Assembly: GCA_017987895.1 (NCBI GenBank)
Contig: JAGNSU010000006.1
Span: forward strand, 2,168-66,167
From: Flavobacteriales bacterium
Lineage (GTDB): Bacteria; Bacteroidota; Bacteroidia; Flavobacteriales_F; PHOS-HE28
DNA length: 64,000 bases
Reading direction: 5' to 3'
Part shown: positions 1 to 64,000 of the stretch, in pieces
How positions within the stretch are numbered: the first letter of the stretch is position 1
Layout of the letters: every line of letters starts with the position of its first letter
Position numbers and translations under genes: made by a program
Notes under the pieces: model-generated
The model's input: the letters and a program-made list of their open reading frames with translations, nothing else
Told to the model about the DNA's origin: nothing
The model's database searches: none

Positions 1-113
1 GCGCATACAGCGAACCGGGCATCCAGATCCCGCTTCGCATAGCTCCGCCAGAAGGTGTCGTGCGCGGCGAGTACGTCAGCCTCTGTATCCGGGGAAGTGG
101 TTCCGTTCGACAT
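1..113 (-). CDS. NTF2-like (SnoaL/DUF4440-type) protein, N-terminal part
   Basis: The gene runs off the left edge; only its first 37 codons are visible, starting at the ATG whose complement is at 111-113. The peptide contains AAHDTFWRSYAKRDLDA, which resembles the first helix of NTF2-like (SnoaL/DUF4440) proteins, where an aromatic-rich helix precedes the barrel. Such proteins are small cytoplasmic enzymes or ligand-binding folds, and no function can be given from the N-terminus alone. The catalytic part lies outside the window. Confidence 0.6.
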   Translation of the reverse strand, partial: MSNGTTSPDTEADVLAAHDTFWRSYAKRDLDARFAVC

Positions 114-462
114 GGAAGCAAGCGAAAGCGGAGCAAGCTACACGCATCCGCATCTGGACGTTCGCATCTCTTGGAACGCGGGATACCCGGAAGGTGTGTG
201 ACACGGAAGCGGGTTCTTGACCTCCGGCAAGGGGGGGGGCGGTCCATGTATGCCACACGAAGTTCATCTCCATCCCCCTTGCCATTTGCCTGAGCCTTGC
301 CCCGCGGCGTGAAGCTGAGGCCCATGCTCCATCAGCGCACAGGTATTCGCACGGTCATTCACCGCTCCTGCTTTTACTGATGATCCCGTGCTGACGGTAA
401 CGCCCTTGGGCCGGGCCCGTGCTAGCGGCCCAGCCCAAGAGAGCCAGTGGAATGGTAGGGGT
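114..462. other. gene-free stretch
   Basis: I see no convincing gene here. Open frames at 60-293 (+) and 76-285 (-) have no recognisable features and overlap the NTF2-like start. The notable element is the hairpin at 405-439. A run of nine G lies near 231-239. Confidence 0.5.
405..439 (-). terminator. hairpin after the T9SS remnant
   Basis: Arms 405-417 and 427-439 pair over 13 positions with one mismatch, around a 9-base loop. It lies just beyond the remnant's restored stop codon on the minus strand. There is no clear U tract, so it is a possible terminator or 3' stabilising hairpin. Confidence 0.45.
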
Positions 463-637
463 CTATTGTTTCACCAGACGCTTCATGCCGAACGCACCGG
501 TACCAGATACGCGCCGGCGGCGAGGCCGCGGAGATCCAAAGGCTGGGTGAAGGAGCACAAGGGCAAGCCGCGGATCAGCGTAAAGTCGTTGGACGACATC
601 CGCGTGGACCAGGTCGTGGCTTTGCGATCCGCGTGGA
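463..637 (-). pseudogene. decayed T9SS C-terminal sorting domain
   Basis: On the minus strand this stretch encodes LDLRGLAAGAYLVPVRS, the pattern of the last strands of a type A T9SS sorting domain (DVRGLAAGxYLVRV). The frame then hits a stop at 483-485. One extra base near 487 would restore VRSGMKRLVKQ and a stop at 463-465, a typical ending for these domains. No cargo domain remains upstream, because the M15 peptidase ends at 638. I read it as the 3' remnant of a secreted-protein gene, disrupted by a 1-base deletion and loss of its 5' part. A sequencing error could explain the frameshift but not the missing cargo. Confidence 0.6.
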
Positions 638-1438
638 TCACAACTTCGCCGCCTGTACGTGCATCCAATCGAAGTTACGCGCGCGGCCGAGGCTCAGCCA
701 ACCTTCCTCTTCCCAGCACCGCCACCAAGGCGCGTATTCCGCCCCGGCGAGCGAGGCTCGATCGGCGCCCCACCGCAGTTGATTGTTTGCCGGGTCATAG
801 TCCACAGCGATGCCCCACGCATGGGTGGACCAGCGATCGCCGCCGCGCATCTTGCGTTTGTTCAGGCAGCCGCCCCATTGGTCCAGGCGCAACCGTTGGA
901 TATCCGGCAGGCCATAGATGTCCAACACGTGGGTGAGCACGCGTAGCAAACTGTCATGCACCAACGCATGGCAGGAATACCTATGTACCACCTTGTCCGG
1001 GTCCCATGCGATGCGGTGTGGGTAAGGCAACGCGATGCGCTTTTGGTTCGTGTCGACCGGGCCAAAGTGCGCGATGAGCTCCGCATCGCTGCGTTGCGAA
1101 GGCCAGTTGTTGGGGTTCACGTCGAGGCGATCCTCGGGCCGCCAAGGCTCCGTGGGCACACCGTATAGCCGCAGCGCCACGAGGCTGTCATAACCGAACT
1201 GCGTCTGCGGACCCCAACGGCCGTCGATAGCGCCGGCGTCGATGCCCGCCTCGGTCGCTAGGAGTTGGATGAGACCGACCACCTTGCGCTCCACGGGCCA
1301 TGCGGTAGGAAGACCCGGATACCGCTTCACCACTGCGGTGAAGGAGGGGTTCAAAAGACCGTCGATAGGTCCGGTGTACATTCGCTTGCGTTTCAGCGCG
1401 TGTTGCGCGAAGCGGCGGCTGTCGGCGTTCAAGGACAT
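638..1438 (-). CDS. M15-family peptidase with peptidoglycan-binding-like N-terminus
   Basis: This 266-aa protein is a probable zinc D-Ala-D-Ala carboxypeptidase or endolysin-like peptidase. The C-terminal half carries STHAWGIAVDYD, matching the M15 SxHxxGxAxD zinc motif, and the closing WMH supplies the third zinc ligand. The N-terminal half has two segments (GPIDGLLNPSF and GAIDGRWGPQTQFGY) resembling peptidoglycan-binding_1 repeats. The upstream GTG at 1492 would add 18 residues without family character, so I chose the ATG at 1438. There is no obvious signal peptide. It sits alone on the minus strand, with no phage genes nearby, between a T9SS remnant and the flavin oxidase. The likely role is cell-wall peptide cleavage or turnover. 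Confidence 0.8.
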   Translation of the reverse strand: MSLNADSRRFAQHALKRKRMYTGPIDGLLNPSFTAVVKRYPGLPTAWPVERKVVGLIQLLATEAGIDAGAIDGRWGPQTQFGYDSLVALRLYGVPTEPWRPEDRLDVNPNNWPSQRSDAELIAHFGPVDTNQKRIALPYPHRIAWDPDKVVHRYSCHALVHDSLLRVLTHVLDIYGLPDIQRLRLDQWGGCLNKRKMRGGDRWSTHAWGIAVDYDPANNQLRWGADRASLAGAEYAPWWRCWEEEGWLSLGRARNFDWMHVQAAKL

Positions 1439-1521
1439 GGTGTCGTGGTTTGGATGGATCGGATCGCTCCACAGAGCGAACAGGGGTCGCATGGAGGAGG
1501 GGATGAACGGTGTTCACGACA

Positions 1522-3036
1522 TCATATACCCACAACGCGCTCGGTGAAACGGTTGGCGAACGTGCGCTCTTTGTCGAAGCGATCGCGCACCATCTTCCAA
1601 TCGTTCAGGCGCGGATAGCGGATCTCGATATCCTGAGCGGTGAACCGTTCATTGCGTTTGCCCCAATGTGGAATGCCGAGATGGGCCGGGTCCCGGAAGA
1701 ATTCCTGCAAGCGACCCACGATGTTGGAGTGGCCGTAAGCGTGTTTCAGAACGGGAAGATCCACGTAGCACACGTCATGACCATGCTCCGGGGTAAGGAA
1801 TAGGGGCGAGCCTTTCACGAAGCGCAAACCGATCGGAGCGCTCAGATGGGAGGCATATCTACCGTTGAGGTCGCGCAGGTGCGCGATCAATGCGTCCAGC
1901 GTGGCAAGGTAGTCGCCCGGGCGCAGAGGAATGGCGCATTCCGTGTCGTAGGCGCGTAGTTTGAAGTGGGCCGCTCCCTGGTACATCACCTTGTGCGCAC
2001 GATGCGTATAGCCATCGTCCTGCTGGCTGCGAATGGCGCTACGGAAAGTGCGGCCGATGCGCTTGGGGCGCATATTGATCATCAACACCATGATCCAGTA
2101 GGTGATCCGGAAGTGCCCGGCGACGAGCAGCGAAGGATTGCGCATCGCTCCCCATAACGCGCTGAGGAAATAGCCGAGATCGGCCCCTCGCCTGCGTAAC
2201 GCGGAGGGCACTTGGTCGTCCGGCACGCGGTCATGTGTAATGATCAACGCGGTGTCCTCGCCGGGCAGGTAGGGGTTGATCTGCACCAGCACGCTGCCGT
2301 GCGCTTCGAGCAAGCCGTTCCTTAGCTGCTGCTTCACGTCGGTCCAGTTGCTTACGCGACGCACCTCCTTCAAACAGAAGAACGGCTCCACCTCCAACAC
2401 CAGCGAATACACAAGGCCCATGGCGCCGAAGCTCACCACCACGCTATGGAAGAGATCATCGTCCTTGATCAATGTTGGTCCGGAGGCTGGGGAAGGGGAA
2501 TGGGGCGTGGGTCCGTTCGCCGGTTCGATGCGGTAGGCGCGCCCACGATCGGGGTGCTCCATATCGCGTGTGACCAATACGACGGATCGCACCATGGCGC
2601 TCATCGCTCCGAACTTCAGCGAGGATCCGTGCGTGCCGGTCTGTATGGCGCCCGCAATGGACTGCTTGTCATAGCCGCCCATGGCGCGGATGCTCTTGCC
2701 CAACGCGTCCAATTTTTTGTTCAACCTGCGCACGGTCACGCCGGCCTCCACCTCTACCAGGTGCTCATCGCCCAGATATTTTGGCGTGATCGTGGTCAAT
2801 GCCGACGTATCCACCAAGAGGTCCTCGGCATAGGGCGCATCGCTGAAGGAGTGGCCAGGGCCCGTGGCCCGGATCCGTAGTTTGTCGCGTATCGCGCGGG
2901 TCACGCAGGCTTTCATTTCCTCGACGGTGCTTGGCTTTTCCAACGCCAGGGGATGCAGCTTCACGGTGTTGGTGCTGTTGCGCCATACCGGGCGGCCAAA
3001 GGAGTATTTAATGGTGGTGCGGAAGATCGCGGCCAT
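1522..3036 (-). CDS. FAD-linked oxidase, D-arabinono-1,4-lactone oxidase (ALO) type
   Basis: This 504-aa flavoprotein belongs to the VAO/ALO group, which oxidises sugar lactones or related polyols. The N-terminal FAD-binding_4 domain shows RIRATGPGHSFSDAP, whose His is the usual site of covalent FAD attachment, and GAIQTGTHGSS. The C-terminal ALO domain contains PHWGKRN, matching the family HWxK signature near the active site. The frame stays open upstream to 3234, but the Pro/Arg-rich extension looks non-coding. The start MAAIFRTTIKYSFGRPVWRN at 3036 fits the family. Substrate is unknown (L-gulono-, D-arabinono-lactone or alditol type). It is transcribed alone and divergently from kup. Confidence 0.85.
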   Translation of the reverse strand: MAAIFRTTIKYSFGRPVWRNSTNTVKLHPLALEKPSTVEEMKACVTRAIRDKLRIRATGPGHSFSDAPYAEDLLVDTSALTTITPKYLGDEHLVEVEAGVTVRRLNKKLDALGKSIRAMGGYDKQSIAGAIQTGTHGSSLKFGAMSAMVRSVVLVTRDMEHPDRGRAYRIEPANGPTPHSPSPASGPTLIKDDDLFHSVVVSFGAMGLVYSLVLEVEPFFCLKEVRRVSNWTDVKQQLRNGLLEAHGSVLVQINPYLPGEDTALIITHDRVPDDQVPSALRRRGADLGYFLSALWGAMRNPSLLVAGHFRITYWIMVLMINMRPKRIGRTFRSAIRSQQDDGYTHRAHKVMYQGAAHFKLRAYDTECAIPLRPGDYLATLDALIAHLRDLNGRYASHLSAPIGLRFVKGSPLFLTPEHGHDVCYVDLPVLKHAYGHSNIVGRLQEFFRDPAHLGIPHWGKRNERFTAQDIEIRYPRLNDWKMVRDRFDKERTFANRFTERVVGI

Positions 3037-3394
3037 GATAAGGCAGGTGTTGATGCATGGAAAAGGTAGGACTGTGGTCCCACGCTCGCTCGACCTGTTG
3101 AACGGCGTTCCGGCGGGTGTGGGCTCCATGCGCGGAGGAACCACGGCGAGCGGCCGGGGCAGGACCAGGGGTCCGGGGAGCGGCGCACCATGGATCTTCC
3201 GCCATGGGTGCGGGTTCTCTAACATCCCGCCCAAGCGCCCGAGGATGGTTTTCGGCCCATGCGGTGAGAGGGCCTATACGGAAGTTCTTGATACGCGGCC
3301 CCGTGCAAACTCACGGGTACGAGTTTTCAACAACGAGCCCCTTCGGGCGCTGTTCCGAGCGATCGCACACCTTTGCGCCCGCCGTTAGCCCACC

Positions 3395-5377
3395 ATGCCC
3401 CAAACGCCCAAGCACAACCACCCGCTCACGGTAGCGGGCCTGCTGGTGACCCTTGGCATCATCTACGGCGACATCGGCACCAGTCCGTTGTATGTGTTCA
3501 AGGCGATCATCGGCGCGCGCGCGATCACCGAGGATCTGGTGTTCGGCGGGATCAGCTGCGTGGTCTGGACGCTCACGTTGCAGACGACCTTCAAGTACAT
3601 CTTCCTCACTCTGCGCGCGGACAACCGTGGGGAGGGCGGTATTTTCTCGCTCTATGCATTGGTGCGACGCTATGCGAAGTGGATCTACCTGCCTACGATC
3701 CTCGGAGCGGCAACGCTCATGGCGGACGGTATCATCACACCACCGATCTCCGTGTCATCGGCGATCGAGGGACTGGGGGGGGTGAGAGCGTTCGAGGGCG
3801 TGATCGCTCCGGGCAACAACCTTACCGTAGGTATAGTGATCGGCATCATCTCGCTGTTGTTCTTTTTCCAGCGCTTCGGCACCAAGGTGGTGGGCTTCGC
3901 GTTCGGGCCGATCATGCTGATCTGGTTCTGCATGTTGTTCGTTCTTGGGCTGGTCCACGTGATCGCCTTCCCGCATGTGCTGCAATGCCTCAACCCTTAC
4001 TACGCGTATGCGTTGTTGGTGGAATACCCGGGCGGGTTCTGGATCCTGGGGGCGGTCTTCCTATGCACTACGGGGGCCGAAGCCCTGTACAGTGATCTGG
4101 GCCATTGCGGGCGGCGCAATATTCAGACGAGTTGGATCTTCGTAAAGACCGCCCTCGTGATCAACTACATGGGGCAAGGCGCTTGGATACTCACACACGG
4201 CGGAACACACCTCAATGGCGCGAACCCGTTCTATGAACTCATGCCGCCGTGGTTCCTGGTCATCGGGGTGGTGATCGCCACCCTGGCGGCGATCATTGCG
4301 AGCCAGGCACTGATAAGTGGATCGTTCACCCTGATCAGCGAGGCCATACAGCTGAATTTCTGGCCGCGTGTTCGAGTCAAGTACCCGACGGAAATGCGTG
4401 GGCAGATCTATATCCCCAGTGTGAACTGGATACTCTGGCTGGGCTGTCTGGCGGTGATGTTCATCTTCCGCGAGAGCGGGCACATGGAGGCCGCGTACGG
4501 TTTCTTCATCGTGATCGCGATGCTCATGACCACCACGCTGATGTTCGGCTATCTGCACCTGGTGCGTCGATGGACCTTATGGCTGGTGCTGCCCATCATG
4601 GGCGTGTTCCTATCGGTGGAGGGGGCGTATTTCATCGCCAATGCGGTGAAGATCCTTCAGCGACCCTGGTTCGTACTTAGCGTACTGTCGCTGGTGGGGG
4701 TCATGTTCGTGTGGTTCCGCGGGCGCAAGATCACCAACCGGTTCCTTGACTTTGTGCGGTTGTCCGACTACACGCAGGCCCTGCGCGACCTGAGCGACGA
4801 CAAGGAGATCCCCAAGTACGCCACACATCTCGTCTATCTCACCAAGGCGGATAATCCGAGGAACGTGGAGAAGCAGGTGATGGACAGCATCCTGGCGCGC
4901 AAGGTGAAGCGCGCCGACATCTACTGGTTCGTGCACGTGAACTATACCGACGAGCCTTACACCATGGAGTACCGCGTGAAGGAGCTCATCGACGACAAGG
5001 TGATCCGCGTGGATTTCGATCTTGGGTTCCGGGTGCAAGCACGGATCAACATGCTCTTCCGGCGTGTGATGGAGGAGATGGAGAGCGAGCACGAACTGGA
5101 GTTCCGCAACAAGTACGAAAGCATCAAGAAGGGGGACTTCCATACCGACATCTGCTACGTGCTCACCGAGCGCATCCTGTCGGTGGAGAACGAGTTCGAC
5201 TTCCGCAAGGACGCGATCCTCGATGCGTACTATGCACTGAAGCACCTGGCCCTTGGCGACCGCGAAGCGTTCGGTCTCGATCCCAACGTGACGTTGATCG
5301 AGCAGGTGCCGTTGGTGATCAGCGCCGCGCCGCCCGTGCCGTTGGAACGGGTGGGGAAGCCGAAAGGGACCACCTAG
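3395..5377 (+). CDS. kup: KUP-family potassium transporter
   Basis: This 660-aa integral membrane protein is a Kup/HAK-type K+ uptake system, probably a K+/H+ symporter in the inner membrane. The diagnostic GIIYGDIGTSPLYV lies at about residues 22-35, followed by roughly twelve hydrophobic segments up to about residue 450. A hydrophilic C-terminal domain of about 200 residues follows, as is usual for the family. The ATG at 3395 gives a short polar N-terminus (MPQTPKHNHPLTVAG) and is preferred. The gene stands alone; there is a gap of about 150 bases to the convergent response regulator. Confidence 0.95.
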   Translation: MPQTPKHNHPLTVAGLLVTLGIIYGDIGTSPLYVFKAIIGARAITEDLVFGGISCVVWTLTLQTTFKYIFLTLRADNRGEGGIFSLYALVRRYAKWIYLPTILGAATLMADGIITPPISVSSAIEGLGGVRAFEGVIAPGNNLTVGIVIGIISLLFFFQRFGTKVVGFAFGPIMLIWFCMLFVLGLVHVIAFPHVLQCLNPYYAYALLVEYPGGFWILGAVFLCTTGAEALYSDLGHCGRRNIQTSWIFVKTALVINYMGQGAWILTHGGTHLNGANPFYELMPPWFLVIGVVIATLAAIIASQALISGSFTLISEAIQLNFWPRVRVKYPTEMRGQIYIPSVNWILWLGCLAVMFIFRESGHMEAAYGFFIVIAMLMTTTLMFGYLHLVRRWTLWLVLPIMGVFLSVEGAYFIANAVKILQRPWFVLSVLSLVGVMFVWFRGRKITNRFLDFVRLSDYTQALRDLSDDKEIPKYATHLVYLTKADNPRNVEKQVMDSILARKVKRADIYWFVHVNYTDEPYTMEYRVKELIDDKVIRVDFDLGFRVQARINMLFRRVMEEMESEHELEFRNKYESIKKGDFHTDICYVLTERILSVENEFDFRKDAILDAYYALKHLALGDREAFGLDPNVTLIEQVPLVISAAPPVPLERVGKPKGTT

Positions 5378-5527
5378 GCCCGTGCGCGCTTCAGTATTGG
5401 CCCAGCAGCAACTTGCGGCATTTGGTGAAGCCTTGTACTGAGGGGGGCGATGGCGCTGCGATCACCGCGCGGTCCTGATCATCGATCCTGGCAGATGTTC
5501 GCACTGGGCCTGATACGCCCCCCAGCA

Positions 5528-6196
5528 TTACACCTTCACCAAGCCCCAATGCACGGCGAAGACCACCAGGCCGGTCTTGCTATGCACCCCGAACTTGTGG
5601 AAGAGGGATCCCCGATAGCCATTGAGCGTGCTTCGATGCACCTCCATCAACTCGCAGATCCCCTCGTAGGTATACTCGTTGGGGTCGGTCAGCAAGTGCA
5701 AGAACTCCATCTCACGGGGCGTGATCTTGGCGAGCACCTTCGCACGTTCACGCTCGAACACGGTGGCGGGGCCCCCGCTGTTGAGCAGGCCCTGCTGGAC
5801 CATTTCAGTGTGGTAGTACCCGGTAAGATGGATCCGGTCCAGTGCGAGCTTGAGCTCGTCCGGTTCGATGTCTTTGAGCACAAAACCACGAGCGCCACTG
5901 CGGATCGCCCGGACAATGGCCTTCTCGCTCCCTTCGAAGGTGAGGGCCAGACACCGCACCTCCGGGAGGTGTGTGCGTGCCCAAGCGATGGTCTCGAAGC
6001 CGTCCATCACCGGCATGTTCAGGTCCACGATGGCGACCGCGAACGAAGGGCCACCGCTCACCGCCCGCGTGAACTCCTCGCCGTTGCCGGCCTCCAGCAC
6101 CACCCGGTAACCGCCGATGCCGTGGATCAGTTCAGCAAGACCCTTGCGCACCAGCGTGTGGTCGTCCACCAACGCTACGGGTACGTCATCGGCCAT
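5528..6196 (-). CDS. NarL/LuxR-type response regulator
   Basis: This 222-aa regulator has an N-terminal receiver (VPVALVDDHTLVRKGL, with phospho-acceptor Asp in VAIVDLNMP and the conserved Lys in FVLKDIE). A C-terminal HTH begins at ITPREMEFLHLL and continues through YEGICELMEVHRSTLNGY. The HTH is LuxR-like but diverges from the usual recognition helix. The ATG at 6196 overlaps the last 11 bases of the kinase gene, so translation is probably coupled. With the kinase and the membrane protein upstream it forms an overlapping minus-strand operon. Target genes are unknown. Confidence 0.85.
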   Translation of the reverse strand: MADDVPVALVDDHTLVRKGLAELIHGIGGYRVVLEAGNGEEFTRAVSGGPSFAVAIVDLNMPVMDGFETIAWARTHLPEVRCLALTFEGSEKAIVRAIRSGARGFVLKDIEPDELKLALDRIHLTGYYHTEMVQQGLLNSGGPATVFERERAKVLAKITPREMEFLHLLTDPNEYTYEGICELMEVHRSTLNGYRGSLFHKFGVHSKTGLVVFAVHWGLVKV

Positions 6197-6953
6197 GTGC
6201 TTGGGGCGTGATCGTGATGGCGGTCCCCTCTCCGGGGATCGAGGCAATGGTGCAATGATAGCCGATCAACCCCGCGCGCCGTTGCATATTGGCGAGGCCC
6301 TGGCCTTGCGTCTTGGGTCCGGGCATGAACCCGGCACCATTGTCCTTTATGCACAAACGCCCCTGTTGGCTCATGGACACATCGATGCATGTGGCGCGTG
6401 CATGCTTCAGCGAGTTGTTCACCGCCTCCTGGAAAATGCGGAAGAGCACCACCTTGTGGTCGGGTGAGAGCGGATGTTCGGAGCCGCTCACATCAAGTTG
6501 GATCGCCATGTGGGCGACGCGCTGGATGCGCTCACATTCCTGGCGCATGGCCTCTGCCAGGGTTTGTTCGTTCCAGCGGTCCGTGTTCAGTGTGCGGCTG
6601 AGGCGGCGTACCTCGGCAATGGTGGTGTCGAGGGTCTCCTTGGCGTGCGCCGCCTTATCGCTTCCGGGGGATGAACGCAACACTTCGTTCAATCCCATAC
6701 GCACCACGGTCAGCAATTGGCCGATGTTGTCGTGGAGATCACGCCCCACCTCGGCAAGGGTCGCGTTCATCACTTCGCGCTCGGCGGAGCGCACCTCCTC
6801 GGCGTGCCGCACACGTACTTCGGCCATTTCCGCGCGGTGACGGGTGCGCCGGTTATGCACCACGATCAATAGGATCACCGCGGCCCCGATGAAAAAGAGC
6901 AACACCAGGGTGGAGAGGATCGCCGCGGTGGCGATATCAGGTGAGGTCTCCAT
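6186..6953 (-). CDS. NarX-type sensor histidine kinase (HisKA_3)
   Basis: This 255-aa kinase has one N-terminal membrane segment (about residues 10-32), a short coiled linker and a HisKA_3 dimerisation domain. The phospho-acceptor His lies in EVGRDLHDNIGQLL, the characteristic DLHDxxGQ motif. The HATPase_c domain follows, with the N box (EAVNNSLKHA), G1 (IKDNGAGF) and G2 (GQGLANMQRRA). There is no periplasmic sensor of note, so it may sense through its membrane segment or through the co-encoded membrane protein. It overlaps the upstream gene by 17 bases and the downstream regulator by 11. It should phosphorylate the adjacent NarL-type regulator. Confidence 0.9.
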   Translation of the reverse strand: METSPDIATAAILSTLVLLFFIGAAVILLIVVHNRRTRHRAEMAEVRVRHAEEVRSAEREVMNATLAEVGRDLHDNIGQLLTVVRMGLNEVLRSSPGSDKAAHAKETLDTTIAEVRRLSRTLNTDRWNEQTLAEAMRQECERIQRVAHMAIQLDVSGSEHPLSPDHKVVLFRIFQEAVNNSLKHARATCIDVSMSQQGRLCIKDNGAGFMPGPKTQGQGLANMQRRAGLIGYHCTIASIPGEGTAITITPQAHGR

Positions 6954-7557
6954 GGGGCGGGTCCAAAGCCAGTCGTCGGGCCTTTAGGCAGGCGACACCG
7001 AGCAGCAGATAGTGCAGAACGCAAACCCCCTGTAGCAGATAGTAAAGGTCACTGGCAAGGGCCTTGTTGGTGGCGGAAAAGTGGTTGGCGGTACCCAGAA
7101 GCGGAGTGCATGCTCCGAAGTAGAGCGTGATGCTCAGGAAAAGCCAGAACCGAGGGGACCTGTGCAGCGGGGCCATCCAAGTGTTGCTGGTCCACCAAAG
7201 CAGATAGAGATAGAGCCCCGCCAGAACAAATGCCCCACCCATGATGCTGAGCACTACGAGCTTCGTATTGGCCCCCACCGACCACAGTTCAATGGCCCAT
7301 CCCGCCAGGAAAACACCTCCCAGCGTGTACAACATGCCGCCGCGACCGGGGAAAGCCGCGTGGAACAGGGCGAGCAGGATCAAGAATTCCAATGCCCAGG
7401 ACAGGTTGAAGACGACCAGATTATGGATACCGGTCAAGCTTAGGACGCCCCCAAGCACCTCGGCGATCGAGGCCACCACCAGCAGCGCACCGAGCAGATC
7501 GAAACACTTATCCCGGCCATCCGGAACGCGAAGCCAACTGATCAAAGCGAACAGCAC
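6937..7557 (-). CDS. multi-pass membrane protein, possible sensor partner of the kinase
   Basis: I do not recognise a named family for this 206-aa protein. It is almost entirely hydrophobic, with about six or seven predicted membrane segments and short loops, and ends in a basic/polar tail (ARRLALDPPHGDLT). Its 3' end overlaps the kinase start by 17 bases, and the three minus-strand genes read as one transcription unit. From context I infer that it could sense or transduce a signal to the small kinase, which has little input domain of its own. It could equally be an unrelated envelope protein. Confidence 0.75.
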   Translation of the reverse strand: MLFALISWLRVPDGRDKCFDLLGALLVVASIAEVLGGVLSLTGIHNLVVFNLSWALEFLILLALFHAAFPGRGGMLYTLGGVFLAGWAIELWSVGANTKLVVLSIMGGAFVLAGLYLYLLWWTSNTWMAPLHRSPRFWLFLSITLYFGACTPLLGTANHFSATNKALASDLYYLLQGVCVLHYLLLGVACLKARRLALDPPHGDLT

Positions 7558-7568
7558 GGCCGAGCAGA

Positions 7569-8540
7569 TCAGTATGGTGCGGAGGAGGAGGATGTGGATG
7601 GAAGGTCACGGGAAAGGTATTGGTGCAAGGCCCTCGGCCGAACATAGAGGGTGCAGGCGGGCGGGCAGGGATCACCGAAGTCCGTAGCTTTCATTCGAAA
7701 GGACGAAGTGGAAGTATCGCCGTCCTCGGCGCGGTACCGAACATCGTCCACCAGGTCGCGTGCGCCGCCGAGATGTTCAAGGCGCAGGAACAGGCAGAGC
7801 CGATGTTGGAAGTCGCGTTGCGCCACAGGGTCCGCCGGACCGCTGATCGATCGGACCACCAGGTACAAGGTGGAGTCGCCGATGTCCAAGTCCCGCAAGG
7901 TTTCCCGGTACATCACCAACACGTCATCCTCCCAGGCGAAGGTGGAGGCATGCGGATCACGCCCCCAGTGTACACGCTCAAAATCGTCATCCTGGTGCCG
8001 CCGGAGCTCCATTTCCTGGAAGTAACCGGTCCGGGAGAACCAGGGTCGCTGATAGCGTTCGGTCCAGGTCTCCTTGACGGCCGGCTCAAGCCGGCCATGG
8101 CACAATTGGAGGAACGGTGATCCATCATCGTGATAGCGGAACGAATCAGGGGCCATCTCCACGAACACGACCGGGCTCAAGGCGAGCACTAGTTCCGAGG
8201 CTTCGGCGCCAAAGTGGAACACGATGCCATGGTGATCTCCTTCGGGGGCCCGGTCCATCAAGCGCTTCAGCTCCGCCCACACGATACTATGCTCGAGCCC
8301 CCTCACGAGGCCACCGCGGCCCGACCGGAAATGGTCGGAGAACGCGGAGGAAAGCACCAGCAGATGCGATCGGTCCACAACACCACGGTGGTCGAGGGGA
8401 TCTACGATCGCCCGTCCCGGAAGCAGGCTGTTGATCGCAACGAACAGCCCATACGCGCCCAACAGGAACACACAGACCATGGCGGTGCGCCGAAGGAGCG
8501 CGCGAACGGAAGATCGCTTCGGTTCGGTCACCATGCTCAT
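7569..8540 (-). CDS. membrane-anchored protein of an unrecognised family (paralogue of the next gene)
   Basis: This 323-aa protein has a basic N-terminus, one membrane anchor (MVCVFLLGAYGLFVAINSLL, about residues 22-41) and a large hydrophilic outer domain. The distal part contains FQHRLCLFLRL, GARDLVDDV and a Cys pair in FGDPCPPAC. The neighbouring gene at 8621 encodes the same landmarks in the same order (FRHCVGFHVQV, WVDLLDDS, FGNLCPPVC), so the two are homologues. Here a Ser/Thr-rich tail follows the Cys motif. ATGs at 8540 and 8534 are both possible; the upstream start at 8573 adds nothing family-like. Function is unknown. Confidence 0.75.
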   Translation of the reverse strand: MSMVTEPKRSSVRALLRRTAMVCVFLLGAYGLFVAINSLLPGRAIVDPLDHRGVVDRSHLLVLSSAFSDHFRSGRGGLVRGLEHSIVWAELKRLMDRAPEGDHHGIVFHFGAEASELVLALSPVVFVEMAPDSFRYHDDGSPFLQLCHGRLEPAVKETWTERYQRPWFSRTGYFQEMELRRHQDDDFERVHWGRDPHASTFAWEDDVLVMYRETLRDLDIGDSTLYLVVRSISGPADPVAQRDFQHRLCLFLRLEHLGGARDLVDDVRYRAEDGDTSTSSFRMKATDFGDPCPPACTLYVRPRALHQYLSRDLPSTSSSSAPY

Positions 8541-8620
8541 GCATCCGCGCGGATCACCGATCGGAACGGCCAAGGCCCGTCACTCGTGCGAGAACAGGGG
8601 GGTGTTCCATAACGGAGCGG

Positions 8621-9367
8621 TCAGTTCGGCGTGGTGTAATCCGCGCACACGGGTGGGCACAGATTGCCGAAATCAGCACCGTGGTTGGTGTAGGAATCAG
8701 GGGCCGAGTCATCCAGCAGGTCCACCCATGCGCCGCGGTCGTTCACCTGCACATGGAACCCGACGCAGTGGCGAAAGCCATCGGCGCCGTTGTAGCCGAT
8801 GCTCCCGGTATGGAACCGCGCGAGGCTGGAGATCACGATGCGCGCGGCCCGTTCCCCGATCACACGCTGGTTGTCCACCCACAAGGCCCGTAGTTCATCG
8901 TTCCAGGGCATGGAGATGGCCTTGGGGTCTTCTGTGGGATCCAGTGCTGCGAATTTCCCGTTGCCGGTGCGGTCCACTAATACGTCCTCATAATAGGCGG
9001 CGTGCATGTCGCTCCATGGCGCAGAGAAGGAACCCACGGGAACGAAGGCGCCCTGGTCGAGAATGTGCGATGGTGTGGAGCCTGCCCCGGAGCCAAGGAC
9101 CGGGTCCAGGTCGAACACGTCGGGATCCTCGGTGGTCTTCATTTCGACGATACGGAAACCGTAACGCAGGTCGTTGCCGATCAGGCCGAAGTAGATCACC
9201 ACCGCATGTTCGCCCACCAGAGGCACCAGGGTATCGAGGGCGGAGAAGGGGAAGTTGTTGTGCGGCACTTGCAGGGCGTTCCCCGCTGAGCGGAACACAT
9301 GACTGTCCGTGAAATTGTCTTTCAACGTGGCGTAGGCGGTGCGAAGGGTGATCCTTGGGTCGGGCAT
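8621..9367 (-). CDS. soluble paralogue of the membrane-anchored neighbour, unknown family
   Basis: This 248-aa protein lacks a signal peptide or membrane segment. It shares with the protein at 7569-8540 a strand-rich segment (HAVVIYFGLIGNDL here, HHGIVFHFGAEASEL there), a central F-x-H-x4-F region, a DLxDD acidic motif and the terminal FGxxCPPxC motif. It ends ten residues after the motif, so the Cys pair is near the C-terminus. The two genes are about 80 bases apart on one strand and probably co-transcribed. I cannot assign a function; the acidic and Cys motifs could bind metal, but that is speculation. Confidence 0.75.
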   Translation of the reverse strand: MPDPRITLRTAYATLKDNFTDSHVFRSAGNALQVPHNNFPFSALDTLVPLVGEHAVVIYFGLIGNDLRYGFRIVEMKTTEDPDVFDLDPVLGSGAGSTPSHILDQGAFVPVGSFSAPWSDMHAAYYEDVLVDRTGNGKFAALDPTEDPKAISMPWNDELRALWVDNQRVIGERAARIVISSLARFHTGSIGYNGADGFRHCVGFHVQVNDRGAWVDLLDDSAPDSYTNHGADFGNLCPPVCADYTTPN

Positions 9368-9637
9368 GTTAGGTGGGGTTCTGTTGGTGTCTGTTGGCCT
9401 GGGGGCGGTTGGTCTGCTGGCCGACCGGACAAGTCTAGGGGGTGTGTTCAGGATCTCCTTGGTATGTTCTCACGGGTACCCCCCCGGTATTTTTCACGGG
9501 GTCGTTCGTCTTTGCTTTGGTGGACGCGGATCGGCGAACAACAACACGATGTTGATGACGGGTGATGAAGGGATGAAAAGGGGAGGGGTCGGCAGGCCAC
9601 CTTCGCATCCCGTCGCAAGCCCTTCCGCGATGGCCCC

Positions 9638-10015
9638 ATGACCGATCGTTCCGTTATCCTCTTGCTCGAACGGCTGCGCTCCATCGCCGCCCGTAAATCC
9701 CGGTTCGCTTACGATGTGCGCGGCAACTCCTATGTGAACAGCGGCATGGTGGCCCCTTATGCGCCCGCATCAGCCAACAGCGACCCCACCGATCTGGAAG
9801 GCGTGCTACACCACGCGCTGGAGCACGATGCCGTAGTGAGCGGCTACCGCGACCCTGCCGATGGCAAGATGCGCTACACCAGTTGCCGGCTCTTCACCGA
9901 TGTACACAATGCGGTGGTCTTCGCGCGTGCGCAACGCCAGTCCTCGGTATACAACTGGAACCGGTTGGAGGAGATCCTGGTGGAGCCGTTAGGAACGACG
10001 AAGGAGCCGGTGTAA
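9638..10015 (+). CDS. small conserved-looking protein, unknown function
   Basis: This 125-aa soluble protein starts at the ATG at 9638. It is of mixed helix/strand composition and rich in Arg, Tyr and Asp, with no signal peptide, membrane segment or motif I recognise. The C-terminal segment VVFARAQRQSSVYNWNRLEE looks like an amphipathic helix. A hairpin overlaps its stop codon, consistent with an independently terminated gene. The region upstream (9368-9637) has no other gene. The frame, length and normal composition suggest it is real. Confidence 0.65.
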   Translation: MTDRSVILLLERLRSIAARKSRFAYDVRGNSYVNSGMVAPYAPASANSDPTDLEGVLHHALEHDAVVSGYRDPADGKMRYTSCRLFTDVHNAVVFARAQRQSSVYNWNRLEEILVEPLGTTKEPV

Positions 10016-10027
10016 GTGGCTCCTTCG
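9999..10027 (+). terminator. hairpin spanning the stop codon
   Basis: A perfect 10-bp stem (9999-10008 with 10018-10027) encloses a 9-base loop containing the TAA stop at 10013-10015. There is no U tract, so it may act as a terminator or an RNA-stabilising hairpin. Confidence 0.5.
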
Positions 10028-10099
10028 ATGCAAGGCCCCGCACATAGACAAAGCGAGGCTGGGCCTGTGGCCCATTCGCTGATCGATACCGCAGGCGCT

Positions 10100-10777
10100 T
10101 CAGTAGTTCAACCCCACCAAGAACCGGAACGTGTTCGCTGATCCCGTGTAGAACTCCTTCGCCTTGTTGTAGTATCCGTAGGAGTAGCCGTTGTAGTAAT
10201 AGTAGTCATCGTCGTCGATCTCGGTCCAGTAATTCCCCACCACGAACTCGAAACCGACCATGAGCTGCTTGTAGCTCATACCCAGGTAGGGGCCGTGGCC
10301 CAGGCCCCAGTGGGCGAAGTCGCGGATGTTGTAGTTGTAGTTATTACTGTCGTCCGGATCGAAGGTGAAGTTGTAGCCCACGGTCGGCATCACACTGTAT
10401 TTGAACATGATGGTGAAGGCGTCGCTCAGGTCCGCCGCGAAGAGGAGGCCGGGCTTTATGAACTGCAGTTCGCCAGTACCGCGGTCATCGCCGAAATTGC
10501 CGCTCAAGCTGAACCAACCCATGTTCATGCCCACATGCAGCCGCTGGGCGATGGCTTGCCCGAAATAGAACTCGGAACCCAATCCGAAGAGGAACCCCGT
10601 GTTCGGCACCCGTGTGTTCAGCGAGTAGTTCAACCCGACGTGGAAGTATCCGGGGTTGTGCTCTTTTACGGCCGGTTCCGCTGCGGTCTCCTGGGCGGAA
10701 GCCCCCGGGGCGAAGCAAGCGAGGATCGCGACCAGGAGGATCGGGAGCAATGCGCAATGTGTGGATGTTCTCATCAT
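10100..10777 (-). CDS. outer-membrane beta-barrel protein
   Basis: This 225-aa exported protein has a signal peptide (MMRTSTHCALLPILLVAILA, cleavage near ASAQE). It then shows alternating aromatic/hydrophobic strands typical of small outer-membrane barrels and ends in FRFLVGLNY, with a terminal aromatic residue as expected for barrel insertion. A very Tyr/Asp/Gly-rich loop (DDDDYYYYNGYSYGYYNKAK) lies near residue 195 and probably faces outward. The longer upstream frame to 10966 crosses the palindrome and is not used. The gene is divergent from the rRNA methyltransferase. No ligand can be inferred. Confidence 0.8.
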   Translation of the reverse strand: MMRTSTHCALLPILLVAILACFAPGASAQETAAEPAVKEHNPGYFHVGLNYSLNTRVPNTGFLFGLGSEFYFGQAIAQRLHVGMNMGWFSLSGNFGDDRGTGELQFIKPGLLFAADLSDAFTIMFKYSVMPTVGYNFTFDPDDSNNYNYNIRDFAHWGLGHGPYLGMSYKQLMVGFEFVVGNYWTEIDDDDYYYYNGYSYGYYNKAKEFYTGSANTFRFLVGLNY

Positions 10778-10895
10778 GCGGTCAGGTTGGAAAAACGGAT
10801 CTGGCGAACGTGGAAAGAAGGTTGCTGGCGCGGATGTACGATCGCTGTTCCGCGCGCGAATGGATAAAGACATAACGAATATGCGCATTGTCCGG

Positions 10896-10921
10896 GAATA
10901 TCCGCCCCCGGGTGGATATTC
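10896..10921. promoter_or_regulatory. near-perfect 26-bp palindrome in a divergent promoter region
   Basis: Perfect 8-bp arms GAATATCC (10896-10903) and GGATATTC (10914-10921) flank a GC core that pairs further except for its centre. It lies about 120 bases upstream of the barrel-protein start and 32 bases upstream of the methyltransferase start. It could be an operator for a dimeric regulator of either gene, or a 5'-UTR hairpin of the methyltransferase mRNA. Confidence 0.5.
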
Positions 10922-10952
10922 ACCGAATACCGCCCACGTACTTTCGCCGCCG

Positions 10953-12128
10953 ATGTCCTCTCCCATCTACCGCATGACCGCCCAGACCATGTTCGGGCTG
11001 GAAGATCTGCTCGTAGCGGAGCTGGAAGGCATTGGCGCGTTGGACGTCGAGAAACACAACCGTGCGGTCGGTTTCCGCGGCGATGCCGCGTGCATGTACC
11101 GGGCGAACCTCTGCTTGCGCACCGCGCTGCGCATTTTGGTGCCGGTGGATGTGTTCGAGGTGCGCAATGAGGATGATCTCTATCGCGGGATCAAGCGGAT
11201 CAAGTGGGAGGAGTTCATGGACGTGGACGATACGCTCGCGATCAACTGCACGCTGCATTCCGATCTCTTCAACCATTCGCAGTTCCTCGCACTGAAAGCG
11301 AAGGATGCGGTGGTGGACCGCTTTAGGGAGAAGATGGGCCGGCGCCCTTCGGTTGATCTGGAGCAACCCACCTTGCGCATTCATTTGCATGTGCATGGGG
11401 AACAGGTGCTCGTCTCTTTGGACAGTTCCGGTGGCTCGTTGCACAAGCGGGGCTACCGCGACCTCACCAACCTGGCACCGATCAACGAGGTGCTCGCAGC
11501 GGGCCTGGTGCTGCTATCGGGTTGGGATAGGAAGGGCAATTTGGTGGACCCCATGTGCGGCAGCGGCACCATACTGATCGAGGCGGCCATGCTGGCAGCC
11601 AACATTCCGCCGGGCACTTACCGCGAGCGGTTCGGGTTCCAGGGTTGGCAGGACTACGACGACTACCTCTGGCACAGCGTGCGCGAGGAGGCCATGGGTA
11701 AAGTGGATGAGGCGAACAGGCCTTTGATCCTCGGCGGCGAGATCAGTCCGCATGTGGCGCGTAAGGCCGAAAGCAACATCGCCAGCGCGGGGCTGAAGGA
11801 CCGCATCCGGATAAAGCGCAGCGCTTTCGCGGACCTCGAGGCCCCCGAAGGCGGTGGTGTGATGATCTTGAACCCGCCCTACGGGGAACGCATGGACCAG
11901 GACGAGGACATCACCGCACTGTACAAGATGATAGGGGATACCCTGAAGAAGAAATGGGCGGGCTATAGCGCATGGCTCATCACCAGCAACCTGGAAGCGG
12001 CCAAGCATGTACACCTCACCCCGAAGCCGCGCATCAAGCTCTTCAATGGCGCGCTGGAGTGCCGTTTCATGCGGTACGAGCTCTACAGCGGAACGCGCCG
12101 CACGGAAAAGCCGATGAGCGGCGGCTGA
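10953..12128 (+). CDS. rlmL: THUMP-domain rRNA (guanine-N2)-methyltransferase, RlmL-like
   Basis: This 391-aa protein matches the RlmL N-terminal half (COG0116), which methylates a guanine in 23S rRNA using SAM. A THUMP RNA-binding domain occupies about residues 50-160. The Rossmann methyltransferase domain follows, with PMCGSGTILIEAAML for SAM binding and LNPPYGERM as the catalytic NPPY motif. The start MSSPIYRMTAQTMFGLEDLL at 10953 fits the family; the longer frame to 10656 overlaps the divergent barrel gene. It lacks the second methyltransferase (RlmK) domain of the enterobacterial fusion. The exact target nucleotide is inferred by family only. Confidence 0.9.
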   Translation: MSSPIYRMTAQTMFGLEDLLVAELEGIGALDVEKHNRAVGFRGDAACMYRANLCLRTALRILVPVDVFEVRNEDDLYRGIKRIKWEEFMDVDDTLAINCTLHSDLFNHSQFLALKAKDAVVDRFREKMGRRPSVDLEQPTLRIHLHVHGEQVLVSLDSSGGSLHKRGYRDLTNLAPINEVLAAGLVLLSGWDRKGNLVDPMCGSGTILIEAAMLAANIPPGTYRERFGFQGWQDYDDYLWHSVREEAMGKVDEANRPLILGGEISPHVARKAESNIASAGLKDRIRIKRSAFADLEAPEGGGVMILNPPYGERMDQDEDITALYKMIGDTLKKKWAGYSAWLITSNLEAAKHVHLTPKPRIKLFNGALECRFMRYELYSGTRRTEKPMSGG

Positions 12129-12243
12129 AACGCCATTTCATACACGCGGGATCCGCACACCCGCGCGCGCCTTCCGCACAGGGTGGTGCGCCGTATCCGC
12201 CGATCCGTCTAAATTCCCGCTCCTTACCACCCATCCCGGACCC

Positions 12244-13722
12244 ATGCTTAGCCGCTCCTACCTCGTTCTTGCCGTTCTTCTCGCCGCCTGCGGCAACGCG
12301 CCGGAACCCACCCTTACCGCCCCGCCGCCGGACCTCGGGCCCTTGGGCACGGAGAACATGGCCTACCGCTGGGGCGCCATCGCCTTGGAGGGCACCGCCA
12401 ACGACACCGAACGCAACCGCCCCCGCCCACCGGTGAGTAGTCGGTTGGTGGCCTTGACCTTCCGCGCACAATTCGACGCGTGGAGCCGCTATGACAGTGT
12501 TGCCGAGCCCGTGCATTTGCAAGCGGAACGGCGTCCGGAGGCGGAACGGACCATCGCCAATAAGGAGAAAGCGATCAGCTACGCCATGTGCCGCACGCTG
12601 TGCGCGGTGTATCCGGCGGATAGCACGTTGTTCCTGGAAAGGCTGAAAGGCATGGGCTACGATCCCGCTGACCACAGTACCGATCCCGCTACGCCGCAGG
12701 GCATCGGCAACCTGGCGGCGAGCACGGTGATCGAAGCCACCCGCAAGGATGGCAGCAACATGTTCGGGGATGATCCACGCGCACCTGTCCCTTGCGGCGA
12801 CTACACGAACTACCAGTGCAAGAACACGGTGGACAAGCTCACCGATGTGGACCGCTGGCAACCCAAGACCTTCATCAAAGAGGACGGTACGCCCTGGACC
12901 CCGGGGCCGCTCGCACCGCATTGGGGCCATGTGCAGCCCTTCGCATTGGATAGTGCGTCGCAGTTCCGCAGCCCGCCGCCGCCGGTGATGGGCGATCCGC
13001 AGCTGGAGAAAGAGGTACGCGAAGTGGTGGACCTCCAGGCGAACCTCACGAACGAACAGAAAGCCCTGGTCGAGTTCATGCGCGATGGGCCGCGGAGCGT
13101 GCAGCAGGCGGGCCACTGGCTCATTTTCGCGCGGGATATCAGCGTGCGCGACAAGCACACGTTGGATCAGGATGTGAAGATGTACTTCATCGTCACCGCC
13201 ACAGCGATGGACTGCTTCATCGCCTGCTGGGAATCGAAGTACTACTACGACAACAGCCGACCCTACCAGCAGGTCCACCACATCCTGGGCAATGAGGAGA
13301 TCACCGCGTGGGCGGGGCCGCACAAAGGCATGGTGAAAATGAAGGGAAAGGATTGGCGACCCTACTCGCCGGACAGCTTCTTGTGCCCACCATTCCCATC
13401 CTACCCTAGCGGTCACAGCACCGTGAGCGGTGGTTGCGCGCGTGCCCTCGAGCTCTTCACCGGCAGCGACAAGTACGGTGTGCAGGTGCGCCTGCTACCG
13501 GGCTGGCTCACCGAGCCGGGCATCACCACCGATAGCATCACATTGGACTTCCCCACCTTCAGCAGCACTGCGGAGCAGGCGGGTTTCAGCCGCGTGCTCG
13601 GCGGCTACCACATCCAAACGGATAATGTGGAAGGCTTGACGCTGGGGCGGAAAGTGGCCGATGTGGTAGTGGCCAAGTGCATGGCGCATATCGAAGGGAA
13701 AGCGAAGCGAGCGGACGCTTGA
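12244..13722 (+). CDS. vanadium-dependent haloperoxidase-like lipoprotein
   Basis: This 492-aa protein starts with a lipoprotein signal (VLLAAC at about residues 11-16, Cys modified). It carries the vanadate site of the haloperoxidase/PAP2 superfamily: K-x-n-R in SKYYYDNSRPYQ (about residue 335-345), PSYPSGHSTVSGG (SGH, about 385-397) and SRVLGGYH (R-x5-H, about 446-453). All ligands seen in vanadium chloro/bromoperoxidases are present. The product probably oxidises halides with H2O2, or is a related phosphatase, on the cell surface or in the periplasm. It stands alone and is followed by a perfect 30-bp palindrome. Confidence 0.88.
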   Translation: MLSRSYLVLAVLLAACGNAPEPTLTAPPPDLGPLGTENMAYRWGAIALEGTANDTERNRPRPPVSSRLVALTFRAQFDAWSRYDSVAEPVHLQAERRPEAERTIANKEKAISYAMCRTLCAVYPADSTLFLERLKGMGYDPADHSTDPATPQGIGNLAASTVIEATRKDGSNMFGDDPRAPVPCGDYTNYQCKNTVDKLTDVDRWQPKTFIKEDGTPWTPGPLAPHWGHVQPFALDSASQFRSPPPPVMGDPQLEKEVREVVDLQANLTNEQKALVEFMRDGPRSVQQAGHWLIFARDISVRDKHTLDQDVKMYFIVTATAMDCFIACWESKYYYDNSRPYQQVHHILGNEEITAWAGPHKGMVKMKGKDWRPYSPDSFLCPPFPSYPSGHSTVSGGCARALELFTGSDKYGVQVRLLPGWLTEPGITTDSITLDFPTFSSTAEQAGFSRVLGGYHIQTDNVEGLTLGRKVADVVVAKCMAHIEGKAKRADA

Positions 13723-13746
13723 TCCCGATCTTCATAGGCTTTTGAC

Positions 13747-13776
13747 CACAAGGGCGGGAAATTTCCCGCCCTTGTG
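13747..13776. terminator. perfect 30-bp palindrome after the haloperoxidase
   Basis: Positions 13747-13761 and 13762-13776 are exact reverse complements with no spacer, centred on AAATTT. It begins 24 bases after the haloperoxidase stop. It can form a strong hairpin and is most simply a bidirectional terminator, although the zero-length loop is also compatible with a protein-binding palindrome. Confidence 0.65.
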
Positions 13777-13787
13777 CTTATCCCATG

Positions 13788-13880
13788 AGCCCTGGCCCCG
13801 CACCACCCGCAGGATCATCGCGACCGCCTGGGCGAATGGATCAGAATGTTGGCGCCGTATACGAACACCCACATTACCGC
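13788..13880 (-). pseudogene. remnant of a second Lmo0937/DUF5670 small membrane protein
   Basis: On the minus strand one frame gives VFVYGANILIH and a second, shifted frame gives AMILRVVRGQG. The intact homologue at 14523-14681 has VFVYSATGLIH and AIILRVIQGRG in one frame with about ten residues between them. DNA around both blocks is clearly similar, with a short internal deletion in this copy. I conclude it is a decayed duplicate. The rest of 13777-14053 shows nothing else convincing. Confidence 0.55.
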
Positions 13881-14053
13881 CCGGATTTTCCCCGAGTTCA
13901 ATGACCTTAGGGCTTCTGAGCGGACAGCTAGGTGTCCAAGCGCTGTCGTTGGAACACGGTCGCGCATCGGTGGGAAGTGCTTTCTTGCGGACCGTGCGCC
14001 AACCAACAGCCACAACGAACAAGCAGGCGCGGAGCCCCGAGGTTCGCCCCACC

Positions 14054-14479
14054 ATGCTCGCCGGTGGCCTGCGCTTCGCCACCGTGCAAGAGTGCCTGGA
14101 CTTTCTGCCGCCGGACGAGCGCGCGCTGACCGGTGAATTGCGCGAGCTATTGATGCAGGAAGCGCCGGAGTTGAAAGAGCGGATCTCCTTCAACGTGCCC
14201 TTCTATAAAGTGCGCCGTGACATCTGCTTCCTGTGGCCCGCCAGCGTGCTCTGGGGCAGGCGCAAGACGTACGATGGCGTACGGCTCGGCTTCTCCTACG
14301 GCAACCTCTTGCAAAGCGGAGCCGGCTACTTGGCACGCGGCGACCGCAAGCAGGTGTGCTGGCGCGAACTCACCGCGCTCTCGCCCACCGATGAGCGCAT
14401 GATCCGCACACTGTTGCGCGAGGCGCTTCGGCTGGATGCGGAACGGGCGGGCGGGTTGCGCCAGAGCACAATAAGCTAG
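14054..14479 (+). CDS. DUF1801 (YdhG-like) protein
   Basis: This 141-aa protein shows features of the DUF1801/YdhG fold: an N-terminal helical part (VQECLDFLPPDERALTGELR), a central ERISFNVPFYK segment and ICFLWPASVLW before a basic C-terminus. The family is small, cytoplasmic and of unsettled function, sometimes called iron-chaperone-like. The frame is open upstream to 13742, but that part overlaps the palindrome and the DUF5670 remnant. The ATG at 14054 is therefore chosen. It converges with the small membrane protein on the other strand. Confidence 0.75.
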   Translation: MLAGGLRFATVQECLDFLPPDERALTGELRELLMQEAPELKERISFNVPFYKVRRDICFLWPASVLWGRRKTYDGVRLGFSYGNLLQSGAGYLARGDRKQVCWRELTALSPTDERMIRTLLREALRLDAERAGGLRQSTIS

Positions 14480-14522
14480 GGCACCGAAAGCGGAGACCCT
14501 GCGCGAGGAGGAGATGAACTGC

Positions 14523-14681
14523 TCAGCCTTTTAACCCCCGCCCCTGGATCACCCGCAGAATGATCGCTATCAACGCGATCACCAACAGCAAGTGGATGAG
14601 GCCGGTGGCACTGTACACGAACACACCGAGCAACCACCCGATGATCAGCACGACCGCGACGATATAAAGCAAGTTGCTCAT
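14523..14681 (-). CDS. Lmo0937/DUF5670-family small membrane protein
   Basis: This 52-aa gene starts at the ATG complement at 14679-14681 and ends at 14523. The product has two hydrophobic helices (LLYIVAVVLIIGWLLGVFVY and the LLLVIALIAIIL region) separated by SATGLIH, and a basic C-terminus (RVIQGRGLKG). This is the Lmo0937-family pattern, widespread in Bacteroidota and Firmicutes and often associated with stress genes; its role is unknown. A decayed second copy lies about 700 bases away. Confidence 0.85.
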   Translation of the reverse strand: MSNLLYIVAVVLIIGWLLGVFVYSATGLIHLLLVIALIAIILRVIQGRGLKG

Positions 14682-14707
14682 GGTAATGGGGTTTAAGCTC
14701 CGTTAGC

Positions 14708-14715
14708 GAAAGGTA
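14708..14715 (-). promoter_or_regulatory. possible Bacteroidota -7 element
   Basis: The minus strand reads TACCTTTC, one change from the Bacteroidota -7 consensus TAnnTTTG, 27 bases before the DUF5670 start. No convincing -33 TTG is seen, so this is tentative. The rest of 14682-14992 has no gene I would defend. Confidence 0.3.
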
Positions 14716-14992
14716 TGCCTTGCGGCCGCGATATGGCCCGGCCATCCTACTTCACGCACAATGGCATGGTCGCAGGCGCGCTGGCCCATGGTTCCGCGTG
14801 CGGTGCAAGGGTGGAAGTGCGTGGGAGTTACGCCACACGTTCGTGGCGCGTGTTCCACAGAGTACCAGCCGCAAGGCGTTCGTGCCAACGCGCGGGAGCA
14901 ATAGGAGGGGCGGGGGTTGTGCGGGCTTCGGCGCGGCGATGGCACGGTTCCGGACCCCGGCATCAACATATTCACGAAACCACAGAAGCACC

Positions 14993-15892
14993 ATGCGAAA
15001 CACCGCAGTATTCGGGAAAGGCACCGCCACGCGGACCTTCCTCTTCATTGCCGCTGCCTCGATCCTGGGCGCCTGCCAGACCGGCCCCAGCCCGGAAGAG
15101 ATCGCCCGGCAAAAAGCCGAAGCCGAGAACTTGCGCCTGACCGCCGAACTGCGTTCGCGTGATTCGCTGATCGGCGACATGACCCTCTCTTTCGACGACA
15201 TCGAAAAGAACCTCGAACTGGTGCGCGAGCGGAAAGAGCTTGTGGACAAGGCCGCAGATACGGAACTGAGCCTGGACCAACGCAAGCGAATCGTGCGCGA
15301 CCTGCAGCTCATAAACGGACTGATGCAGGACAGCCGCGACCGCATCGCCGAGCTCACCAAGCGTTTGGACAAGAGCAAGATCGACGCCTCTGGCCTGCGC
15401 AAGCGGTTGAAGGACCTCGACACGCAGCTCGCCATGCGCGATAGTAGTATCACCCTCATGAAGAGCGATCTGCTCGCGAAGGACTTCCAGATCACCCAGG
15501 TGAACGAGAAGCTCACCTCCATTGAACTGGAGATCGCCAAGCGTGAAGCCGTGATCCTGCAACAGGAGACCGAGATAAACAAAGCCTACATGGCCATGGG
15601 CACCTTCAAGGAACTGGAGACCCAAGGCGTGCTGACCAAGGAAGGGGGCTTGATCGGTATTGGCAAGCGCACCGCGGTGCGAGAGGATGTGACCCATGCG
15701 AAGTTCAAGGAAGTGGATGTGCGCACCTTGCACACGGTACCGCTGAACGCGGAGAAAGCCAAGCTCGTCACCGACCACCCGAAAGGATCCTACCGCTTGG
15801 TGGAAGAAGATGACAAGCTGGCCTACCTGGAGATCAAGGACCCGGAGCAGTTCTGGAAGCTGAGCCGCTATATGGTGGTAGAGGTGAGGTAA
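14993..15892 (+). CDS. coiled-coil lipoprotein, unknown function
   Basis: This 299-aa protein has a lipoprotein signal with lipobox LGAC (Cys near residue 28), then a long heptad-rich coiled coil from about residue 38 to 200. A compact C-terminal domain of about 90 residues ends LSRYMVVEVR. The longer open frame from 14720 lacks a signal and is rejected in favour of MRNTAVFGKG at 14993. Periplasmic coiled-coil lipoproteins of this shape occur in many Bacteroidota, but I recognise no named family. It is monocistronic and followed by two hairpins. Confidence 0.8.
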   Translation: MRNTAVFGKGTATRTFLFIAAASILGACQTGPSPEEIARQKAEAENLRLTAELRSRDSLIGDMTLSFDDIEKNLELVRERKELVDKAADTELSLDQRKRIVRDLQLINGLMQDSRDRIAELTKRLDKSKIDASGLRKRLKDLDTQLAMRDSSITLMKSDLLAKDFQITQVNEKLTSIELEIAKREAVILQQETEINKAYMAMGTFKELETQGVLTKEGGLIGIGKRTAVREDVTHAKFKEVDVRTLHTVPLNAEKAKLVTDHPKGSYRLVEEDDKLAYLEIKDPEQFWKLSRYMVVEVR

Positions 15893-15903
15893 GAGGCAAA
15901 GGC

Positions 15904-15967
15904 GTTCCGGTCCGTGACGTACCGGAACAAGAGAAGGGACCCGGACGCACCATGTGCGCCCGGGTTC
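15904..15967 (+). terminator. two tandem hairpins after the coiled-coil lipoprotein
   Basis: The first hairpin pairs 15904-15911 with 15921-15928 (8 bp, perfect). The second pairs 15937-15950 with 15954-15967 (14 positions, one wobble, one mismatch) around the loop CAT and is followed by TTTC. The second is a good terminator. From here to 16222 no gene is evident. Confidence 0.7.
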
Positions 15968-16222
15968 TTTCGTTCCATACCGGGGTGGGGACCGGCGCGC
16001 CATCCAAGAACGTTCTGTGGAGAGGGAGCCCCGAACTTGTGGAACTACCGCCACACTCCGCCAGCGGCTTCCGGTGCGTCGTCAAACCCATGCTGGGGGC
16101 ATATTACGAGACATAGGGCGGGGGCTCAGTACCTTGTGCGGTAAGGGCAGTGGTAAAAGGGCCCGGAACAGGACGCCCCCTCGCGACGGTGCGGCCTTTG
16201 AGTTCGAACCACGAATAAGATC

Positions 16223-16618
16223 ATGCAGGCGCAACCACTCACCAGGCAGAACGACGGAACGGGGTTGAGGGTCCTGCTGGTGGACGACGAAAGGGAGATC
16301 TGCTTCCTGCTCCACACCATGTTGGAGCGGAGCGGTGCGAAGTGCCGATCGGCCTATTCGTTGGCCGGTGCGCAGGAGGCGCTGGGAAAGGAGCAGTACG
16401 ATGTGATCTTCCTGGACATCAACCTGCCCGATGGGTTGGGGTACAGTTTGATCCCTTCCATCCGCCGCAGCCATCCCGAGGCACGCATCATCGCCATCAG
16501 CGCCCTGGACCATGAAAAGGACCGGGCCGTGGAACGCGGTGCGGATCTCTTCGTCTCCAAACCCTTCAACCGCAGCACCATCCTGAGCGCTTTGCAGCCA
16601 TCGGGAACGAGCGAGTGA
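16223..16618 (+). CDS. single-domain response regulator (CheY-like receiver)
   Basis: This 131-aa protein is a receiver domain with no output domain. Acidic residues lie in LLVDDEREI, the phospho-acceptor Asp in IFLDINLPDG and the conserved Lys in LFVSKPFN. It is the first gene of a signalling operon: 21 bases separate it from the NtrC-type regulator, which precedes a CHASE3 kinase. It may act as a phosphate sink or relay, or through protein contacts. The N-terminal 13 residues are polar and unconserved, so a slightly later start is possible. Confidence 0.88.
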   Translation: MQAQPLTRQNDGTGLRVLLVDDEREICFLLHTMLERSGAKCRSAYSLAGAQEALGKEQYDVIFLDINLPDGLGYSLIPSIRRSHPEARIIAISALDHEKDRAVERGADLFVSKPFNRSTILSALQPSGTSE

Positions 16619-16639
16619 TCTATAAATAACACACCCACC

Positions 16640-18046
16640 ATGACCGCTATTAGGATCCTAGTGATCGACGACGACCAGGACATCTGTCTGTTGTTGTCGC
16701 GCTTCCTCACCAAAAAAGGCCACAGCGTGGAAACCACCTACCGCGGTTCCACGGCGCGTGAGCTGTTGGGCAAAGGGCGCTACGACGTGGTGCTCTGCGA
16801 TTACCGCCTGCCGGATACCGATGGCGGCGACATGGTGCGGTTCATCCGGGACAACGCTCCCGCTACGCGCACCATCGTGATCACCGGTTACAGCGATGTG
16901 CGTCTCGCGGTGGAGCTCATGCGGCAAGGGGCTTTCGACTATGTGGCCAAACCCTTGCTGCCGGACGAGATCCTGATGCGTATCGAGGAGGCGTACCAAT
17001 CCGGACAGGACCACCACGGGAACGGGACCGTTCCGAACACCGCCGGCAAACGGCCCAGCGCGCAGCCAGGCAGCCCCGCACAGGATTTCGTGGAGGGCAC
17101 GGGCCCGTACGCGGACCATCTCAAGAAGCACCTCGATCTGGTGGCCCCTACGGATATGACCGTGCTGATCATGGGCGAGACCGGAACGGGTAAAGAGTAT
17201 GTGGCGAAACGCATCCATGCCCGCAGCGCCCGCAGCAACAAACCGTTCGTCGCGATCGATTGCGGTGCGCTGCCCAAAGACCTCGCCGGCAGCGAGTTGT
17301 TCGGCCATGTGAAAGGATCCTTCACCGGAGCGGTGGCGGATAAGCGCGGCAGCTTCGAACAGGCTGATGGCGGCACCTTGTTCCTGGACGAGGTGGGCAA
17401 CTTGAGCTATGAGAACCAGGTGAAGCTGTTGCGGGTATTGCAGGAGCGACGCATCAAACGGGTCGGTGCGGACAAGGACATCGCTGTAGATGTGCGTGTT
17501 TTGGCGGCCACCAACGAGGATCTCCATAAGGCCGTGACCGAGGGGCGCTTCCGGGAGGACCTCATGCACCGCATCAACGAGTTCTCGTTGCAACTGTTCC
17601 CGCTCCGTCAGCGCAGGGAGGACATCCCCGCGTTCGCCGAGCACTTCCTGCAAGGCGCGAACCAACGGCTCGGGCGCAACGTGCTGGGCTTCGAACCCGC
17701 CGTGCTGGACCGGTTGATCGCGCATGCGTGGAGCGGCAACCTACGCGAGCTCAACAACGTGATAAAGCGCGCCGTGCTGCTCACCACCGGCGAGCGGGTG
17801 CAGATGAGCGCCTTGCCCGCGGAGGTGATCTCCGAGCGGTCGATGGCCCCGGCCCCGGCCGCCGGAGCGCACACCTTCGCCGAAGAGGACGACGGCCTGC
17901 GCGGTGTGGCACGCACGGCGGAGAAGGACGCTATTCTGAAGGCCTTGGAGCGCAATGGTTTCAACAAGTCGCGCACGGCGGACATGCTCAACATCGATCG
18001 CAAAACGCTGTACAACAAATTGAAACTGCTCGGCATCGAGCTGTGA
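16640..18046 (+). CDS. NtrC/AtoC-type sigma-54-dependent response regulator
   Basis: This 468-aa activator has three domains. The receiver (about 1-125) has its phospho-acceptor Asp in VVLCDYRLPD. The AAA+ domain (about 150-390) has Walker A GETGTGKEYVAKR, GSFTGA (the sigma-54 contact loop, Ser in place of the usual Ala) and Walker B GGTLFLDEVGNL. A Fis-type HTH (RNGFNKSRTADMLNIDRK) closes the protein. It should bind enhancers and drive sigma-54 promoters when phosphorylated, probably by the CHASE3 kinase encoded next. I did not find a convincing -24/-12 promoter in the window, so its targets are not identified. Confidence 0.93.
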   Translation: MTAIRILVIDDDQDICLLLSRFLTKKGHSVETTYRGSTARELLGKGRYDVVLCDYRLPDTDGGDMVRFIRDNAPATRTIVITGYSDVRLAVELMRQGAFDYVAKPLLPDEILMRIEEAYQSGQDHHGNGTVPNTAGKRPSAQPGSPAQDFVEGTGPYADHLKKHLDLVAPTDMTVLIMGETGTGKEYVAKRIHARSARSNKPFVAIDCGALPKDLAGSELFGHVKGSFTGAVADKRGSFEQADGGTLFLDEVGNLSYENQVKLLRVLQERRIKRVGADKDIAVDVRVLAATNEDLHKAVTEGRFREDLMHRINEFSLQLFPLRQRREDIPAFAEHFLQGANQRLGRNVLGFEPAVLDRLIAHAWSGNLRELNNVIKRAVLLTTGERVQMSALPAEVISERSMAPAPAAGAHTFAEEDDGLRGVARTAEKDAILKALERNGFNKSRTADMLNIDRKTLYNKLKLLGIEL

Positions 18047-18089
18047 GCCCACAGCGCCGAGCCGTTCTTTCTTGAGCCCCGCACCTGGC

Positions 18090-19892
18090 ATGCCCTACCG
18101 GCCCAACACCACGCGCGCCAGCGAACTGCGCTTGATTGGGCTGCTTTACGTAGGCACCTTGTTGTTGCTTTTCGGTGTCCTGTACTTCACCTATAAGAGC
18201 TTCGGTAAGTATAGGGAAGCGCAGCAGCAGGTCCGCCACTTGAACCGCGAACTGCTGTTGATGGAGACCTCGCTGTCCGCGCTGAAGGATGCGGAGACGG
18301 GCTGCCGGGGCTACCTGCTCACCCACGACACGACCTTCCTGGCGCCCTATGGCCCAGCGGCCGACTCGCTCACAGCGTGCATCGCGGAGTTGGAACGGAT
18401 CAACACGGATCCAGGAATGGAACCCAGGCTACAGGCCTTCTCGCTTCTTTCCAATGCCATGCTGGACCACCTCTCCGGGTTGGCGGTGATCGGACCTGCG
18501 GATAGCAGTGCGCGGACGCAACGGGTGCGCGATGAGCTCATGGAGTCCAAGATGAAAATGGACGTGCTGCGGGATCACCATCAGCGGATGGTGGGCGACC
18601 TGCGTCTGGCGCGCGCGGGGTTCCTGGAGGAAGAACGCGCCTTCGGATGGTCCACTCCGTTCATGCTGCTCCTCTATGCGGTGATGGCGATCATGGCCAC
18701 CGCATTGCTGTTCTGGCGGCTCTTCCGCACACTGAAGCAGGCCCAACTCGCGGAAGCGGAGATCAAGCAGAAGGCAGTGCTCCTGGACACCGAGGTCCAT
18801 TCGCGTGAGTTCGCTGAGCGCTCCTTGCGCCGGGTGCTGGATACGAGCCCGATCGGTATCATGTCCTTCCGCGCCGTGCGAGGCCCGATGGGCACCATCG
18901 ACGATCTCGAATGGCTGTTCACCAACGATGCGGGCGAGGAGCTGCTGGGCCGTAAGGCGGAGGAACTGGTGGGAAAGCGATTGCTGGTGGAAATGCCGGG
19001 GAACCGATCGGCCGGGTTGTTCGACGCCTATGTGCAAGTAGTGGAATCCGGTCAGGCGTTCCGCGCGGAACAACATTACACGGGGGAAGGCCTGGACCTA
19101 TGGCTTTCGATCCATGCGGTGCGGTTGCTGGACGGGGTGCTGGTGATGTTCATGGACATTTCCGCACAGAAACGGGCGCACGCCATAGCGATCGAAAGCA
19201 GCCGCCTCGAACTCACCGACCGCATCGCGCGTACGGTGGCGCACGAGGTGCGCAACCCGCTCACCAATTTGCACCTCGCGCTGGAGCAACTGAACGATGA
19301 ACTTCCCGCCGCACAGCGCGAGGAAGCGGAGCCTTACATCAGCATCCTGGAGCGCAACATCCAACGCATCGGACAATTGATCAGTGAAATGCTGGAGAGC
19401 GCCAAACGGCGCGAATTGGACCTGGCCCCCTGCCACGTGGCCGATCTGATGAACAAGGTGATGCGACGGGTAGCTGATCGTCTGGCCCTTCAGAACATGA
19501 AGGGAGAGGTGTCGGTGGAGACGGACCTGCCCGATGTGCGGGTGGACCACGACCTGGTCGAGCTCGCCTTCACCAACCTTGCGGTGAACGCGATCGAGGC
19601 CATGGAACCCCATCGTGGGCGGCTATTCCTCAAAGCGTACCGCGATGGAGCGGATGTGATCATCGAGATCATGGACAATGGCAGGGGAGTTCCGCCCGAG
19701 GAATTGGCGCGGTTGTTCGAGCCGTACTACTCCGGTCGCGCCGGTGGGCTGGGGCTCGGGTTGACCACCTCACGCACCATCCTCAATAGCCACGGAGTAT
19801 CCGTGGATGTGAAAAGTGAGGTGGGAAAGGGCACGACGTTCATTCTGCGCTTCCCTACGAATGTCATGGACCGGGTCGAGCGGGTCGCGTAG
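18090..19892 (+). CDS. CHASE3 sensor histidine kinase
   Basis: This 600-aa membrane kinase has a first membrane helix (about residues 14-34), a periplasmic CHASE3-like helical domain (SALKDAETGCRGYLLTHD is characteristic) and a second helix near residue 200. A coiled linker, a PAS-like domain, HisKA with the phospho-acceptor His in VAHEVRNPL, and HATPase_c (NLAVNAIEAM, DNGRGVP, GLGLGLTTSRTI) follow. The ATG at 18090 is preferred to a TTG at 18072. The gene lies 43 bases after the NtrC-type regulator and is its likely partner. The signal sensed is unknown. Confidence 0.92.
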   Translation: MPYRPNTTRASELRLIGLLYVGTLLLLFGVLYFTYKSFGKYREAQQQVRHLNRELLLMETSLSALKDAETGCRGYLLTHDTTFLAPYGPAADSLTACIAELERINTDPGMEPRLQAFSLLSNAMLDHLSGLAVIGPADSSARTQRVRDELMESKMKMDVLRDHHQRMVGDLRLARAGFLEEERAFGWSTPFMLLLYAVMAIMATALLFWRLFRTLKQAQLAEAEIKQKAVLLDTEVHSREFAERSLRRVLDTSPIGIMSFRAVRGPMGTIDDLEWLFTNDAGEELLGRKAEELVGKRLLVEMPGNRSAGLFDAYVQVVESGQAFRAEQHYTGEGLDLWLSIHAVRLLDGVLVMFMDISAQKRAHAIAIESSRLELTDRIARTVAHEVRNPLTNLHLALEQLNDELPAAQREEAEPYISILERNIQRIGQLISEMLESAKRRELDLAPCHVADLMNKVMRRVADRLALQNMKGEVSVETDLPDVRVDHDLVELAFTNLAVNAIEAMEPHRGRLFLKAYRDGADVIIEIMDNGRGVPPEELARLFEPYYSGRAGGLGLGLTTSRTILNSHGVSVDVKSEVGKGTTFILRFPTNVMDRVERVA

Positions 19893-20012
19893 CGAAGGAC
19901 CCCCATCGAATTCCTATTGGTCCCACCCAGGACGCCAGCGGCTCATTGGTCCCGGGCGCCATCGGGGTTCCCGCACGGTGTGCGGCATGGTTATCCGTCC
20001 GTACATCGTGCC

Positions 20013-20186
20013 ATGCCCACGCTCCGTTGGTCGCTCGTATTCCTCGTGATCGCACTGTTCGCGGCCGTGATCGGCTTCGGGGGTTCGGTGAGCGGCGTGG
20101 CGAGCACCGCGAAAGGGGTCTTCTTCATTGCGATGGTCCTGTTGCTCGCATGCCTTGCGCGAGGATCGGCGCGGCAGGATCGCTGA
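20013..20186 (+). CDS. DUF1328 (YtjA-like) small membrane protein
   Basis: This 57-aa protein has two membrane helices (LVFLVIALFAAVIGFGG and GVFFIAMVLLLACLA) joined by the family hallmark GVASTAKGVFF. DUF1328/YtjA proteins are small inner-membrane proteins of unknown function, often in stress regulons. The ATG at 20013 is chosen; the longer upstream frame has no family character. A second DUF1328 gene lies at 27429. Confidence 0.88.
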   Translation: MPTLRWSLVFLVIALFAAVIGFGGSVSGVASTAKGVFFIAMVLLLACLARGSARQDR

Positions 20187-20231
20187 CCGGGGGCCGTTGT
20201 CCTATGGACCGGATCTTGCCCGCACGGTCGT

Positions 20232-21158
20232 ATGAGAACGACGGGACGCGTACTGCTTGTGGTGGCGCTCCTCCTTTTAGTGGCATTGATCGTGATCGTG
20301 GTGCGATGGCAGAATGCCCGCACCACGGATGCTGGCGCCTCGTTCCTTGCGCCACGAGTGCGCATGGCGCAGCTCCAGGTGCAGCGATTGGATCCAGAGG
20401 CCACTAAGCTCCTGGTCGGTCTAGTGATCGATCAACCCGCTCCGATCCGGATCACGGTGGACAGTGTGGAGTACGCGCTGTTCATCGGCGAGCAGGAGCT
20501 GGTGCGCAGTACCTACGCGAAGACCATCACCCTGCCCGCGCGCGACAGCGTAAGCATCGAGCTGCCGATCACCGTCCGGACGCAAAAGCTTTTCCAGGTG
20601 CTCAAGGAACTGGAACAGGCGGGTGTGGACAGCGTGGAGTATGCCCTGGAGGCGAGCTTTTTCGTGCCCGTCGCGTTCTGGCGGGAAAAGCCTTTCCAGG
20701 TGCGCATGGGGCAACGTCTTCCATCGATCCGGCTGCCCAAGGTGGCCATGCGGCATTTGGTCGTATCGAGGTTCGGCTTCGGAAAGAGCGATCTCACCAT
20801 TGATGTGGTCTTGTTCAACCCGAACAATGTGGCCTTCTCGCTCAGGGGCACCGAGATCACCGCGCAACTTGAAGGCAAAGAGGTGCTGCGGGCCACCCAC
20901 GGTGCGGAAGTGCAGGTGCCCGCCCGGGACACCGTAGTGCTGACACTCCCCATGCGTGCTGCCCCGGGCCGGATGATCGAAGGCATCTTCGATCTGCTGG
21001 TGAACCCTTCCCGCACGCCCTATTCGTACCAAATGGAGTTCATCCTCAGTACGGATCAACCCTCGTTGAACAACAGCCGGATCAGTCTTGTAGGTGATGG
21101 CATGTTGGACGATCTGAAAGGGTGGAAGGAGGATGCCCCGTCTTCTAAAAAGGACTGA
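20232..21158 (+). CDS. LEA type 2 (WHy-domain) protein with membrane anchor
   Basis: This 308-aa protein has an N-terminal membrane anchor (about residues 6-25) and two tandem beta-rich repeats of the LEA-2/WHy type. The second is clearest: FGKSDLTIDVVLFNPNNVAF carries the NPN signature of the domain, and the first has the divergent ATKLLVGLVIDQP. Both repeats end in a similar PARDxVxLxLP strand. In bacteria such proteins are envelope-anchored and linked to desiccation or osmotic tolerance. It follows DUF1328 by 45 bases and may share its transcript. Confidence 0.8.
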   Translation: MRTTGRVLLVVALLLLVALIVIVVRWQNARTTDAGASFLAPRVRMAQLQVQRLDPEATKLLVGLVIDQPAPIRITVDSVEYALFIGEQELVRSTYAKTITLPARDSVSIELPITVRTQKLFQVLKELEQAGVDSVEYALEASFFVPVAFWREKPFQVRMGQRLPSIRLPKVAMRHLVVSRFGFGKSDLTIDVVLFNPNNVAFSLRGTEITAQLEGKEVLRATHGAEVQVPARDTVVLTLPMRAAPGRMIEGIFDLLVNPSRTPYSYQMEFILSTDQPSLNNSRISLVGDGMLDDLKGWKEDAPSSKKD

Positions 21159-21309
21159 ACCAGGACCGCCACGATCCGCTCCATGATCGGGGCGCGATCT
21201 GCCCGGCAAGGGACCGCATCGTTCGCCGCATAGCGTCCTGAACACCACCCATTCGGGTCATCCTGTCTTTGCCCGTTCTTTTGCCAAGTTGAACTCGATC
21301 GCATAGAGC

Positions 21310-22593
21310 ATGAGACTGCCCGACGCGCTCAAAGCTTTGACGTCTTCCATGAGGACAGGTAGCCGAACCGCCGTTGCATCCGGACAGCATCGTATGGACC
21401 TGCATGGCGGTTTGCCGTTCTGGTTGGTGCGCAATGGTCTGGGTCCCGACTATCCGGTACTGGAACAGGATGTGCGCACCGATGTGGTCATCGTTGGCGG
21501 TGGGATCACCGGCGCATTGTGCGCCTACATGCTCACGCAGGCGGGCATTCCGGTCGTAGTGGTGGATGCTCGGGCCATAGGTATTGGCAGCACGTGCGCG
21601 AGCACATCGCTGTTGCAATACGAGATCGATACGCCGCTGCACGAGCTTGTGGAACTCGTGGGCGAGAAGAACGCTGTTCGCAGCTATCAACTGTGCGCCC
21701 GAGCCGTTGAAGGGCTTGGTGTGATCGCGAAAGAGATCGGCATGCTCGAATTCACCAGGAGACCGAGCGTGCAGTACGCCAGCAAGCGATCGCACGTTGC
21801 GGGCTTGGTGAAGGAACGCGCTGTGCGCAACGCCAATGGATTGCCGGCAGAGCTCCATGAAGGAAGCGATGAGGTGCGTACGATCCTACCCTTCGACGCC
21901 CCGGCCGCATTGCGAACACCCATCGCCGCCGAGACGAACGCGTTCCAGTTCACCCACTCCCTCCATGCGAAAAGCACGATCGCGGGTGCGCGGATCCACC
22001 AACACACCGAGGTGGTGGACTTTCGCGACAATGGAACGGGGATCGAACTACGGACCGCCCGGGGCCAGATGATCCGTGCGAAGTACCTGGTATATGCCAC
22101 TGGCTACGAGAGCCGCGATCTGCTGCCCAAGGACGTGATGCGTTTGCACAGCACGTATGCGGTGATCAGTGAACCGGTCCCAGGAACGCCCTGGCCCGAT
22201 CATGCGTTGATCTGGGAAACCGCGAAACCCTACCTCTATATGCGGACCACCACCGATGGCCGCATCGTTGTAGGTGGTCGTGATGATCCCTTCCGTGCAC
22301 CCGCGCTCCGCGATGCGCTGCTGGGCAAGAAGGCGAACGCACTGGAAGAGGACGTGCATGCGCTCATGCCGGAGCTGCCTTTCAAACGGGAATACGCCTG
22401 GTGCGGGACCTTTGGCGCCACCAAGGATGGGCTCCCTTACATCGATCGCGGTCCGCGGAACCGCAATAGTTTCTACGCGCTGGGCATGGGGGGGAACGGG
22501 ATCACCTTCAGCTTGATCGCGGCGGAGAGCATACGTGACCGGATCCTTGGGAGGCCCGACCCGGACAACACTATTTTCCGGTTCGATCGGTAG
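21310..22593 (+). CDS. FAD-dependent oxidoreductase (DAO/glycine oxidase type)
   Basis: This 427-aa flavoenzyme has an N-terminal dinucleotide-binding motif (VVIVGGGITGALCAYML, about residue 60) preceded by a 55-residue extension. It continues with the DAO fold, including YLVYATGYESRDLLP, VVGGRDDPFRAP and a C-terminal GMGGNGITFSLIAAE. It is a relative of the flavoprotein at 47449-48975 but lacks the Rieske domain. The substrate, an amine or amino acid by family, is unknown. The chosen ATG at 21310 includes the N-terminal extension (FWLVRNGLGPDYPVLEQDV), which also occurs in related proteins. Confidence 0.85.
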   Translation: MRLPDALKALTSSMRTGSRTAVASGQHRMDLHGGLPFWLVRNGLGPDYPVLEQDVRTDVVIVGGGITGALCAYMLTQAGIPVVVVDARAIGIGSTCASTSLLQYEIDTPLHELVELVGEKNAVRSYQLCARAVEGLGVIAKEIGMLEFTRRPSVQYASKRSHVAGLVKERAVRNANGLPAELHEGSDEVRTILPFDAPAALRTPIAAETNAFQFTHSLHAKSTIAGARIHQHTEVVDFRDNGTGIELRTARGQMIRAKYLVYATGYESRDLLPKDVMRLHSTYAVISEPVPGTPWPDHALIWETAKPYLYMRTTTDGRIVVGGRDDPFRAPALRDALLGKKANALEEDVHALMPELPFKREYAWCGTFGATKDGLPYIDRGPRNRNSFYALGMGGNGITFSLIAAESIRDRILGRPDPDNTIFRFDR

Positions 22594-22630
22594 CCCCCAA
22601 CTCGAGGTCCACATCGATCGCTTCTGAACG

Positions 22631-22849
22631 CTACGACCTCTTCCGTGGTGCCGGAGCACGCGCCCCGGCCGTTCGCTTCCCCTTGACCATTGCGAGCTCC
22701 GGGTTCCCCGCTATTGTGCCGGGCTGTTCTCCAAGAGGGTCGCTCTTGCTGGGGCGTCTACCGAGCACATTGTCACGAACGGCCTTGACCTTCTCAGGGG
22801 TAGCGGTTGTGCGCTTTCCATTTGCGGGCTTCAAAGTTTTCCTCCTCAT
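22631..22849 (-). CDS. small basic protein, unknown function
   Basis: This 72-aa protein is rich in Lys, Arg, Ala and Pro and has no membrane segment. The annotated ATG begins ATGAGGAGGAAAACTTTG. The AGGAGG inside this sequence is a strong Shine-Dalgarno match six bases before an in-frame TTG (codon 6), so translation may really start at that TTG. Such sites are unusual in this phylum. The composition suggests a nucleic-acid-binding or disordered protein. Confidence 0.5.
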   Translation of the reverse strand: MRRKTLKPANGKRTTATPEKVKAVRDNVLGRRPSKSDPLGEQPGTIAGNPELAMVKGKRTAGARAPAPRKRS

Positions 22850-23215
22850 AGCGTTATAGTGGGTGATAAGAACGTGGGGAAAGGAGGGCCGTCGTGTTCA
22901 TGCGTGGGCGCTCCTCTTCCATGCACTAGAAGATCCGTGCCGCATCGCGCTCGGGACATAAGCGTGCAAGAAGGGCATGCTACGCGTCCTGGTCGGTCAA
23001 CCGCGGGTGTGGGACCACCTGTGAGAAAGGTGCCACGATCGGGTAATTCCTACCACGCCCGTGGACCGTTGGGAAGAGCCTCCCCTGAACGGATCTTCAA
23101 TGGATGCGCGACGGATCCACACCACGCGGGATCCAAGGCATGGTGTTGGCCTATTCTCCCGCATAGCCCTTCGCGACCGAAGAACAGGCGCTCACTCCCG
23201 CAACCTCGAACACAC
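22850..23215. other. gene-free stretch before the OmpA gene
   Basis: No frame here looks coding; the open frame that enters the OmpA gene from 22859 has no signal peptide and atypical composition. I see a weak hairpin CACCT...AGGTG near 23015-23032 and nothing else definite. Confidence 0.45.
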
Positions 23216-23914
23216 ATGACCACGCCACGAACGACCACGATCCCCGCTTTAACAGCCTTCGCGCTCAGCGGCCTCCTCTTAGGTTCCTCCTGCAATACCT
23301 CCCGGGCCCTGCAAGGGGGCGCCATCGGCACCGGTGCTGGCGCGGGCATTGGCGCGGTGATCGGGAACCAGTTCGGGGATAACGGGACCGTGATCGGCGC
23401 ATTGATAGGAGCGGCGGTGGGCGGCACCACGGGCGCGTTGATCGGCAGGCACATGGACAAGCAGGCGGAGGAACTGCGCAACGATCTGCAAGGCGCCACC
23501 GTGACCCGTGTAGGAGAGGGCATCCGGATCACCTTCGATAGCGGACTGCTCTTCGCGGTGGACCAGAGCACACTGAACGCCACGGCGCAGAAGAACCTCG
23601 GCGAACTCGCCTCTACGTTGAACAAATACGACGATACGGAAGTGCTGATCGAAGGCCACACCGATGCCGACGGTGCGGATGACTACAACGAAAGCCTTTC
23701 GCTCCGCCGCGCGCAAAGCGTAGAACGCTACCTGGCGGGAAAAGGGGTGCGGCCCAGCCGCACGAGCACCATGGGGTATGGTGAATCCCAACCCATCGGG
23801 GATAACTCGAACGCGGATGCGAAGGCGGCGAACCGCCGAGTGGAGATCGCCATCTACGCCAACAGCAAAATGAAGAAGGCGGCAGAACGCGGAGAGCTTG
23901 GCGATGTCCAATGA
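23216..23914 (+). CDS. OmpA-family lipoprotein with glycine zipper
   Basis: This 232-aa protein has a lipoprotein signal (LLLGSSC, Cys near 23), a glycine-zipper membrane-interacting segment (about residues 30-80, GxxxG repeats such as GTGAGAGIGAVIG) and a C-terminal OmpA/MotB peptidoglycan-binding domain. That domain shows VLIEGHTDADGADDYN and LSLRRAQSVERYL, with the Asp and Arg that hold diaminopimelate. It should tether the outer membrane to the cell wall. The start at 23216 gives the clean signal peptide. It is followed by the YtxH gene on the same strand. Confidence 0.9.
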   Translation: MTTPRTTTIPALTAFALSGLLLGSSCNTSRALQGGAIGTGAGAGIGAVIGNQFGDNGTVIGALIGAAVGGTTGALIGRHMDKQAEELRNDLQGATVTRVGEGIRITFDSGLLFAVDQSTLNATAQKNLGELASTLNKYDDTEVLIEGHTDADGADDYNESLSLRRAQSVERYLAGKGVRPSRTSTMGYGESQPIGDNSNADAKAANRRVEIAIYANSKMKKAAERGELGDVQ

Positions 23915-24036
23915 ACCAGCCGTGTTCGCTCGATGAACTGTCCGAGAAGGAGGAACGAAGCGACCGGTCGACCATCGTAGTCTGATCGGCACGCCGCTTG
24001 GCAGGTCAAGTACGAACCATTCCAACCCATAGAACC

Positions 24037-24351
24037 ATGTCCACACGAAGCTCTGTTGCCATCGCGCTCGCCGCACTTGCCGCAGGCGCCGCCCTGGGCG
24101 TACTCCTCGCCCCCGCGTCGGGAAGTGATACGCGTAAGAAACTCAAGCGTAAAGGTTCCGATCTACGCGACCGCCTCACCGAGATGTTGGAGGAAGGCGG
24201 TGACCTGATCGGTAAATTGCGTACGGACGCCACCGAGCTGGCCAGTAAGGCGAAGGATACGGTCAACACCGCCAAGGACCGCGTTCACGACGCCGCTAAC
24301 GGAGCGGCGAGCTCTGGTCGAGCGGCGGCGAACCCCGCCTCTAAGGTGTGA
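24037..24351 (+). CDS. YtxH-domain protein
   Basis: This 104-aa protein starts MSTRSSVAIALAALAAGAAL, a single N-terminal membrane helix rich in Ala/Gly. LLAPASGSDTRKKLKRKG follows, which is the YtxH signature, and then a long amphipathic helical tail. YtxH proteins are small membrane-anchored stress proteins of unknown mechanism. A strong terminator follows at 24427. A shorter, damaged relative lies at 30431-30613. Confidence 0.88.
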   Translation: MSTRSSVAIALAALAAGAALGVLLAPASGSDTRKKLKRKGSDLRDRLTEMLEEGGDLIGKLRTDATELASKAKDTVNTAKDRVHDAANGAASSGRAAANPASKV

Positions 24352-24426
24352 CCCCACGGATCTCGGATCCCACAGCCGATGGGAACATCGAGATCTCATG
24401 CTCGGATGTGATATCCGATCCTCCAC

Positions 24427-24456
24427 GGCAACGCCCGCACCTGTGCGGGCGTTGCC
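24427..24456 (+). terminator. intrinsic terminator after YtxH gene
   Basis: A perfect 14-bp stem (24427-24440 with 24443-24456) has a 2-base loop and is followed by ATTTGCT. Confidence 0.75.
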
Positions 24457-24638
24457 ATTTGCTGACCCCAAGCCGACAGGAACGGGATGCCCGGAACTTG
24501 TCATGCACCAGGAGCTCCCCCATCCACCAGCGATCACGCTGCATGCTTTGTTGATCCGCCCTGAACGGTTCGCTGACCCGCGTGGGCGCTTTGTCGTGGC
24601 GCACGATCTGTGTGGATATAGGACCAACACGACCTATC

Positions 24639-24836
24639 ATGGCACGCTCCCCATCGTTCCATCAGACGTCCTCCACGGATCACGGCCCCACTTGGTTCTG
24701 GGTGCTGATCACGATCATCCTCTTCTTCATCATCACTTGGGGTGTGGTCGGAGATTACAACAAAGTGATCGATGACACCACGGAGGGAACGACACAGGAT
24801 CCTCCCCAACCTGGTCCGGTGCCCATTGACCGGTGA
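24639..24836 (+). CDS. small single-pass membrane protein
   Basis: This 65-aa protein has a polar N-terminus, one membrane helix (WFWVLITIILFFIITWGVVG) and an acidic, Pro-rich tail (TTQDPPQPGPVPIDR). No family is recognised. Its stop codon directly abuts the stop codon of the convergent CotH gene. The region upstream from 24457 is otherwise empty. Confidence 0.6.
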   Translation: MARSPSFHQTSSTDHGPTWFWVLITIILFFIITWGVVGDYNKVIDDTTEGTTQDPPQPGPVPIDR

Positions 24837-27173
24837 TCACCGGCCGGCCGAGGAACTCTTCACCGCACGCAGCCACACTCCGTCCGCCTCCACGAGGTAG
24901 ATGCCGACAGGTTCGTTCGCGAGGTCCAGGGTGAGCCGGGCATCCCGTCCTTGAACGCTCCGCACGAAGGAGCCCATGGCGTTGTAGACGCGAAGCTGAT
25001 GCGGCCCGGAGGCATCGAACAGAACCGTACAGGCGTCCGATGTCGGAGTGGGGAACAGCCTGGGCCCGTTAAGGGGAGGGGCTTCGGGGGTCGCCACGCT
25101 TCCGCCGTTCCAGGTGTTCCACGTGGGATAGAGCACTTGCCATGGACCGTCGCCGTTCGGGTAACGGCCAAAGGAACCATCGGCGCTCAACAACGGGAGT
25201 TCCACCTGGTCGCGGGTAACTGCGTCGGGACCGTTCAGGACCAGGCTTTCACCGGATGCGGAGAGTTTGAAATTCGCGTGCAGGCCCTCCTGCAGAAGAT
25301 CATCATCGGCCCAGACCACCAGGAACCCGTTGGGCGGAACGATGGTGTCCGGAAAGGTCCACTTCATCGGTTGCGAAGGATCATCACTGAGCCCATACCC
25401 GGCGAGGTCGACCGGTTGAGCGCTCGTATTGAACAACTCCACCCAATCATCGAACTCGCCGTCCTGGTCGGCTTGCGTAGCGACGTTCGCACTTTGCGCT
25501 TCGTTCAGCACGATCACCTTCTGTACTTCCAAGCGATGGAACTCGTGCTCGGCACGGGCGGGTGAGAAGACCCCGGTGCCACCGTTCTCCGCATAGATGT
25601 AGTAGTGGAGATCCCCACCCTGCACGGTGAGCTGCCGCGTGTAGGTCCCATCCCCCGGAGCAAGGTCCCCGTGCGTGCCATCATCGTACATGCTCGATCG
25701 CACGAAAGGTGCGTGCGTTCCGGTGCGATGCCCCAGCCAGGCCGCTTGCGCATCGAAGATCTGTGCGGTGATGGTCACCGTGCTGTTGGGTTCCGGCACC
25801 GGTGGGGCCACGATGGGTGGCTCGATCCAGGGCTGTGGTGCGGTGAGGTAGGGCCGGGTAGCGAGATAGGTCGCGCGTCCGTCCATCAGCGCGCTTATCC
25901 CCGGTCGGAGCGTCAGTAGTGCGCCCACATCCGTGTACAGGTTCGCTTGGAAGTCAGCATAGGGATAGTGCGGATAAGGTTCGATCTGCATGTCGGCATC
26001 GATCAGGTCATGCCAATGTTCCGCGCGATCGAGGTAGTGCCCGCTGCTCACCATCTCTTCGAGGATGGTGCGGTAGTGGGCGGCATACATGCGGGCATAC
26101 AAGGGTTGTGACAAGAGCTGGGCGATGAGCGGCCTGATCGCGGGGGAAAGCACCATGTGGAACGGATCGATCTGCTGCAACTGCTGCATGTTCAACGGCG
26201 CTAGGTCCACGCCGTCCGCGAGCATGCCCCCGAACGCCATGTTCAGGTCCCAGAGCACGGGGCTCCAACGCCCTCCCGGTCGCTGGTACAGGTAGTAGTT
26301 ATGCGCGAAGGCGTAGTAGCCGTCCAGATGTACGAACAGGTTGGAGAGCGCATGGAACCAGAGCACGCGGTCCACATCGAGATGCTGGTCGATGGTGGTG
26401 GGATCGCTCTCCAGTTGATAGCACACTACCTGAAGAGCGCCCAAGCCATGGTCGCTTCGCAGGTCGTACAAGGTGTCGTAGGCCATGCTGTCCGGCAGGT
26501 AAGCCAGGTTGGAGACCCCTACGTTCCATGGGGCGCGGTGGCGGGGGTCGCATTTCACATGCGCACCATCGTTGCCTCCGAAGTGCGCGTCAAGGAACTC
26601 GTTGCCCACGTCCTCCGTGTTCACATAAAGGCCTTTCGGGTCCCCGTTGATCGCCACGCGTGTGTATGCGGCGCGCGGCGCGTGCATGTACGCACCAGCC
26701 AATTCGTACATCACCAGCTCGCGCACCATGGAGGGATCGCCCGCACCGTTGGCGAGCTTGATCTTGTCCGATCCGAAATGGTCCTGGCCCGCGATCACCG
26801 TGTTGAGGTCGATGTTGAGCGGGTTCTTCCCGCCCGATGGATCGTACGTGCTATGGCCCTTGTAGCGCACGCCACAACTGTCGTACACGAAGCTATCGAT
26901 CGTCACCGTGGCGATCAGGCGCCCTTCGCTGGCACCGGTACCTTGGTAAGCCGCGGACATGGAATCGAGCAGATGGTCCCAGTCCGGTTCGGAGAACTGG
27001 ATGGTGATGCTATGGATGATCGTGGTATCGAATGCGTTCTGACCGCGCGCATCATTGGTGAAGAGGATGAAGACCGCGGTTCCCACGCACCCGCGAAGGA
27101 TCGCGGCGATCCGCTTTCCTCGCTTCTGACGAAGGTGGACGATGGCGTTCGATCCGTTTACGCGATGCTTCAT
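24837..27173 (-). CDS. CotH-kinase / lamin-tail / T9SS-sorted secreted protein
   Basis: This 778-aa secreted protein starts at 27173 with a basic N-terminus and a hydrophobic segment ending NDARGQN. A CotH-like protein-kinase domain occupies about residues 55-420; it has the [16 protein letters not shown] region and the catalytic-type DLNMAFGG. A lamin-tail domain follows near 600-700 ([33 protein letters not shown]). The C-terminus is a T9SS type A sorting domain ([26 protein letters not shown]). It is exported across the outer membrane and may phosphorylate or scaffold surface proteins. It is monocistronic. Confidence 0.88.
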
Positions 27174-27428
27174 TGTTGGTCTTCGATGCGAGTGGATCGC
27201 CGCCTGAGCTCCCGGGACTTCCGGCGAGTTCATGGGCATGGCCATTGTCGCCACTTTCAGGCCGATCAGGCAAGCGCTGTCATGGTCGGTGGTACGATCC
27301 GCGGCCAGTGGGGTGGGTGCGCCCCGAACAAGGAACTTGTTTCCACGGAACGCGGTCGGCCCCGTGCTCAACCCCACATGGTTCCGTTAGGCACGATCGT
27401 TGGCTTCACCGAACAAAACCGACACATC

Positions 27429-27602
27429 ATGCTACGCTGGGTACTCACTTTTCTGATCGTCGCGATCATCGCCGGTATCTTCGGGTTCACCGGTATCGCG
27501 GAAGGGGCGGCCTCGATCGCCAAGATCATCTTCTTCATCTTCCTGGCCCTTGTGGTGATCTCGCTGATCTTCGGCGGCTCCATTTGGAAGAAGGTGGACT
27601 GA
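27429..27602 (+). CDS. DUF1328 (YtjA-like) small membrane protein, second copy
   Basis: This 57-aa protein has the family layout: [19 protein letters not shown], then [16 protein letters not shown], then a second helix and a short basic tail. It resembles the copy at 20013 but is closer to the usual DUF1328 sequence. A strong terminator follows at 27627. It is divergent from the CotH gene, with about 255 bases between them. Confidence 0.9.
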
Positions 27603-27626
27603 CCACTGCACATACATCGCATGCAT

Positions 27627-27653
27627 GCGCGCCCTCTAGGGCAGAGGGCGCGC
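27627..27653 (+). terminator. terminator after DUF1328
   Basis: A perfect 11-bp stem (27627-27637 with 27643-27653) with a 5-base loop is followed by TTGG. It serves the DUF1328 gene and possibly also the convergent gene at 27692. Confidence 0.7.
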
Positions 27654-27691
27654 TTGGCGTTCATAGGTCCGCCGCTTCAACCACGTGCAGG

Positions 27692-27904
27692 TCACCAAGG
27701 TTCAGTTCCAGAACGCCGGTGGAAGCTGATCAGCAACCAGGCGCCCACCGCCAGACAGGCTCCGCATACCACATAAGGGAGAAAGCGCCGCTCCCGCATT
27801 TGTTCATCCTCAACAGGATCTGGACGAATGCGGCTTTGAAGCGTGCCCAAAGATCCGGCCACGCCCGCAAGGAGACCGATCACCACAAAGAGGATCCCGA
27901 GCAT
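27692..27904 (-). CDS. small two-helix membrane protein
   Basis: The 70-aa product has two hydrophobic helices (LGILFVVIGLLAGVAGSLG and LPYVVCGACLAVGAWLLISF) separated by a charged loop (RPDPVEDEQMRERR). An in-frame GTG at 27913 would add three residues (MKR). No family is recognised. It is convergent with DUF1328. Confidence 0.55.
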   Translation of the reverse strand: MLGILFVVIGLLAGVAGSLGTLQSRIRPDPVEDEQMRERRFLPYVVCGACLAVGAWLLISFHRRSGTEPW

Positions 27905-27913
27905 GCGCTTCAC

Positions 27914-28251
27914 GTTCCTGTGGTGGCGAAGGCCGTGCCGACCTTTATACCGATCCGCAATACAAGATCATCCAGTCTGCTCGCTCCCCGACAAGTCGGG
28001 ACGAAGACGCTTTTTCCGCATGACTTCTCCGAGGTCGTCGTCCCGTAGACACCGCTACGCAACGACGCCCTCGGATCGTCCTGCGAAAAAATAGCAGCGC
28101 ATCTTTGGACGCCTTTGTATTGCGAAACGGTATTAGTTGTCAACACAACGCCCTGGTTGGCCATCGAAGCGCGCCTTTTCGGATGGTCGTATTGCCGCTG
28201 ACCTCCGGAGCGCGCTTGCCCTTCGATGCCGTTTGAGGAGGGCTCCCCGAC
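27914..28251. other. gene-free stretch with inverted repeats
   Basis: No credible gene is seen. Nested inverted repeats lie at 27987-28044. The broken frames elsewhere contain many stops and no family signature. Confidence 0.45.
27987..28044. repeat. REP-like nested inverted repeat
   Basis: CCCGAC/GTCGGG (27987-27992 with 27995-28000, loop AA) is immediately overlapped by GGGACGA (27998-28004), which pairs with TCGTCCC at 28038-28044 across a 33-base loop containing five T. The compact double-hairpin form resembles intergenic repeats of GC-rich Bacteroidota. No second copy is visible in this window. Confidence 0.35.
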
Positions 28252-28359
28252 CTATAGCAATAGGAGCAAGCCCATACAAAGCGCACCGATGATGGGTACG
28301 AGCCAGGTGAGTTGGTAGGCATGGATGCGTACCGCCTGTCGCTTGATGAAGAAGGTCAT
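28252..28359 (-). CDS. possible 35-aa membrane peptide
   Basis: A short frame starts at the ATG complement at 28357-28359. It encodes a basic N-terminus (MTFFIKRQAVRIHAYQ) and one hydrophobic helix (LTWLVPIIGALCMGLLLLL). The arrangement suits a small inner-membrane protein, but the length is too short for certainty and I see no strong ribosome-binding site. Confidence 0.3.
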   Translation of the reverse strand: MTFFIKRQAVRIHAYQLTWLVPIIGALCMGLLLLL

Positions 28360-28514
28360 CGTTGTGCGGGTATGAGGATCTCATCCGCGCGATACGGGCG
28401 TGAGCGTATGCGGTCCACGCGCACCCATTCCTTGAAGCGGAGGTTCCGGGTGGCTTGGCCTGATCGTGAAAGGATAGAGTTGCGTTCCATAGTGGTTGAT
28501 CCTTTTCGGAAAGC

Positions 28515-28545
28515 GAACGGAACGCCGCATGTCGGCGTTCCGTTC
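28515..28545 (-). terminator. terminator after DUF892 gene
   Basis: A perfect 13-bp stem (28515-28527 with 28533-28545), loop CATGT, lies 14 bases beyond the stop of the minus-strand ferritin-like gene. Confidence 0.7.
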
Positions 28546-28558
28546 CGTGCTGTCCGTA

Positions 28559-29191
28559 TTAAGCCGTTTGCTTGGTGCGTGCACCCTGCTTCGCCCCTTT
28601 GGAGCTGGCGCTCTTGCCGTTGCCGTTGGAAGTGGAGCGGCCCTTCGGCCCTTCCTCTACTTCCTCCTCTTCTTCGTCGCCTTCCTCGGTCTCGGCCTCG
28701 ATGTTCACCACCGCTTCCGCGATCTCGGTCAGCTTCTCATCGGCGGCCTTCTCTTCTTCGAGGGTCTCGTCGATCAGGCCCACGAGGTCTTCCAGTCCGA
28801 GCTGCTCGGCCCAGGCCTTCATGCTGCCGTAGGAAGTGATCTCATAGTGCTCCACCTTCTGGGCGGCGCTTACAAGGCCAGCGTCCAACGCGGGATCATC
28901 CGCGAACTCGTCCATGATCTCCTTGCCTTCTTCCAGGATGCCATCGATCGCGGGGCACTTCTTGGCCTTCGCCGGCTTGCCCAACGCCTCGAACATCTGC
29001 TCGATGCGGCCTACTTGTGTTCCCGTCTCAGCGAGGTGCTCTTCGAACGCGGTGCGCAGGTCTTCGTTGGTCGCCGTCTTCGCCATCTTGGGAAGGGCTT
29101 TCACCAATTGCTTCTCCACATAGTAGAGATCAGCGAGCTGGTCCTCCAGCAATTTCATGAGGCCCGTGCTCTCGTCTTTTTTCGTTGCCAT
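28559..29191 (-). CDS. DUF892 (YciE/YciF-type) ferritin-like protein
   Basis: This 210-aa protein has the DUF892 four-helix core (about residues 8-165): LEDQLADLYYVEKQLVKALP, then FEEHLAETGTQVGRIE, then AQKVEHYEITSYGSMKAWA. The E-x-H residues of the second and third helices probably bind di-iron. A C-terminal tail of about 45 residues is first acidic (EETEEGDEEEEEV-like) and then Ser/Lys-rich, and probably disordered. YciE/F-type proteins are stress-induced and cytoplasmic. The gene is in one direction with the hydrophilin-like gene at 29263, separated by a terminator. Confidence 0.9.
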   Translation of the reverse strand: MATKKDESTGLMKLLEDQLADLYYVEKQLVKALPKMAKTATNEDLRTAFEEHLAETGTQVGRIEQMFEALGKPAKAKKCPAIDGILEEGKEIMDEFADDPALDAGLVSAAQKVEHYEITSYGSMKAWAEQLGLEDLVGLIDETLEEEKAADEKLTEIAEAVVNIEAETEEGDEEEEEVEEGPKGRSTSNGNGKSASSKGAKQGARTKQTA

Positions 29192-29220
29192 GTTCTTGTT
29201 CGTGTTGGATCGGGAGTTGG

Positions 29221-29245
29221 CCCGCAGGCGCTTTTCGCCTGCGGG
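29221..29245 (-). terminator. terminator between hydrophilin-like gene and DUF892
   Basis: A perfect 10-bp stem (29221-29230 with 29236-29245) lies 17 bases beyond the stop at 29263. It implies separate transcripts or attenuated read-through into DUF892. Confidence 0.65.
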
Positions 29246-29262
29246 GTCCGTCCCATTGGGTT

Positions 29263-29715
29263 CTAGTGGTTGCCTTGTGCACCACCTTGGCTGCCGCCTT
29301 CCTGGCCACCGGTCCTACCACCTTGCTTGCCGTCGTTCTCACGGTTGGCTTGGGTGCGGCCAGCATCACCACCGACCTCACCTTCGCGGCCTTGGTCGGC
29401 ACGACGGGTGTTATCATCACCGCCCTGGCCGCTCGGCGTTCCACCTTGCTGGCTGCGGTCCTCCTTACCGCTCTCCCCTTGACCACCACTGCGCATACCA
29501 CCTTGGGTGCCGCTTTGGTTGCCTTGGTTGCGATCGCCTTGGGCACCGCCCTGTGCGCGTTCGCCTTGCGTACCGCCGCTGTTGCGCTCACCCTGCGCAC
29601 CACCGTGTTGGGTGCTGCCGGGGATCGTGCCTTGCTTGCTACCGGGCGTATTGCCGGTGTTGCCCTGGGCGCCACCTTGGGTGTTGCCCTTGTTCTTGTC
29701 ATCACGCTCTGCCAT
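29263..29715 (-). CDS. Gly/Gln-rich hydrophilin-like low-complexity protein
   Basis: This 150-aa protein has almost no hydrophobic residues. It is built of degenerate units such as GGAQGERNSGGTQGERAQGG, rich in Gly, Gln, Asn, Arg, Asp and Glu. This composition resembles hydrophilins and the bacterial KGG/GsiB-type stress proteins that protect against desiccation. I see no exact KGG motif, so it is only hydrophilin-like. Starting at 29715 (MAERDDKNKG) removes a non-repetitive leader. The opposite strand is also open, but its hydrophobic product mirrors the repeat. It neighbours the DUF892 stress gene. Confidence 0.7.
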   Translation of the reverse strand: MAERDDKNKGNTQGGAQGNTGNTPGSKQGTIPGSTQHGGAQGERNSGGTQGERAQGGAQGDRNQGNQSGTQGGMRSGGQGESGKEDRSQQGGTPSGQGGDDNTRRADQGREGEVGGDAGRTQANRENDGKQGGRTGGQEGGSQGGAQGNH

Positions 29716-30155
29716 TGTAGATGTGTTGAGGGTTAGTGGGCCGGGCAGGTCCGCTTTCGGAACTTCCACCCGGCCCTGATCCACCCAAGGCAAACACACG
29801 ACCAGACCGGACGCGCCGATCGACCTCTCGGGCGGAAACCATTGTATACCATGCCATTGGTGCTCTTGCTGTTCCGTTCGACCTTTCGCTCCTCGTGCGG
29901 TCCCTGTGGAAGCTTCACCACAGAAGTGTTGAAGAAGTCACAATTCGATCGAGGTGTCGCTCCCTCGCGCCAACGGGCCCGGTAGCTCCAGATCGATACG
30001 CTGCTCGGGGCTTGATCAGCGGATGTCCTCGTCCGCGAGATCGCCCTTCCAGTGGGCGCGCATACGTCGCTTGCCGCATGAACATCATTTATGCGACCAA
30101 GCCGTGCGGATCGTGGAAGGCTTGTTGCAAGCAACGAAGCAAAGCGGATCAGCAT
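29716..30155. other. gene-free stretch
   Basis: Frames cross this stretch on both strands but have no signal, helix or family pattern. I see no hairpin of note and no RNA gene. Confidence 0.4.
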
Positions 30156-30386
30156 ATGGGATCGATCAAATACATGGACAAGGAGCGCACGGCGGCCTTT
30201 TTCGCACGCCCGGATATCGGCCAACTGTTGACCCATACACTGACGACCCCTGTCGGAGGGCATCTCACCGAGCATGGCCGGTCCCTGGTCTTGGAGGCGC
30301 GCACGTACTTCGGCTATGCGCCCTCCACGAACGATCATGACATCATCCGCCCGCTGATCCGCGCATACAAGAAAGTGCAACGCTGA
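30156..30386 (+). CDS. small hypothetical protein
   Basis: This 76-aa soluble protein starts MGSIKYMDKERTAAFFARPD and ends IIRPLIRAYKKVQR, with no motif I recognise. An in-frame ATG at 30078 would add 26 residues of unlikely composition. The stop lies inside one arm of the inverted repeat at 30381-30435. Confidence 0.45.
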   Translation: MGSIKYMDKERTAAFFARPDIGQLLTHTLTTPVGGHLTEHGRSLVLEARTYFGYAPSTNDHDIIRPLIRAYKKVQR

Positions 30387-30435
30387 AGGAGCGCGGACAG
30401 CGTTACTCACGGTGGATGTGCGCCTCTCCTTCAGC
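30381..30435. terminator. 10-bp inverted repeat carrying both convergent stop codons
   Basis: GCTGAAGGAG (30381-30390) and CTCCTTCAGC (30426-30435) are exact reverse complements around a 35-base spacer. Each arm contains the TGA stop of the gene that enters it: the 76-aa gene on the plus strand and the short YtxH frame on the minus strand. It may be a loose bidirectional terminator. Confidence 0.4.
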
Positions 30436-30613
30436 CCCCGAAGCATACCCAGGGCCTCCAAGAAAAGTAACCAACGCTATCCTTCTGGTCGGTGGCGAAC
30501 TTCCGCACCTTCTTGCGGGTATCACTACCCGAACAAGGAGCGATCACCAAAGCGATCGAAGCGCCGACCGCGAAGGCGACAAGCGCGGTGGTGAGCATTC
30601 GTTCGTTGGACAT
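30431..30613 (-). pseudogene. truncated YtxH-domain protein
   Basis: The 60-aa frame begins like a normal YtxH protein (MSNERMLTTALVAFAVGASI, then LVIAPCSGSDTRKKVRKFA). It loses the amphipathic tail after about residue 47 and ends in an unrelated Trp/Phe-rich stretch (GYFSWRPWVCFGG). Compared with the 104-aa YtxH at 24037 it lacks about half the protein. It lies downstream of a holin-like/72-aa gene pair, an order common for intact YtxH genes. It is either a damaged gene or a real short variant. Confidence 0.55.
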
Positions 30614-30825
30614 GGGGTTGGGTTCTGCGCTTCAGGCGCCAACACAATGCCAGGGGTGAAATGGGCCCCATGCGTCGAACTTGCCTGGTAGTACACAAGA
30701 ACCACTGGATGTAGGCGTGCAGGTGCCGCCTCGATCCGGGGAAATTTCCGGAGCACATTGGAAACAACCACGGCCAATGGGGCGGCGGGTGCCCTTTCGC
30801 ACCAAGTGAGTGGGTGGAATACCGC

Positions 30826-31044
30826 CTACCGGTTCCACGACTTGAAGAACCGCGAAATAAACCTGCCAGGTCCGGTCGTCCGCATCATATCGTACATAGC
30901 ATCCTTCAGCAAGGTGCCGCGCAACTCCTTATCCGTGAGCGCGGCGAAATGGGCGAGCAAATGGTCTTCGGCACGGTCGCGCTCCGCGCGAAGGGCTTGG
31001 ATATGGGACTTGATCCCTTCGCAGCTGGGTAGGTTCTCAGTCAT
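30826..31044 (-). CDS. small helical protein co-encoded with the holin-like gene
   Basis: This 72-aa protein is soluble and mostly helical (IKSHIQALRAERDRAEDHLL, DKELRGTLLKDAMYDMMR), ending in basic residues. Its start overlaps the stop of the upstream holin-like gene by 8 bases, so translation is likely coupled. I do not recognise a named family. Confidence 0.7.
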   Translation of the reverse strand: MTENLPSCEGIKSHIQALRAERDRAEDHLLAHFAALTDKELRGTLLKDAMYDMMRTTGPGRFISRFFKSWNR

Positions 31045-31423
31045 CGTTGTGCAGGGTATTGAAGAGTTGAAGCTGCACCCAGCGCTTCAGCGAGCTGCCA
31101 ATAAGAAGGAATACGAGCACATGCGCGAATACGGCGCCGCTCATGCAGAGATAGCCGAGGGCCTCGTTACCGAGGTATTGGCCCCATGCCTTCGCCCCCG
31201 CGATCAACCCGAGCAACATGGAGAACAGCACCGGCGGGGCCGCCAACAGGATCACGATCACCCAGCTGCCCAGGCGTGCTAGTTTGTCATTGACCAACGC
31301 TCCCAAGTAGGCCTTCTCCGCGGCGGCATACGCCTTGGCACTGTCTCCCGCCGAGCTGAGGAATTCGCTGAAGTCCTGCGGCACTTCACCTGAGCGATCC
31401 TTTTGGGTAGTTGTGTGTTCCAT
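31037..31423 (-). CDS. phage-holin-family / Holin-X-like membrane protein
   Basis: This 128-aa protein has a polar N-terminal third, a basic/amphipathic helix (SAKAYAAAEKAYLGALVNDK) and two membrane helices (GSWVIVILLAAPPVLFSMLL and LGYLCMSGAVFAHVLVFLLI). This is the layout of the Holin-X/'phage holin family' proteins that accompany YtxH in many bacteria; there is no phage context. The start at 31423 replaces a longer basic leader. It overlaps the 72-aa gene by 8 bases. Confidence 0.7.
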   Translation of the reverse strand: MEHTTTQKDRSGEVPQDFSEFLSSAGDSAKAYAAAEKAYLGALVNDKLARLGSWVIVILLAAPPVLFSMLLGLIAGAKAWGQYLGNEALGYLCMSGAVFAHVLVFLLIGSSLKRWVQLQLFNTLHNDD

Positions 31424-31637
31424 GCGCTGTGGAGAGCAATACGCGTTCCAACGGACAGTACAAACCACGCGCAGCACCGCGGAGGAAGGTCGGGTGGGTA
31501 GGGACCGTCCCTTGCGCGGTACGATCTTCCGGGTGCCCCTGGTCTTGTAGGCTAAGGGCATTGGCCGCATCTTTTCAAAGGTGCGGATGGTTCGGGGGAG
31601 GGACGGCGCGATGCCGATACCCAGCGAACTTCGATGC

Positions 31638-34487
31638 ATGGTAGGGAGGTCGAAAAGTTGGATGCACCTGTTGTTGATGCTGGCATGTGGTCATGCCCTG
31701 CGTGCGCAGAACCTCATCGGCATCAACCCCCCGGGAATGAAGTGGTCGCAGATCGATGCCCCAACCGGTCGCATAATTTTCCCGCAAGGGCTGGACAGCC
31801 TGGCGTTCCGTACCGCGGCGATCATGGCCTACCAGCAGGTGCATGATAGTTCCATGCTCGGAGCGGCCCAATTGCGCCGCGTGCCCGTGATCATCCAGAA
31901 CCGCACGACATTGCCCGGCGGATTCTCCACACCGGCGCCATGGCGCAACGAATACACCATGGTGGGTCCGCAAAACCTGTTCATCGGTCCGGTACCATGG
32001 AACGATCCCTTGGTGGCGCACGAGTACCGCCACAGCCAGCAATTCGGTGCGGCTTACGGTGGGATGGGTCTGGCGTTCCGCATCCTCATGGGGCGGACGG
32101 GCTGGCTCTTCAACACCCTGCTCACCCAACCGCTCTGGCTGCGCGAAGGTGATGCCGTGCTGTCGGAGACCATCCTCACTAACGGGGGCCGGGGGCGCAT
32201 GCCGGCCTTCCACATGGAAACGCGCGCCCTGCGCCTGGCGGGCTACCATTACAACTACGAGAAGAACCACTTTGGCTCGTTCAGGGACTTCGTGCCGAAC
32301 CCTTACCGTATGGGCTATTACATGGTGACCAAGGCGAGGCGCGAGCACGGCGATGGCATCTGGACGCGCGTGCTGGAGGACACCTACCGCAGAAAGATAA
32401 TCTGGCAACCGCTGAGCCGCAGCTTGAAGGAACACACCGGCTACACCACGCGGCGCTTGTCCAAAGCCGCCATGCACGAGCTCGACACTCTTTGGACCAC
32501 CGCCGATCGCGCGGTGGGCACAGTGGTGGGTACAGATGTCCCCGTGCCGACCTCGCGCACCTATACGAACTACCGCTACCCGCACTATCTGCCTGACGGT
32601 CGCATCCTCGCACTGCGTTCCGGGTTGGACATGATCGCAGGGTTCGTGATCCTGGATCACGGTCGCGAGGAAAGGCTGTTCCTGATGGGGATTTATACGG
32701 AAGACCATGCGACCATGGTAGTGGAGGGGCAACTCGTGGCCTGGGCCGAGTCCGCCTTCCATCCGCGCTGGACGGGTGTGGACTATTCGGTGATCAAAAT
32801 CCACGACAGCCGCACCGGCAGAACGCGGCACCTCACACACCGCAGCCGCTGTTTCTCCCCAGCACCTTCGCCAGATGGGAAGCAAGTCGCGGTGGTGGAA
32901 GCGGACCTGATGGGACGCTACGCGCTCGTTGTGCTCGATGCGGCTACGGGTGCTGAGGTCGCACGCCATCGCGGGGATCCGGGCGTGCAGTACACCCAGT
33001 TGCGGTGGATGCCGGGCGAGCAGCGCATCATCGCCGTTCGGCTTGATGCGCGTGGCAATGCGATCGTGATCGTGGATCCATGGCGGCAGCAGGAAGAGGA
33101 AGTGCTCGCTCCGGAGCATATGTCCATCGCGCGGCCGTTCGTGGCCGGGGGCAGCGTGTTCTTCAGTTCGAGCATCGGCGGTATCGAGAACATCCACGCC
33201 ATCGGCCTGTCCGATCGCCAGCGCGTGCGCCTCACGGACGAGCGCTTCGGCGCTTACGATCCAGTGATCTCGACGGAGGGGACGACCTTGCTCTACAGCG
33301 CCTATACCGCCGACGGATACCGCCTGCGTTCGCTGACACTCGAGCCCCTGCGCGAATTGCCCATCCCGGCGGACACGCTCGGTGACATGCGCTTCCACCT
33401 GGACGCGCAACGCTTCGAGGGGAACGCAACGCCAGTGCCTGCCGAGCCAGCGAAGTATCCGGTGCGCAAGTACCACGCCTTCACGGACGGGCTCTTCAAC
33501 CCCTACGGCTGGTTCCCTGTGCCGAGCCCACCGGAGTATGGGTTGGAGGTCTACACGCAGAACATCATGAGCACTCTGCAGGGCACGCTCGGTGGCGCCT
33601 ATAACACCTACGAGCAACGTTTCCGCTCCTACGTGCGCTTCAGCTATGCCGCTCTTTTTCCGATCATCGATGGCGAATGGCAGAACAACGGACGCCACAG
33701 CGCCAGCCTGATCTCAAGCGGCGATGGTCTCACGGAGATCGATAACGAATGGCTGGAGAACAAATTCTCAGCGAGCATCCGCCTGCCCTTCAACCTCACC
33801 CAGGGCTCGCACAACACCACCCTCTCCCTCACCGCTGGATATGACCATTACGCGGTGAGCCAGCTCGATCCGTTGGACCTGGTGGCGGCACAGCCAGCCA
33901 CCGATGCTGATGGCTGGCACGGCGATCTGCTCTTCAGCCGGTTGCAGACGCGTGCGCGCCAATTCGTGCAACCCCGTTGGGGGCAGACCTTGGCAGTGGA
34001 GCACCGCGTGGCCGATGACCTCCATGCCGAGCGCAGCATGGCGACCTGCCGCTTCTTTTTCCCCGGGGTGCTGCGAACGCATTCGTTCAACGTGCAAGGC
34101 ACCTTCCGCACCGAGAAGGTGATCGAGGCCTACCGCTTTCTCAACGATAGGCTCATGCCCCGGGGCATCTCACCACGACCGCTGGAGGAGATCGCCTTCG
34201 CGCAGTTCAACTACGAACTGCCGGTGTGGTACCCTGATCTGGCCACCGGCAGCATCGCGTTCTTCCAGCGCGTGCGGGTGAACGCATTCGCGGATCTTAC
34301 CCGTAGCCGCGTGGCCGCGAATGAGCAGGATTGGGCGACGGGCGGATTGGAACTTAGCATCGACCTGCGGTTGATGCGCCTCTTCCAGATGAGCATCCTT
34401 ATGCGCTATACCGCCGCGCTCACCACCGGCGTGCCGCTGGACCGCCCTTTCGAATTCCTGGTCATGCGCTTTGAACTGGTGAACTGA
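31638..34487 (+). CDS. HEYRH metallopeptidase-like / TolB-propeller / barrel surface protein
   Basis: This 949-aa exported protein (signal peptide MHLLLMLACGHALRA; alternative start 31662) combines three parts. The first (about 25-280) has HEYRH near residues 128-132, an HExxH zinc motif, followed by WLREGDAV about 40 residues later, whose Glu could be the third ligand as in gluzincins. The middle (about 290-600) has TolB/WD40-like repeats (SPDGKQVAVVEAD and similar). The last third is strand-rich with alternating aromatics and ends EFLVMRFELVN, like an outer-membrane barrel. I infer a surface peptidase displayed by its own barrel. It precedes the cyclase array on the same strand. Confidence 0.75.
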   Translation: MVGRSKSWMHLLLMLACGHALRAQNLIGINPPGMKWSQIDAPTGRIIFPQGLDSLAFRTAAIMAYQQVHDSSMLGAAQLRRVPVIIQNRTTLPGGFSTPAPWRNEYTMVGPQNLFIGPVPWNDPLVAHEYRHSQQFGAAYGGMGLAFRILMGRTGWLFNTLLTQPLWLREGDAVLSETILTNGGRGRMPAFHMETRALRLAGYHYNYEKNHFGSFRDFVPNPYRMGYYMVTKARREHGDGIWTRVLEDTYRRKIIWQPLSRSLKEHTGYTTRRLSKAAMHELDTLWTTADRAVGTVVGTDVPVPTSRTYTNYRYPHYLPDGRILALRSGLDMIAGFVILDHGREERLFLMGIYTEDHATMVVEGQLVAWAESAFHPRWTGVDYSVIKIHDSRTGRTRHLTHRSRCFSPAPSPDGKQVAVVEADLMGRYALVVLDAATGAEVARHRGDPGVQYTQLRWMPGEQRIIAVRLDARGNAIVIVDPWRQQEEEVLAPEHMSIARPFVAGGSVFFSSSIGGIENIHAIGLSDRQRVRLTDERFGAYDPVISTEGTTLLYSAYTADGYRLRSLTLEPLRELPIPADTLGDMRFHLDAQRFEGNATPVPAEPAKYPVRKYHAFTDGLFNPYGWFPVPSPPEYGLEVYTQNIMSTLQGTLGGAYNTYEQRFRSYVRFSYAALFPIIDGEWQNNGRHSASLISSGDGLTEIDNEWLENKFSASIRLPFNLTQGSHNTTLSLTAGYDHYAVSQLDPLDLVAAQPATDADGWHGDLLFSRLQTRARQFVQPRWGQTLAVEHRVADDLHAERSMATCRFFFPGVLRTHSFNVQGTFRTEKVIEAYRFLNDRLMPRGISPRPLEEIAFAQFNYELPVWYPDLATGSIAFFQRVRVNAFADLTRSRVAANEQDWATGGLELSIDLRLMRLFQMSILMRYTAALTTGVPLDRPFEFLVMRFELVN

Positions 34488-34527
34488 TGCAAATGGCCCC
34501 GCGGGTTCAAGCTGAACTCGCACCCTT

Positions 34528-34670
34528 CTCAGTTGTCGGAGAGTCGGACAACCGACAACCAACAACCGGCAAGCCCTGCGTTCCACTTCACACCGCGCGG
34601 GAAAGTGCGGGCGAAGGGGAAGGGGGAAATGGAGATGTACTTCGTGCACAACACATCGGCTCAAGCCTGA
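34528..34670 (+). pseudogene. C-terminal remnant of a class III cyclase gene
   Basis: From 34575 to the TGA at 34668-34670 one frame encodes PAFHFTPRGKVRAKGKG and EMEMYFVHNTSAQA, the closing segment of the neighbouring cyclases. Upstream, 34528-34569 contains TTCTCAGTTGTC and ACAACC repeats matching the insert found in the intact cyclase at 36892. The remainder of the cyclase is missing, and the sequence joins directly to the end of the peptidase gene. It is the 3' end of a lost cyclase gene. Confidence 0.8.
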
Positions 34671-34781
34671 CCATTCCTACGTGATCGAAGCTCCCGTTCC
34701 GTGTCACCCCATCCATCATCAGCCATCAACGTGCGGCAGAGTACCGATCCTATCTTGGAGCCGGTCGCCACCGATCCGACC

Positions 34782-36746
34782 ATGACCCTATCGATCATGA
34801 GGAACATATGGCAGTTGCTGGCTGTAGTGATGATCGCCACAACCACGGGGGCCCAGGCGCAACATGATGAAACGGACAGTTCCGCTCAGGCACTGTGGAG
34901 CACTTGGGCGAACGAAGACCTGCAGAACACCGAACGGCTGGAGGGACTCGAGAAGTTCATACGGCTGCGCTTCGAGGACAGCGACCCGGACAGCACCCTT
35001 CACTATGCGGATGTGCTCTATACCACAGCTGAGCGCTGGCAGGACAGCGCTAGGATGGCCACTGCGCTCATCCTGCAAGGCAATGCACTGAAGGACAAAG
35101 GGGATGCTGTCTCCGCCAAACAGCGCCATCTGCGATCGCTTCAGATCAGCCGGTCGACCGGCAACAAGAAAGGAATGGCCAGAGCCCTGAACAGTCTGGG
35201 CGTGACGGAGCTGGCCAATGGTGACCATATCAACGCCGTAGCACACCTGAGCGAGGGCTTGAAACTCGCCGAGGCGGTCCCCGACAGCTCGCTCATCGGG
35301 CGCATCCTCGGGAACATCGGTATCCTGCACCACAACCAAGGCGATACGGAGAGTGCGCTGAGCTACTACATGCGACGACAGCAGATCGCCGAGGCGCTCG
35401 ACCAATCGGACATCCTGGCGGAAGTCATCATGAACATCGGGCTGATCCAAGCGGAACGATCGGAGCATGCCCTGGCGGATTCCAGCTTCCTGCGTGCCTT
35501 GGAACTCACGCGCTCCATCGGCTATCACGGCATGGAGCTCCTTTGCCTCTTGAATCTCGGATGGCACAAGGAACAATTGGGTGATCTGGCGGCAGCGCTC
35601 ATCTACGATCGGGAAGCGCTCACACTGGCCGACCGGATAGGCGACAAAGCCGGCTCTGCGAACGCACGGGTAGCCTTGGGGGCGGTGTATCTGCTTCGGG
35701 AGGACATCCCTGCGGCATTGCGCTATGCCAATGAGGGACTAGCGATCGCCCGTGGCTCACAGAATCCGAGGAGCGTGATGGATGCAGCAGAGGTGCTCTT
35801 TGATATCCACAAGATCGCCGGGAATTACTCCGAGGCGCTCACCATGCACGAATTGTTCCAGGTGATGCGCGACAGCTTGAAGAACGATGAGAACAAGCAA
35901 GCCGTCATGCAGCAACGCTTCCAGTACGATTTCGACAAGAAGGAAGCGCTCCTCGTGGCTGAACAGGAGAAGAAGGATGCCGTGGCCGCAGAGGAAATGC
36001 GACGCAAAGACGTTCAACGCAATGCCTTCATAGGCGGCTTCGGCTTGATGCTATTGCTCGCAGGCACCTTCTTCTTCCAGCGCAACCGCATCAGCAAGGA
36101 GAAGGCGCGAAGTGAGGAACTGCTTCTGAACATCCTCCCGAAAGAAGTCGCGGAAGAACTCAAGGCGAAGGGTGAGGCCGATGCCAAACAGATCGATCAG
36201 GTGACCGTGCTCTTCACCGACTTCAAAGGCTTCACCGCCATGAGCGAAAAGCTCAGCCCAAAGGAACTGGTCGCAGACATCCACGAATGCTTCAGCGCCT
36301 TCGATCACATCATCGCCAAGCACGGCATCGAGAAGATCAAGACCATCGGTGACGCTTACATGGCCGCTGGTGGATTACCAAGGCCTAACACGACGCACGC
36401 GTCCGATGTGGTGAAGGCCGCGCTGGAGATCCGCGATTTCATCGCAGAAGGCAAGTCGCGTAAAGTCGCGGATGGACTTCCCTACTTCGAGATCCGCATC
36501 GGCATCCACACCGGCCCCGTTGTCGCTGGTATCGTGGGCGTGAAGAAGTTCGCCTACGACATCTGGGGCGATACGGTGAACATTGCCAGCCGCATGGAAA
36601 GCAGCGGGGAGGTCGGCCAGGTGAACATCAGCGAGAGCACGTATGCACTGGTGAAGGACGAGCCGGGTCTCATGTTCACATCACGCGGAAAGGTGCAGGC
36701 GAAGGGGAAGGGGGAAATGGAGATGTACTTTGCCAGCAACGCATGA
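34782..36746 (+). CDS. class III adenylyl cyclase with periplasmic TPR sensor (cyclase A)
   Basis: This 654-aa protein has a signal peptide (IWQLLAVVMIATTTGAQAQ), TPR repeats over about residues 60-380, one membrane helix (about 415-435) and a coiled linker with LLLNILPKEVAEELKAKG. The catalytic domain starts near 473. Metal-binding Asp residues lie in FTDFKGFT and IGDAYM; adenine-specifying Lys in IEKIKTIGD and Asp in YDIWGDTVN; Asn and Arg in NIASRMES. So all six catalytic positions fit an adenylyl cyclase making cAMP. ATGs at 34782 and 34797 are possible. Its stop overlaps the 54-codon remnant frame by ATGA. Its catalytic DNA is nearly identical in parts to cyclase C. Confidence 0.92.
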   Translation: MTLSIMRNIWQLLAVVMIATTTGAQAQHDETDSSAQALWSTWANEDLQNTERLEGLEKFIRLRFEDSDPDSTLHYADVLYTTAERWQDSARMATALILQGNALKDKGDAVSAKQRHLRSLQISRSTGNKKGMARALNSLGVTELANGDHINAVAHLSEGLKLAEAVPDSSLIGRILGNIGILHHNQGDTESALSYYMRRQQIAEALDQSDILAEVIMNIGLIQAERSEHALADSSFLRALELTRSIGYHGMELLCLLNLGWHKEQLGDLAAALIYDREALTLADRIGDKAGSANARVALGAVYLLREDIPAALRYANEGLAIARGSQNPRSVMDAAEVLFDIHKIAGNYSEALTMHELFQVMRDSLKNDENKQAVMQQRFQYDFDKKEALLVAEQEKKDAVAAEEMRRKDVQRNAFIGGFGLMLLLAGTFFFQRNRISKEKARSEELLLNILPKEVAEELKAKGEADAKQIDQVTVLFTDFKGFTAMSEKLSPKELVADIHECFSAFDHIIAKHGIEKIKTIGDAYMAAGGLPRPNTTHASDVVKAALEIRDFIAEGKSRKVADGLPYFEIRIGIHTGPVVAGIVGVKKFAYDIWGDTVNIASRMESSGEVGQVNISESTYALVKDEPGLMFTSRGKVQAKGKGEMEMYFASNA

Positions 36747-36907
36747 AAAGACCACTTCTCCTGCTCATCCTGTCGTTTTTGCTCGGCCCCGCTGGCGCCC
36801 AGCAGCAACGGCTCGACAGCCTATTGGGCGTGTTGAAGACACAGCCGGAAGCGAAGAAGGCGGTGGGCAGGGCGCGCAAGAACAAGGAGCTATGGAGCGG
36901 CGCGTAG
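36743..36907 (+). pseudogene. 54-codon N-terminal remnant of a TPR cyclase
   Basis: The frame starts in an ATGA overlap with the stop of cyclase A. It encodes a signal peptide (MKRPLLLLILSFLLGPAGAQ) and then RLDSLLGVLKTQPEAKKA, which resembles the first helix of the periplasmic TPR region in such cyclases. It then runs into basic, unrelated residues and stops 16 bases inside cyclase B. I interpret it as the 5' end of a deleted third TPR cyclase. It could still be translated as a short secreted peptide. Confidence 0.6.
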
Positions 36908-38952
36908 GCCCATGGGTAGCGGCGCTGGCCTGCGTGCTCCTGCTCGGCACGCTCGGGCGCGCGCAACAGGACACCTTGCTGGTATCGGCAAGCGCGCTGC
37001 TTGACGGACGTGCCTTCGTGCGTAGCATCGGCATCTCCGTTCCGGGGATCGACCTGGTGGCACAAGGGCATCCGCGTTGCCTGCGCGCCGACGATCCGGC
37101 GTTCGCCGCACGCGAGCTGGACGAGCGCAGCTGGCAGCCCTTGAACAGCTTCGACCGCGCCCAGTTCCCTACCGGCCAGGTCTATTGGGTGCGCTTCCAA
37201 CTGAAGGTGGATCCAGCGCTCGCCCATGCTCCGGTGGACCTGGACATCTACAGCCAAGGCGCCGTGGAAGTGTACTTCAATGGCGAACTGGTGGAGCACT
37301 TCGGAACGATGCCCAGGACCGGGTCCAGGGAGGGGTACGAAGCCGCTCCCTTCATTCCGCGACGGCAGGTGCGCTTGCGCTTCATGGGCGATGGCCAGCG
37401 CGAAACGATCGCCATACGCTGCGTGCATGCCCCCATGTCCGTGGCCAGTTTCGAACGAGCGAACGAGTTGGCCCTCACCCTGCACCTGCCCGAGGTGGAA
37501 GGGACCATCGCGGGCATGGAGGACAGTACCCTGCTGCAGTACGGCCTGTTCGTAGGCATCAACCTCATCATCCTGCTGCTCGCCGGTGCCATCATGTCGC
37601 GCTCGATACGGGATCGGAGCTGGTTGATGCTCGCCTTCTTCTCCCTTTTCATGGCGCTCGTGGGCTTCACCAACATACCGCCCAAGGGGAGCTTCGGTCT
37701 TTCGCTCGAAGCGGTGAACGCCATCAGCTTGCTGAACCCGATCGTGTATCCGGTGGCGCTGTTGTTCCTGGTGCTGGTGCTGCGAACGCTCTTCGCCACG
37801 GTGGATCGCCGCAGCGTGCTGGTCTTCGGAACGATCACGCTGCTCATGATCGCCGCGAGCTATGAGGCGTACCTCGATCCAGCGGGGAACCACAACTTCG
37901 ATGGCTGGATCACCATCCTGTTCTTCTTCGAGGTGGCGCGCCAGGCGTTGCGGGCCGTGCGCAAGCAGGTACACGGCAGTTGGATCATCGGTATCGGCGC
38001 GGTCCTCTTCATCATCAACGGTGTTTTCCTGGAGCAGTACTACCAATTCACCGGGCACGAAATGGCGCGTTGGTTGCGAACCTTCCTGCGGTTCTCCTAC
38101 TACCTCACCATGCCGGTGAGCATCGCCATCTTCCTCGCGGTGCGTTCCGCCCACCAGAGCCGCCTGCTCGCCCGGCAGCGCGACGAGCTGGACAAGGAGG
38201 TGCACGAGCGCACGGCGGAACTGCGGCATGAGAAGGAGCGCTCCGAAGAACTGTTGCACAACATCCTGCCGGATGAGGTCGCCGCAGAGCTCAAGGCGAA
38301 GGGCAGCGCCGATGCCCAGCTCATCGACCAGGTCACTGTGCTCTTCACCGACTTCAAAGGCTTCACGGAGATGAGCGAGAAGCTCACCGCGAAGGAGCTG
38401 GTCGCGGACATCCACGAATGCTTCAGTGCCTTCGATCACATCATGGCGAAGCACGGCATCGAGAAGATCAAGACCATCGGCGATGCGTACATGGCCGCGG
38501 GTGGATTGCCAACGCCGAACACCACGCATGCATTGGATGTGGTGAAGGCTGCATTAGAGATCCGGGATTTCATCGCCGAAGGCAAGGCGCGGAAAGTCGC
38601 ATCAGGCCTCCCCTATTTCGAGATCCGCATCGGCATCCACACCGGCCCGGTGGTGGCAGGTATCGTGGGCGTGAAGAAGTTCGCCTACGACATCTGGGGC
38701 GACACGGTGAACACGGCCAGCCGCATGGAGAGCAGTGGCGAGGTGGGGCAGGTGAACATCAGCGAGGCGACGTATGCGCTGGTAAAGGACATAGTTGTCA
38801 GTTCTCAGTTGTCAGGCAGCCCGCCAACCGTCAACCGACAGCTGACAACTCCTGCGTTCACCTTCACCCCGCGTGGAAAGGTGCAGGCGAAGGGCAAGGG
38901 AGAAATGGAGATGTACTTTGTCACGGTCGCTTCTCCCAAATCCACAGCATGA
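36892..38952 (+). CDS. class III adenylyl cyclase with 7TMR-DISM sensor (cyclase B)
   Basis: This 686-aa protein has a signal peptide (about 1-24) and a periplasmic beta-sandwich like 7TMR-DISMED2 (about 30-205: VYWVRFQLKVDPALAHA and VEVYFNGELVEHFG). Seven membrane helices span about 215-425. A coiled linker with LLHNILPDEVAAELKAKG and the cyclase domain from about 481 follow. Catalytic residues match cyclase A (FTDFKGFT, IEKIKTIGDAYM, YDIWGDTVNTASRMES). Before the last strand it has an in-frame insert of about 15 residues (IVVSSQLSGSPPTVNRQ) encoded by an inverted-repeat element at 38793-38850. Its stop overlaps the start of cyclase C by ATGA. Confidence 0.92.
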   Translation: MERRVGPWVAALACVLLLGTLGRAQQDTLLVSASALLDGRAFVRSIGISVPGIDLVAQGHPRCLRADDPAFAARELDERSWQPLNSFDRAQFPTGQVYWVRFQLKVDPALAHAPVDLDIYSQGAVEVYFNGELVEHFGTMPRTGSREGYEAAPFIPRRQVRLRFMGDGQRETIAIRCVHAPMSVASFERANELALTLHLPEVEGTIAGMEDSTLLQYGLFVGINLIILLLAGAIMSRSIRDRSWLMLAFFSLFMALVGFTNIPPKGSFGLSLEAVNAISLLNPIVYPVALLFLVLVLRTLFATVDRRSVLVFGTITLLMIAASYEAYLDPAGNHNFDGWITILFFFEVARQALRAVRKQVHGSWIIGIGAVLFIINGVFLEQYYQFTGHEMARWLRTFLRFSYYLTMPVSIAIFLAVRSAHQSRLLARQRDELDKEVHERTAELRHEKERSEELLHNILPDEVAAELKAKGSADAQLIDQVTVLFTDFKGFTEMSEKLTAKELVADIHECFSAFDHIMAKHGIEKIKTIGDAYMAAGGLPTPNTTHALDVVKAALEIRDFIAEGKARKVASGLPYFEIRIGIHTGPVVAGIVGVKKFAYDIWGDTVNTASRMESSGEVGQVNISEATYALVKDIVVSSQLSGSPPTVNRQLTTPAFTFTPRGKVQAKGKGEMEMYFVTVASPKSTA
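38793..38850 (+). repeat. inverted-repeat insert inside cyclase B
   Basis: AGTTGTCAG occurs at 38793-38801 and again at 38807-38815, and its exact complement CTGACAACT at 38842-38850. The element keeps the reading frame. A degenerate version with TTCTCAGTTGTC and ACAACC repeats lies at the same place in the cyclase remnant at 34528. It resembles a small palindromic mobile or REP-type element. Confidence 0.65.
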
Positions 38953-41282
38953 CCCGCTCCGCATGTGCATTGACCCTGCTTCTACTGTACGTAGGTGCCT
39001 CCGGTCAGCAATTGCGCATAGATGAACTGCGACGACCGCTGAAGGAACATTCCGCACCGGATGCAGCGCGCCTGCAATTGCTTGTTGAAATGGCCCGGGC
39101 GTACGGCCTGGTACAACTGGACACAGCGGTCCTGTTCGCCGATGAGGCCAATGCGCTCGCCGAGCGGCTGGGTGATGCGAAGTCAGCGGCGCATGCAACC
39201 GCGATCAGAGGAACCTACGAGGTACTTCGTGGAGGCCTTGCGCGCGGCCAAGCGGACCTCAACACGGCTTTGGAGGCATCCGAGCAGAGCGGTTCGCTGG
39301 CTGGTCAGGTCCAATCGCGCATTGGGTTCTTGGTCGTGAGGAATCTGCAAGGCCGCACTACCGACGGTGACAAAGAGTTCGAGTCCGCATCCGCGTTGGC
39401 CACTGCTTTGCGCGATACCACCGCCATGGGCACACTGCTCCTGATCAGGGCAATGTGGCTGTGCAATGGATCACTGCTTGAGCAAGCGATGGTGCTATTG
39501 GATCGTGCCATAGCGCTCGGCACCGCGCATTCCTCACACACTTCGCTGTCACCGGCGTATTCTTCACGGAGTTATGTGCATGCATGCATGGGGGAATTGG
39601 ATGCCTCGGGTAGAGACATCGACTCCGCTTTGCACTGGGCCACCCATACTGGCGATCGTATTGCCCTTTCCGTGGCTCGAGGTAACGAAGGGACGCTCCA
39701 TTGGTTCCGCTCGAATATGCCCAAGGCCCTGGAGTGCTACCTGGAGTCCTTACGGTTGAGTGAGCAACTAGGTGCGCGGCCGGATATGGTTAACACTGAA
39801 GGCAATGTGGGCAAGGCCTATTCCGTCATGGATGATCAGGTCCGAGCCTTGGAGTATGCCGAGCGAGCGAGCAACGGGGCGCGGGAATTGGGCCTGCACC
39901 AGTGCCTGCTGAGCTCGCTCTGCGACCTCGGGAATGCCGCACTCGAATTGAAAAACCAGCAAAAGAGCTCCGCGGCGTTCAAGGAGATGGCCTTCTGGGC
40001 CGATTCGCTGAACAACCAGGACTTCCTCGCGGAGGCGGACGTGAGAATGGCCGATTCATACTTGGCTTTCGAGATGCCGGACAGCGCGTTGAAGTATGCG
40101 TTGCGCGGTACCCTTGGCATGCGCAAGCTCGAAAGCACTTCAGACGTTGGTCGTGCGCTGGTGACCGAAGGGAAGGCCCTCTCTGCCGCCAGCGATGTGG
40201 CGCTCCGTCGTGAAGGTATCGATCCAAAGGACCGCTCCTCGCGCGCATTGCGTGCTTACGAGGAGGCGATCACCGCGGTCGATGGGTTCTTCGATGAAGT
40301 AACGTACGCCTCCTACTTGGGGATCAGCACCATCCATGAGCGGGATGGGAATTTTGCAGAAGCGCTGATCTACCATCGAAAGGCCGTGGCGGTACACGAT
40401 AGCATGCTCACGGCGGAGAGGAACCAGGCCATGGGTGAATTGCAGATCCAGTACGAAACCGAGAAGAAGGAACAGCAGATCGTATTGCTCGGCAAAGACA
40501 AGGAGGTACAGGCCAAGGAGATCCAGAAGCAAAAGCTCGTGCGTAACGGTTTCATGGGCGGCTTCGCGCTGGTGGCACTGTTCGCCGGTGTGTTCCTCTT
40601 CCAGCGCAACCGGATCGGCAAGGAGAAGAAGCGAAGCGAGGAACTCTTGCTGAACATCCTTCCAGCGGAAGTCGCGGAAGAACTGAAGGCGAAGGGCGAG
40701 GCCGACGCGAAGCAGATCGATCAGGTCACCGTGCTCTTCACCGACTTCAAGGGCTTCACCGCCATGAGCGAGAAGCTCAGCCCAAAGGAACTGGTCGCAG
40801 ACATCCACGAGTGCTTCAGCGCCTTCGATCACATCATGGCCAAGCACGGCATCGAGAAGATCAAGACCATCGGCGATGCGTATATGGCCGCTGGTGGATT
40901 GCCAACGCCCAACACCACCCACGCGCTGGATGTGGTGAAGGCCGCACTGGACATCCGCGACTTCATCGCCGAAGGCAAGGCACGGAAAGTAGCAGCGGGT
41001 CTCCCGTACTTCGAGATCCGGATCGGCATCCACACCGGCCCCGTTGTCGCTGGCATCGTGGGCGTGAAGAAGTTCGCCTACGACATCTGGGGCGATACCG
41101 TGAACATCGCCAGCCGCATGGAAAGCAGCGGGGAGGTCGGCCAGGTGAATATCAGCGAGAGCACGTATGCACTGGTGAAGGACGAGCCGGGTCTCATGTT
41201 CACATCACGCGGCAAAGTGCAGGCGAAGGGCAAGGGGGAAATGGAGATGTACTTCGTTCGCCAAAGCTCGGAACGAGCGTAG
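38949..41282 (+). CDS. class III adenylyl cyclase with periplasmic TPR sensor (cyclase C)
   Basis: This 777-aa protein has a signal peptide (about 1-20), a long TPR-type helical region (about 25-510) and one membrane helix near residue 535-555 (MGGFALVALFAGVFLF). A coiled linker (LLLNILPAEVAEELKAKG) precedes the cyclase domain from about 593, with all six catalytic residues (FTDFKGFT, IEKIKTIGDAYM, YDIWGDTVNIASRMES). The start overlaps the stop of cyclase B (ATGA). The catalytic domain DNA closely matches cyclase A, while the TPR sensor differs and is longer. It should respond to a different periplasmic signal. Confidence 0.92.
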   Translation: MTRSACALTLLLLYVGASGQQLRIDELRRPLKEHSAPDAARLQLLVEMARAYGLVQLDTAVLFADEANALAERLGDAKSAAHATAIRGTYEVLRGGLARGQADLNTALEASEQSGSLAGQVQSRIGFLVVRNLQGRTTDGDKEFESASALATALRDTTAMGTLLLIRAMWLCNGSLLEQAMVLLDRAIALGTAHSSHTSLSPAYSSRSYVHACMGELDASGRDIDSALHWATHTGDRIALSVARGNEGTLHWFRSNMPKALECYLESLRLSEQLGARPDMVNTEGNVGKAYSVMDDQVRALEYAERASNGARELGLHQCLLSSLCDLGNAALELKNQQKSSAAFKEMAFWADSLNNQDFLAEADVRMADSYLAFEMPDSALKYALRGTLGMRKLESTSDVGRALVTEGKALSAASDVALRREGIDPKDRSSRALRAYEEAITAVDGFFDEVTYASYLGISTIHERDGNFAEALIYHRKAVAVHDSMLTAERNQAMGELQIQYETEKKEQQIVLLGKDKEVQAKEIQKQKLVRNGFMGGFALVALFAGVFLFQRNRIGKEKKRSEELLLNILPAEVAEELKAKGEADAKQIDQVTVLFTDFKGFTAMSEKLSPKELVADIHECFSAFDHIMAKHGIEKIKTIGDAYMAAGGLPTPNTTHALDVVKAALDIRDFIAEGKARKVAAGLPYFEIRIGIHTGPVVAGIVGVKKFAYDIWGDTVNIASRMESSGEVGQVNISESTYALVKDEPGLMFTSRGKVQAKGKGEMEMYFVRQSSERA

Positions 41283-41371
41283 GAGAACTTGGTCAGCTTC
41301 AGCCGGACATCCGGGCATGATACCGCTGCGTCACTCCTCAAGTACTGGGAACGTGTCGCTACATTTCAGCC

Positions 41372-43423
41372 ATGCAGGTGGTGCGTTGGTCGATCATTTT
41401 CGCGTTGCTTTTATCGTCGCGATCGGCGTCGCTCGCGCAGGCAGAGCAGGTAGACACCATCTTCCGCAACCTCCGGATCGATGCGCGCGAATTGCGCGAT
41501 GGGACCACGGCGGTGCCCGGCCAGGGTCGTGAGGTACCCGGTCTCGATCTGGACGATATCGGCACTCCGCGTCACATCATCGGCGATGACCCTGCGTTCG
41601 CTGAGCGTGCGTTCGTGGATAGCACATGGATGCCGCTGGGCCCATTGCGCGACACGGTGCTGCGGGGCGGCGGCGTGCATTGGCTGCGCTACTATCTGGA
41701 GCCGGCTGCCGACCTGGAACGGACACCCCTGGTGCTGAACGTGGCAGCCATCGCGGGTACTGAGGTCTTCCTCAACGGCCGCTCACTGGTGCGCCTGACG
41801 GCGGTGCGACCCATGCGACATGGGTCCGGACTCCCGTCCTACGACTCGCTACTGTGCTTGAGCGTACCGTTCGTCCTGTTGTGCGATGGAAAGCCGGAGG
41901 TACTGGCCGTGCGTATCGAGGGTGCCGCGGGCGAGCCGCTGAGGAACGCTTCGCTCATCCTGTCCCTGCGAACCGCCGATGCCAGCTACCATATGCACCG
42001 GCACATGGTGCACTATGGGGTGTTCATCGGCATCAACGTGATCATCCTTCTCCTTTCATTGGTGATCTGGCGGTACGACCGCGCTGACGGGAGCTGGCTT
42101 TTGCTCGCCGCGCTATCGGTGGTGTCCGCGCTGGATACCTTCTGTGAAGTGGGTTATGGCATGGGTGCGCTGGGCTTCACCGATGTTCCATGGAAGGTAC
42201 TGGGCCTCGTACGCGCGGTGCTCATTCCATGGCCTATGTACCTGTTGATCATGGTACTGGGCCGTATGCGCGGCGACCTGAGTGCGCGGCGCGCGAAATG
42301 GTATACGCGGGGCGTGCTGGTGGTCACCTTCATCTGCGCGGCGTTCGGCATCGGCGAGTGGTACGGGATCCTGGGATCCGAAGGTCTGATGCTGCTGAAC
42401 GATGGGCCCGCGTTGATCATCGCGGTCATCGTGTTCGCACTGGTGTTCGCGGTCGTCGTGGTCTGGTTCGCCATCGATGTGGTACGGCTGGGGATCCGGC
42501 TGCTGCGGTCAAAGGGCTACGCACGGTGGATCGGTGGCGGCGCCCTCGCCTCAAGCCTGCTCACGCTCGTTCTGCGCATGATGAGCGCAATGACAGGCGT
42601 TGGCCTTTCCTCCGTCCTGGAAGTGCTGGCGGACTACTGCTCCTACGTAGCGGTGCCTGTTTCCATCGCGGTGTACCTCGCCATCCGCTCGGGGCACCAC
42701 AACCGGTTGGTCGCCCGGCAGCGCGATGAATTGGACGAAGAGGTGAAGGAGCGCACCGCGCAATTGAGCGCCGAGAAGGACCGCTCCGATGAGTTGCTGT
42801 TGAACATCCTGCCGGCGGAGGTGGCCGAGGAACTGAAGCGCACCGGCGCGGCAGCCGCCAAGCACTTCGACCTGGCCGCGGTGCTCTTCACGGACTTCAA
42901 GGGCTTCACCTCGCTCACCGAGAGGGTCGGCGCTGCCGAACTGCTGCAGGAGCTGAACACATGTTTCAAGGCCTTCGACGACATCATCACAGCCCGTGGC
43001 ATCGAGAAGATCAAGACCATCGGTGATGCATACATGTGCGTAGGCGGACTGCCGGACCCCAAGTCGTCCTCGCCGGAAGATGTCGTGCACGCCGCCTTGG
43101 AGATGCAGGATTTCATGAAGCGGCGAAAGATCGAGCGCGATGCACAGGGTCAGCCCGCCTTCGAGATGCGCGTGGGCATCCACACTGGCCCGGTCATAGC
43201 AGGTATTGTTGGCGTGAAGAAGTTCCAGTACGACATCTGGGGCGATACGGTGAACATTGCCAGTCGCATGGAAAGCAGCGGGGAGGTCGGGCAGGTGAAC
43301 ATCAGTGAGAGCACCTATGAGTCGGTGAAGAGTGGACCAGGTTTGACGTTCACGCCACGGGGGAAAGTGCAGGCGAAGGGCAAGGGGGAAATGGAGATGT
43401 ACTTCGTAGAGGCCCGATCATGA
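41372..43423 (+). CDS. class III adenylyl cyclase with 7TMR-DISM sensor (cyclase D)
   Basis: This 683-aa protein has a signal peptide (MQVVRWSIIFALLLSSRSAS), a periplasmic DISMED2-like beta domain (about 30-205) and seven membrane helices (about 213-436). A coiled linker (LLLNILPAEVAEELKRTG) and a cyclase domain from about 503 follow. Catalytic residues are complete (FTDFKGFT, IEKIKTIGDAYM, YDIWGDTVNIASRMES). Its catalytic domain is the most divergent of the four (AAELLQELNTCFKAFDDIIT), but its 3' end is again nearly the same as in A and C. It starts 89 bases after cyclase C. Confidence 0.92.
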   Translation: MQVVRWSIIFALLLSSRSASLAQAEQVDTIFRNLRIDARELRDGTTAVPGQGREVPGLDLDDIGTPRHIIGDDPAFAERAFVDSTWMPLGPLRDTVLRGGGVHWLRYYLEPAADLERTPLVLNVAAIAGTEVFLNGRSLVRLTAVRPMRHGSGLPSYDSLLCLSVPFVLLCDGKPEVLAVRIEGAAGEPLRNASLILSLRTADASYHMHRHMVHYGVFIGINVIILLLSLVIWRYDRADGSWLLLAALSVVSALDTFCEVGYGMGALGFTDVPWKVLGLVRAVLIPWPMYLLIMVLGRMRGDLSARRAKWYTRGVLVVTFICAAFGIGEWYGILGSEGLMLLNDGPALIIAVIVFALVFAVVVVWFAIDVVRLGIRLLRSKGYARWIGGGALASSLLTLVLRMMSAMTGVGLSSVLEVLADYCSYVAVPVSIAVYLAIRSGHHNRLVARQRDELDEEVKERTAQLSAEKDRSDELLLNILPAEVAEELKRTGAAAAKHFDLAAVLFTDFKGFTSLTERVGAAELLQELNTCFKAFDDIITARGIEKIKTIGDAYMCVGGLPDPKSSSPEDVVHAALEMQDFMKRRKIERDAQGQPAFEMRVGIHTGPVIAGIVGVKKFQYDIWGDTVNIASRMESSGEVGQVNISESTYESVKSGPGLTFTPRGKVQAKGKGEMEMYFVEARS

Positions 43424-43654
43424 TGATCGCCGAGGAGGTGAACACCTGCCGCCTCGCGACAATGGAGAAGTGATGGACTTGTTAGCGGGTGATGACGGTG
43501 ATCGTGGGGACCCGGCCCCGAGACGGGATCGGGGGTGGTGAACGGAATGATGCTCACACGACCGCCCCGGATCAGGTCGATCCCTAGCAGCGTTCATATC
43601 CACCTAACAAGAACGCCCCATCTTCGGCCCCCCTACCACCCTTGTGGTCCACTC

Positions 43655-45826
43655 ATGAAGAATACGTTCACACTTCTCCTGTCGGGCCTGGCATGGCAGC
43701 TCTTCGCGCAAACCAACGTGGTCACCTATGCGGGTGGCTCCGGCAACGAGGCCTTCAACGACGTGGTTCAGATCAGCGATGGGCGCATCCTGGTGATCGG
43801 CACGGCCGATGACCTTGGCTGGATCGACGGCAGCGTGCCCCAGTTCACTCTTACCGCAACGGGCATCGCCAACGGCCTTGGCACGAACAAGGTGCCCTTC
43901 ATCCTGGTACTGGACAGTACGGCGCAAACCCTGCTCGCCGTCCATCACCTGCAGCCGAACGCGGCGGAGGACCTGCGCTTCATCAAGCTCACCAATGCGC
44001 CCGGCGAGCCCACGGGCGACATTTACTTGAGCGGTACCACCGAGGACGCCACCAACGGCGGCTACTTCATCGGCAAGCTCGATGACAACTTCGTGAACGG
44101 TGATCCCACCGGCTTCGCATGGGTGATCAACGTGAAATGCGCCGCAGGCGAATACCCCAAGATCTACCAGCCGTGGGATGTGGGTGGCGACGGAAAGGTG
44201 GTGTACGGATACGGCGACAGTCATTCGTACAACTGGAGCGCGTTCTATCGGAACGATGCCGATGGGAACCCGGATGTGGTACCGCATTGGCGGATCCACT
44301 GGCCGCTTGGTGGCGGGCCGGAGCATCGTGGTGACGCAGCCACTTTTCTGGGAGGTATTGGTGCGCTGGACTACAGTGCGATCGTGCTGAAGCGCGATGC
44401 CACGCGTTGCGAGTTGCGTTCACCCACCCAGGTGGAGTTTGACCTCTGGCAACCCGACGGCAACGGCGGCACGAAGAAGGGCACCTGGCCATTGGACATC
44501 CTGTACAGCGAACCTTGCCTGCCCGGGGGTACCGGCAACACCACCGATGGACCGGGTTACACCGGATACAGTGGCAGCGCGACCTTCACGCATGGTCCGC
44601 AATCCGTATGCATCGATCGGCGCACGAACAACATGTACATCGGGTTCAACACCAAGAGCGTGCTGCCCGGCGGCCAGCCCGACTTTGAACCCGCCGTGAT
44701 GGCCATGGACGCCGATGGTGCGCTCTTGTGGTGGAGCCGCCTCTACCATGAAGTGACTCCCGGTGGCGACACGCTCAACAGCAGTCCGGACCAGTACGTG
44801 GACGCGCTGGCGATCGACTATTCGGAGCCGCCAGCGAGCGGCCTGCTCGTGGTGAACGCTCGCTGCCACGGCAACAACGTGGAGAATCTCTGGGAAGGCG
44901 ATACCATCGCAGCGAACCCAGGAGCCAGCGGTTTTCAGAACCGCTTCACGGGCAACAACGGCAACATCCACATCAGTTGGTTGGGCAAGCTCACCCTGGC
45001 CGATGGCACCTTGATGCACAGCACCTACGTGGCCGAGTACGCCGAAGGCACCGGCTCGCTCGGGGCGCCGCTGGCCGACCCGAACCTCGACGGCTGGCCG
45101 AACCCCAACGACGGCTGGCCCGATGTGAACACCACGTACCTCGGTAAGAACAACCTGAAGGTCACGGCGGACGGCAGCGTGCTCGCGCTGGGCAAAGGTC
45201 GTCGCACGATCACCACGGCCAATGCCTACCAGAAAATGGTGAAGCCCGCGAACGGCGGCCTCAGCGCTTGGAACGATTACGTGCGCGTGTACACGCCCGA
45301 TCTGTCGAACCTGAAGTACAGTTCGTTGCTCGTTGGGCAATGGGACACCCTCACTCAAGCGGGCGGAGACAACGTGCGCCTCAATGGATCCTTCAAGACC
45401 AGGAGCGGTGTGATCGTGGTGGGCAGACACAACGCTACTGGTGTGGACATGCCGGTGAGCGCGGTGCCCGCATGGGGCAATGCCGCCTTCAACAATGGTA
45501 GCGCTGTGTTCGCCTACTTGCGCACCGCCGCTCTCTTCGACCCGGGCGATGACCCCGTTGATCCGAGCACGACGGTGGCGGTACCAGTGGAAGAGCGTCT
45601 TTTACGCGTTGCGCCGAACCCAACGCAGGGTGAAGTCCTGGTGATCCTGCCAGATGGTGCCGTCGGAACCTTGACCTTACGTGATGTGACCGGAAGATCC
45701 CTCGTCGTTCAACAAGCGCAGGGTACTACAGTGCTCGATCTGAACGACTACGCCGCAGGCACGTATTCGTTGTCGTGGCGGACAAGCCAACGGGCCGAGC
45801 GAACAGTGCGAGTACTGGTGCAGTGA
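43655..45826 (+). CDS. T9SS-sorted secreted surface protein
   Basis: This 723-aa protein has a signal peptide (MKNTFTLLLSGLAWQLFAQT), a large extracellular region and a T9SS type A sorting domain of about 80 residues (RVAPNPTQGEVLVILPDG, TLTLRDVTGRSLVVQ, YAAGTYSLSW). The central region reads like a propeller-type or SBBP-like repeat protein (YAGGSGNEAFNDVVQISDGR at the start), without catalytic motifs. It should be exported through T9SS and anchored or released. It follows the cyclase array by 231 bases, which hold only a weak hairpin (43516-43534). Confidence 0.82.
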   Translation: MKNTFTLLLSGLAWQLFAQTNVVTYAGGSGNEAFNDVVQISDGRILVIGTADDLGWIDGSVPQFTLTATGIANGLGTNKVPFILVLDSTAQTLLAVHHLQPNAAEDLRFIKLTNAPGEPTGDIYLSGTTEDATNGGYFIGKLDDNFVNGDPTGFAWVINVKCAAGEYPKIYQPWDVGGDGKVVYGYGDSHSYNWSAFYRNDADGNPDVVPHWRIHWPLGGGPEHRGDAATFLGGIGALDYSAIVLKRDATRCELRSPTQVEFDLWQPDGNGGTKKGTWPLDILYSEPCLPGGTGNTTDGPGYTGYSGSATFTHGPQSVCIDRRTNNMYIGFNTKSVLPGGQPDFEPAVMAMDADGALLWWSRLYHEVTPGGDTLNSSPDQYVDALAIDYSEPPASGLLVVNARCHGNNVENLWEGDTIAANPGASGFQNRFTGNNGNIHISWLGKLTLADGTLMHSTYVAEYAEGTGSLGAPLADPNLDGWPNPNDGWPDVNTTYLGKNNLKVTADGSVLALGKGRRTITTANAYQKMVKPANGGLSAWNDYVRVYTPDLSNLKYSSLLVGQWDTLTQAGGDNVRLNGSFKTRSGVIVVGRHNATGVDMPVSAVPAWGNAAFNNGSAVFAYLRTAALFDPGDDPVDPSTTVAVPVEERLLRVAPNPTQGEVLVILPDGAVGTLTLRDVTGRSLVVQQAQGTTVLDLNDYAAGTYSLSWRTSQRAERTVRVLVQ

Positions 45827-45871
45827 TCCGTATGCTTCGTGCCGAACCACACGATCGATAACTGAACGGCC

Positions 45872-46108
45872 TCAGGTGCGCCTAGCCAGGTCCGGGCGGT
45901 CCTGATAGTCCCACTCATGCCCGGGCGGAAGTTCCGCAGTGGGGCTGGTGGTATCGTGGAGAACGGACCACACCAGTTGGATCACCACCACAGGGACGAG
46001 GGTCAACAGAAGCAAGGCGGACCAGAGCGGGGCCTGGAACCATACGGCCGCCATGATGATGGGGAGCAATGCGGTAGCACGCAACGCATGTCTTTCGGAG
46101 CGGGTCAT
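45872..46108 (-). CDS. small two-helix membrane protein
   Basis: The 78-aa product starts MTRSERHALRATALLPIIMA. It has two membrane helices separated by APLWSA and a hydrophilic tail ending HEWDYQDRPDLARRT. The longer frame to 46240 is not supported. No family is recognised. It is convergent with the T9SS protein gene. Confidence 0.6.
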   Translation of the reverse strand: MTRSERHALRATALLPIIMAAVWFQAPLWSALLLLTLVPVVVIQLVWSVLHDTTSPTAELPPGHEWDYQDRPDLARRT

Positions 46109-46266
46109 GCCGTTGACCGCACAAGCCACGCGCCAGAGGGCCGCCAGCTTATGGTCCACGTTTGGGTCTAAGCAAAACAGACCATGGGACCTCCGTGCCG
46201 CTGTACGAACGGCTGAAGGGTGCCCGCCCCCACGCAGCAAGGTTGCGAGCGTGCGGAGGTGTTGGG

Positions 46267-46470
46267 CTAACTCGGTAACGGTTCGTACAGATACTCGGTG
46301 CCGTTATGATGCACCACCACTTGTGCGTTCCACCACTTGGCGATCACCACTATCCTTCTACATGCTTCGTCCAACGTGGTCGCGCGCACGGCGGGTCGGG
46401 TGGATCCTTCACGTACCGCGATCCAGGTCCCATCGAAGCGGAGTTCGACATGGTAGCGTTCAGTGCTCAT
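46267..46470 (-). CDS. DUF2188 protein
   Basis: This 67-aa protein has the DUF2188 pattern: a strand (YHVELRFDGTWIAVREGS), a helix (TTLDEACRRIVVIAKWW) and a final strand pair (AQVVVHHNGTEYLYE). The family is small and cytoplasmic, with unknown function. The ATG at 46470 is chosen over 46518. It lies near other small stress-type genes. Confidence 0.75.
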   Translation of the reverse strand: MSTERYHVELRFDGTWIAVREGSTRPAVRATTLDEACRRIVVIAKWWNAQVVVHHNGTEYLYEPLPS

Positions 46471-46682
46471 CTCAGCAGGTGCATGCATGCATGGGTATTC
46501 GCCGATCGCATGCCGCAACCCACGGTATCAAGAAGAGGAACGCACGTCGGCAACGGATCACACGATCGTCCCGGAACAGTGGAACGGCCGCCGCACCACA
46601 GGAAGCCCCCGATCCGCTAATGGTCTGGGTGTGGGTTTTCGGGAGAGTGGCCCATTAAGTGCGCAGAGCGATCGTGGACCGC

Positions 46683-47383
46683 ATGGATCGTTTCCATTTA
46701 GGCACCGCTGGCTGGCAGGTGGCGAAGACCCTCGGCCAGGCTCCTGCGGAGGGGGGACACCTGGAGCGGTACGCCCAGTTGTTCAATGCCGTGGAGATCA
46801 ACTCCGTTTTCTACCGGCCCCACCTGGCCAAGACCTTCGAACGATGGGCCGCCACCGTGCCGGAGGACTTCCGTTTTTCGGTGAAAATGCATCGGGGCGT
46901 TACGCATGAACGGCGCTTGACCGACGTACGACCGGCGCAGGTCTTCCTTGAAATGGTCGCCGCGCTCGGAGAGAAGCTGGGCCCGGTGCTGGTGCAACTC
47001 CCCCCATCGCTCGCGTGGTCGGTAGAAAGGGGAGAGTTCTTAAGTGCGTTGCGTGAAGCGTACCACGGCGCTGTGGTGTTGGAGGCGCGCCATCCCTCCT
47101 GGGCCGCTGCGGATGTGATGAAGGTGTTGAAGGAGACCAAGATCAGCGGGGTTGCGGCCGATCCACCGGTCATCCACCGCTCGCCTACTTCCGGTTCCAT
47201 GGTACGCCCCGGGTGTACTGGTCCACGTATACGGATGACTTCCTATCGCAGCGGGCCGAACAGATCACGGTGCTGCTGAAGGCCGGCCGCACCGTATGGA
47301 CGATCTTCGATAATTCAGCGGCTGGTGCAGCGGCGCCGGATGCCCTGCGGTTGCGTGCGCTGGTGCAGGAACGGATGGCATAG
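46683..47383 (+). pseudogene. DUF72 family protein, frameshifted
   Basis: The first frame (46683 to about 47181) encodes the DUF72 TIM-barrel-like start: FHLGTAGWQ, NAVEINSVFYR and VVLEARHPSW. Near 47181 the frame must change by one base. The second frame (47183-47383) continues AYFRFHGTPRVYWSTYTDDF and AGRTVWTIFDNSAAGAA, the normal DUF72 C-terminus, ending at the TAG at 47381-47383. Restoring one base would give a protein of about 233 residues. It is either a recently inactivated gene or an assembly error. As it stands the first frame runs to 47279. Confidence 0.8.
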
Positions 47384-47448
47384 GTGGCACACCGCAGCAC
47401 GATGCACTTCACGGGAGGAACGCCCTCCATGGCCGTTCTGTCCGGCCA

Positions 47449-48975
47449 TCAACTCCCCACATCCATGCTCTGCAGTGGCTTTCGCGCGGGAGCGGTAAGC
47501 ACCTCGCCATCCACCGAGAAGCGCGAGCCGTGGCAGGGACAATCCCAACTGCGTTCGGCGCCGTTCCATGCCACCGTGCATTTGATGTGGGAGCAGGCGG
47601 GATCCACCGCATGTAAGAGCCCCGCTTCGTCCCGGTGCAAAGCGATGGACCGGCCTTCGTGCTGCACCACCCGTCCGTCGCCTTTCGCGAGATCATCGAG
47701 TTCCTTCATACCCTTCGCGGGGAATGGTGCAGCTACAAGATGGCCCACCACATCGGCGGCCTCCTTCACGAAGTTGCCAAAGCCTGCGATGAGGCTGACC
47801 CGCGCGGGATCGAACACTTCTTCATACGGGCTGCTGTTCGTGGTGATCAGATCGGTGAGGACGATGGAGGCCAGCGTACCCAGTGTGATACCATTGCCGT
47901 TGAACCCTGTGGCCACATGGATGCGTTCGTCGGCCATGGGAAGCCTCCCGATGTAGGGTAGGCCATCGGCGGGCTCGAAGTATTGGGAGGACCATTGGTG
48001 GGTGATGGCTTCCACCGGATAGAGGGAGCGCACATGGGCTTCGAGTTCCTGGAAGCGCTTGGTCGTGTCCTCCTCGTGCCCGGTTTTATGATCGCAGCCG
48101 CCCGCGATGAGCAGCCGGACCCCGTCCACGTCTTCCGTTCGGTAATAGTGGTATGGATCCTCCATGTCGTACACTAAGGCAGCTGGCGGTTCGGCATTGG
48201 CCGCGAGCCGTGCGGAGAGCACATAGCTGCGATAGGGAGCATTGCGGAAGTGCAGGATATTGACCCCCGGCGGTATGTGGGTGGCATAGACCAAGTGGCG
48301 AGCGCGCACGATCCCACGCTCGGTGACGACCTCCAGCGCTTCCTCTTTTGGCTCCACCTCCAGGACCCGGCAGCCTTCCAGCAAGTTACCTCCCGCGGTC
48401 TTGTAAGCAGCGGCCAAGCCGTGTATGTACCGTGTAGGATGGAATTGGGCCTGTCCGGTAAAGCGGGCGGCTTTCACAAAGGGTTTTGGGAACGGCATAC
48501 GCTCGACGAAGTCGGCGGGCAAGCCAACCGCCCGCGTCCCCTCCACGATCTTGTCCAATTCCTCCGCTTGTGAAGCGTCCTGTGCGAATAGGTAGGCATC
48601 GCGTTCGAGCCAATGACATGTGGGCGCATGGAGGCCGGCCCAGTGCTGTATACGGCCCACCGCTTCGAGCGCGCCACGCGCCACCAGCTTGGCCTGCTCC
48701 TCGCCGAATTTTGAGATCATCCGGTCGTAGCTCAGTTCCAGGATGGTGTTGATGTGGGCGGACGTACCGCCCGTGGTACCGAAACCGATGTTCTTCGCTT
48801 CCAACACCAGACAGGTTCGCCCCGCGTTGCGTAAGGCCAGCGCTGTGCTCAGGCCCGTTATCCCTGCGCCCACCACCACAACATCCTGTATGTCGGTGGG
48901 CATTGCCACGGTGCTGTTGGTCGCCCCCGGCATGCTGGTCTGCCATAGGCTTTGTTGGTATCCATCCCTTTGCAT
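47449..48975 (-). CDS. FAD-dependent oxidoreductase with C-terminal Rieske domain
   Basis: This 508-aa protein has an N-terminal DAO flavin domain (VVVVGAGITGLSTALALRNAG near residue 32, then GFGTTGGTSAHINTI) and a C-terminal Rieske [2Fe-2S] domain of about 90 residues. The cluster ligands are in CSHIKC (C-x-H) and CPCHGSRF (C-x2-H). Electrons from substrate oxidation probably pass through the Rieske centre. The start MQRDGYQQSLWQTSMPG at 48975 resembles the N-terminus of relatives, with ATGs at 48933 and 48903 possible. It is divergent from the GxxExxY gene. It is a paralogue of the Rieske-less flavoprotein at 21310. Confidence 0.9.
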   Translation of the reverse strand: MQRDGYQQSLWQTSMPGATNSTVAMPTDIQDVVVVGAGITGLSTALALRNAGRTCLVLEAKNIGFGTTGGTSAHINTILELSYDRMISKFGEEQAKLVARGALEAVGRIQHWAGLHAPTCHWLERDAYLFAQDASQAEELDKIVEGTRAVGLPADFVERMPFPKPFVKAARFTGQAQFHPTRYIHGLAAAYKTAGGNLLEGCRVLEVEPKEEALEVVTERGIVRARHLVYATHIPPGVNILHFRNAPYRSYVLSARLAANAEPPAALVYDMEDPYHYYRTEDVDGVRLLIAGGCDHKTGHEEDTTKRFQELEAHVRSLYPVEAITHQWSSQYFEPADGLPYIGRLPMADERIHVATGFNGNGITLGTLASIVLTDLITTNSSPYEEVFDPARVSLIAGFGNFVKEAADVVGHLVAAPFPAKGMKELDDLAKGDGRVVQHEGRSIALHRDEAGLLHAVDPACSHIKCTVAWNGAERSWDCPCHGSRFSVDGEVLTAPARKPLQSMDVGS

Positions 48976-49213
48976 GGTCTGTGGTTTGGCCCTATTCCCG
49001 CAGATCCATTGCCGTGCGGCACCGAGTGGCGGAATACCGCACCGGCGCGCAGTATCAGCCCACCCTTCGAACGATGTCCATGGGGTGGTTCCTCCCCAAG
49101 CGATCCTTGGGGAATGCACACTCTTGGTCGATCGATCTGAAATGGTGGGAGTATCCGTGATCATCGCGCACCGCCGTCGCATCACGCCCTATCTTATGGG
49201 CACCGCGATCGCC

Positions 49214-49621
49214 ATGGAAGACGTCAGTGAGCTTACCCGAACCTCCCCGTGGGATGCGCGCGCGCAGGCATTGGTGGGCGCTGCTTTGGAAGTGCACAAG
49301 CAATTGGGCCCCGGTTTTCTGGAACCGGTCTATCAGGAGGCGCTTTCTCTGGAGTTCGTGTTGCGGGGCATTCCCTTCATGCGCGAGTTGCATGTGCCCG
49401 TGATCTACAAAGGCAAAATGCTCACCTGCTCCTTCCGTGCGGACTTCGTTTGTTACGAGGCGCTGGTGGTGGAGCTGAAGGCCCTACGCGCCCTTACGCG
49501 GAAGGACGACACCCAGATCCTGAACTACCTCAAGACCACGGGGCACCTGCGCGGGCTGTTGTTCAACTTCGGGCAGCAGCGGTTGCAGTTCAAGCGTTTC
49601 GACCTGTCGCCATTTCCCTAA
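49214..49621 (+). CDS. GxxExxY protein
   Basis: This 135-aa protein has the family motif GFLEPVYQEAL (G-x2-E-x2-Y) after a helix (ALVGAALEVHKQLG). Strands and conserved charged residues follow (FRADFVCYEALVVELKALRA, with the D...ExK pattern of a PD-(D/E)XK nuclease fold). The family is common in Bacteroidota and its biochemical role is unsettled. An in-frame ATG at 49196 would add six residues. A GC-rich hairpin follows at 49628. The next 270 bases, to 49921, hold no other clear gene. Confidence 0.85.
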   Translation: MEDVSELTRTSPWDARAQALVGAALEVHKQLGPGFLEPVYQEALSLEFVLRGIPFMRELHVPVIYKGKMLTCSFRADFVCYEALVVELKALRALTRKDDTQILNYLKTTGHLRGLLFNFGQQRLQFKRFDLSPFP

Positions 49622-49627
49622 AAGCGA

Positions 49628-49653
49628 CCGCCCCTCCGATCAGGGAGGGGCGG
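49628..49653 (+). terminator. hairpin after GxxExxY gene
   Basis: A perfect 10-bp GC stem (49628-49637 with 49644-49653), loop GATCAG, lies just after the stop. It has no U tract. Confidence 0.6.
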
Positions 49654-49921
49654 CGGCCGAAAGTGGGTAAGTGTGCAACACCAGCCCACATGCGAAGACG
49701 GTTCGCATAGTGATCGTTCCATCGGGGTGAGCTTCATGTTCTCGCAATAAGGGACGTGCCCCTAGCGGGCGTGCCTGGATCGCGGCGGCGGACCGAGCGC
49801 ATGGGGAAGTGTGCGGTGTTCTGGGGCATCGTTTCCACGAGGGTTCCTCCCACTGAGCCGTGCAGTTCCTTGTGCATCCTGGGCGCAGGGTTGCGGCATG
49901 AACATGGAGTGCCCTTTCCGC

Positions 49922-50395
49922 ATGCACACCTATCTACGCGCTCTCCTTTTGCTGTTCGTCATCGTTTACTTGAGGCCCAGTGCGGGTCTCGCACAGAGCG
50001 ACCGCATCCGAGCGATCCAGATGTGGTTCACCAACCTGGATCCGGCGCAAATGCAGCAGCGTGCGCCGTTGAAATGCAAGCTCGTGAAGCGTAACGTGGC
50101 GGACTATGGCAAGGTCTACGCGCAGGTAAGGACCCAAGCCGATCGGAACGACGGCTCGTCCACCTTCGTGCTACACCTGCGGCGGGCGCTGAACAAGGAT
50201 GACCTTGCCCAACGCATGCATCTCTATTTGGAGACAGCGAGGAGATCACCGGCATGGGCGTTCGATGGCATCGTGATGATCACCTTCGCGGATGGCGGCA
50301 CCACTACGGTGAACATGGGCCGTGTGGAACTGGGCAGCGCCCCTGGCTTGTCGCACTATTGGGATCGTGCGCTCTCCAGCTTGGAGAGCGAATGA
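49922..50395 (+). CDS. secreted small protein, unknown function
   Basis: The 157-aa product has a signal peptide (MHTYLRALLLLFVIVYL, cleavage near GLAQ). A hydrophilic domain of helix (IRAIQMWFTNLDPAQMQQ) and strands follows, ending with an acidic SSLESE. No family is recognised. An in-frame ATG at 49898 would lengthen the N-terminus by eight residues. The stop overlaps an ATG (ATGA) that opens a doubtful 111-codon frame. Confidence 0.65.
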   Translation: MHTYLRALLLLFVIVYLRPSAGLAQSDRIRAIQMWFTNLDPAQMQQRAPLKCKLVKRNVADYGKVYAQVRTQADRNDGSSTFVLHLRRALNKDDLAQRMHLYLETARRSPAWAFDGIVMITFADGGTTTVNMGRVELGSAPGLSHYWDRALSSLESE

Positions 50396-50723
50396 CCGAC
50401 CGCTTGACCGCGCTCCCGTTCAAGCAGCAGGTCGCTGACAGCCTCCCCCGCCGCATCCGATCAACAGCACAAGAGGCCGTTCGTACTCTTTATAGTCACG
50501 TCCTCGCAGTTCAAACGTGCGCCGGTACTTGGTCCGCGGTTTGTCCATTCCGGGCCGATGAGTTCCAGCGAATATGCACCCTGGCCAATGGGCACGGACC
50601 TCGCGAACGACAGGCGAAAAGCTACCGCTTGCACGACCGTGCGCCCGAAGGATATGTTCTGAATGCTCGGTCTAGAGAAGCATGCGGGTCGTTGGGCAAG
50701 CGTGCGAAAATGGATGATCGACC
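50396..50723. other. region with no certain gene; possible decayed minus-strand coding
   Basis: A plus-strand frame (50392-50727) begins in an ATGA overlap but has an unlikely composition. On the minus strand a frame open from about 50690 to the stop at 50461-50463 gives SVPIGQGAYSLELIGPEW, which looks more protein-like but has no ATG. I can assign neither and think it may be a gene remnant. Confidence 0.3.
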
Positions 50724-51179
50724 ATGAGATCCACCTCGCCTCACTTCGCTGAAGAGCGACGGCTTCGTACCCGCGTCAAGCTGGCGTTCGCACAAGGGAC
50801 CTATGATCTGGTAGGCGCGCTCTGGCCGCTGTTGAGCATGGCGAGCTTCGAGGAAGTAATGGGGAACAAACGGGATGAATGGCTGGTTCGGAGCGTCGCG
50901 GGCATTCTGCTCGTGCTGGGGTCGCTTCTCGTCCACGATGCGTTCTTCCACCGCCACATCGCGCGGACCTTGCGGATCATGGCCACCGGGATCTCCCTGG
51001 TCCTTGGCGTGGTCGCGATCTTCTCTTCCCTATCAGGTCGCGTATCCTGGCTGTATTTGCCGGACGGCGTGATCCATATCGCGTTCGCTGTGGGATGGAT
51101 CCTGCTCGCACGGCGGCCTTGGAAACTAGGGCGGCGAGGGCATCAGGAGCCCGATGCGCTCCAGGCGGATGACGTGTGA
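50724..51179 (+). CDS. four-helix membrane protein
   Basis: This 151-aa protein has a basic N-terminus and about four membrane helices (AFAQGTYDLVGALWPLLSMA, SVAGILLVLGSLLVHDAFF, MATGISLVLGVVAIFSSL and VIHIAFAVGWILLA). The spacing resembles small two-helix-repeat membrane proteins of the DUF308 type, but I see no diagnostic motif. It probably lies in the inner membrane. The C-terminus is polar. Confidence 0.65.
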   Translation: MRSTSPHFAEERRLRTRVKLAFAQGTYDLVGALWPLLSMASFEEVMGNKRDEWLVRSVAGILLVLGSLLVHDAFFHRHIARTLRIMATGISLVLGVVAIFSSLSGRVSWLYLPDGVIHIAFAVGWILLARRPWKLGRRGHQEPDALQADDV

Positions 51180-51237
51180 ACTCAGGCCCAAGCCTAGAAA
51201 GGAAGGATCGAACGACGATGCGGAGATCGATCCATCA

Positions 51238-51471
51238 TCATCTCGCTTCGTCGTCGGCGAACTGTTCTCCCTCTGTGGGCCTACCCATGGCCAGATCAAC
51301 CGGGTCACGCTTCTGTTCGCGCGCCTGACGCAAGATCAGATCCGTACCTGCCACCGGGTTGGTATGGTCGAGCGCCATGCGATCGAAGACGCGCTCGATC
51401 ACCGCGCTAGGGAACGCGTGTTTGTCCGCCAGAGCGCGTAGTTGATCGGGAGTGATCCTAGACCTGTTCAT
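51238..51471 (-). CDS. small helical protein, unknown function
   Basis: This 77-aa protein starts MNRSRITPDQLRALADKHAF and is mostly helical and charged (VIERVFDRMALDHTNPVAG, LRQAREQKRDPVDLAMG). It has no membrane segment and no recognised family. The upstream in-frame start at 51507 is less likely. It lies between stress-type genes. Confidence 0.55.
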   Translation of the reverse strand: MNRSRITPDQLRALADKHAFPSAVIERVFDRMALDHTNPVAGTDLILRQAREQKRDPVDLAMGRPTEGEQFADDEAR

Positions 51472-51531
51472 GCTGTTCCGTTCTGATCCGATACATCCAT
51501 TTCCCATGCCGCCATGTTACCAATGCAAAGA

Positions 51532-51549
51532 GCCGCTCAACTGAGCGGC
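51532..51549 (-). terminator. terminator after the 176-aa membrane-anchored protein
   Basis: A perfect 8-bp stem (51532-51539 with 51542-51549), loop AC, is followed on the minus strand by TCTTTG. It lies 23 bases after the stop at 51573. Confidence 0.65.
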
Positions 51550-51572
51550 CCCTGTGCATTTGGAAGAGCGCG

Positions 51573-52103
51573 TTACGGCTGGACCTTCTTCGGTTCCGAG
51601 GTTCCACCTGGGGCGGGCCGGCCACCTGGCTTGGTGGATGCCGGGTTGTGACGGAGGTACCAACGATCGTAAGTCTCGGGCGTCAGGACTTTGCGGATCT
51701 CGCCATTCCGTCGATCGTTCAGTGAACGAAAGTCAGGGTGGCTCATGGGGTCTTTCCCCAGGGCCTCGTATTCCGGTTGGTAGCGGGTATCGATCTCGCG
51801 CAGCCGTTGCATCTGGTCCGCGGGGATACTGAACTCCCGGCCCATATTGTCATCGAAAGTCCGCCATCCGCGGCTGGTCGTCTGGTGAGCGGACTGTGGC
51901 CTGGCCGTGGAGTTGGGGGTGGTCTGTGCCTGGGTCGTCAATGCACCGAGTAGGACAACGGCGGTCACGATCTTTCGCACACTGTTCGGTGCTTGGAAGG
52001 TGGGTTGAACGAAGCGACGCTTGGGCCGCTCAAAAGGCGCCGGCTGCGGTGTCTCCTCGGGTGTAGGGGCAGGTAACGGTTGAAATGGTTTGTTGGTGCT
52101 CAT
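51573..52103 (-). CDS. Pro-rich protein with membrane or signal segment, unknown function
   Basis: The 176-aa product starts with a Pro-rich 30-residue region (QPLPAPTPEETPQPAPFERP). One hydrophobic segment (VRKIVTAVVLLGALTTQAQT) follows that could be an unusually late signal peptide. A 100-residue polar domain with helices comes next (IPADQMQRLREIDTRYQPEY) and a Pro/Gly-rich end. The domain resembles small periplasmic stress proteins in general form only. The start at 52103 (MSTNKPF) is chosen. Confidence 0.55.
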   Translation of the reverse strand: MSTNKPFQPLPAPTPEETPQPAPFERPKRRFVQPTFQAPNSVRKIVTAVVLLGALTTQAQTTPNSTARPQSAHQTTSRGWRTFDDNMGREFSIPADQMQRLREIDTRYQPEYEALGKDPMSHPDFRSLNDRRNGEIRKVLTPETYDRWYLRHNPASTKPGGRPAPGGTSEPKKVQP

Positions 52104-52510
52104 GGTCGATCTGTGTTTGTAACGAACAAGAAGCATATATCACTCCCACGGCGTTCTCTGTATCACAAGCGTGAGCGGAACCCATGGACCTCAACGCATT
52201 GATCTTCTCGCCCGGACCATCCGGATCGGGGAGCCAGTATCACAACTCGTACTGGATCGTGTGTTCGTTTCCACATTCCCGCTCGAAGCATTACCAGTAT
52301 GCTGCTTTGCGAGCGCGAACGATCGAGCCCGCAGGAACGGCTGACCCGAACATGGCTCACGCTACCTCCATCACAATGTGAAGGTTCGACGGGATCCGAC
52401 CGTCGAACGGCTACCCCACGTAGGGGAAGATCCGCTCGTTCCGCCATCGCAAATGTGCAGGGTATACCGTTCGGCCCGATGATCGCGATCCTTCAGGAAA
52501 CACAACTACC
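52104..52510. other. gene-free region with hairpin and GC box upstream of DUF2383
   Basis: No secure gene is seen; the frame 52184-52381 (+) has no supporting features. There is a perfect 9-bp inverted repeat (52384-52392 with 52400-52408), followed at 52414-52426 by a CCCC-ACGTA-GGGG box. Both lie within 130 bases of the DUF2383 start and may be regulatory. Confidence 0.45.
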
Positions 52511-52972
52511 ATGGCACTGAAGGACGATATGACCCAACTGAACAACATCCATGATCTGTTGGAGGATAGCCGCAAGGGCTACACGGAAGCGGCGGAACGC
52601 GCCGAAGCGGGACATGTAAAGGAGCTGCTGCGCCACTTGAGCACGAGCCGGACCAGCTTGATCGAAGCCGTCGCGGCGTTGCGGCGCAAAGCGGACCCCG
52701 AGGCGACACCACGCGAAGGCGGTACGCTGAAGGGCGACCTGCACCGCGCCTGGATGGACCTGCGTGATGCATTGAGCAAAAGCGAGAACGCCAATGTGTT
52801 GAGCGAGTGCGAGCGGGGCGAGGAGTTCCTTTTGATGCGGTATGATGAAGTGGTCGAGAAGGAAGTGGCCCCTGAGACCTATGCCTTGGCACAAAGCCAG
52901 CGCGCTGTAGTAGAGGGCAACCTGGAGCGGATCAAGGACCTGCGCAAGCGCTTCGAACACGTCGAGCATTGA
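52511..52972 (+). CDS. DUF2383 (PA2169-type) four-helix protein
   Basis: This 153-aa protein has the helical layout of the DUF2383/PA2169 family: LNNIHDLLEDSRKGYTEAAE, VKELLRHLSTSRTSLIEAVA, then GTLKGDLHRAWMDLRDALS and two further helices. Ferritin-like four-helix bundles of this sort are found in stress regulons; the function is unknown. The ATG at 52511 is clear. It is followed 280 bases later by the cupredoxin gene, with nothing definite between. Confidence 0.88.
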   Translation: MALKDDMTQLNNIHDLLEDSRKGYTEAAERAEAGHVKELLRHLSTSRTSLIEAVAALRRKADPEATPREGGTLKGDLHRAWMDLRDALSKSENANVLSECERGEEFLLMRYDEVVEKEVAPETYALAQSQRAVVEGNLERIKDLRKRFEHVEH

Positions 52973-53252
52973 TCGCGACGGCGTCCGCTGCGTGTGATCG
53001 ACCGTCCCGCATGTGCGGCGCCCTGCGACCGGGATCCTCGGAACGCGGGGTGCCGCCATGGATGCGCGCGACATCAACGCGGAGGGGACCTTTCATGAGC
53101 ATGTGCGCGCTCCCCGTGTGCTTCGCACCTGCACACCCGGAGAAAGAAGGCCGACCGATACACTGCTAGGGGGCACCTTCTTCCATGTGGACCAAGGCTT
53201 GTGCGGCCACATGGCGCGCGTTTGGCTCTTAAGCAACAAAACACACAGAACC

Positions 53253-53849
53253 ATGAGAACCCATACCCTGCTGATCGCGTTGCTCTCCACCTCGCTGCAA
53301 GCGCAGACCACCCATACGCTGGTGGCGAGCGATTTCCAATTCACACCGGACCTGCTCACAATTCAAAGTGGCGACAGTGTGCACCTATTCCTGGGTGCAG
53401 GTCATTCCTTCACACAGGTTTCCTCTACTACCTGGAACCTTGGCCAAGGTTATCCGACGCTCGGCCTGGACATCGGGGTTTTTCCGCAGGCCACCGAGCA
53501 CATGCTGGCGCCGCAAACTCCGGATACCCTGTACTACGTCTGCGTACCCCATGTGAACATGGGCATGAAGGGGAGGATCGTGATCTTGCCCAGTACGATA
53601 GGAATGGACGAGAGCGCTCTTTCCAATGCGCCACTGTATCCGAACCCCGTCGTGGACCAATTGAGGATCCCCGGTGCCATTGCTTTCCGGGTCCGCCTGT
53701 ACGATCCCATGGGTCGCATGGCGCTGGATGCACCGGTGCGAGGGGGCTTTGTGGATGTACGCGGGATCGCCTCAGGTCAGTATCTCGTACATGTGCTGAA
53801 CGCCCAAGGAGGGTTGCTGCAACGGGAGGTGGTGTTGGTGTTGGAGTGA
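53253..53849 (+). CDS. T9SS-sorted cupredoxin (plastocyanin-like)
   Basis: This 198-aa protein has a signal peptide (MRTHTLLIALLSTSLQAQ) and a cupredoxin domain with a full type 1 copper site. The first His is in GAGHSFT, and Cys, His and Met lie in YYVCVPHVNMGMKG (C-x2-H-x4-M). A T9SS type A sorting domain of about 75 residues follows (NAPLYPNPVVDQLRI, GQYLVHVLNAQGG). It should be a surface-exposed or released blue copper protein carrying electrons or buffering copper. The start at 53253 gives the correct signal. A terminator follows at 53879. Confidence 0.9.
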   Translation: MRTHTLLIALLSTSLQAQTTHTLVASDFQFTPDLLTIQSGDSVHLFLGAGHSFTQVSSTTWNLGQGYPTLGLDIGVFPQATEHMLAPQTPDTLYYVCVPHVNMGMKGRIVILPSTIGMDESALSNAPLYPNPVVDQLRIPGAIAFRVRLYDPMGRMALDAPVRGGFVDVRGIASGQYLVHVLNAQGGLLQREVVLVLE

Positions 53850-53878
53850 AACAGCCAGAGATCGCTTATAGCTTGAAC

Positions 53879-53901
53879 GGCCCGGACCTATTGTCCGGGC
53901 C
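53879..53901 (+). terminator. terminator after cupredoxin
   Basis: A perfect 9-bp stem (53879-53887 with 53893-53901), loop CTATT, is followed by TTCGT. It stands between convergent cupredoxin and LigD genes. Confidence 0.7.
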
Positions 53902-53948
53902 TTCGTCATTGATCCTCGCCATCAAGTATCGGAGCGTTCGCGACCGGA

Positions 53949-56603
53949 TCACTCCTGCAGGCCCGATAGGGCCGCGGTCACCTTGCGGAGGTCGAAGCCG
54001 CTCTTGCCAAGCATCGGCTTGAAGAGATCCCCTAGTTTTTCCGTTCGCTCGGGCACGGTCCGCATAGTGAAGGCCTTCGGATCAAGGCCGATGCGCACCT
54101 CGCTCCATTTCAAAGGCGTGCTGACGGTAGCCCCCGGCTTCGGACGGATGCTGTATACAGAGGCGATGGTCTGGCCTTTCCGGTTCTGCAAATGGTCCAG
54201 GTAGATCTTCTTGGGGTCGCGCTTCGCGAGCGATCGTTCCAACGTGGTGGACCCGGGCAGGAGGTTTTGCACCACGACCATGATGCTCTTGGCGATGGGT
54301 GCGAGCTGCGTATAGGTGTATGCGCCGCCGGTCGGGATGTAGATGTGCAAACCGCTCGAACCGGAGGTCTTGCAGTAGCCTTTTGCGCCGATGCGGTCCA
54401 GCACCACCTTCACGGCAAGGGCAGCTTCCACCACCTGGTCGAAGGTGTTCTTTGCGGACGGGTCCAGGTCCAGCACGAGGTGGTCGGGCTTCAGCAGGTG
54501 CTGTTTGCGTGAACTCCATGGGTTGATCTCGATGCAGCCCAGGTTGGCTATGTAGAGCAAGGTTCCCAGATCGTTGCACAGCAGGTAGTCGATGGTTCCA
54601 CCACCACGACTGTCCGATGGGATCTTCACGGAAGGCACCCACGGCGGCGCAGTACCCCCCGCATCCTTCTGGAAGAAGCCCGGCGCGGCGATGCCGTTCG
54701 GTGTGCGGAAAAGCGATTGCGGCCGATCCTTCAGGTGGGGGAGGATCACGGTATGCATGCGCTCGTAGTAGTCGATCACATCCCCCTTTGTGATGCCCTC
54801 CTTTGGCCAATAGGGTTTGTTCAGGTTGGTGAGGTGCACCATGTTGCGGCCCACCTTCACCTCGCGTTCGTTCGCGCGCGCTTCCTTCGGTGCTCTTCCC
54901 GTACCTCGCCTCGCCCTTTTCTTCGTGCTCGTTACAGTTGGCCTGGGCGCTGCTTTCGCCGCCTGGCTCTTAGTGCTCTTCATGGCCACGGGTTCTTTGG
55001 TGACGTCGGTGGCGCGCTTGTCCGTGCGGAGACCGAGGAAGACGGGATGGCGCATCTGCCCGTCGCGCGTCCACTCGGTGAACTTCACGTTGCACACCAG
55101 CTGCGGCTTCACCCAGACCGGGGGCATGTTGGCGTCCACCTTCCCGCCGAACGGCGATGCCTTCGCCACCAAGGGCTTCATCGTGGCGATCAGTTCATCC
55201 AACGTGAGCTCGTCGAAGCCGGTGCCGGTGTGACCGGTATACACGAGCTTGTTCTTCTCATAGACCCCGAGAAGCAGCGCACCGAAATGTTCGCGGCTGT
55301 TGCGCGGCGCTGTGTAGCCACCGATCACCACCTCTTGTGTATGGTGGTGCTTGATCTTCACCCAACTCTTACTGCGCACGCCTTGCGTGTAGGGGCTCGC
55401 GGCGCGTTTGCCGATGATGCCCTCCAGGTCCTGCGCCACGGCCGCGGCGAAGAACTCGGTGCCGCGCTCATGCACATGGTCGCAATAGCGCATATGCGCT
55501 CCGTCCTTGATCAAGGTGCGCAGTAGCTTCTTGCGTTGCACCAGAGGGAGCTCCGTGAGGTCCTTGCCGTCCAGTCGCAGCAGGTCGAAGACATAGTACA
55601 CCACATTGGTAGCCGGTTCCTGGGAGGCATGTTGCAACAACTGGAAATCCGGATGGCCCTCCGCATCCAGCGCCACGACCTCGCCATCAAGCACCGCGCG
55701 CCGCCTGAATTTCCGCAGCGCCGTGGCCACGTCCGCATAGGCATCGAGGAAGGAAAGTCCATTGCGTGAATAGAGCCGCAGGTCGCGGCCGCCGGTTTCC
55801 GCGATCGCGCGGTAACCGTCCCACTTGATCTCGAAGAGCCAGTCCGGATCATCGAAGGGCTTCACGTCGGGCGAAGCGAGCATCGGCTTGATCGGATCGC
55901 GCACCTTATGTGCGCTGCCCATGCGGCGTTCGGAGAAGCGTTCGCGCTGCACGGGTTCGGCGATGGCCGAAGGCGCCAGGGCTTTCACCACCTTGGAACG
56001 CCCTGCGCTCTTCTTCGCCTTCGGGGTCTTTCCAGCGGACGCCAAGGCTTTGTTGATGGGTGAGTTCTTCGGTGTCTGCTCTTCGCTATTGTAGCTGTCC
56101 ACCGCATGCTTGTCCCGGTGCTTGATCAGCAGCCAGCTCTTCTCCTGGCCCTTCATGCGCACCAGCGCGAATTCCCCTTTCAACTTCCTTCCCTTCAGGA
56201 CGATCTTCAGCGAGCCGCTGTGCAGCATGTGCATGAGGAAGGTCTCGGGGTCCTTCCCTTCCGGAAGGTCCAAGGGAGCGTATGTACCGCTGTCCCATAT
56301 CTCCACGATCCCAGCGCCGTAGTTCCCTTCGGGGATCACACCGGCGAAGTCCTTGTAGTCGTACGGATGGTCCTCCACCATCATCGCGAGACGCTTGTCC
56401 ACCGGGGCCATCGATGGGCCTTTGGGCACGGCCCAGCTCTTCAGCGTGCCACGCATCTCCAGCCGGAAGTCGTAGTGCAGGTGCGAGGCTTTGTGCCGTT
56501 GTACCACGAAGATCAGCGGGCCATCACGGCGCTTGCTCTTTGCGCCACCGGGTTCGGGGGTGCGGCGCGGATCACGCTTGGCGCGATACTTCTCCAAGCC
56601 CAT
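53949..56603 (-). CDS. ligD: DNA ligase D (LigD), PE-ligase-polymerase order
   Basis: This 884-aa multidomain enzyme joins broken DNA ends with Ku. The 3'-phosphoesterase domain comes first (about 30-150: VVQRHKASHLHYDFRLEM). The ATP-dependent ligase follows (about 225-530), with the adenylated Lys in EIKWDGYRAI and the OB-fold part KSWVKIKHHHTQEVVIGGYT. A primase-like polymerase comes last (about 590-880, catalytic LVLDLDPS). A Lys/Ala-rich linker of about 40 residues joins ligase and polymerase. It starts 3 bases after the Ku stop and shares an operon with Ku and the 122-aa gene. Confidence 0.96.
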   Translation of the reverse strand: MGLEKYRAKRDPRRTPEPGGAKSKRRDGPLIFVVQRHKASHLHYDFRLEMRGTLKSWAVPKGPSMAPVDKRLAMMVEDHPYDYKDFAGVIPEGNYGAGIVEIWDSGTYAPLDLPEGKDPETFLMHMLHSGSLKIVLKGRKLKGEFALVRMKGQEKSWLLIKHRDKHAVDSYNSEEQTPKNSPINKALASAGKTPKAKKSAGRSKVVKALAPSAIAEPVQRERFSERRMGSAHKVRDPIKPMLASPDVKPFDDPDWLFEIKWDGYRAIAETGGRDLRLYSRNGLSFLDAYADVATALRKFRRRAVLDGEVVALDAEGHPDFQLLQHASQEPATNVVYYVFDLLRLDGKDLTELPLVQRKKLLRTLIKDGAHMRYCDHVHERGTEFFAAAVAQDLEGIIGKRAASPYTQGVRSKSWVKIKHHHTQEVVIGGYTAPRNSREHFGALLLGVYEKNKLVYTGHTGTGFDELTLDELIATMKPLVAKASPFGGKVDANMPPVWVKPQLVCNVKFTEWTRDGQMRHPVFLGLRTDKRATDVTKEPVAMKSTKSQAAKAAPRPTVTSTKKRARRGTGRAPKEARANEREVKVGRNMVHLTNLNKPYWPKEGITKGDVIDYYERMHTVILPHLKDRPQSLFRTPNGIAAPGFFQKDAGGTAPPWVPSVKIPSDSRGGGTIDYLLCNDLGTLLYIANLGCIEINPWSSRKQHLLKPDHLVLDLDPSAKNTFDQVVEAALAVKVVLDRIGAKGYCKTSGSSGLHIYIPTGGAYTYTQLAPIAKSIMVVVQNLLPGSTTLERSLAKRDPKKIYLDHLQNRKGQTIASVYSIRPKPGATVSTPLKWSEVRIGLDPKAFTMRTVPERTEKLGDLFKPMLGKSGFDLRKVTAALSGLQE

Positions 56604-56606
56604 GGC

Positions 56607-57416
56607 TCACGAGGCCTTGCGCCGTTTGGTCGCCGATGCATCGGGACGACGTTTCGAACCGAGGCTTGCTTTCAGCACGGCCATCAAGTCATCCTGGGTT
56701 TTTTTGTGGACCACTTTCATCGGGATCACCTTCGCGCTCCTGCCGCTCTTGGCTTTCGCCTTGATCATCTTCATGAGCGCGGCGGTGTACTCGTCCTTGT
56801 AGCGTTTGATGTCGAAGGTGCCCGCGCCTTGATCGATCAACTGCATGGCGAGCTTCAGTTCGGCGGGTGCGACTTTCTCCACTTTGGGCAACTTCAGATC
56901 CTCGATGGGGCGGACTTCCTCCGCATAGCGCAGTTGGTTCAGGATTAGCACAGGCCCGTCGGGTTGCACCACGGCGGGGTGTTCCTTGGTGCGCATCACG
57001 AAACTGGCGATGCCCACTTTGCCGCTCTTGCGCAAGGCTTCGCGCAGCAGGGCATAGGCGCGAGCACCACCCTTGTCCGGTTCCAGGTAATAGGGCTTCT
57101 CGTAATACTTGCCTTCCACTTCCTCCTCCTTCACGAAATCGTGGATGGTGATCACCTCGCTTTTCTCCACTGCGGCGTTCTTCAGGTCCGTGTCCTCCAG
57201 TACCACATAGCGCCCTTCCAGATCGAAGGCGCGCACGATGCGCTCGTAGGGCACCTCCTTGCCGGTATCCTCGTTTATGCGTTGGAACTTGATCCTGGCC
57301 TTGTCCTTTCCATCGAGCATGTCGAGGTCAAGCTCGCTCTGCTGCGTAGCGCTGAACAAGCGCACAGGGATGGAAACCAGACCGAAGCCGATGGTGCCTT
57401 TCCAGAGCGGGCGCAT
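56607..57416 (-). CDS. ku: Ku protein, NHEJ DNA-end binding
   Basis: This 269-aa protein is a bacterial Ku homodimer subunit. It begins MRPLWKGTIGFGLVSIPVRL, the hallmark N-terminus, and shows the conserved VRAFDLEGRYVVLEDTDL region and the core barrel. A short basic C-terminal extension (KRRPDASATKRRKAS) could bind DNA. It is the middle gene of a minus-strand operon: 4 bases after the 122-aa gene and 3 bases before ligD. Confidence 0.96.
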   Translation of the reverse strand: MRPLWKGTIGFGLVSIPVRLFSATQQSELDLDMLDGKDKARIKFQRINEDTGKEVPYERIVRAFDLEGRYVVLEDTDLKNAAVEKSEVITIHDFVKEEEVEGKYYEKPYYLEPDKGGARAYALLREALRKSGKVGIASFVMRTKEHPAVVQPDGPVLILNQLRYAEEVRPIEDLKLPKVEKVAPAELKLAMQLIDQGAGTFDIKRYKDEYTAALMKMIKAKAKSGRSAKVIPMKVVHKKTQDDLMAVLKASLGSKRRPDASATKRRKAS

Positions 57417-57420
57417 GTGA

Positions 57421-57789
57421 TCAAACTTTAAGGTTCTCCCCCGCCCCGATCGGTTGAACGGGTTGGACCCGGCCTTCGTGCCCGTGCGCTGGCAAGTGCT
57501 TCACCATCCTATCGATGAAGCCATTGGCCTTCGCCCCGTAGCCGCCTACGAGCAAGCCCTTCAAACCGGATCGCTCCGAGCGAATGGCGTAGACGATGCT
57601 CATGTCGGCCGGGTCGCTTGGTCCCTCGAGGCGGTGGAAGGAATCGATGGTGAATTGGGAAGGCTCCAGGGGGTGCGCATCGTTGAAGAGCCCCTCCTCG
57701 GTGAGCGTGAGTTCATCGGTATAGCCCTTTTTCTTCAGGTCTTCCACGGCTGCGCTCAGGGTGGCGTATTGGTTGTCCGCGTGGTTCAT
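57421..57789 (-). CDS. small protein of the short 'PRPP synthetase-like' Bacteroidota family
   Basis: This 122-aa soluble protein matches a short Bacteroidota family often annotated as phosphoribosylpyrophosphate synthetase, although it lacks any catalytic PRPP synthetase motif. Features are LSAAVEDLKKKGYTDELTL, PSQFTIDSFHRLEGPSDPAD and GLKGLLVGGYGAKANGF. It is the first gene of the Ku-LigD operon, only 4 bases before Ku, which suggests a link to DNA repair. I assign no function. Confidence 0.8.
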   Translation of the reverse strand: MNHADNQYATLSAAVEDLKKKGYTDELTLTEEGLFNDAHPLEPSQFTIDSFHRLEGPSDPADMSIVYAIRSERSGLKGLLVGGYGAKANGFIDRMVKHLPAHGHEGRVQPVQPIGAGENLKV

Positions 57790-58009
57790 GGTTCTTCGGA
57801 TCTATACTACGCTAAGACGAAAGCGTGCCTTGATCGGAATCGCTACGCCGACAGGTGAGCGACCCGGGTAGCTGTGCAAGGAGTTCCCCGTTGTGCGGAG
57901 AGAGCACCTCGGCATCGGCACTGGTCCTCACCGCTACTGCACGAAAGGTGCCCGTTCACATACTCGGCATGGGATCACCGGGCATCATTGACCCACCAAC
58001 CCCCGTCCC

Positions 58010-60175
58010 ATGGCCAAACGTTCTTCCGATCGCGCTTCCAACACACCGAGCAGAACCCCTGCGGACCCCAAGCGCACTGACTTGTTGAAGGACACCACCG
58101 ACGGATCGGACCAGGTCCTCACCTCCAACCAGGGTCTGCCGATCAACGACGACCAGAACAGCTTGAAGGCCGGGTTGCGCGGGCCCACGCTGCTGGAGGA
58201 CCATCTGTTGCGTGAGAAGATCACACACTTCGACCATGAACGCATTCCTGAACGTGCGGTGCATGCTCGGGGCTCGGGCGCGCACGGTCACTTCCAAGTG
58301 TACAAGTCCATGAGCGCGATCACCAAAGCGGGCTTCCTCAACGATCCCGGTCGCCGCACACCCGTGTTCGTGCGTTTCAGTACGGTCGCTGGTTCACGGG
58401 GCAGCGCCGATGCCGTTCGCGACGCGCGCGGCTTCGCGGTGAAATTCTACACGGAGGAAGGCATTTATGATCTGGTGGGCAACAACATCCCTGTCTTCTT
58501 CATCCAGGACGCGATCAAGTTCCCTGACCTGGTTCACGCGGTGAAGCCCGAGCCGCACCACGAGATGCCGCAGGCCGCGAGCGCGCACGATACGTTCTGG
58601 GACTTCGTTTCGCTCATGCCGGAGAGTATGCACATGATCATGTGGGTGATGAGCGATCGCGCCATCCCCCGCAGCTACCGCATGATGGAAGGCTTCGGCG
58701 TACACACCTTCCGCTTCGTGAACGCGAAGGGGGAAGGCCGCTTCGTGAAGTTCCATTGGAAGCCCTTGCTCGGTGTGCATGCACTGGCATGGGACGAAGC
58801 CACGAAGATCAATGGCAAGGACCCCGACTTCCACCGGCGCGACCTGTGGGAAGCGATCGAGAGCGGTAACTTCCCCGAATGGGAGTTGGGCGTGCAGATC
58901 GTGGAGGAAAAGGATGAGCACGCGTTCGACTTCGACCTGCTCGACCCGACCAAATTGATCCCCGAAGAACTCGTGCCCGTGCAACGCATCGGCAAGTTGA
59001 CATTGGACCGCAACCCGGACAATTTCTTCGCGGAGACCGAACAGGTGGCGTTCCACCCCGCGCATCTGGTACCCGGCATTGACTTCAGCAACGACCCCTT
59101 GTTGCAAGGGCGTTTGTTCTCCTACACCGATACGCAGCTCTCGCGGTTGGGAAGCGCCAACTTCAATGAGCTGCCGATTAACAGGCCCATCGCTCCGGTA
59201 CACAACAACCAGCGCGATGGCCACATGCGCCATGGTATCAGTGCCGGGCGCGTGAGCTACGAACCGAACACCCTGGGAGGGGGATGTCCCTATCAGGCGA
59301 TGATGAAGGAAGGGGGCTTCGCGTCGTTCCCCGAACCGGTGGAAGGTGTGAAGGTGCGCGGTAAGAGCGAGAAGTTCCACGATCACTTCAGCCAGGCCGC
59401 GCTGTTCTACCGCAGCCAGAGCGTGCCCGAGCAGAACCACTTGGTCAATGCCCTGCGTTTCGAATTGGGCAAATTGGAAGTGCCCGCGATCCGCGAGCGC
59501 ATGATCGGGCAGCTCGCCTACGTGGATGCCGACCTGGCCGGTCGTGTAGCCGAAGCGTTCGATATCGAGGTGCCGGAGGTGGAACTTCCGTTGAACCACA
59601 GCATTCCCGCGGATACCGATCCACAAAGCGTGCAGCCATATGATCAACCGATGGACCTGGAACGTTCCGCCGCGTTGAGCATGCAGGACACCGTCAAGAG
59701 ATCCATCAACACCCGGCGCGTGGCGATCCTCGTCACCGATCAAGGCGTTATTGAAGCCCTGGAATTGAAGAAGGCGTTGGAGAGCAACGGTGCTGCGGTG
59801 AAGATCATCGCTCCCGTGAACCGGGATCTAGGCACGGGTAAGAGCAAACTGTCCGTGGACCACGGGCTGATGACCACCAGCTCGGTGCTTTTTGATGCGG
59901 TGGCCGTGGTCGGTGGAAAAAGCATTTGGATGAAGCTCCCCGATGCCAAGGACTTCGTCAGCGATGCGTTCCGCCACAGCAAGGCCATTGCTTGCGTGGG
60001 CGACGCGGCGGACCTTTTGGGCGTATGGGGTCTTACAGCATCGGAAGAGAGAACGGTGCCCGGGGTCGTGACCGGTCGGAGCGCGAAGAGCATCGCACCG
60101 GCGTTCATCGATGCCATCGCGGCCCATCGGCATTGGGAGCGTGAGGCCGACCCGTTGACCGGTGAGGTCGGCTGA
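58010..60175 (+). CDS. katE: large-subunit monofunctional catalase (HPII type)
   Basis: This 721-aa haem catalase removes hydrogen peroxide. The core (about 60-560) shows the distal His in VHARGSGAHGHF, the conserved FVRFSTVAGSRGSADAVRD region, and the proximal Tyr in RLFSYTDTQLSRLG. The extra C-terminal domain (about 585-715, VAILVTDQGVIEAL) has the DJ-1/PfpI-like fold of HPII-type enzymes. The length is right for the clade. The polar N-terminal extension of about 40 residues is also typical. It stands at the head of a plus-strand pair with the AI-2E transporter. Confidence 0.96.
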   Translation: MAKRSSDRASNTPSRTPADPKRTDLLKDTTDGSDQVLTSNQGLPINDDQNSLKAGLRGPTLLEDHLLREKITHFDHERIPERAVHARGSGAHGHFQVYKSMSAITKAGFLNDPGRRTPVFVRFSTVAGSRGSADAVRDARGFAVKFYTEEGIYDLVGNNIPVFFIQDAIKFPDLVHAVKPEPHHEMPQAASAHDTFWDFVSLMPESMHMIMWVMSDRAIPRSYRMMEGFGVHTFRFVNAKGEGRFVKFHWKPLLGVHALAWDEATKINGKDPDFHRRDLWEAIESGNFPEWELGVQIVEEKDEHAFDFDLLDPTKLIPEELVPVQRIGKLTLDRNPDNFFAETEQVAFHPAHLVPGIDFSNDPLLQGRLFSYTDTQLSRLGSANFNELPINRPIAPVHNNQRDGHMRHGISAGRVSYEPNTLGGGCPYQAMMKEGGFASFPEPVEGVKVRGKSEKFHDHFSQAALFYRSQSVPEQNHLVNALRFELGKLEVPAIRERMIGQLAYVDADLAGRVAEAFDIEVPEVELPLNHSIPADTDPQSVQPYDQPMDLERSAALSMQDTVKRSINTRRVAILVTDQGVIEALELKKALESNGAAVKIIAPVNRDLGTGKSKLSVDHGLMTTSSVLFDAVAVVGGKSIWMKLPDAKDFVSDAFRHSKAIACVGDAADLLGVWGLTASEERTVPGVVTGRSAKSIAPAFIDAIAAHRHWEREADPLTGEVG

Positions 60176-60209
60176 TCCCATCCAGATAGCGAAGCAACCA
60201 GAACCCTAC

Positions 60210-61337
60210 ATGTCCGACGCCACCACCACCGATAAGCGAAAGGTGATCCAGCCGCAATACCAGAAGCTCAGCATCATCATGCTCGGGCTGGTGGCCTTGT
60301 TCTATGCACTGTCCTTCTCCGAACCGATCATCGTCCCGGTCCTGTTCGCGCTATTGCTGGCCATGCTCTTGAACCCGGTGGTCAACTTCATGGTCCGCAT
60401 GCGTGTGCCGCGTATCCTGGCCATTGCGCTTTCCGTCCTATTGGCGATGGTGACGTTGGCGGGGCTCGGCTATTTCATCGTCACCCAGGCGGCGCACTTC
60501 AGCGAAACGTTGCCGCAGCTCAAGGAGAAGCTCGATGCACTGATGAACGATGGGCAGCGTTGGGCCCAGGAGGCCTTCAACATGCGACGCAGTGAAGTGA
60601 AGGACGCGGTGGAGAAGGTGAAGGACGAAGGCATGGCCAAGGGTGGGTCCTTCGTCGGCCAGACCTTGACCACTGTAGGCACCTTGTTCGCCTTCTTCTT
60701 CCTGTTGCCGGTATTCACCTTCCTCCTCCTCCTGTATAAGCGGCTGTTGATCACCTTCATTTCAAAACTGTTCCCTGCGGACGAACAGGAGGCTGTGAGC
60801 GATGTATTGGGCCAGACCAAGGGCGTGGTGCAGAGCTACCTGGTGGGCCTGATCATCGAAGCTGCCATCGTCACGGTGCTGAACTGGCTGGGACTGATGC
60901 TCATCGGGGTGGAGTACGCGTTGCTGCTCGCGGTGATCGGTGCGGTACTGAACCTGATCCCGTATGTCGGCATGATCATCGCCACAATTCTTCCCATGGT
61001 GGTGGCCCTCGCCACGTTGGAACCCACGGCGGCGCTCTGGGTTCTGGGGTTGTATGCTTTCGTGCAGTTCCTGGACAACAACTTCATCGTGCCCAACGTG
61101 GTGGCCTCCAGGGTGCAGCTCAACGCCTTGGTATCGATACTCGTCGTGATGGCTGGTGGAGCGCTCTGGGGTATTCCGGGCATGTTCCTCTCGATCCCCA
61201 TCACGGCCATGCTGAAAGTGATCTTCGACCGTGTGCCGGGGTTGGAGCCCTTTGGTTATGTATTGGGGGACGATGACCCCAAGAACCAGCACGCGCTTTT
61301 CCGGCTACCTGGGAGCGTCGGAAAGGGGAAGACCTGA
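60210..61337 (+). CDS. AI-2E family transporter
   Basis: This 375-aa membrane protein has about eight hydrophobic segments and the family pattern: two N-terminal helices, an amphipathic periplasmic region (about 90-150) and a C-terminal set with VLNLIPYVGMIIATILP and FVQFLDNNFIVPNVVASRVQ. The family (YdiK/PerM/TqsA) includes AI-2 exporters and Na+/H+ antiporters; the substrate is unknown here. It starts at 60210, 34 bases after katE, and is probably co-transcribed. Confidence 0.9.
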   Translation: MSDATTTDKRKVIQPQYQKLSIIMLGLVALFYALSFSEPIIVPVLFALLLAMLLNPVVNFMVRMRVPRILAIALSVLLAMVTLAGLGYFIVTQAAHFSETLPQLKEKLDALMNDGQRWAQEAFNMRRSEVKDAVEKVKDEGMAKGGSFVGQTLTTVGTLFAFFFLLPVFTFLLLLYKRLLITFISKLFPADEQEAVSDVLGQTKGVVQSYLVGLIIEAAIVTVLNWLGLMLIGVEYALLLAVIGAVLNLIPYVGMIIATILPMVVALATLEPTAALWVLGLYAFVQFLDNNFIVPNVVASRVQLNALVSILVVMAGGALWGIPGMFLSIPITAMLKVIFDRVPGLEPFGYVLGDDDPKNQHALFRLPGSVGKGKT

Positions 61338-61349
61338 TCGTCCCGAGGT

Positions 61350-62036
61350 CTACGCCACGCGTTCGGATACCGAAGTGGGTGCCCAGCGGTCTTCGCCGCA
61401 GAGCGCACAGGGCATGGTCACTGGCGTGGTGGAAGTATAGCCGCATAGGCCGCAACTCGCCGACCCGGCGGGCAGTTCAGCACGGCCGCGCAACGCGTCC
61501 TCCCACCCCACATGGATGGGAAGTCCTGGCCGCACGCTCTCTTTCGCATGGAAGAAGACGCTGATCGCCCCGTCCACCTCCACATGCGCGGCTTTCACCT
61601 GGCCCAGGTGTTCCACATGCTTGGTGCGCAGATCGCCGAAGAACTCTTCCACGGAGATCCCTTCCTTGTCCAATGCCTTCCGGTCGATAACGCCATTGTC
61701 GAGCACCTTCACCACCACACCTTCCACCCATTCGCCCACGCGCGGTGCATGGTTGGTCCAATGGTTCATGGCGCTGTAGAGGAGCAATACCACCAGAATG
61801 ACCACGATCGCGGGCAGCAGCGGCGCATCCGGGTGCACCATGGGATCGCCGAGCGCTGATCCAAGGCCGATGATCACGATAAGTTCGAGCGTACTGAACT
61901 GCCGGACCTCCTTCTTGCCGGTGAGCTTGAAGAGGAGGAGCATCACCGTGAACATGACCACGGTGCGCACAAGGCACTCGATCAGGAATGTCCACGTACG
62001 CCCCTCCCCGAGCAGTATGTTCTGCCATTCATCCAT
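61350..62036 (-). CDS. DUF421 (YetF-like) membrane protein with Cys-rich C-terminus
   Basis: This 228-aa protein has three N-terminal membrane helices (FLIECLVRTVVMFTVMLLLF, LELIVIIGLGSALG and LPAIVVILVVLLLYSA). The DUF421 cytosolic domain follows (LDNGVIDRKALDKEGISVEE and so on). Unlike the basic YetF layout it ends in CGLCGY and CALCGED, a CxxC/CxxC pair 14 residues apart that could bind zinc. The role of the family is unknown; members are frequent in stress and sporulation contexts. It converges with the AI-2E gene. Confidence 0.88.
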   Translation of the reverse strand: MDEWQNILLGEGRTWTFLIECLVRTVVMFTVMLLLFKLTGKKEVRQFSTLELIVIIGLGSALGDPMVHPDAPLLPAIVVILVVLLLYSAMNHWTNHAPRVGEWVEGVVVKVLDNGVIDRKALDKEGISVEEFFGDLRTKHVEHLGQVKAAHVEVDGAISVFFHAKESVRPGLPIHVGWEDALRGRAELPAGSASCGLCGYTSTTPVTMPCALCGEDRWAPTSVSERVA

Positions 62037-62140
62037 GCGATTGCATCGTGGTCTTTCGCCTGTTGCGGATACGTGCGACGAATGGGACCGCGGCCCACGC
62101 GCTTTCTATTCGGGTCGCCATGCACCAAGGCGCACGCGTC

Positions 62141-62434
62141 CTATCCGTTCACAACGATGCGTTGGAACCGTCCCACAGGCTGATGCGGGATGGGGTCGGC
62201 GGGATGCTGCGTTCCGGGTTGGAGCGGTTGTCCGGGATGTGAGGGAACCTCCTGGGGTGTAATGGTGGGAGTGCCTGGCAAGGGCGTTGGACCCGGTCTC
62301 TCAGGTGCGGGCTCTTCGATCGGCGTAGGAGCGGGCGGGGGTTCATGCACCGGCGGATCCGGCGTGGTCGGTGGGTCGGGCTCAACGGCTTGGATCGCGT
62401 CAGCGCGCATCAGCGGGGGGGTCTGGGCGTTCAT
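62141..62434 (-). CDS. small Pro-rich protein
   Basis: The product of 97 aa (101 if started at 62446) consists largely of Pro-rich units such as PPTTPDPPVHEPPPAPTPIE. It is probably disordered. Short Pro/Glu/Thr-rich proteins of this form are frequent in Bacteroidota, with unknown function. Compositional bias makes the coding call uncertain. Confidence 0.45.
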   Translation of the reverse strand: MNAQTPPLMRADAIQAVEPDPPTTPDPPVHEPPPAPTPIEEPAPERPGPTPLPGTPTITPQEVPSHPGQPLQPGTQHPADPIPHQPVGRFQRIVVNG

Positions 62435-62491
62435 CAGTGGGTGCATTGTTGTGGGCTGTATTGTGGATCGCCTCGCTTTCTGTAGAACGAA

Positions 62492-62517
62492 CGGCGGACC
62501 ACCGAGGTGGTCCGCCG
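62492..62517 (-). terminator. terminator after Glu/Lys-rich lipoprotein
   Basis: A perfect 12-bp stem (62492-62503 with 62506-62517) with a 2-base loop lies 47 bases after the lipoprotein stop, followed on the minus strand by T-rich TTCGTTCT. Confidence 0.7.
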
Positions 62518-62564
62518 CCGTCCACAGGTTAAGGGGACTTCCACCAAAGTGCCCTACCTAGTTC

Positions 62565-63050
62565 TTAGTGACCGTCCTTGTCTTTGTCGGCATCGGTCTT
62601 CTTGTCGACCATTTCCTTCTGACGCTCCCACCATGTTTTGGTATCGTCAGCGGTCTGCCGGGCTTCGCTCTTCACATTGCTCCAATCGGTAGCGGTGGTG
62701 GTCTCCATTTTCGCGAGAGAGGCATCGATGCGGGCGATGTTGGTACCGAGTTCTGCGATGATGGCCTGACACTCGGCTTTTTTCTCCGCATCCTTGATGC
62801 CTTCGCTCAAACGTTCCTGCTCGCGCATTTGGCGGTTCTCCAGCGTAGCGCGTAGCTCACGCAACTCCTTGATGGCCTCGGTGCGCTCATCGCGCCATTG
62901 TTCCGCGTTCTCGGTCTTCGCATCGTTGATCTCGGTGCGGTTCTCTTTCAATTGGTCGTTCGTCTTTTCGGTGGCATCGCCAGGTTCGGCGCAAGCGGTG
63001 AACATGAGTCCACCGAGCAGCAGGACACTTAGGAAGGCATAGGTTTTCAT
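62565..63050 (-). CDS. Glu/Lys-rich coiled-coil lipoprotein
   Basis: This 161-aa protein has a lipoprotein signal (MKTYAFLSVLLLGGLMFTAC) followed by a strongly charged, mostly helical region with heptad character (ATLENRQMREQERLSEGIKD). It ends in a Lys/Asp-rich stretch. No named family is recognised. It could be a stress-related envelope lipoprotein. The chosen ATG at 63050 places the Cys of the lipobox correctly. It is divergent from the DksA-like gene. Confidence 0.75.
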   Translation of the reverse strand: MKTYAFLSVLLLGGLMFTACAEPGDATEKTNDQLKENRTEINDAKTENAEQWRDERTEAIKELRELRATLENRQMREQERLSEGIKDAEKKAECQAIIAELGTNIARIDASLAKMETTTATDWSNVKSEARQTADDTKTWWERQKEMVDKKTDADKDKDGH

Positions 63051-63151
63051 GGTTCTTGGTTTGGGTTTCACCACGGTCCTTTCAACCCATGGGCCGATCG
63101 GCCCTTACGCTTGACCCGGCGGTATTTCCGCTGATATGCCGCGAACGACTT

Positions 63152-63167
63152 CCCCATGTCGGGGAGA
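63152..63167. promoter_or_regulatory. CCCC-ATGTC-GGGG box in divergent region
   Basis: CCCC and GGGG flank ATGTC, followed by AGAT. It lies about 100 bases from both the lipoprotein and the DksA-like start. A very similar box (CCCC-ACGTA-GGGG then AAGAT) lies 85 bases upstream of DUF2383. It is a possible operator or promoter part. Confidence 0.3.
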
Positions 63168-63264
63168 TACTTACCCGATCGGAACGCGCGAACGGCCTCT
63201 GTTCCTTATAGGACCATTTGGCATGGGTTGCGCTGTGCTGGCCCATGCTTAACGAGGACGAACT

Positions 63265-63693
63265 ATGCGGACCACTATGAACACAATGAACACATCGGGC
63301 AACGACCGAACGGCCCCGTTGCGCTACTCGGCCGAAGAACTCGCGGAGTTCGCAGCGATCATCCGCGCCAAACTCACCGCTGCGGAGGAGGACCTTCGAA
63401 CGGCCATGGGGTCCTTATCGCATCTCGCATCCAACGGAACGGAAGACACCTACTCCGGGACCGCAGGGCTCGAGGAGGGGAACCCATCGCTGGAACGCGA
63501 GGAATTGATGATGGTGGCCGCCCGGCAGCAGAAGTTCATCCAGGAACTAAAGCTCGCTTTGGAGCGCATCCGCTTGGGAACCTACGGCATCTGCCGGGTG
63601 AGCGGTGCGCGCATTCCGAAGGAACGCCTGCAACTGGTGCCGCATACCACCACATGCATCGCAGCGAAGCAGGAACGATCCCAGAACCCCTGA
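63265..63693 (+). CDS. TraR/DksA-family protein with incomplete zinc finger
   Basis: This 142-aa protein has the DksA-type layout: a helical coiled-coil stem (SAEELAEFAAIIRAKLTAAE and LVAARQQK-like helix) and a C-terminal finger beginning LGTYGICRVSGARIPKERLQ. Only two of the four canonical Cys remain: CRVS for CxxC and CIAA for CxxC. This form is common in Bacteroidota. It probably binds RNA polymerase through the secondary channel. The stop is two bases before the next gene start, so they are likely one operon. Confidence 0.85.
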   Translation: MRTTMNTMNTSGNDRTAPLRYSAEELAEFAAIIRAKLTAAEEDLRTAMGSLSHLASNGTEDTYSGTAGLEEGNPSLEREELMMVAARQQKFIQELKLALERIRLGTYGICRVSGARIPKERLQLVPHTTTCIAAKQERSQNP

Positions 63694-63695
63694 GC

Positions 63696-64000
63696 ATGCA
63701 AAAGAGTGGGGACAAACGGGCTTTGTGGCCACGGCAGCGTCAACGCGCACCGGGGTCGGAGAAGCGCATGCGGCCGGTTCCAATCGCGCTGCGGGCGAAA
63801 CCCGATCGCCGCCTCAAGGGGAGGGTGGCCCTTATCACAGGAGGCGATAGCGGCATTGGAAGAGCAGTGGCCGTGGCGTACGCGCAGGAAGGTTGTGACG
63901 TGGCGATCGCCTATTGGAATGAGCATGCCGATGCGCGCGCCACGCAGCGGTTGGTGGAAGAACAGGGCCGAGAGTGCCTACTGTTGCCCGGCGACCTCGC
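63696..64000 (+). CDS. SDR-family oxidoreductase, N-terminal part
   Basis: The gene runs off the right edge after 101 codons. It begins MQKSGDKRALWPRQRQRAPG, 2 bases after the DksA-like stop, and reaches the NAD(P)-binding motif ALITGGDSGIGRAVAVAYA (TGxxxGIG form). Next comes VAIAYWNEHADA. This N-terminal extension (PGSEKRMRPVP) is typical of the YhdF/general stress protein 39 group of SDR enzymes. The catalytic Tyr-Lys pair lies beyond the window. Confidence 0.85.
   Translation, partial: MQKSGDKRALWPRQRQRAPGSEKRMRPVPIALRAKPDRRLKGRVALITGGDSGIGRAVAVAYAQEGCDVAIAYWNEHADARATQRLVEEQGRECLLLPGDL

Follow-up and report, generated by a model that had tools for sequence, protein, structure and literature searches.

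In the PA2134-PA2190 region of Pseudomonas aeruginosa lies PA2150, which we take to be the Ku gene of that region. The published description places katE, PA2150 and the small stress protein PA2146 within this region, which thus resembles the locus analyzed in this work in combining a catalase and non-homologous end joining (NHEJ) functions with a small stress protein that is uncharacterised (PMC9262955). PA2146 is described there as a KGG-motif protein; it comes from another phylum, and no sequence relation to the protein considered here is claimed. In Sphingopyxis granuli, ku-ligD and catalases are reported to belong to one general stress regulon with general stress sigma factors, which is a precedent for a stress grouping of ku-ligD with catalase (PMC7083833). 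Some ku and ligD genes of Mesorhizobium are reported to be heat-induced (PMC3989490). How close together ku and ligD lie, and on which strand, is dealt with in a survey of bacterial NHEJ, in whose passages on the subject no small gene of the kind described below is mentioned (PMC7719229).

The locus lies in a 64,000-nucleotide stretch of DNA of a Flavobacteriales bacterium (Bacteroidota), referred to below as the window. Bacteroidota use sigma factors other than those of the Sphingopyxis regulon.

The small gene and its position at the ku-ligD locus

In the window, a gene for a 122-aa protein is placed 4 bases ahead of Ku, and Ku 3 bases ahead of LigD, all as minus-strand open reading frames, which confirmed the arrangement given in the preliminary description. 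The features of the locus and of its surroundings are as follows:

57421..57789, minus strand: small gene (122 aa, ATG start), first of the cluster; the family motif is RFEGxSDPxDMSIVYAI, with RLEG in the window copy
56607..57416, minus strand: ku, NHEJ end-binding protein (269 aa); PF02735 at E 1.6e-47, TIGR02772 (Ku_bact) at E 1e-85
53949..56603, minus strand: ligD (884 aa); a phosphoesterase domain followed by a ligase and then a primase-polymerase domain
57790..58009, no strand: intergenic region of 220 bp that separates the small gene from the divergent catalase; from its position alone, the operon promoter is presumed to lie here
58010..60175, plus strand: katE-type long catalase, divergent neighbour of the small gene
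60162..61337, plus strand: AI-2E family transporter, island neighbour
61350..62036, minus strand: DUF421/YetF-type protein, island neighbour
52511..52972, plus strand: DUF2383 protein, island neighbour
63265..63693, plus strand: DksA/TraR-type zinc-finger protein, island neighbour

Intergenic intervals as short as these (4 and 3 bases) are typical within operons, and by its position the small gene would be the first gene of a ku-ligD transcript, co-transcription being suggested by the spacing only. Judged by their sequences, Ku and LigD of the window look standard. The GC content by codon position of 57421-57789 (0.64/0.39/0.78) is coding-like, and since the gene additionally has 47 database relatives with conserved residues, it can be regarded as a real one. 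When the 230 bases preceding each of five copies were aligned, no promoter footprint was revealed. Farther in the window, genes for a DUF892 protein and, at 47449-49185, for a FAD/Rieske oxidoreductase were found. A separate observation from the window concerns 24837-27377, which encodes a CotH-kinase protein that carries a lamin-tail domain and weakly matches a secretion sorting tail.

Sequence family, product label and predicted fold

The 47 relatives found in the genome collection share a conserved core of about 100 aa, in which RFEGxSDPxDMSIVYAI is followed by KGxLVxAYG, and G22, R53, E55, G56, P60, D62, S64, I65, Y67, A68, I69, G78 and G85 are invariant in both alignments (A1 with 23 aligned sequences and A2 with 32). 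The family is spread across Bacteroidota, and members occur also on contigs labelled Rokubacteria and Nitrospira. Significant similarity in the core, together with the RFEG/SDP/SIVYAI residues, places the window protein in the Bacteroidota family labelled "PRPP synthetase", and by sequence it belongs to the same protein family as proteins of the WP_264563274.1 type, named either "phosphoribosylpyrophosphate synthetase" or "hypothetical protein". It differs from the labelled family in its C-terminal tail of about 20 residues, common to its subfamily, and in that it heads ku-ligD.

The preliminary description had stated that the family is usually listed as PRPP-synthetase-like and lacks the motifs of that enzyme. 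The label is indeed database practice for two of the seven plasmid homologues (the remaining five are called "hypothetical protein"), and no Pfam or NCBIfam domain was matched by the window protein at E<=1. That the small gene encodes a PRPP synthetase or a related enzyme, as the product name on those two homologues would have it, is highly improbable: besides the absent domain matches, no relative of the family profile was found among PDB sequences at E<=1, and the core comprises only about 100 residues. The window protein also had no match at E<=1 in PHROG or PADLOC, on which ground a phage or defence gene was rejected. None of the titles and abstract openings listed by the literature searches deals with the small-gene family; two of the papers listed (PMC8756737 and PMC13073882) contain "phosphoribosylpyrophosphate synthetase" once each.

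Two proteins were modelled with AlphaFold2, i.e., the window protein (pLDDT 69.5, pTM 0.59) and the Owenweeksia homologue (pLDDT 80.3, pTM 0.73), and in the two models a small alpha/beta fold is predicted, composed of a helix, a sheet of about six strands and a second helix. Foldseek gave nothing at E<=0.001 for either model, and the best VIA-align results, one per model, were Z 4.1 (rmsd 4.0, 69 aligned) and Z 4.2 (rmsd 4.0, 75 aligned). The weak Foldseek/VIA rows (complex I subunits, SH2, the N-terminal part of Pol epsilon, PH-like domains and AB5 B-subunits) were within noise and were not used.

Two unusual arrangements were seen among the relatives. Two tandem family copies are present on contig C36 of genome G022 (L102 9869-10573), with the longest open reading frames a few bases apart. 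On a Rokubacteria contig (L035 5941-6729), the family frame continues into a membrane-protein sequence, a possible fusion, in which the extension is presumably DoxX-like, judged by its look.

Co-occurrence and adjacency of the family with Ku

The genus sample consisted of 45 genomes (family-, order- and genus-level searches all gave 45) and the phylum sample of 392. Within the genus, the small-gene family was found in 35 of the 45 genomes and Ku in four, one of these (G034) through a partial match where a contig ends; all four Ku genomes have the family, and a further 31 have the family without a Ku match. Within the phylum, the family is present in 113 and Ku in 54 of the 392 genomes, and the family was found in 46/54 Ku genomes vs 67/338 genomes without Ku (plain Fisher p ~1e-20, with phylogeny and genome size uncorrected).

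Fifty Ku genomes were searched for every family copy, which gave 49 positive genomes and 95 copies. The family adjoins Ku in one of the 49 genomes with both, namely the window's own, though a few further cases may be concealed by the ends of draft contigs; over these 49 genomes, about 0.04 copies would be expected within 1 kb of Ku by chance, and one was observed. Within 25 kb on the same contig, the family and Ku were found in 6/49 genomes (G000, which is the window genome, G022, G270, G315, G350 and G428, the last three from one genus) vs about one expected by chance. Neither ku nor ligD was found in the flanks (up to 6 kb, some contigs being short) of any of the 47 database relatives, a set which overlaps the genus sample in that L003, L004, L005 and L011 belong to G004, G022 and G018. 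The same was true for 40 hand-picked phylum windows, a set chosen without four copies whose proximity to Ku was already established. In G018, G022 and G034, no family member occurs in the examined stretch upstream of Ku.

The preliminary description had proposed a possible accessory or regulatory role in NHEJ, to be abandoned if family members were rarely near ku/ligD. Since adjacency was found in one of the 49 genomes and in none of the 47 relatives, the family is rarely beside ku/ligD, and the conserved adjacency expected of an NHEJ accessory factor was not found; the looser co-occurrence, in the phylum counts and in the six genomes within 25 kb, was. The proposal therefore lost its support from adjacency and kept that from co-occurrence.

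The window subfamily and its stress island

With a cut-off of at least 59% identity over most of the protein, a subfamily of the window protein was delimited in five of the 45 genus genomes (G000, G004, G015, G018 and G022; G000 is the window genome, and the identity of the others to the window protein is 59-72%), and the remaining genus matches show at most 55% identity, an incomplete second copy in G018 excepted. The subfamily co-occurs with Ku (3/5 genomes with the subfamily vs 1/40 without, p=0.003), with the long katE (2/5 vs 1/40, p=0.03) and with DUF2383 matches above the cut-off of that domain (3/5 vs 4/40, p=0.02), all three comparisons being made within the genus on small numbers of related genomes. 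As catalase and DUF2383 accompany the subfamily too, its co-occurrence with Ku is explained by a shared stress island and requires no NHEJ-specific role.

The gene layouts in the other four genomes differ. In G004, which carries the closest relative (72%) and in which Ku was not detected, the small gene and a divergent katE are about 2 kb apart, and a Dps-like ferritin lies farther out. In G022 the small gene is within about 1 kb of DUF2383 and AI-2E genes, and the contig also carries Ku-LigD, at a distance of 22 kb; in that genome (L085 6960-8656) LigD is followed by what we take to be a topoisomerase IB-like gene and a ferritin-like gene. In G015 (a genome 73% complete and without a Ku match) the small gene adjoins a homologue of window 62565-63074, DUF2383 and a DksA-type gene being about 9 kb off, and in G018 the contigs that carry the two subfamily copies are short and lack Ku. 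Given these layouts and the co-occurrence of the subfamily with Ku, katE and DUF2383, the small gene, Ku-LigD, the catalase and DUF2383 look like components of a single accessory stress island that have been shuffled.

Similar islands were found in other genomes. In G270, katE is directly upstream of Ku-LigD, together with DUF2383, and a family member is 7 kb away. In three genomes of one other genus (L163, L164 and L165), a homologue (about 31%) of the window FAD/Rieske protein is located directly ahead of Ku-LigD, and a family member occurs at a distance of 8-15 kb. In G369, katE and DUF2383 are near Ku, and the family member is 2 Mb off.

Neighbours of the family beyond the genus

The neighbour survey covered 110 distinct family ORF sequences and genes on the same strand within 50 bp. 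The direct neighbours included catalase, DUF2383, two Dps-like ferritins, DnaJ, Cpn60, a P-type ATPase, hemerythrin and DUF3347, as well as many genes without a nameable stress role, i.e., isochorismatase, methyltransferase, tRNA-binding, band 7 and beta-lactamase-like genes. A ClpB-like match was present in the region around 14 of the 47 database relatives, 12 of them from Mucilaginibacter. A further repair neighbour was noted in L222 (7538-9462), where a family member has a CDGSH/4Fe-4S protein on one side and an AlkZ-like DNA glycosylase on the other.

For a comparison with controls, ten stress markers were drawn from the window, L006 and L024 after these had been viewed. At least one of these post hoc markers was present in 10/40 family windows (of about 16 kb) vs 1/40 controls (p=0.007), the sole control hit being Ku/LigD. 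None of the markers was significant alone (the lowest p was 0.12, for Dps), and in a marker-free clustering of neighbours, which counted families present in at least four windows and set the small gene itself aside, only the Dps-like ferritin family stood out (4/40 vs 0/40; others 3 vs 1 or less). A second marker count (12/40 vs 2/40) was not used, since the case windows themselves had supplied several of its queries. The family is thus recurrently placed in or beside stress-protection operons, with the reservation that the markers were chosen post hoc and the marker-free clustering was weak; the enrichment is real but modest, since no single marker reached significance and the clustering gave only the Dps-like family.

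On plasmids, the family was met among metal genes. It is located directly ahead of a copper-type P-ATPase on two Pontibacter plasmids (L265 7989-10456 and L267 7989-10432), where the ATPase is annotated as copper-translocating, and on one chromosome (L204 5915-8315), and the Hymenobacter and Flavobacterium plasmid copies (L264 and L263, respectively) lie among heavy-metal genes. In total, copies among copper/heavy-metal genes were found in four of the five annotated regions opened, out of seven plasmid records. A copper-specific role was considered and rejected, as metal markers were not enriched on chromosomes (4/40 vs 3/40).

Alternative explanations and proposed role

The position of the small gene leads in a tempting way to an NHEJ accessory or regulatory factor, which would bind Ku or LigD or tune their expression. 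The 4-base and 3-base gaps, the excess of the family among Ku genomes (46/54 vs 67/338), the subfamily counts (3/5 vs 1/40) and the six genomes with both inside 25 kb are consistent with such a function; we nevertheless consider it quite unlikely, as adjacency is confined to one of 49 genomes, 31 genus genomes (with that of the nearest relative, G004, among them) have the family without a Ku match, and no family member precedes Ku in the stretches examined in G018, G022 and G034. The inference from the locus to an NHEJ factor is therefore weak. A narrower version, in which the window subfamily was recruited as an NHEJ helper in this lineage only, with the remaining members of the family serving other functions, would suit the occurrence of the subfamily in five of 45 genomes, three of them with Ku, and its distinctness from the commoner paralogue of about 100 aa in the same genome. 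It is still more doubtful, as two of the five, G004 and the incomplete G015, have no Ku match and adjacency is seen in one.

It is also unlikely, if somewhat less so, that the small gene is a chance neighbour which landed between the catalase and Ku with no functional tie. The adjacency is unique to the window genome among those examined, the neighbours across the family are diverse and the marker-free clustering shows little, all as chance would have it; against this stand the over-representation of pooled stress markers near the family (10/40 vs 1/40) and the recurrence of catalase, DUF2383, AI-2E or Ku nearby or on the same contig in four of the five subfamily genomes.

The reading that we consider probable is that of a small general-stress gene of a widespread unnamed family, located in an accessory stress island and here leading ku-ligD. 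A general stress gene, rather than a dedicated part of end joining, is indicated because the family is commoner than ku/ligD and is often found beside stress-defence genes. According to this explanation, 57421-57789 would encode a small alpha/beta protein of a general-stress accessory family, made most likely in the oxidative or stationary-phase stress conditions in which Ku-LigD, too, is needed; expression of the small gene would thus presumably be stress-dependent. The protein would most likely act in general protection, and its adjacency to Ku would result from lineage-specific shuffling inside the island. Its conservation suggests that the invariant RFEGxSDPxDMSIVYAI strand pair may bind a ligand or a partner protein, a mechanism in which no PRPP synthesis would be involved.

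A bolder and rather speculative extension of the general-stress reading is that the family, concealed by a mistaken enzyme name, forms a portable Bacteroidota stress module plugged by turns into catalase, Dps, chaperone, copper-efflux and NHEJ operons, where it would act by binding a shared stress signal or by protecting the product of the adjoining gene, in the window Ku-LigD.

A tempting candidate for a bacterial NHEJ factor is weakened by this analysis, and what is indicated instead is a common, misnamed family of small proteins that frequently occur beside stress-protection genes. If the family is a stress module, one experiment in Mucilaginibacter or Flavobacterium would give a function to many genes now misnamed as enzymes.
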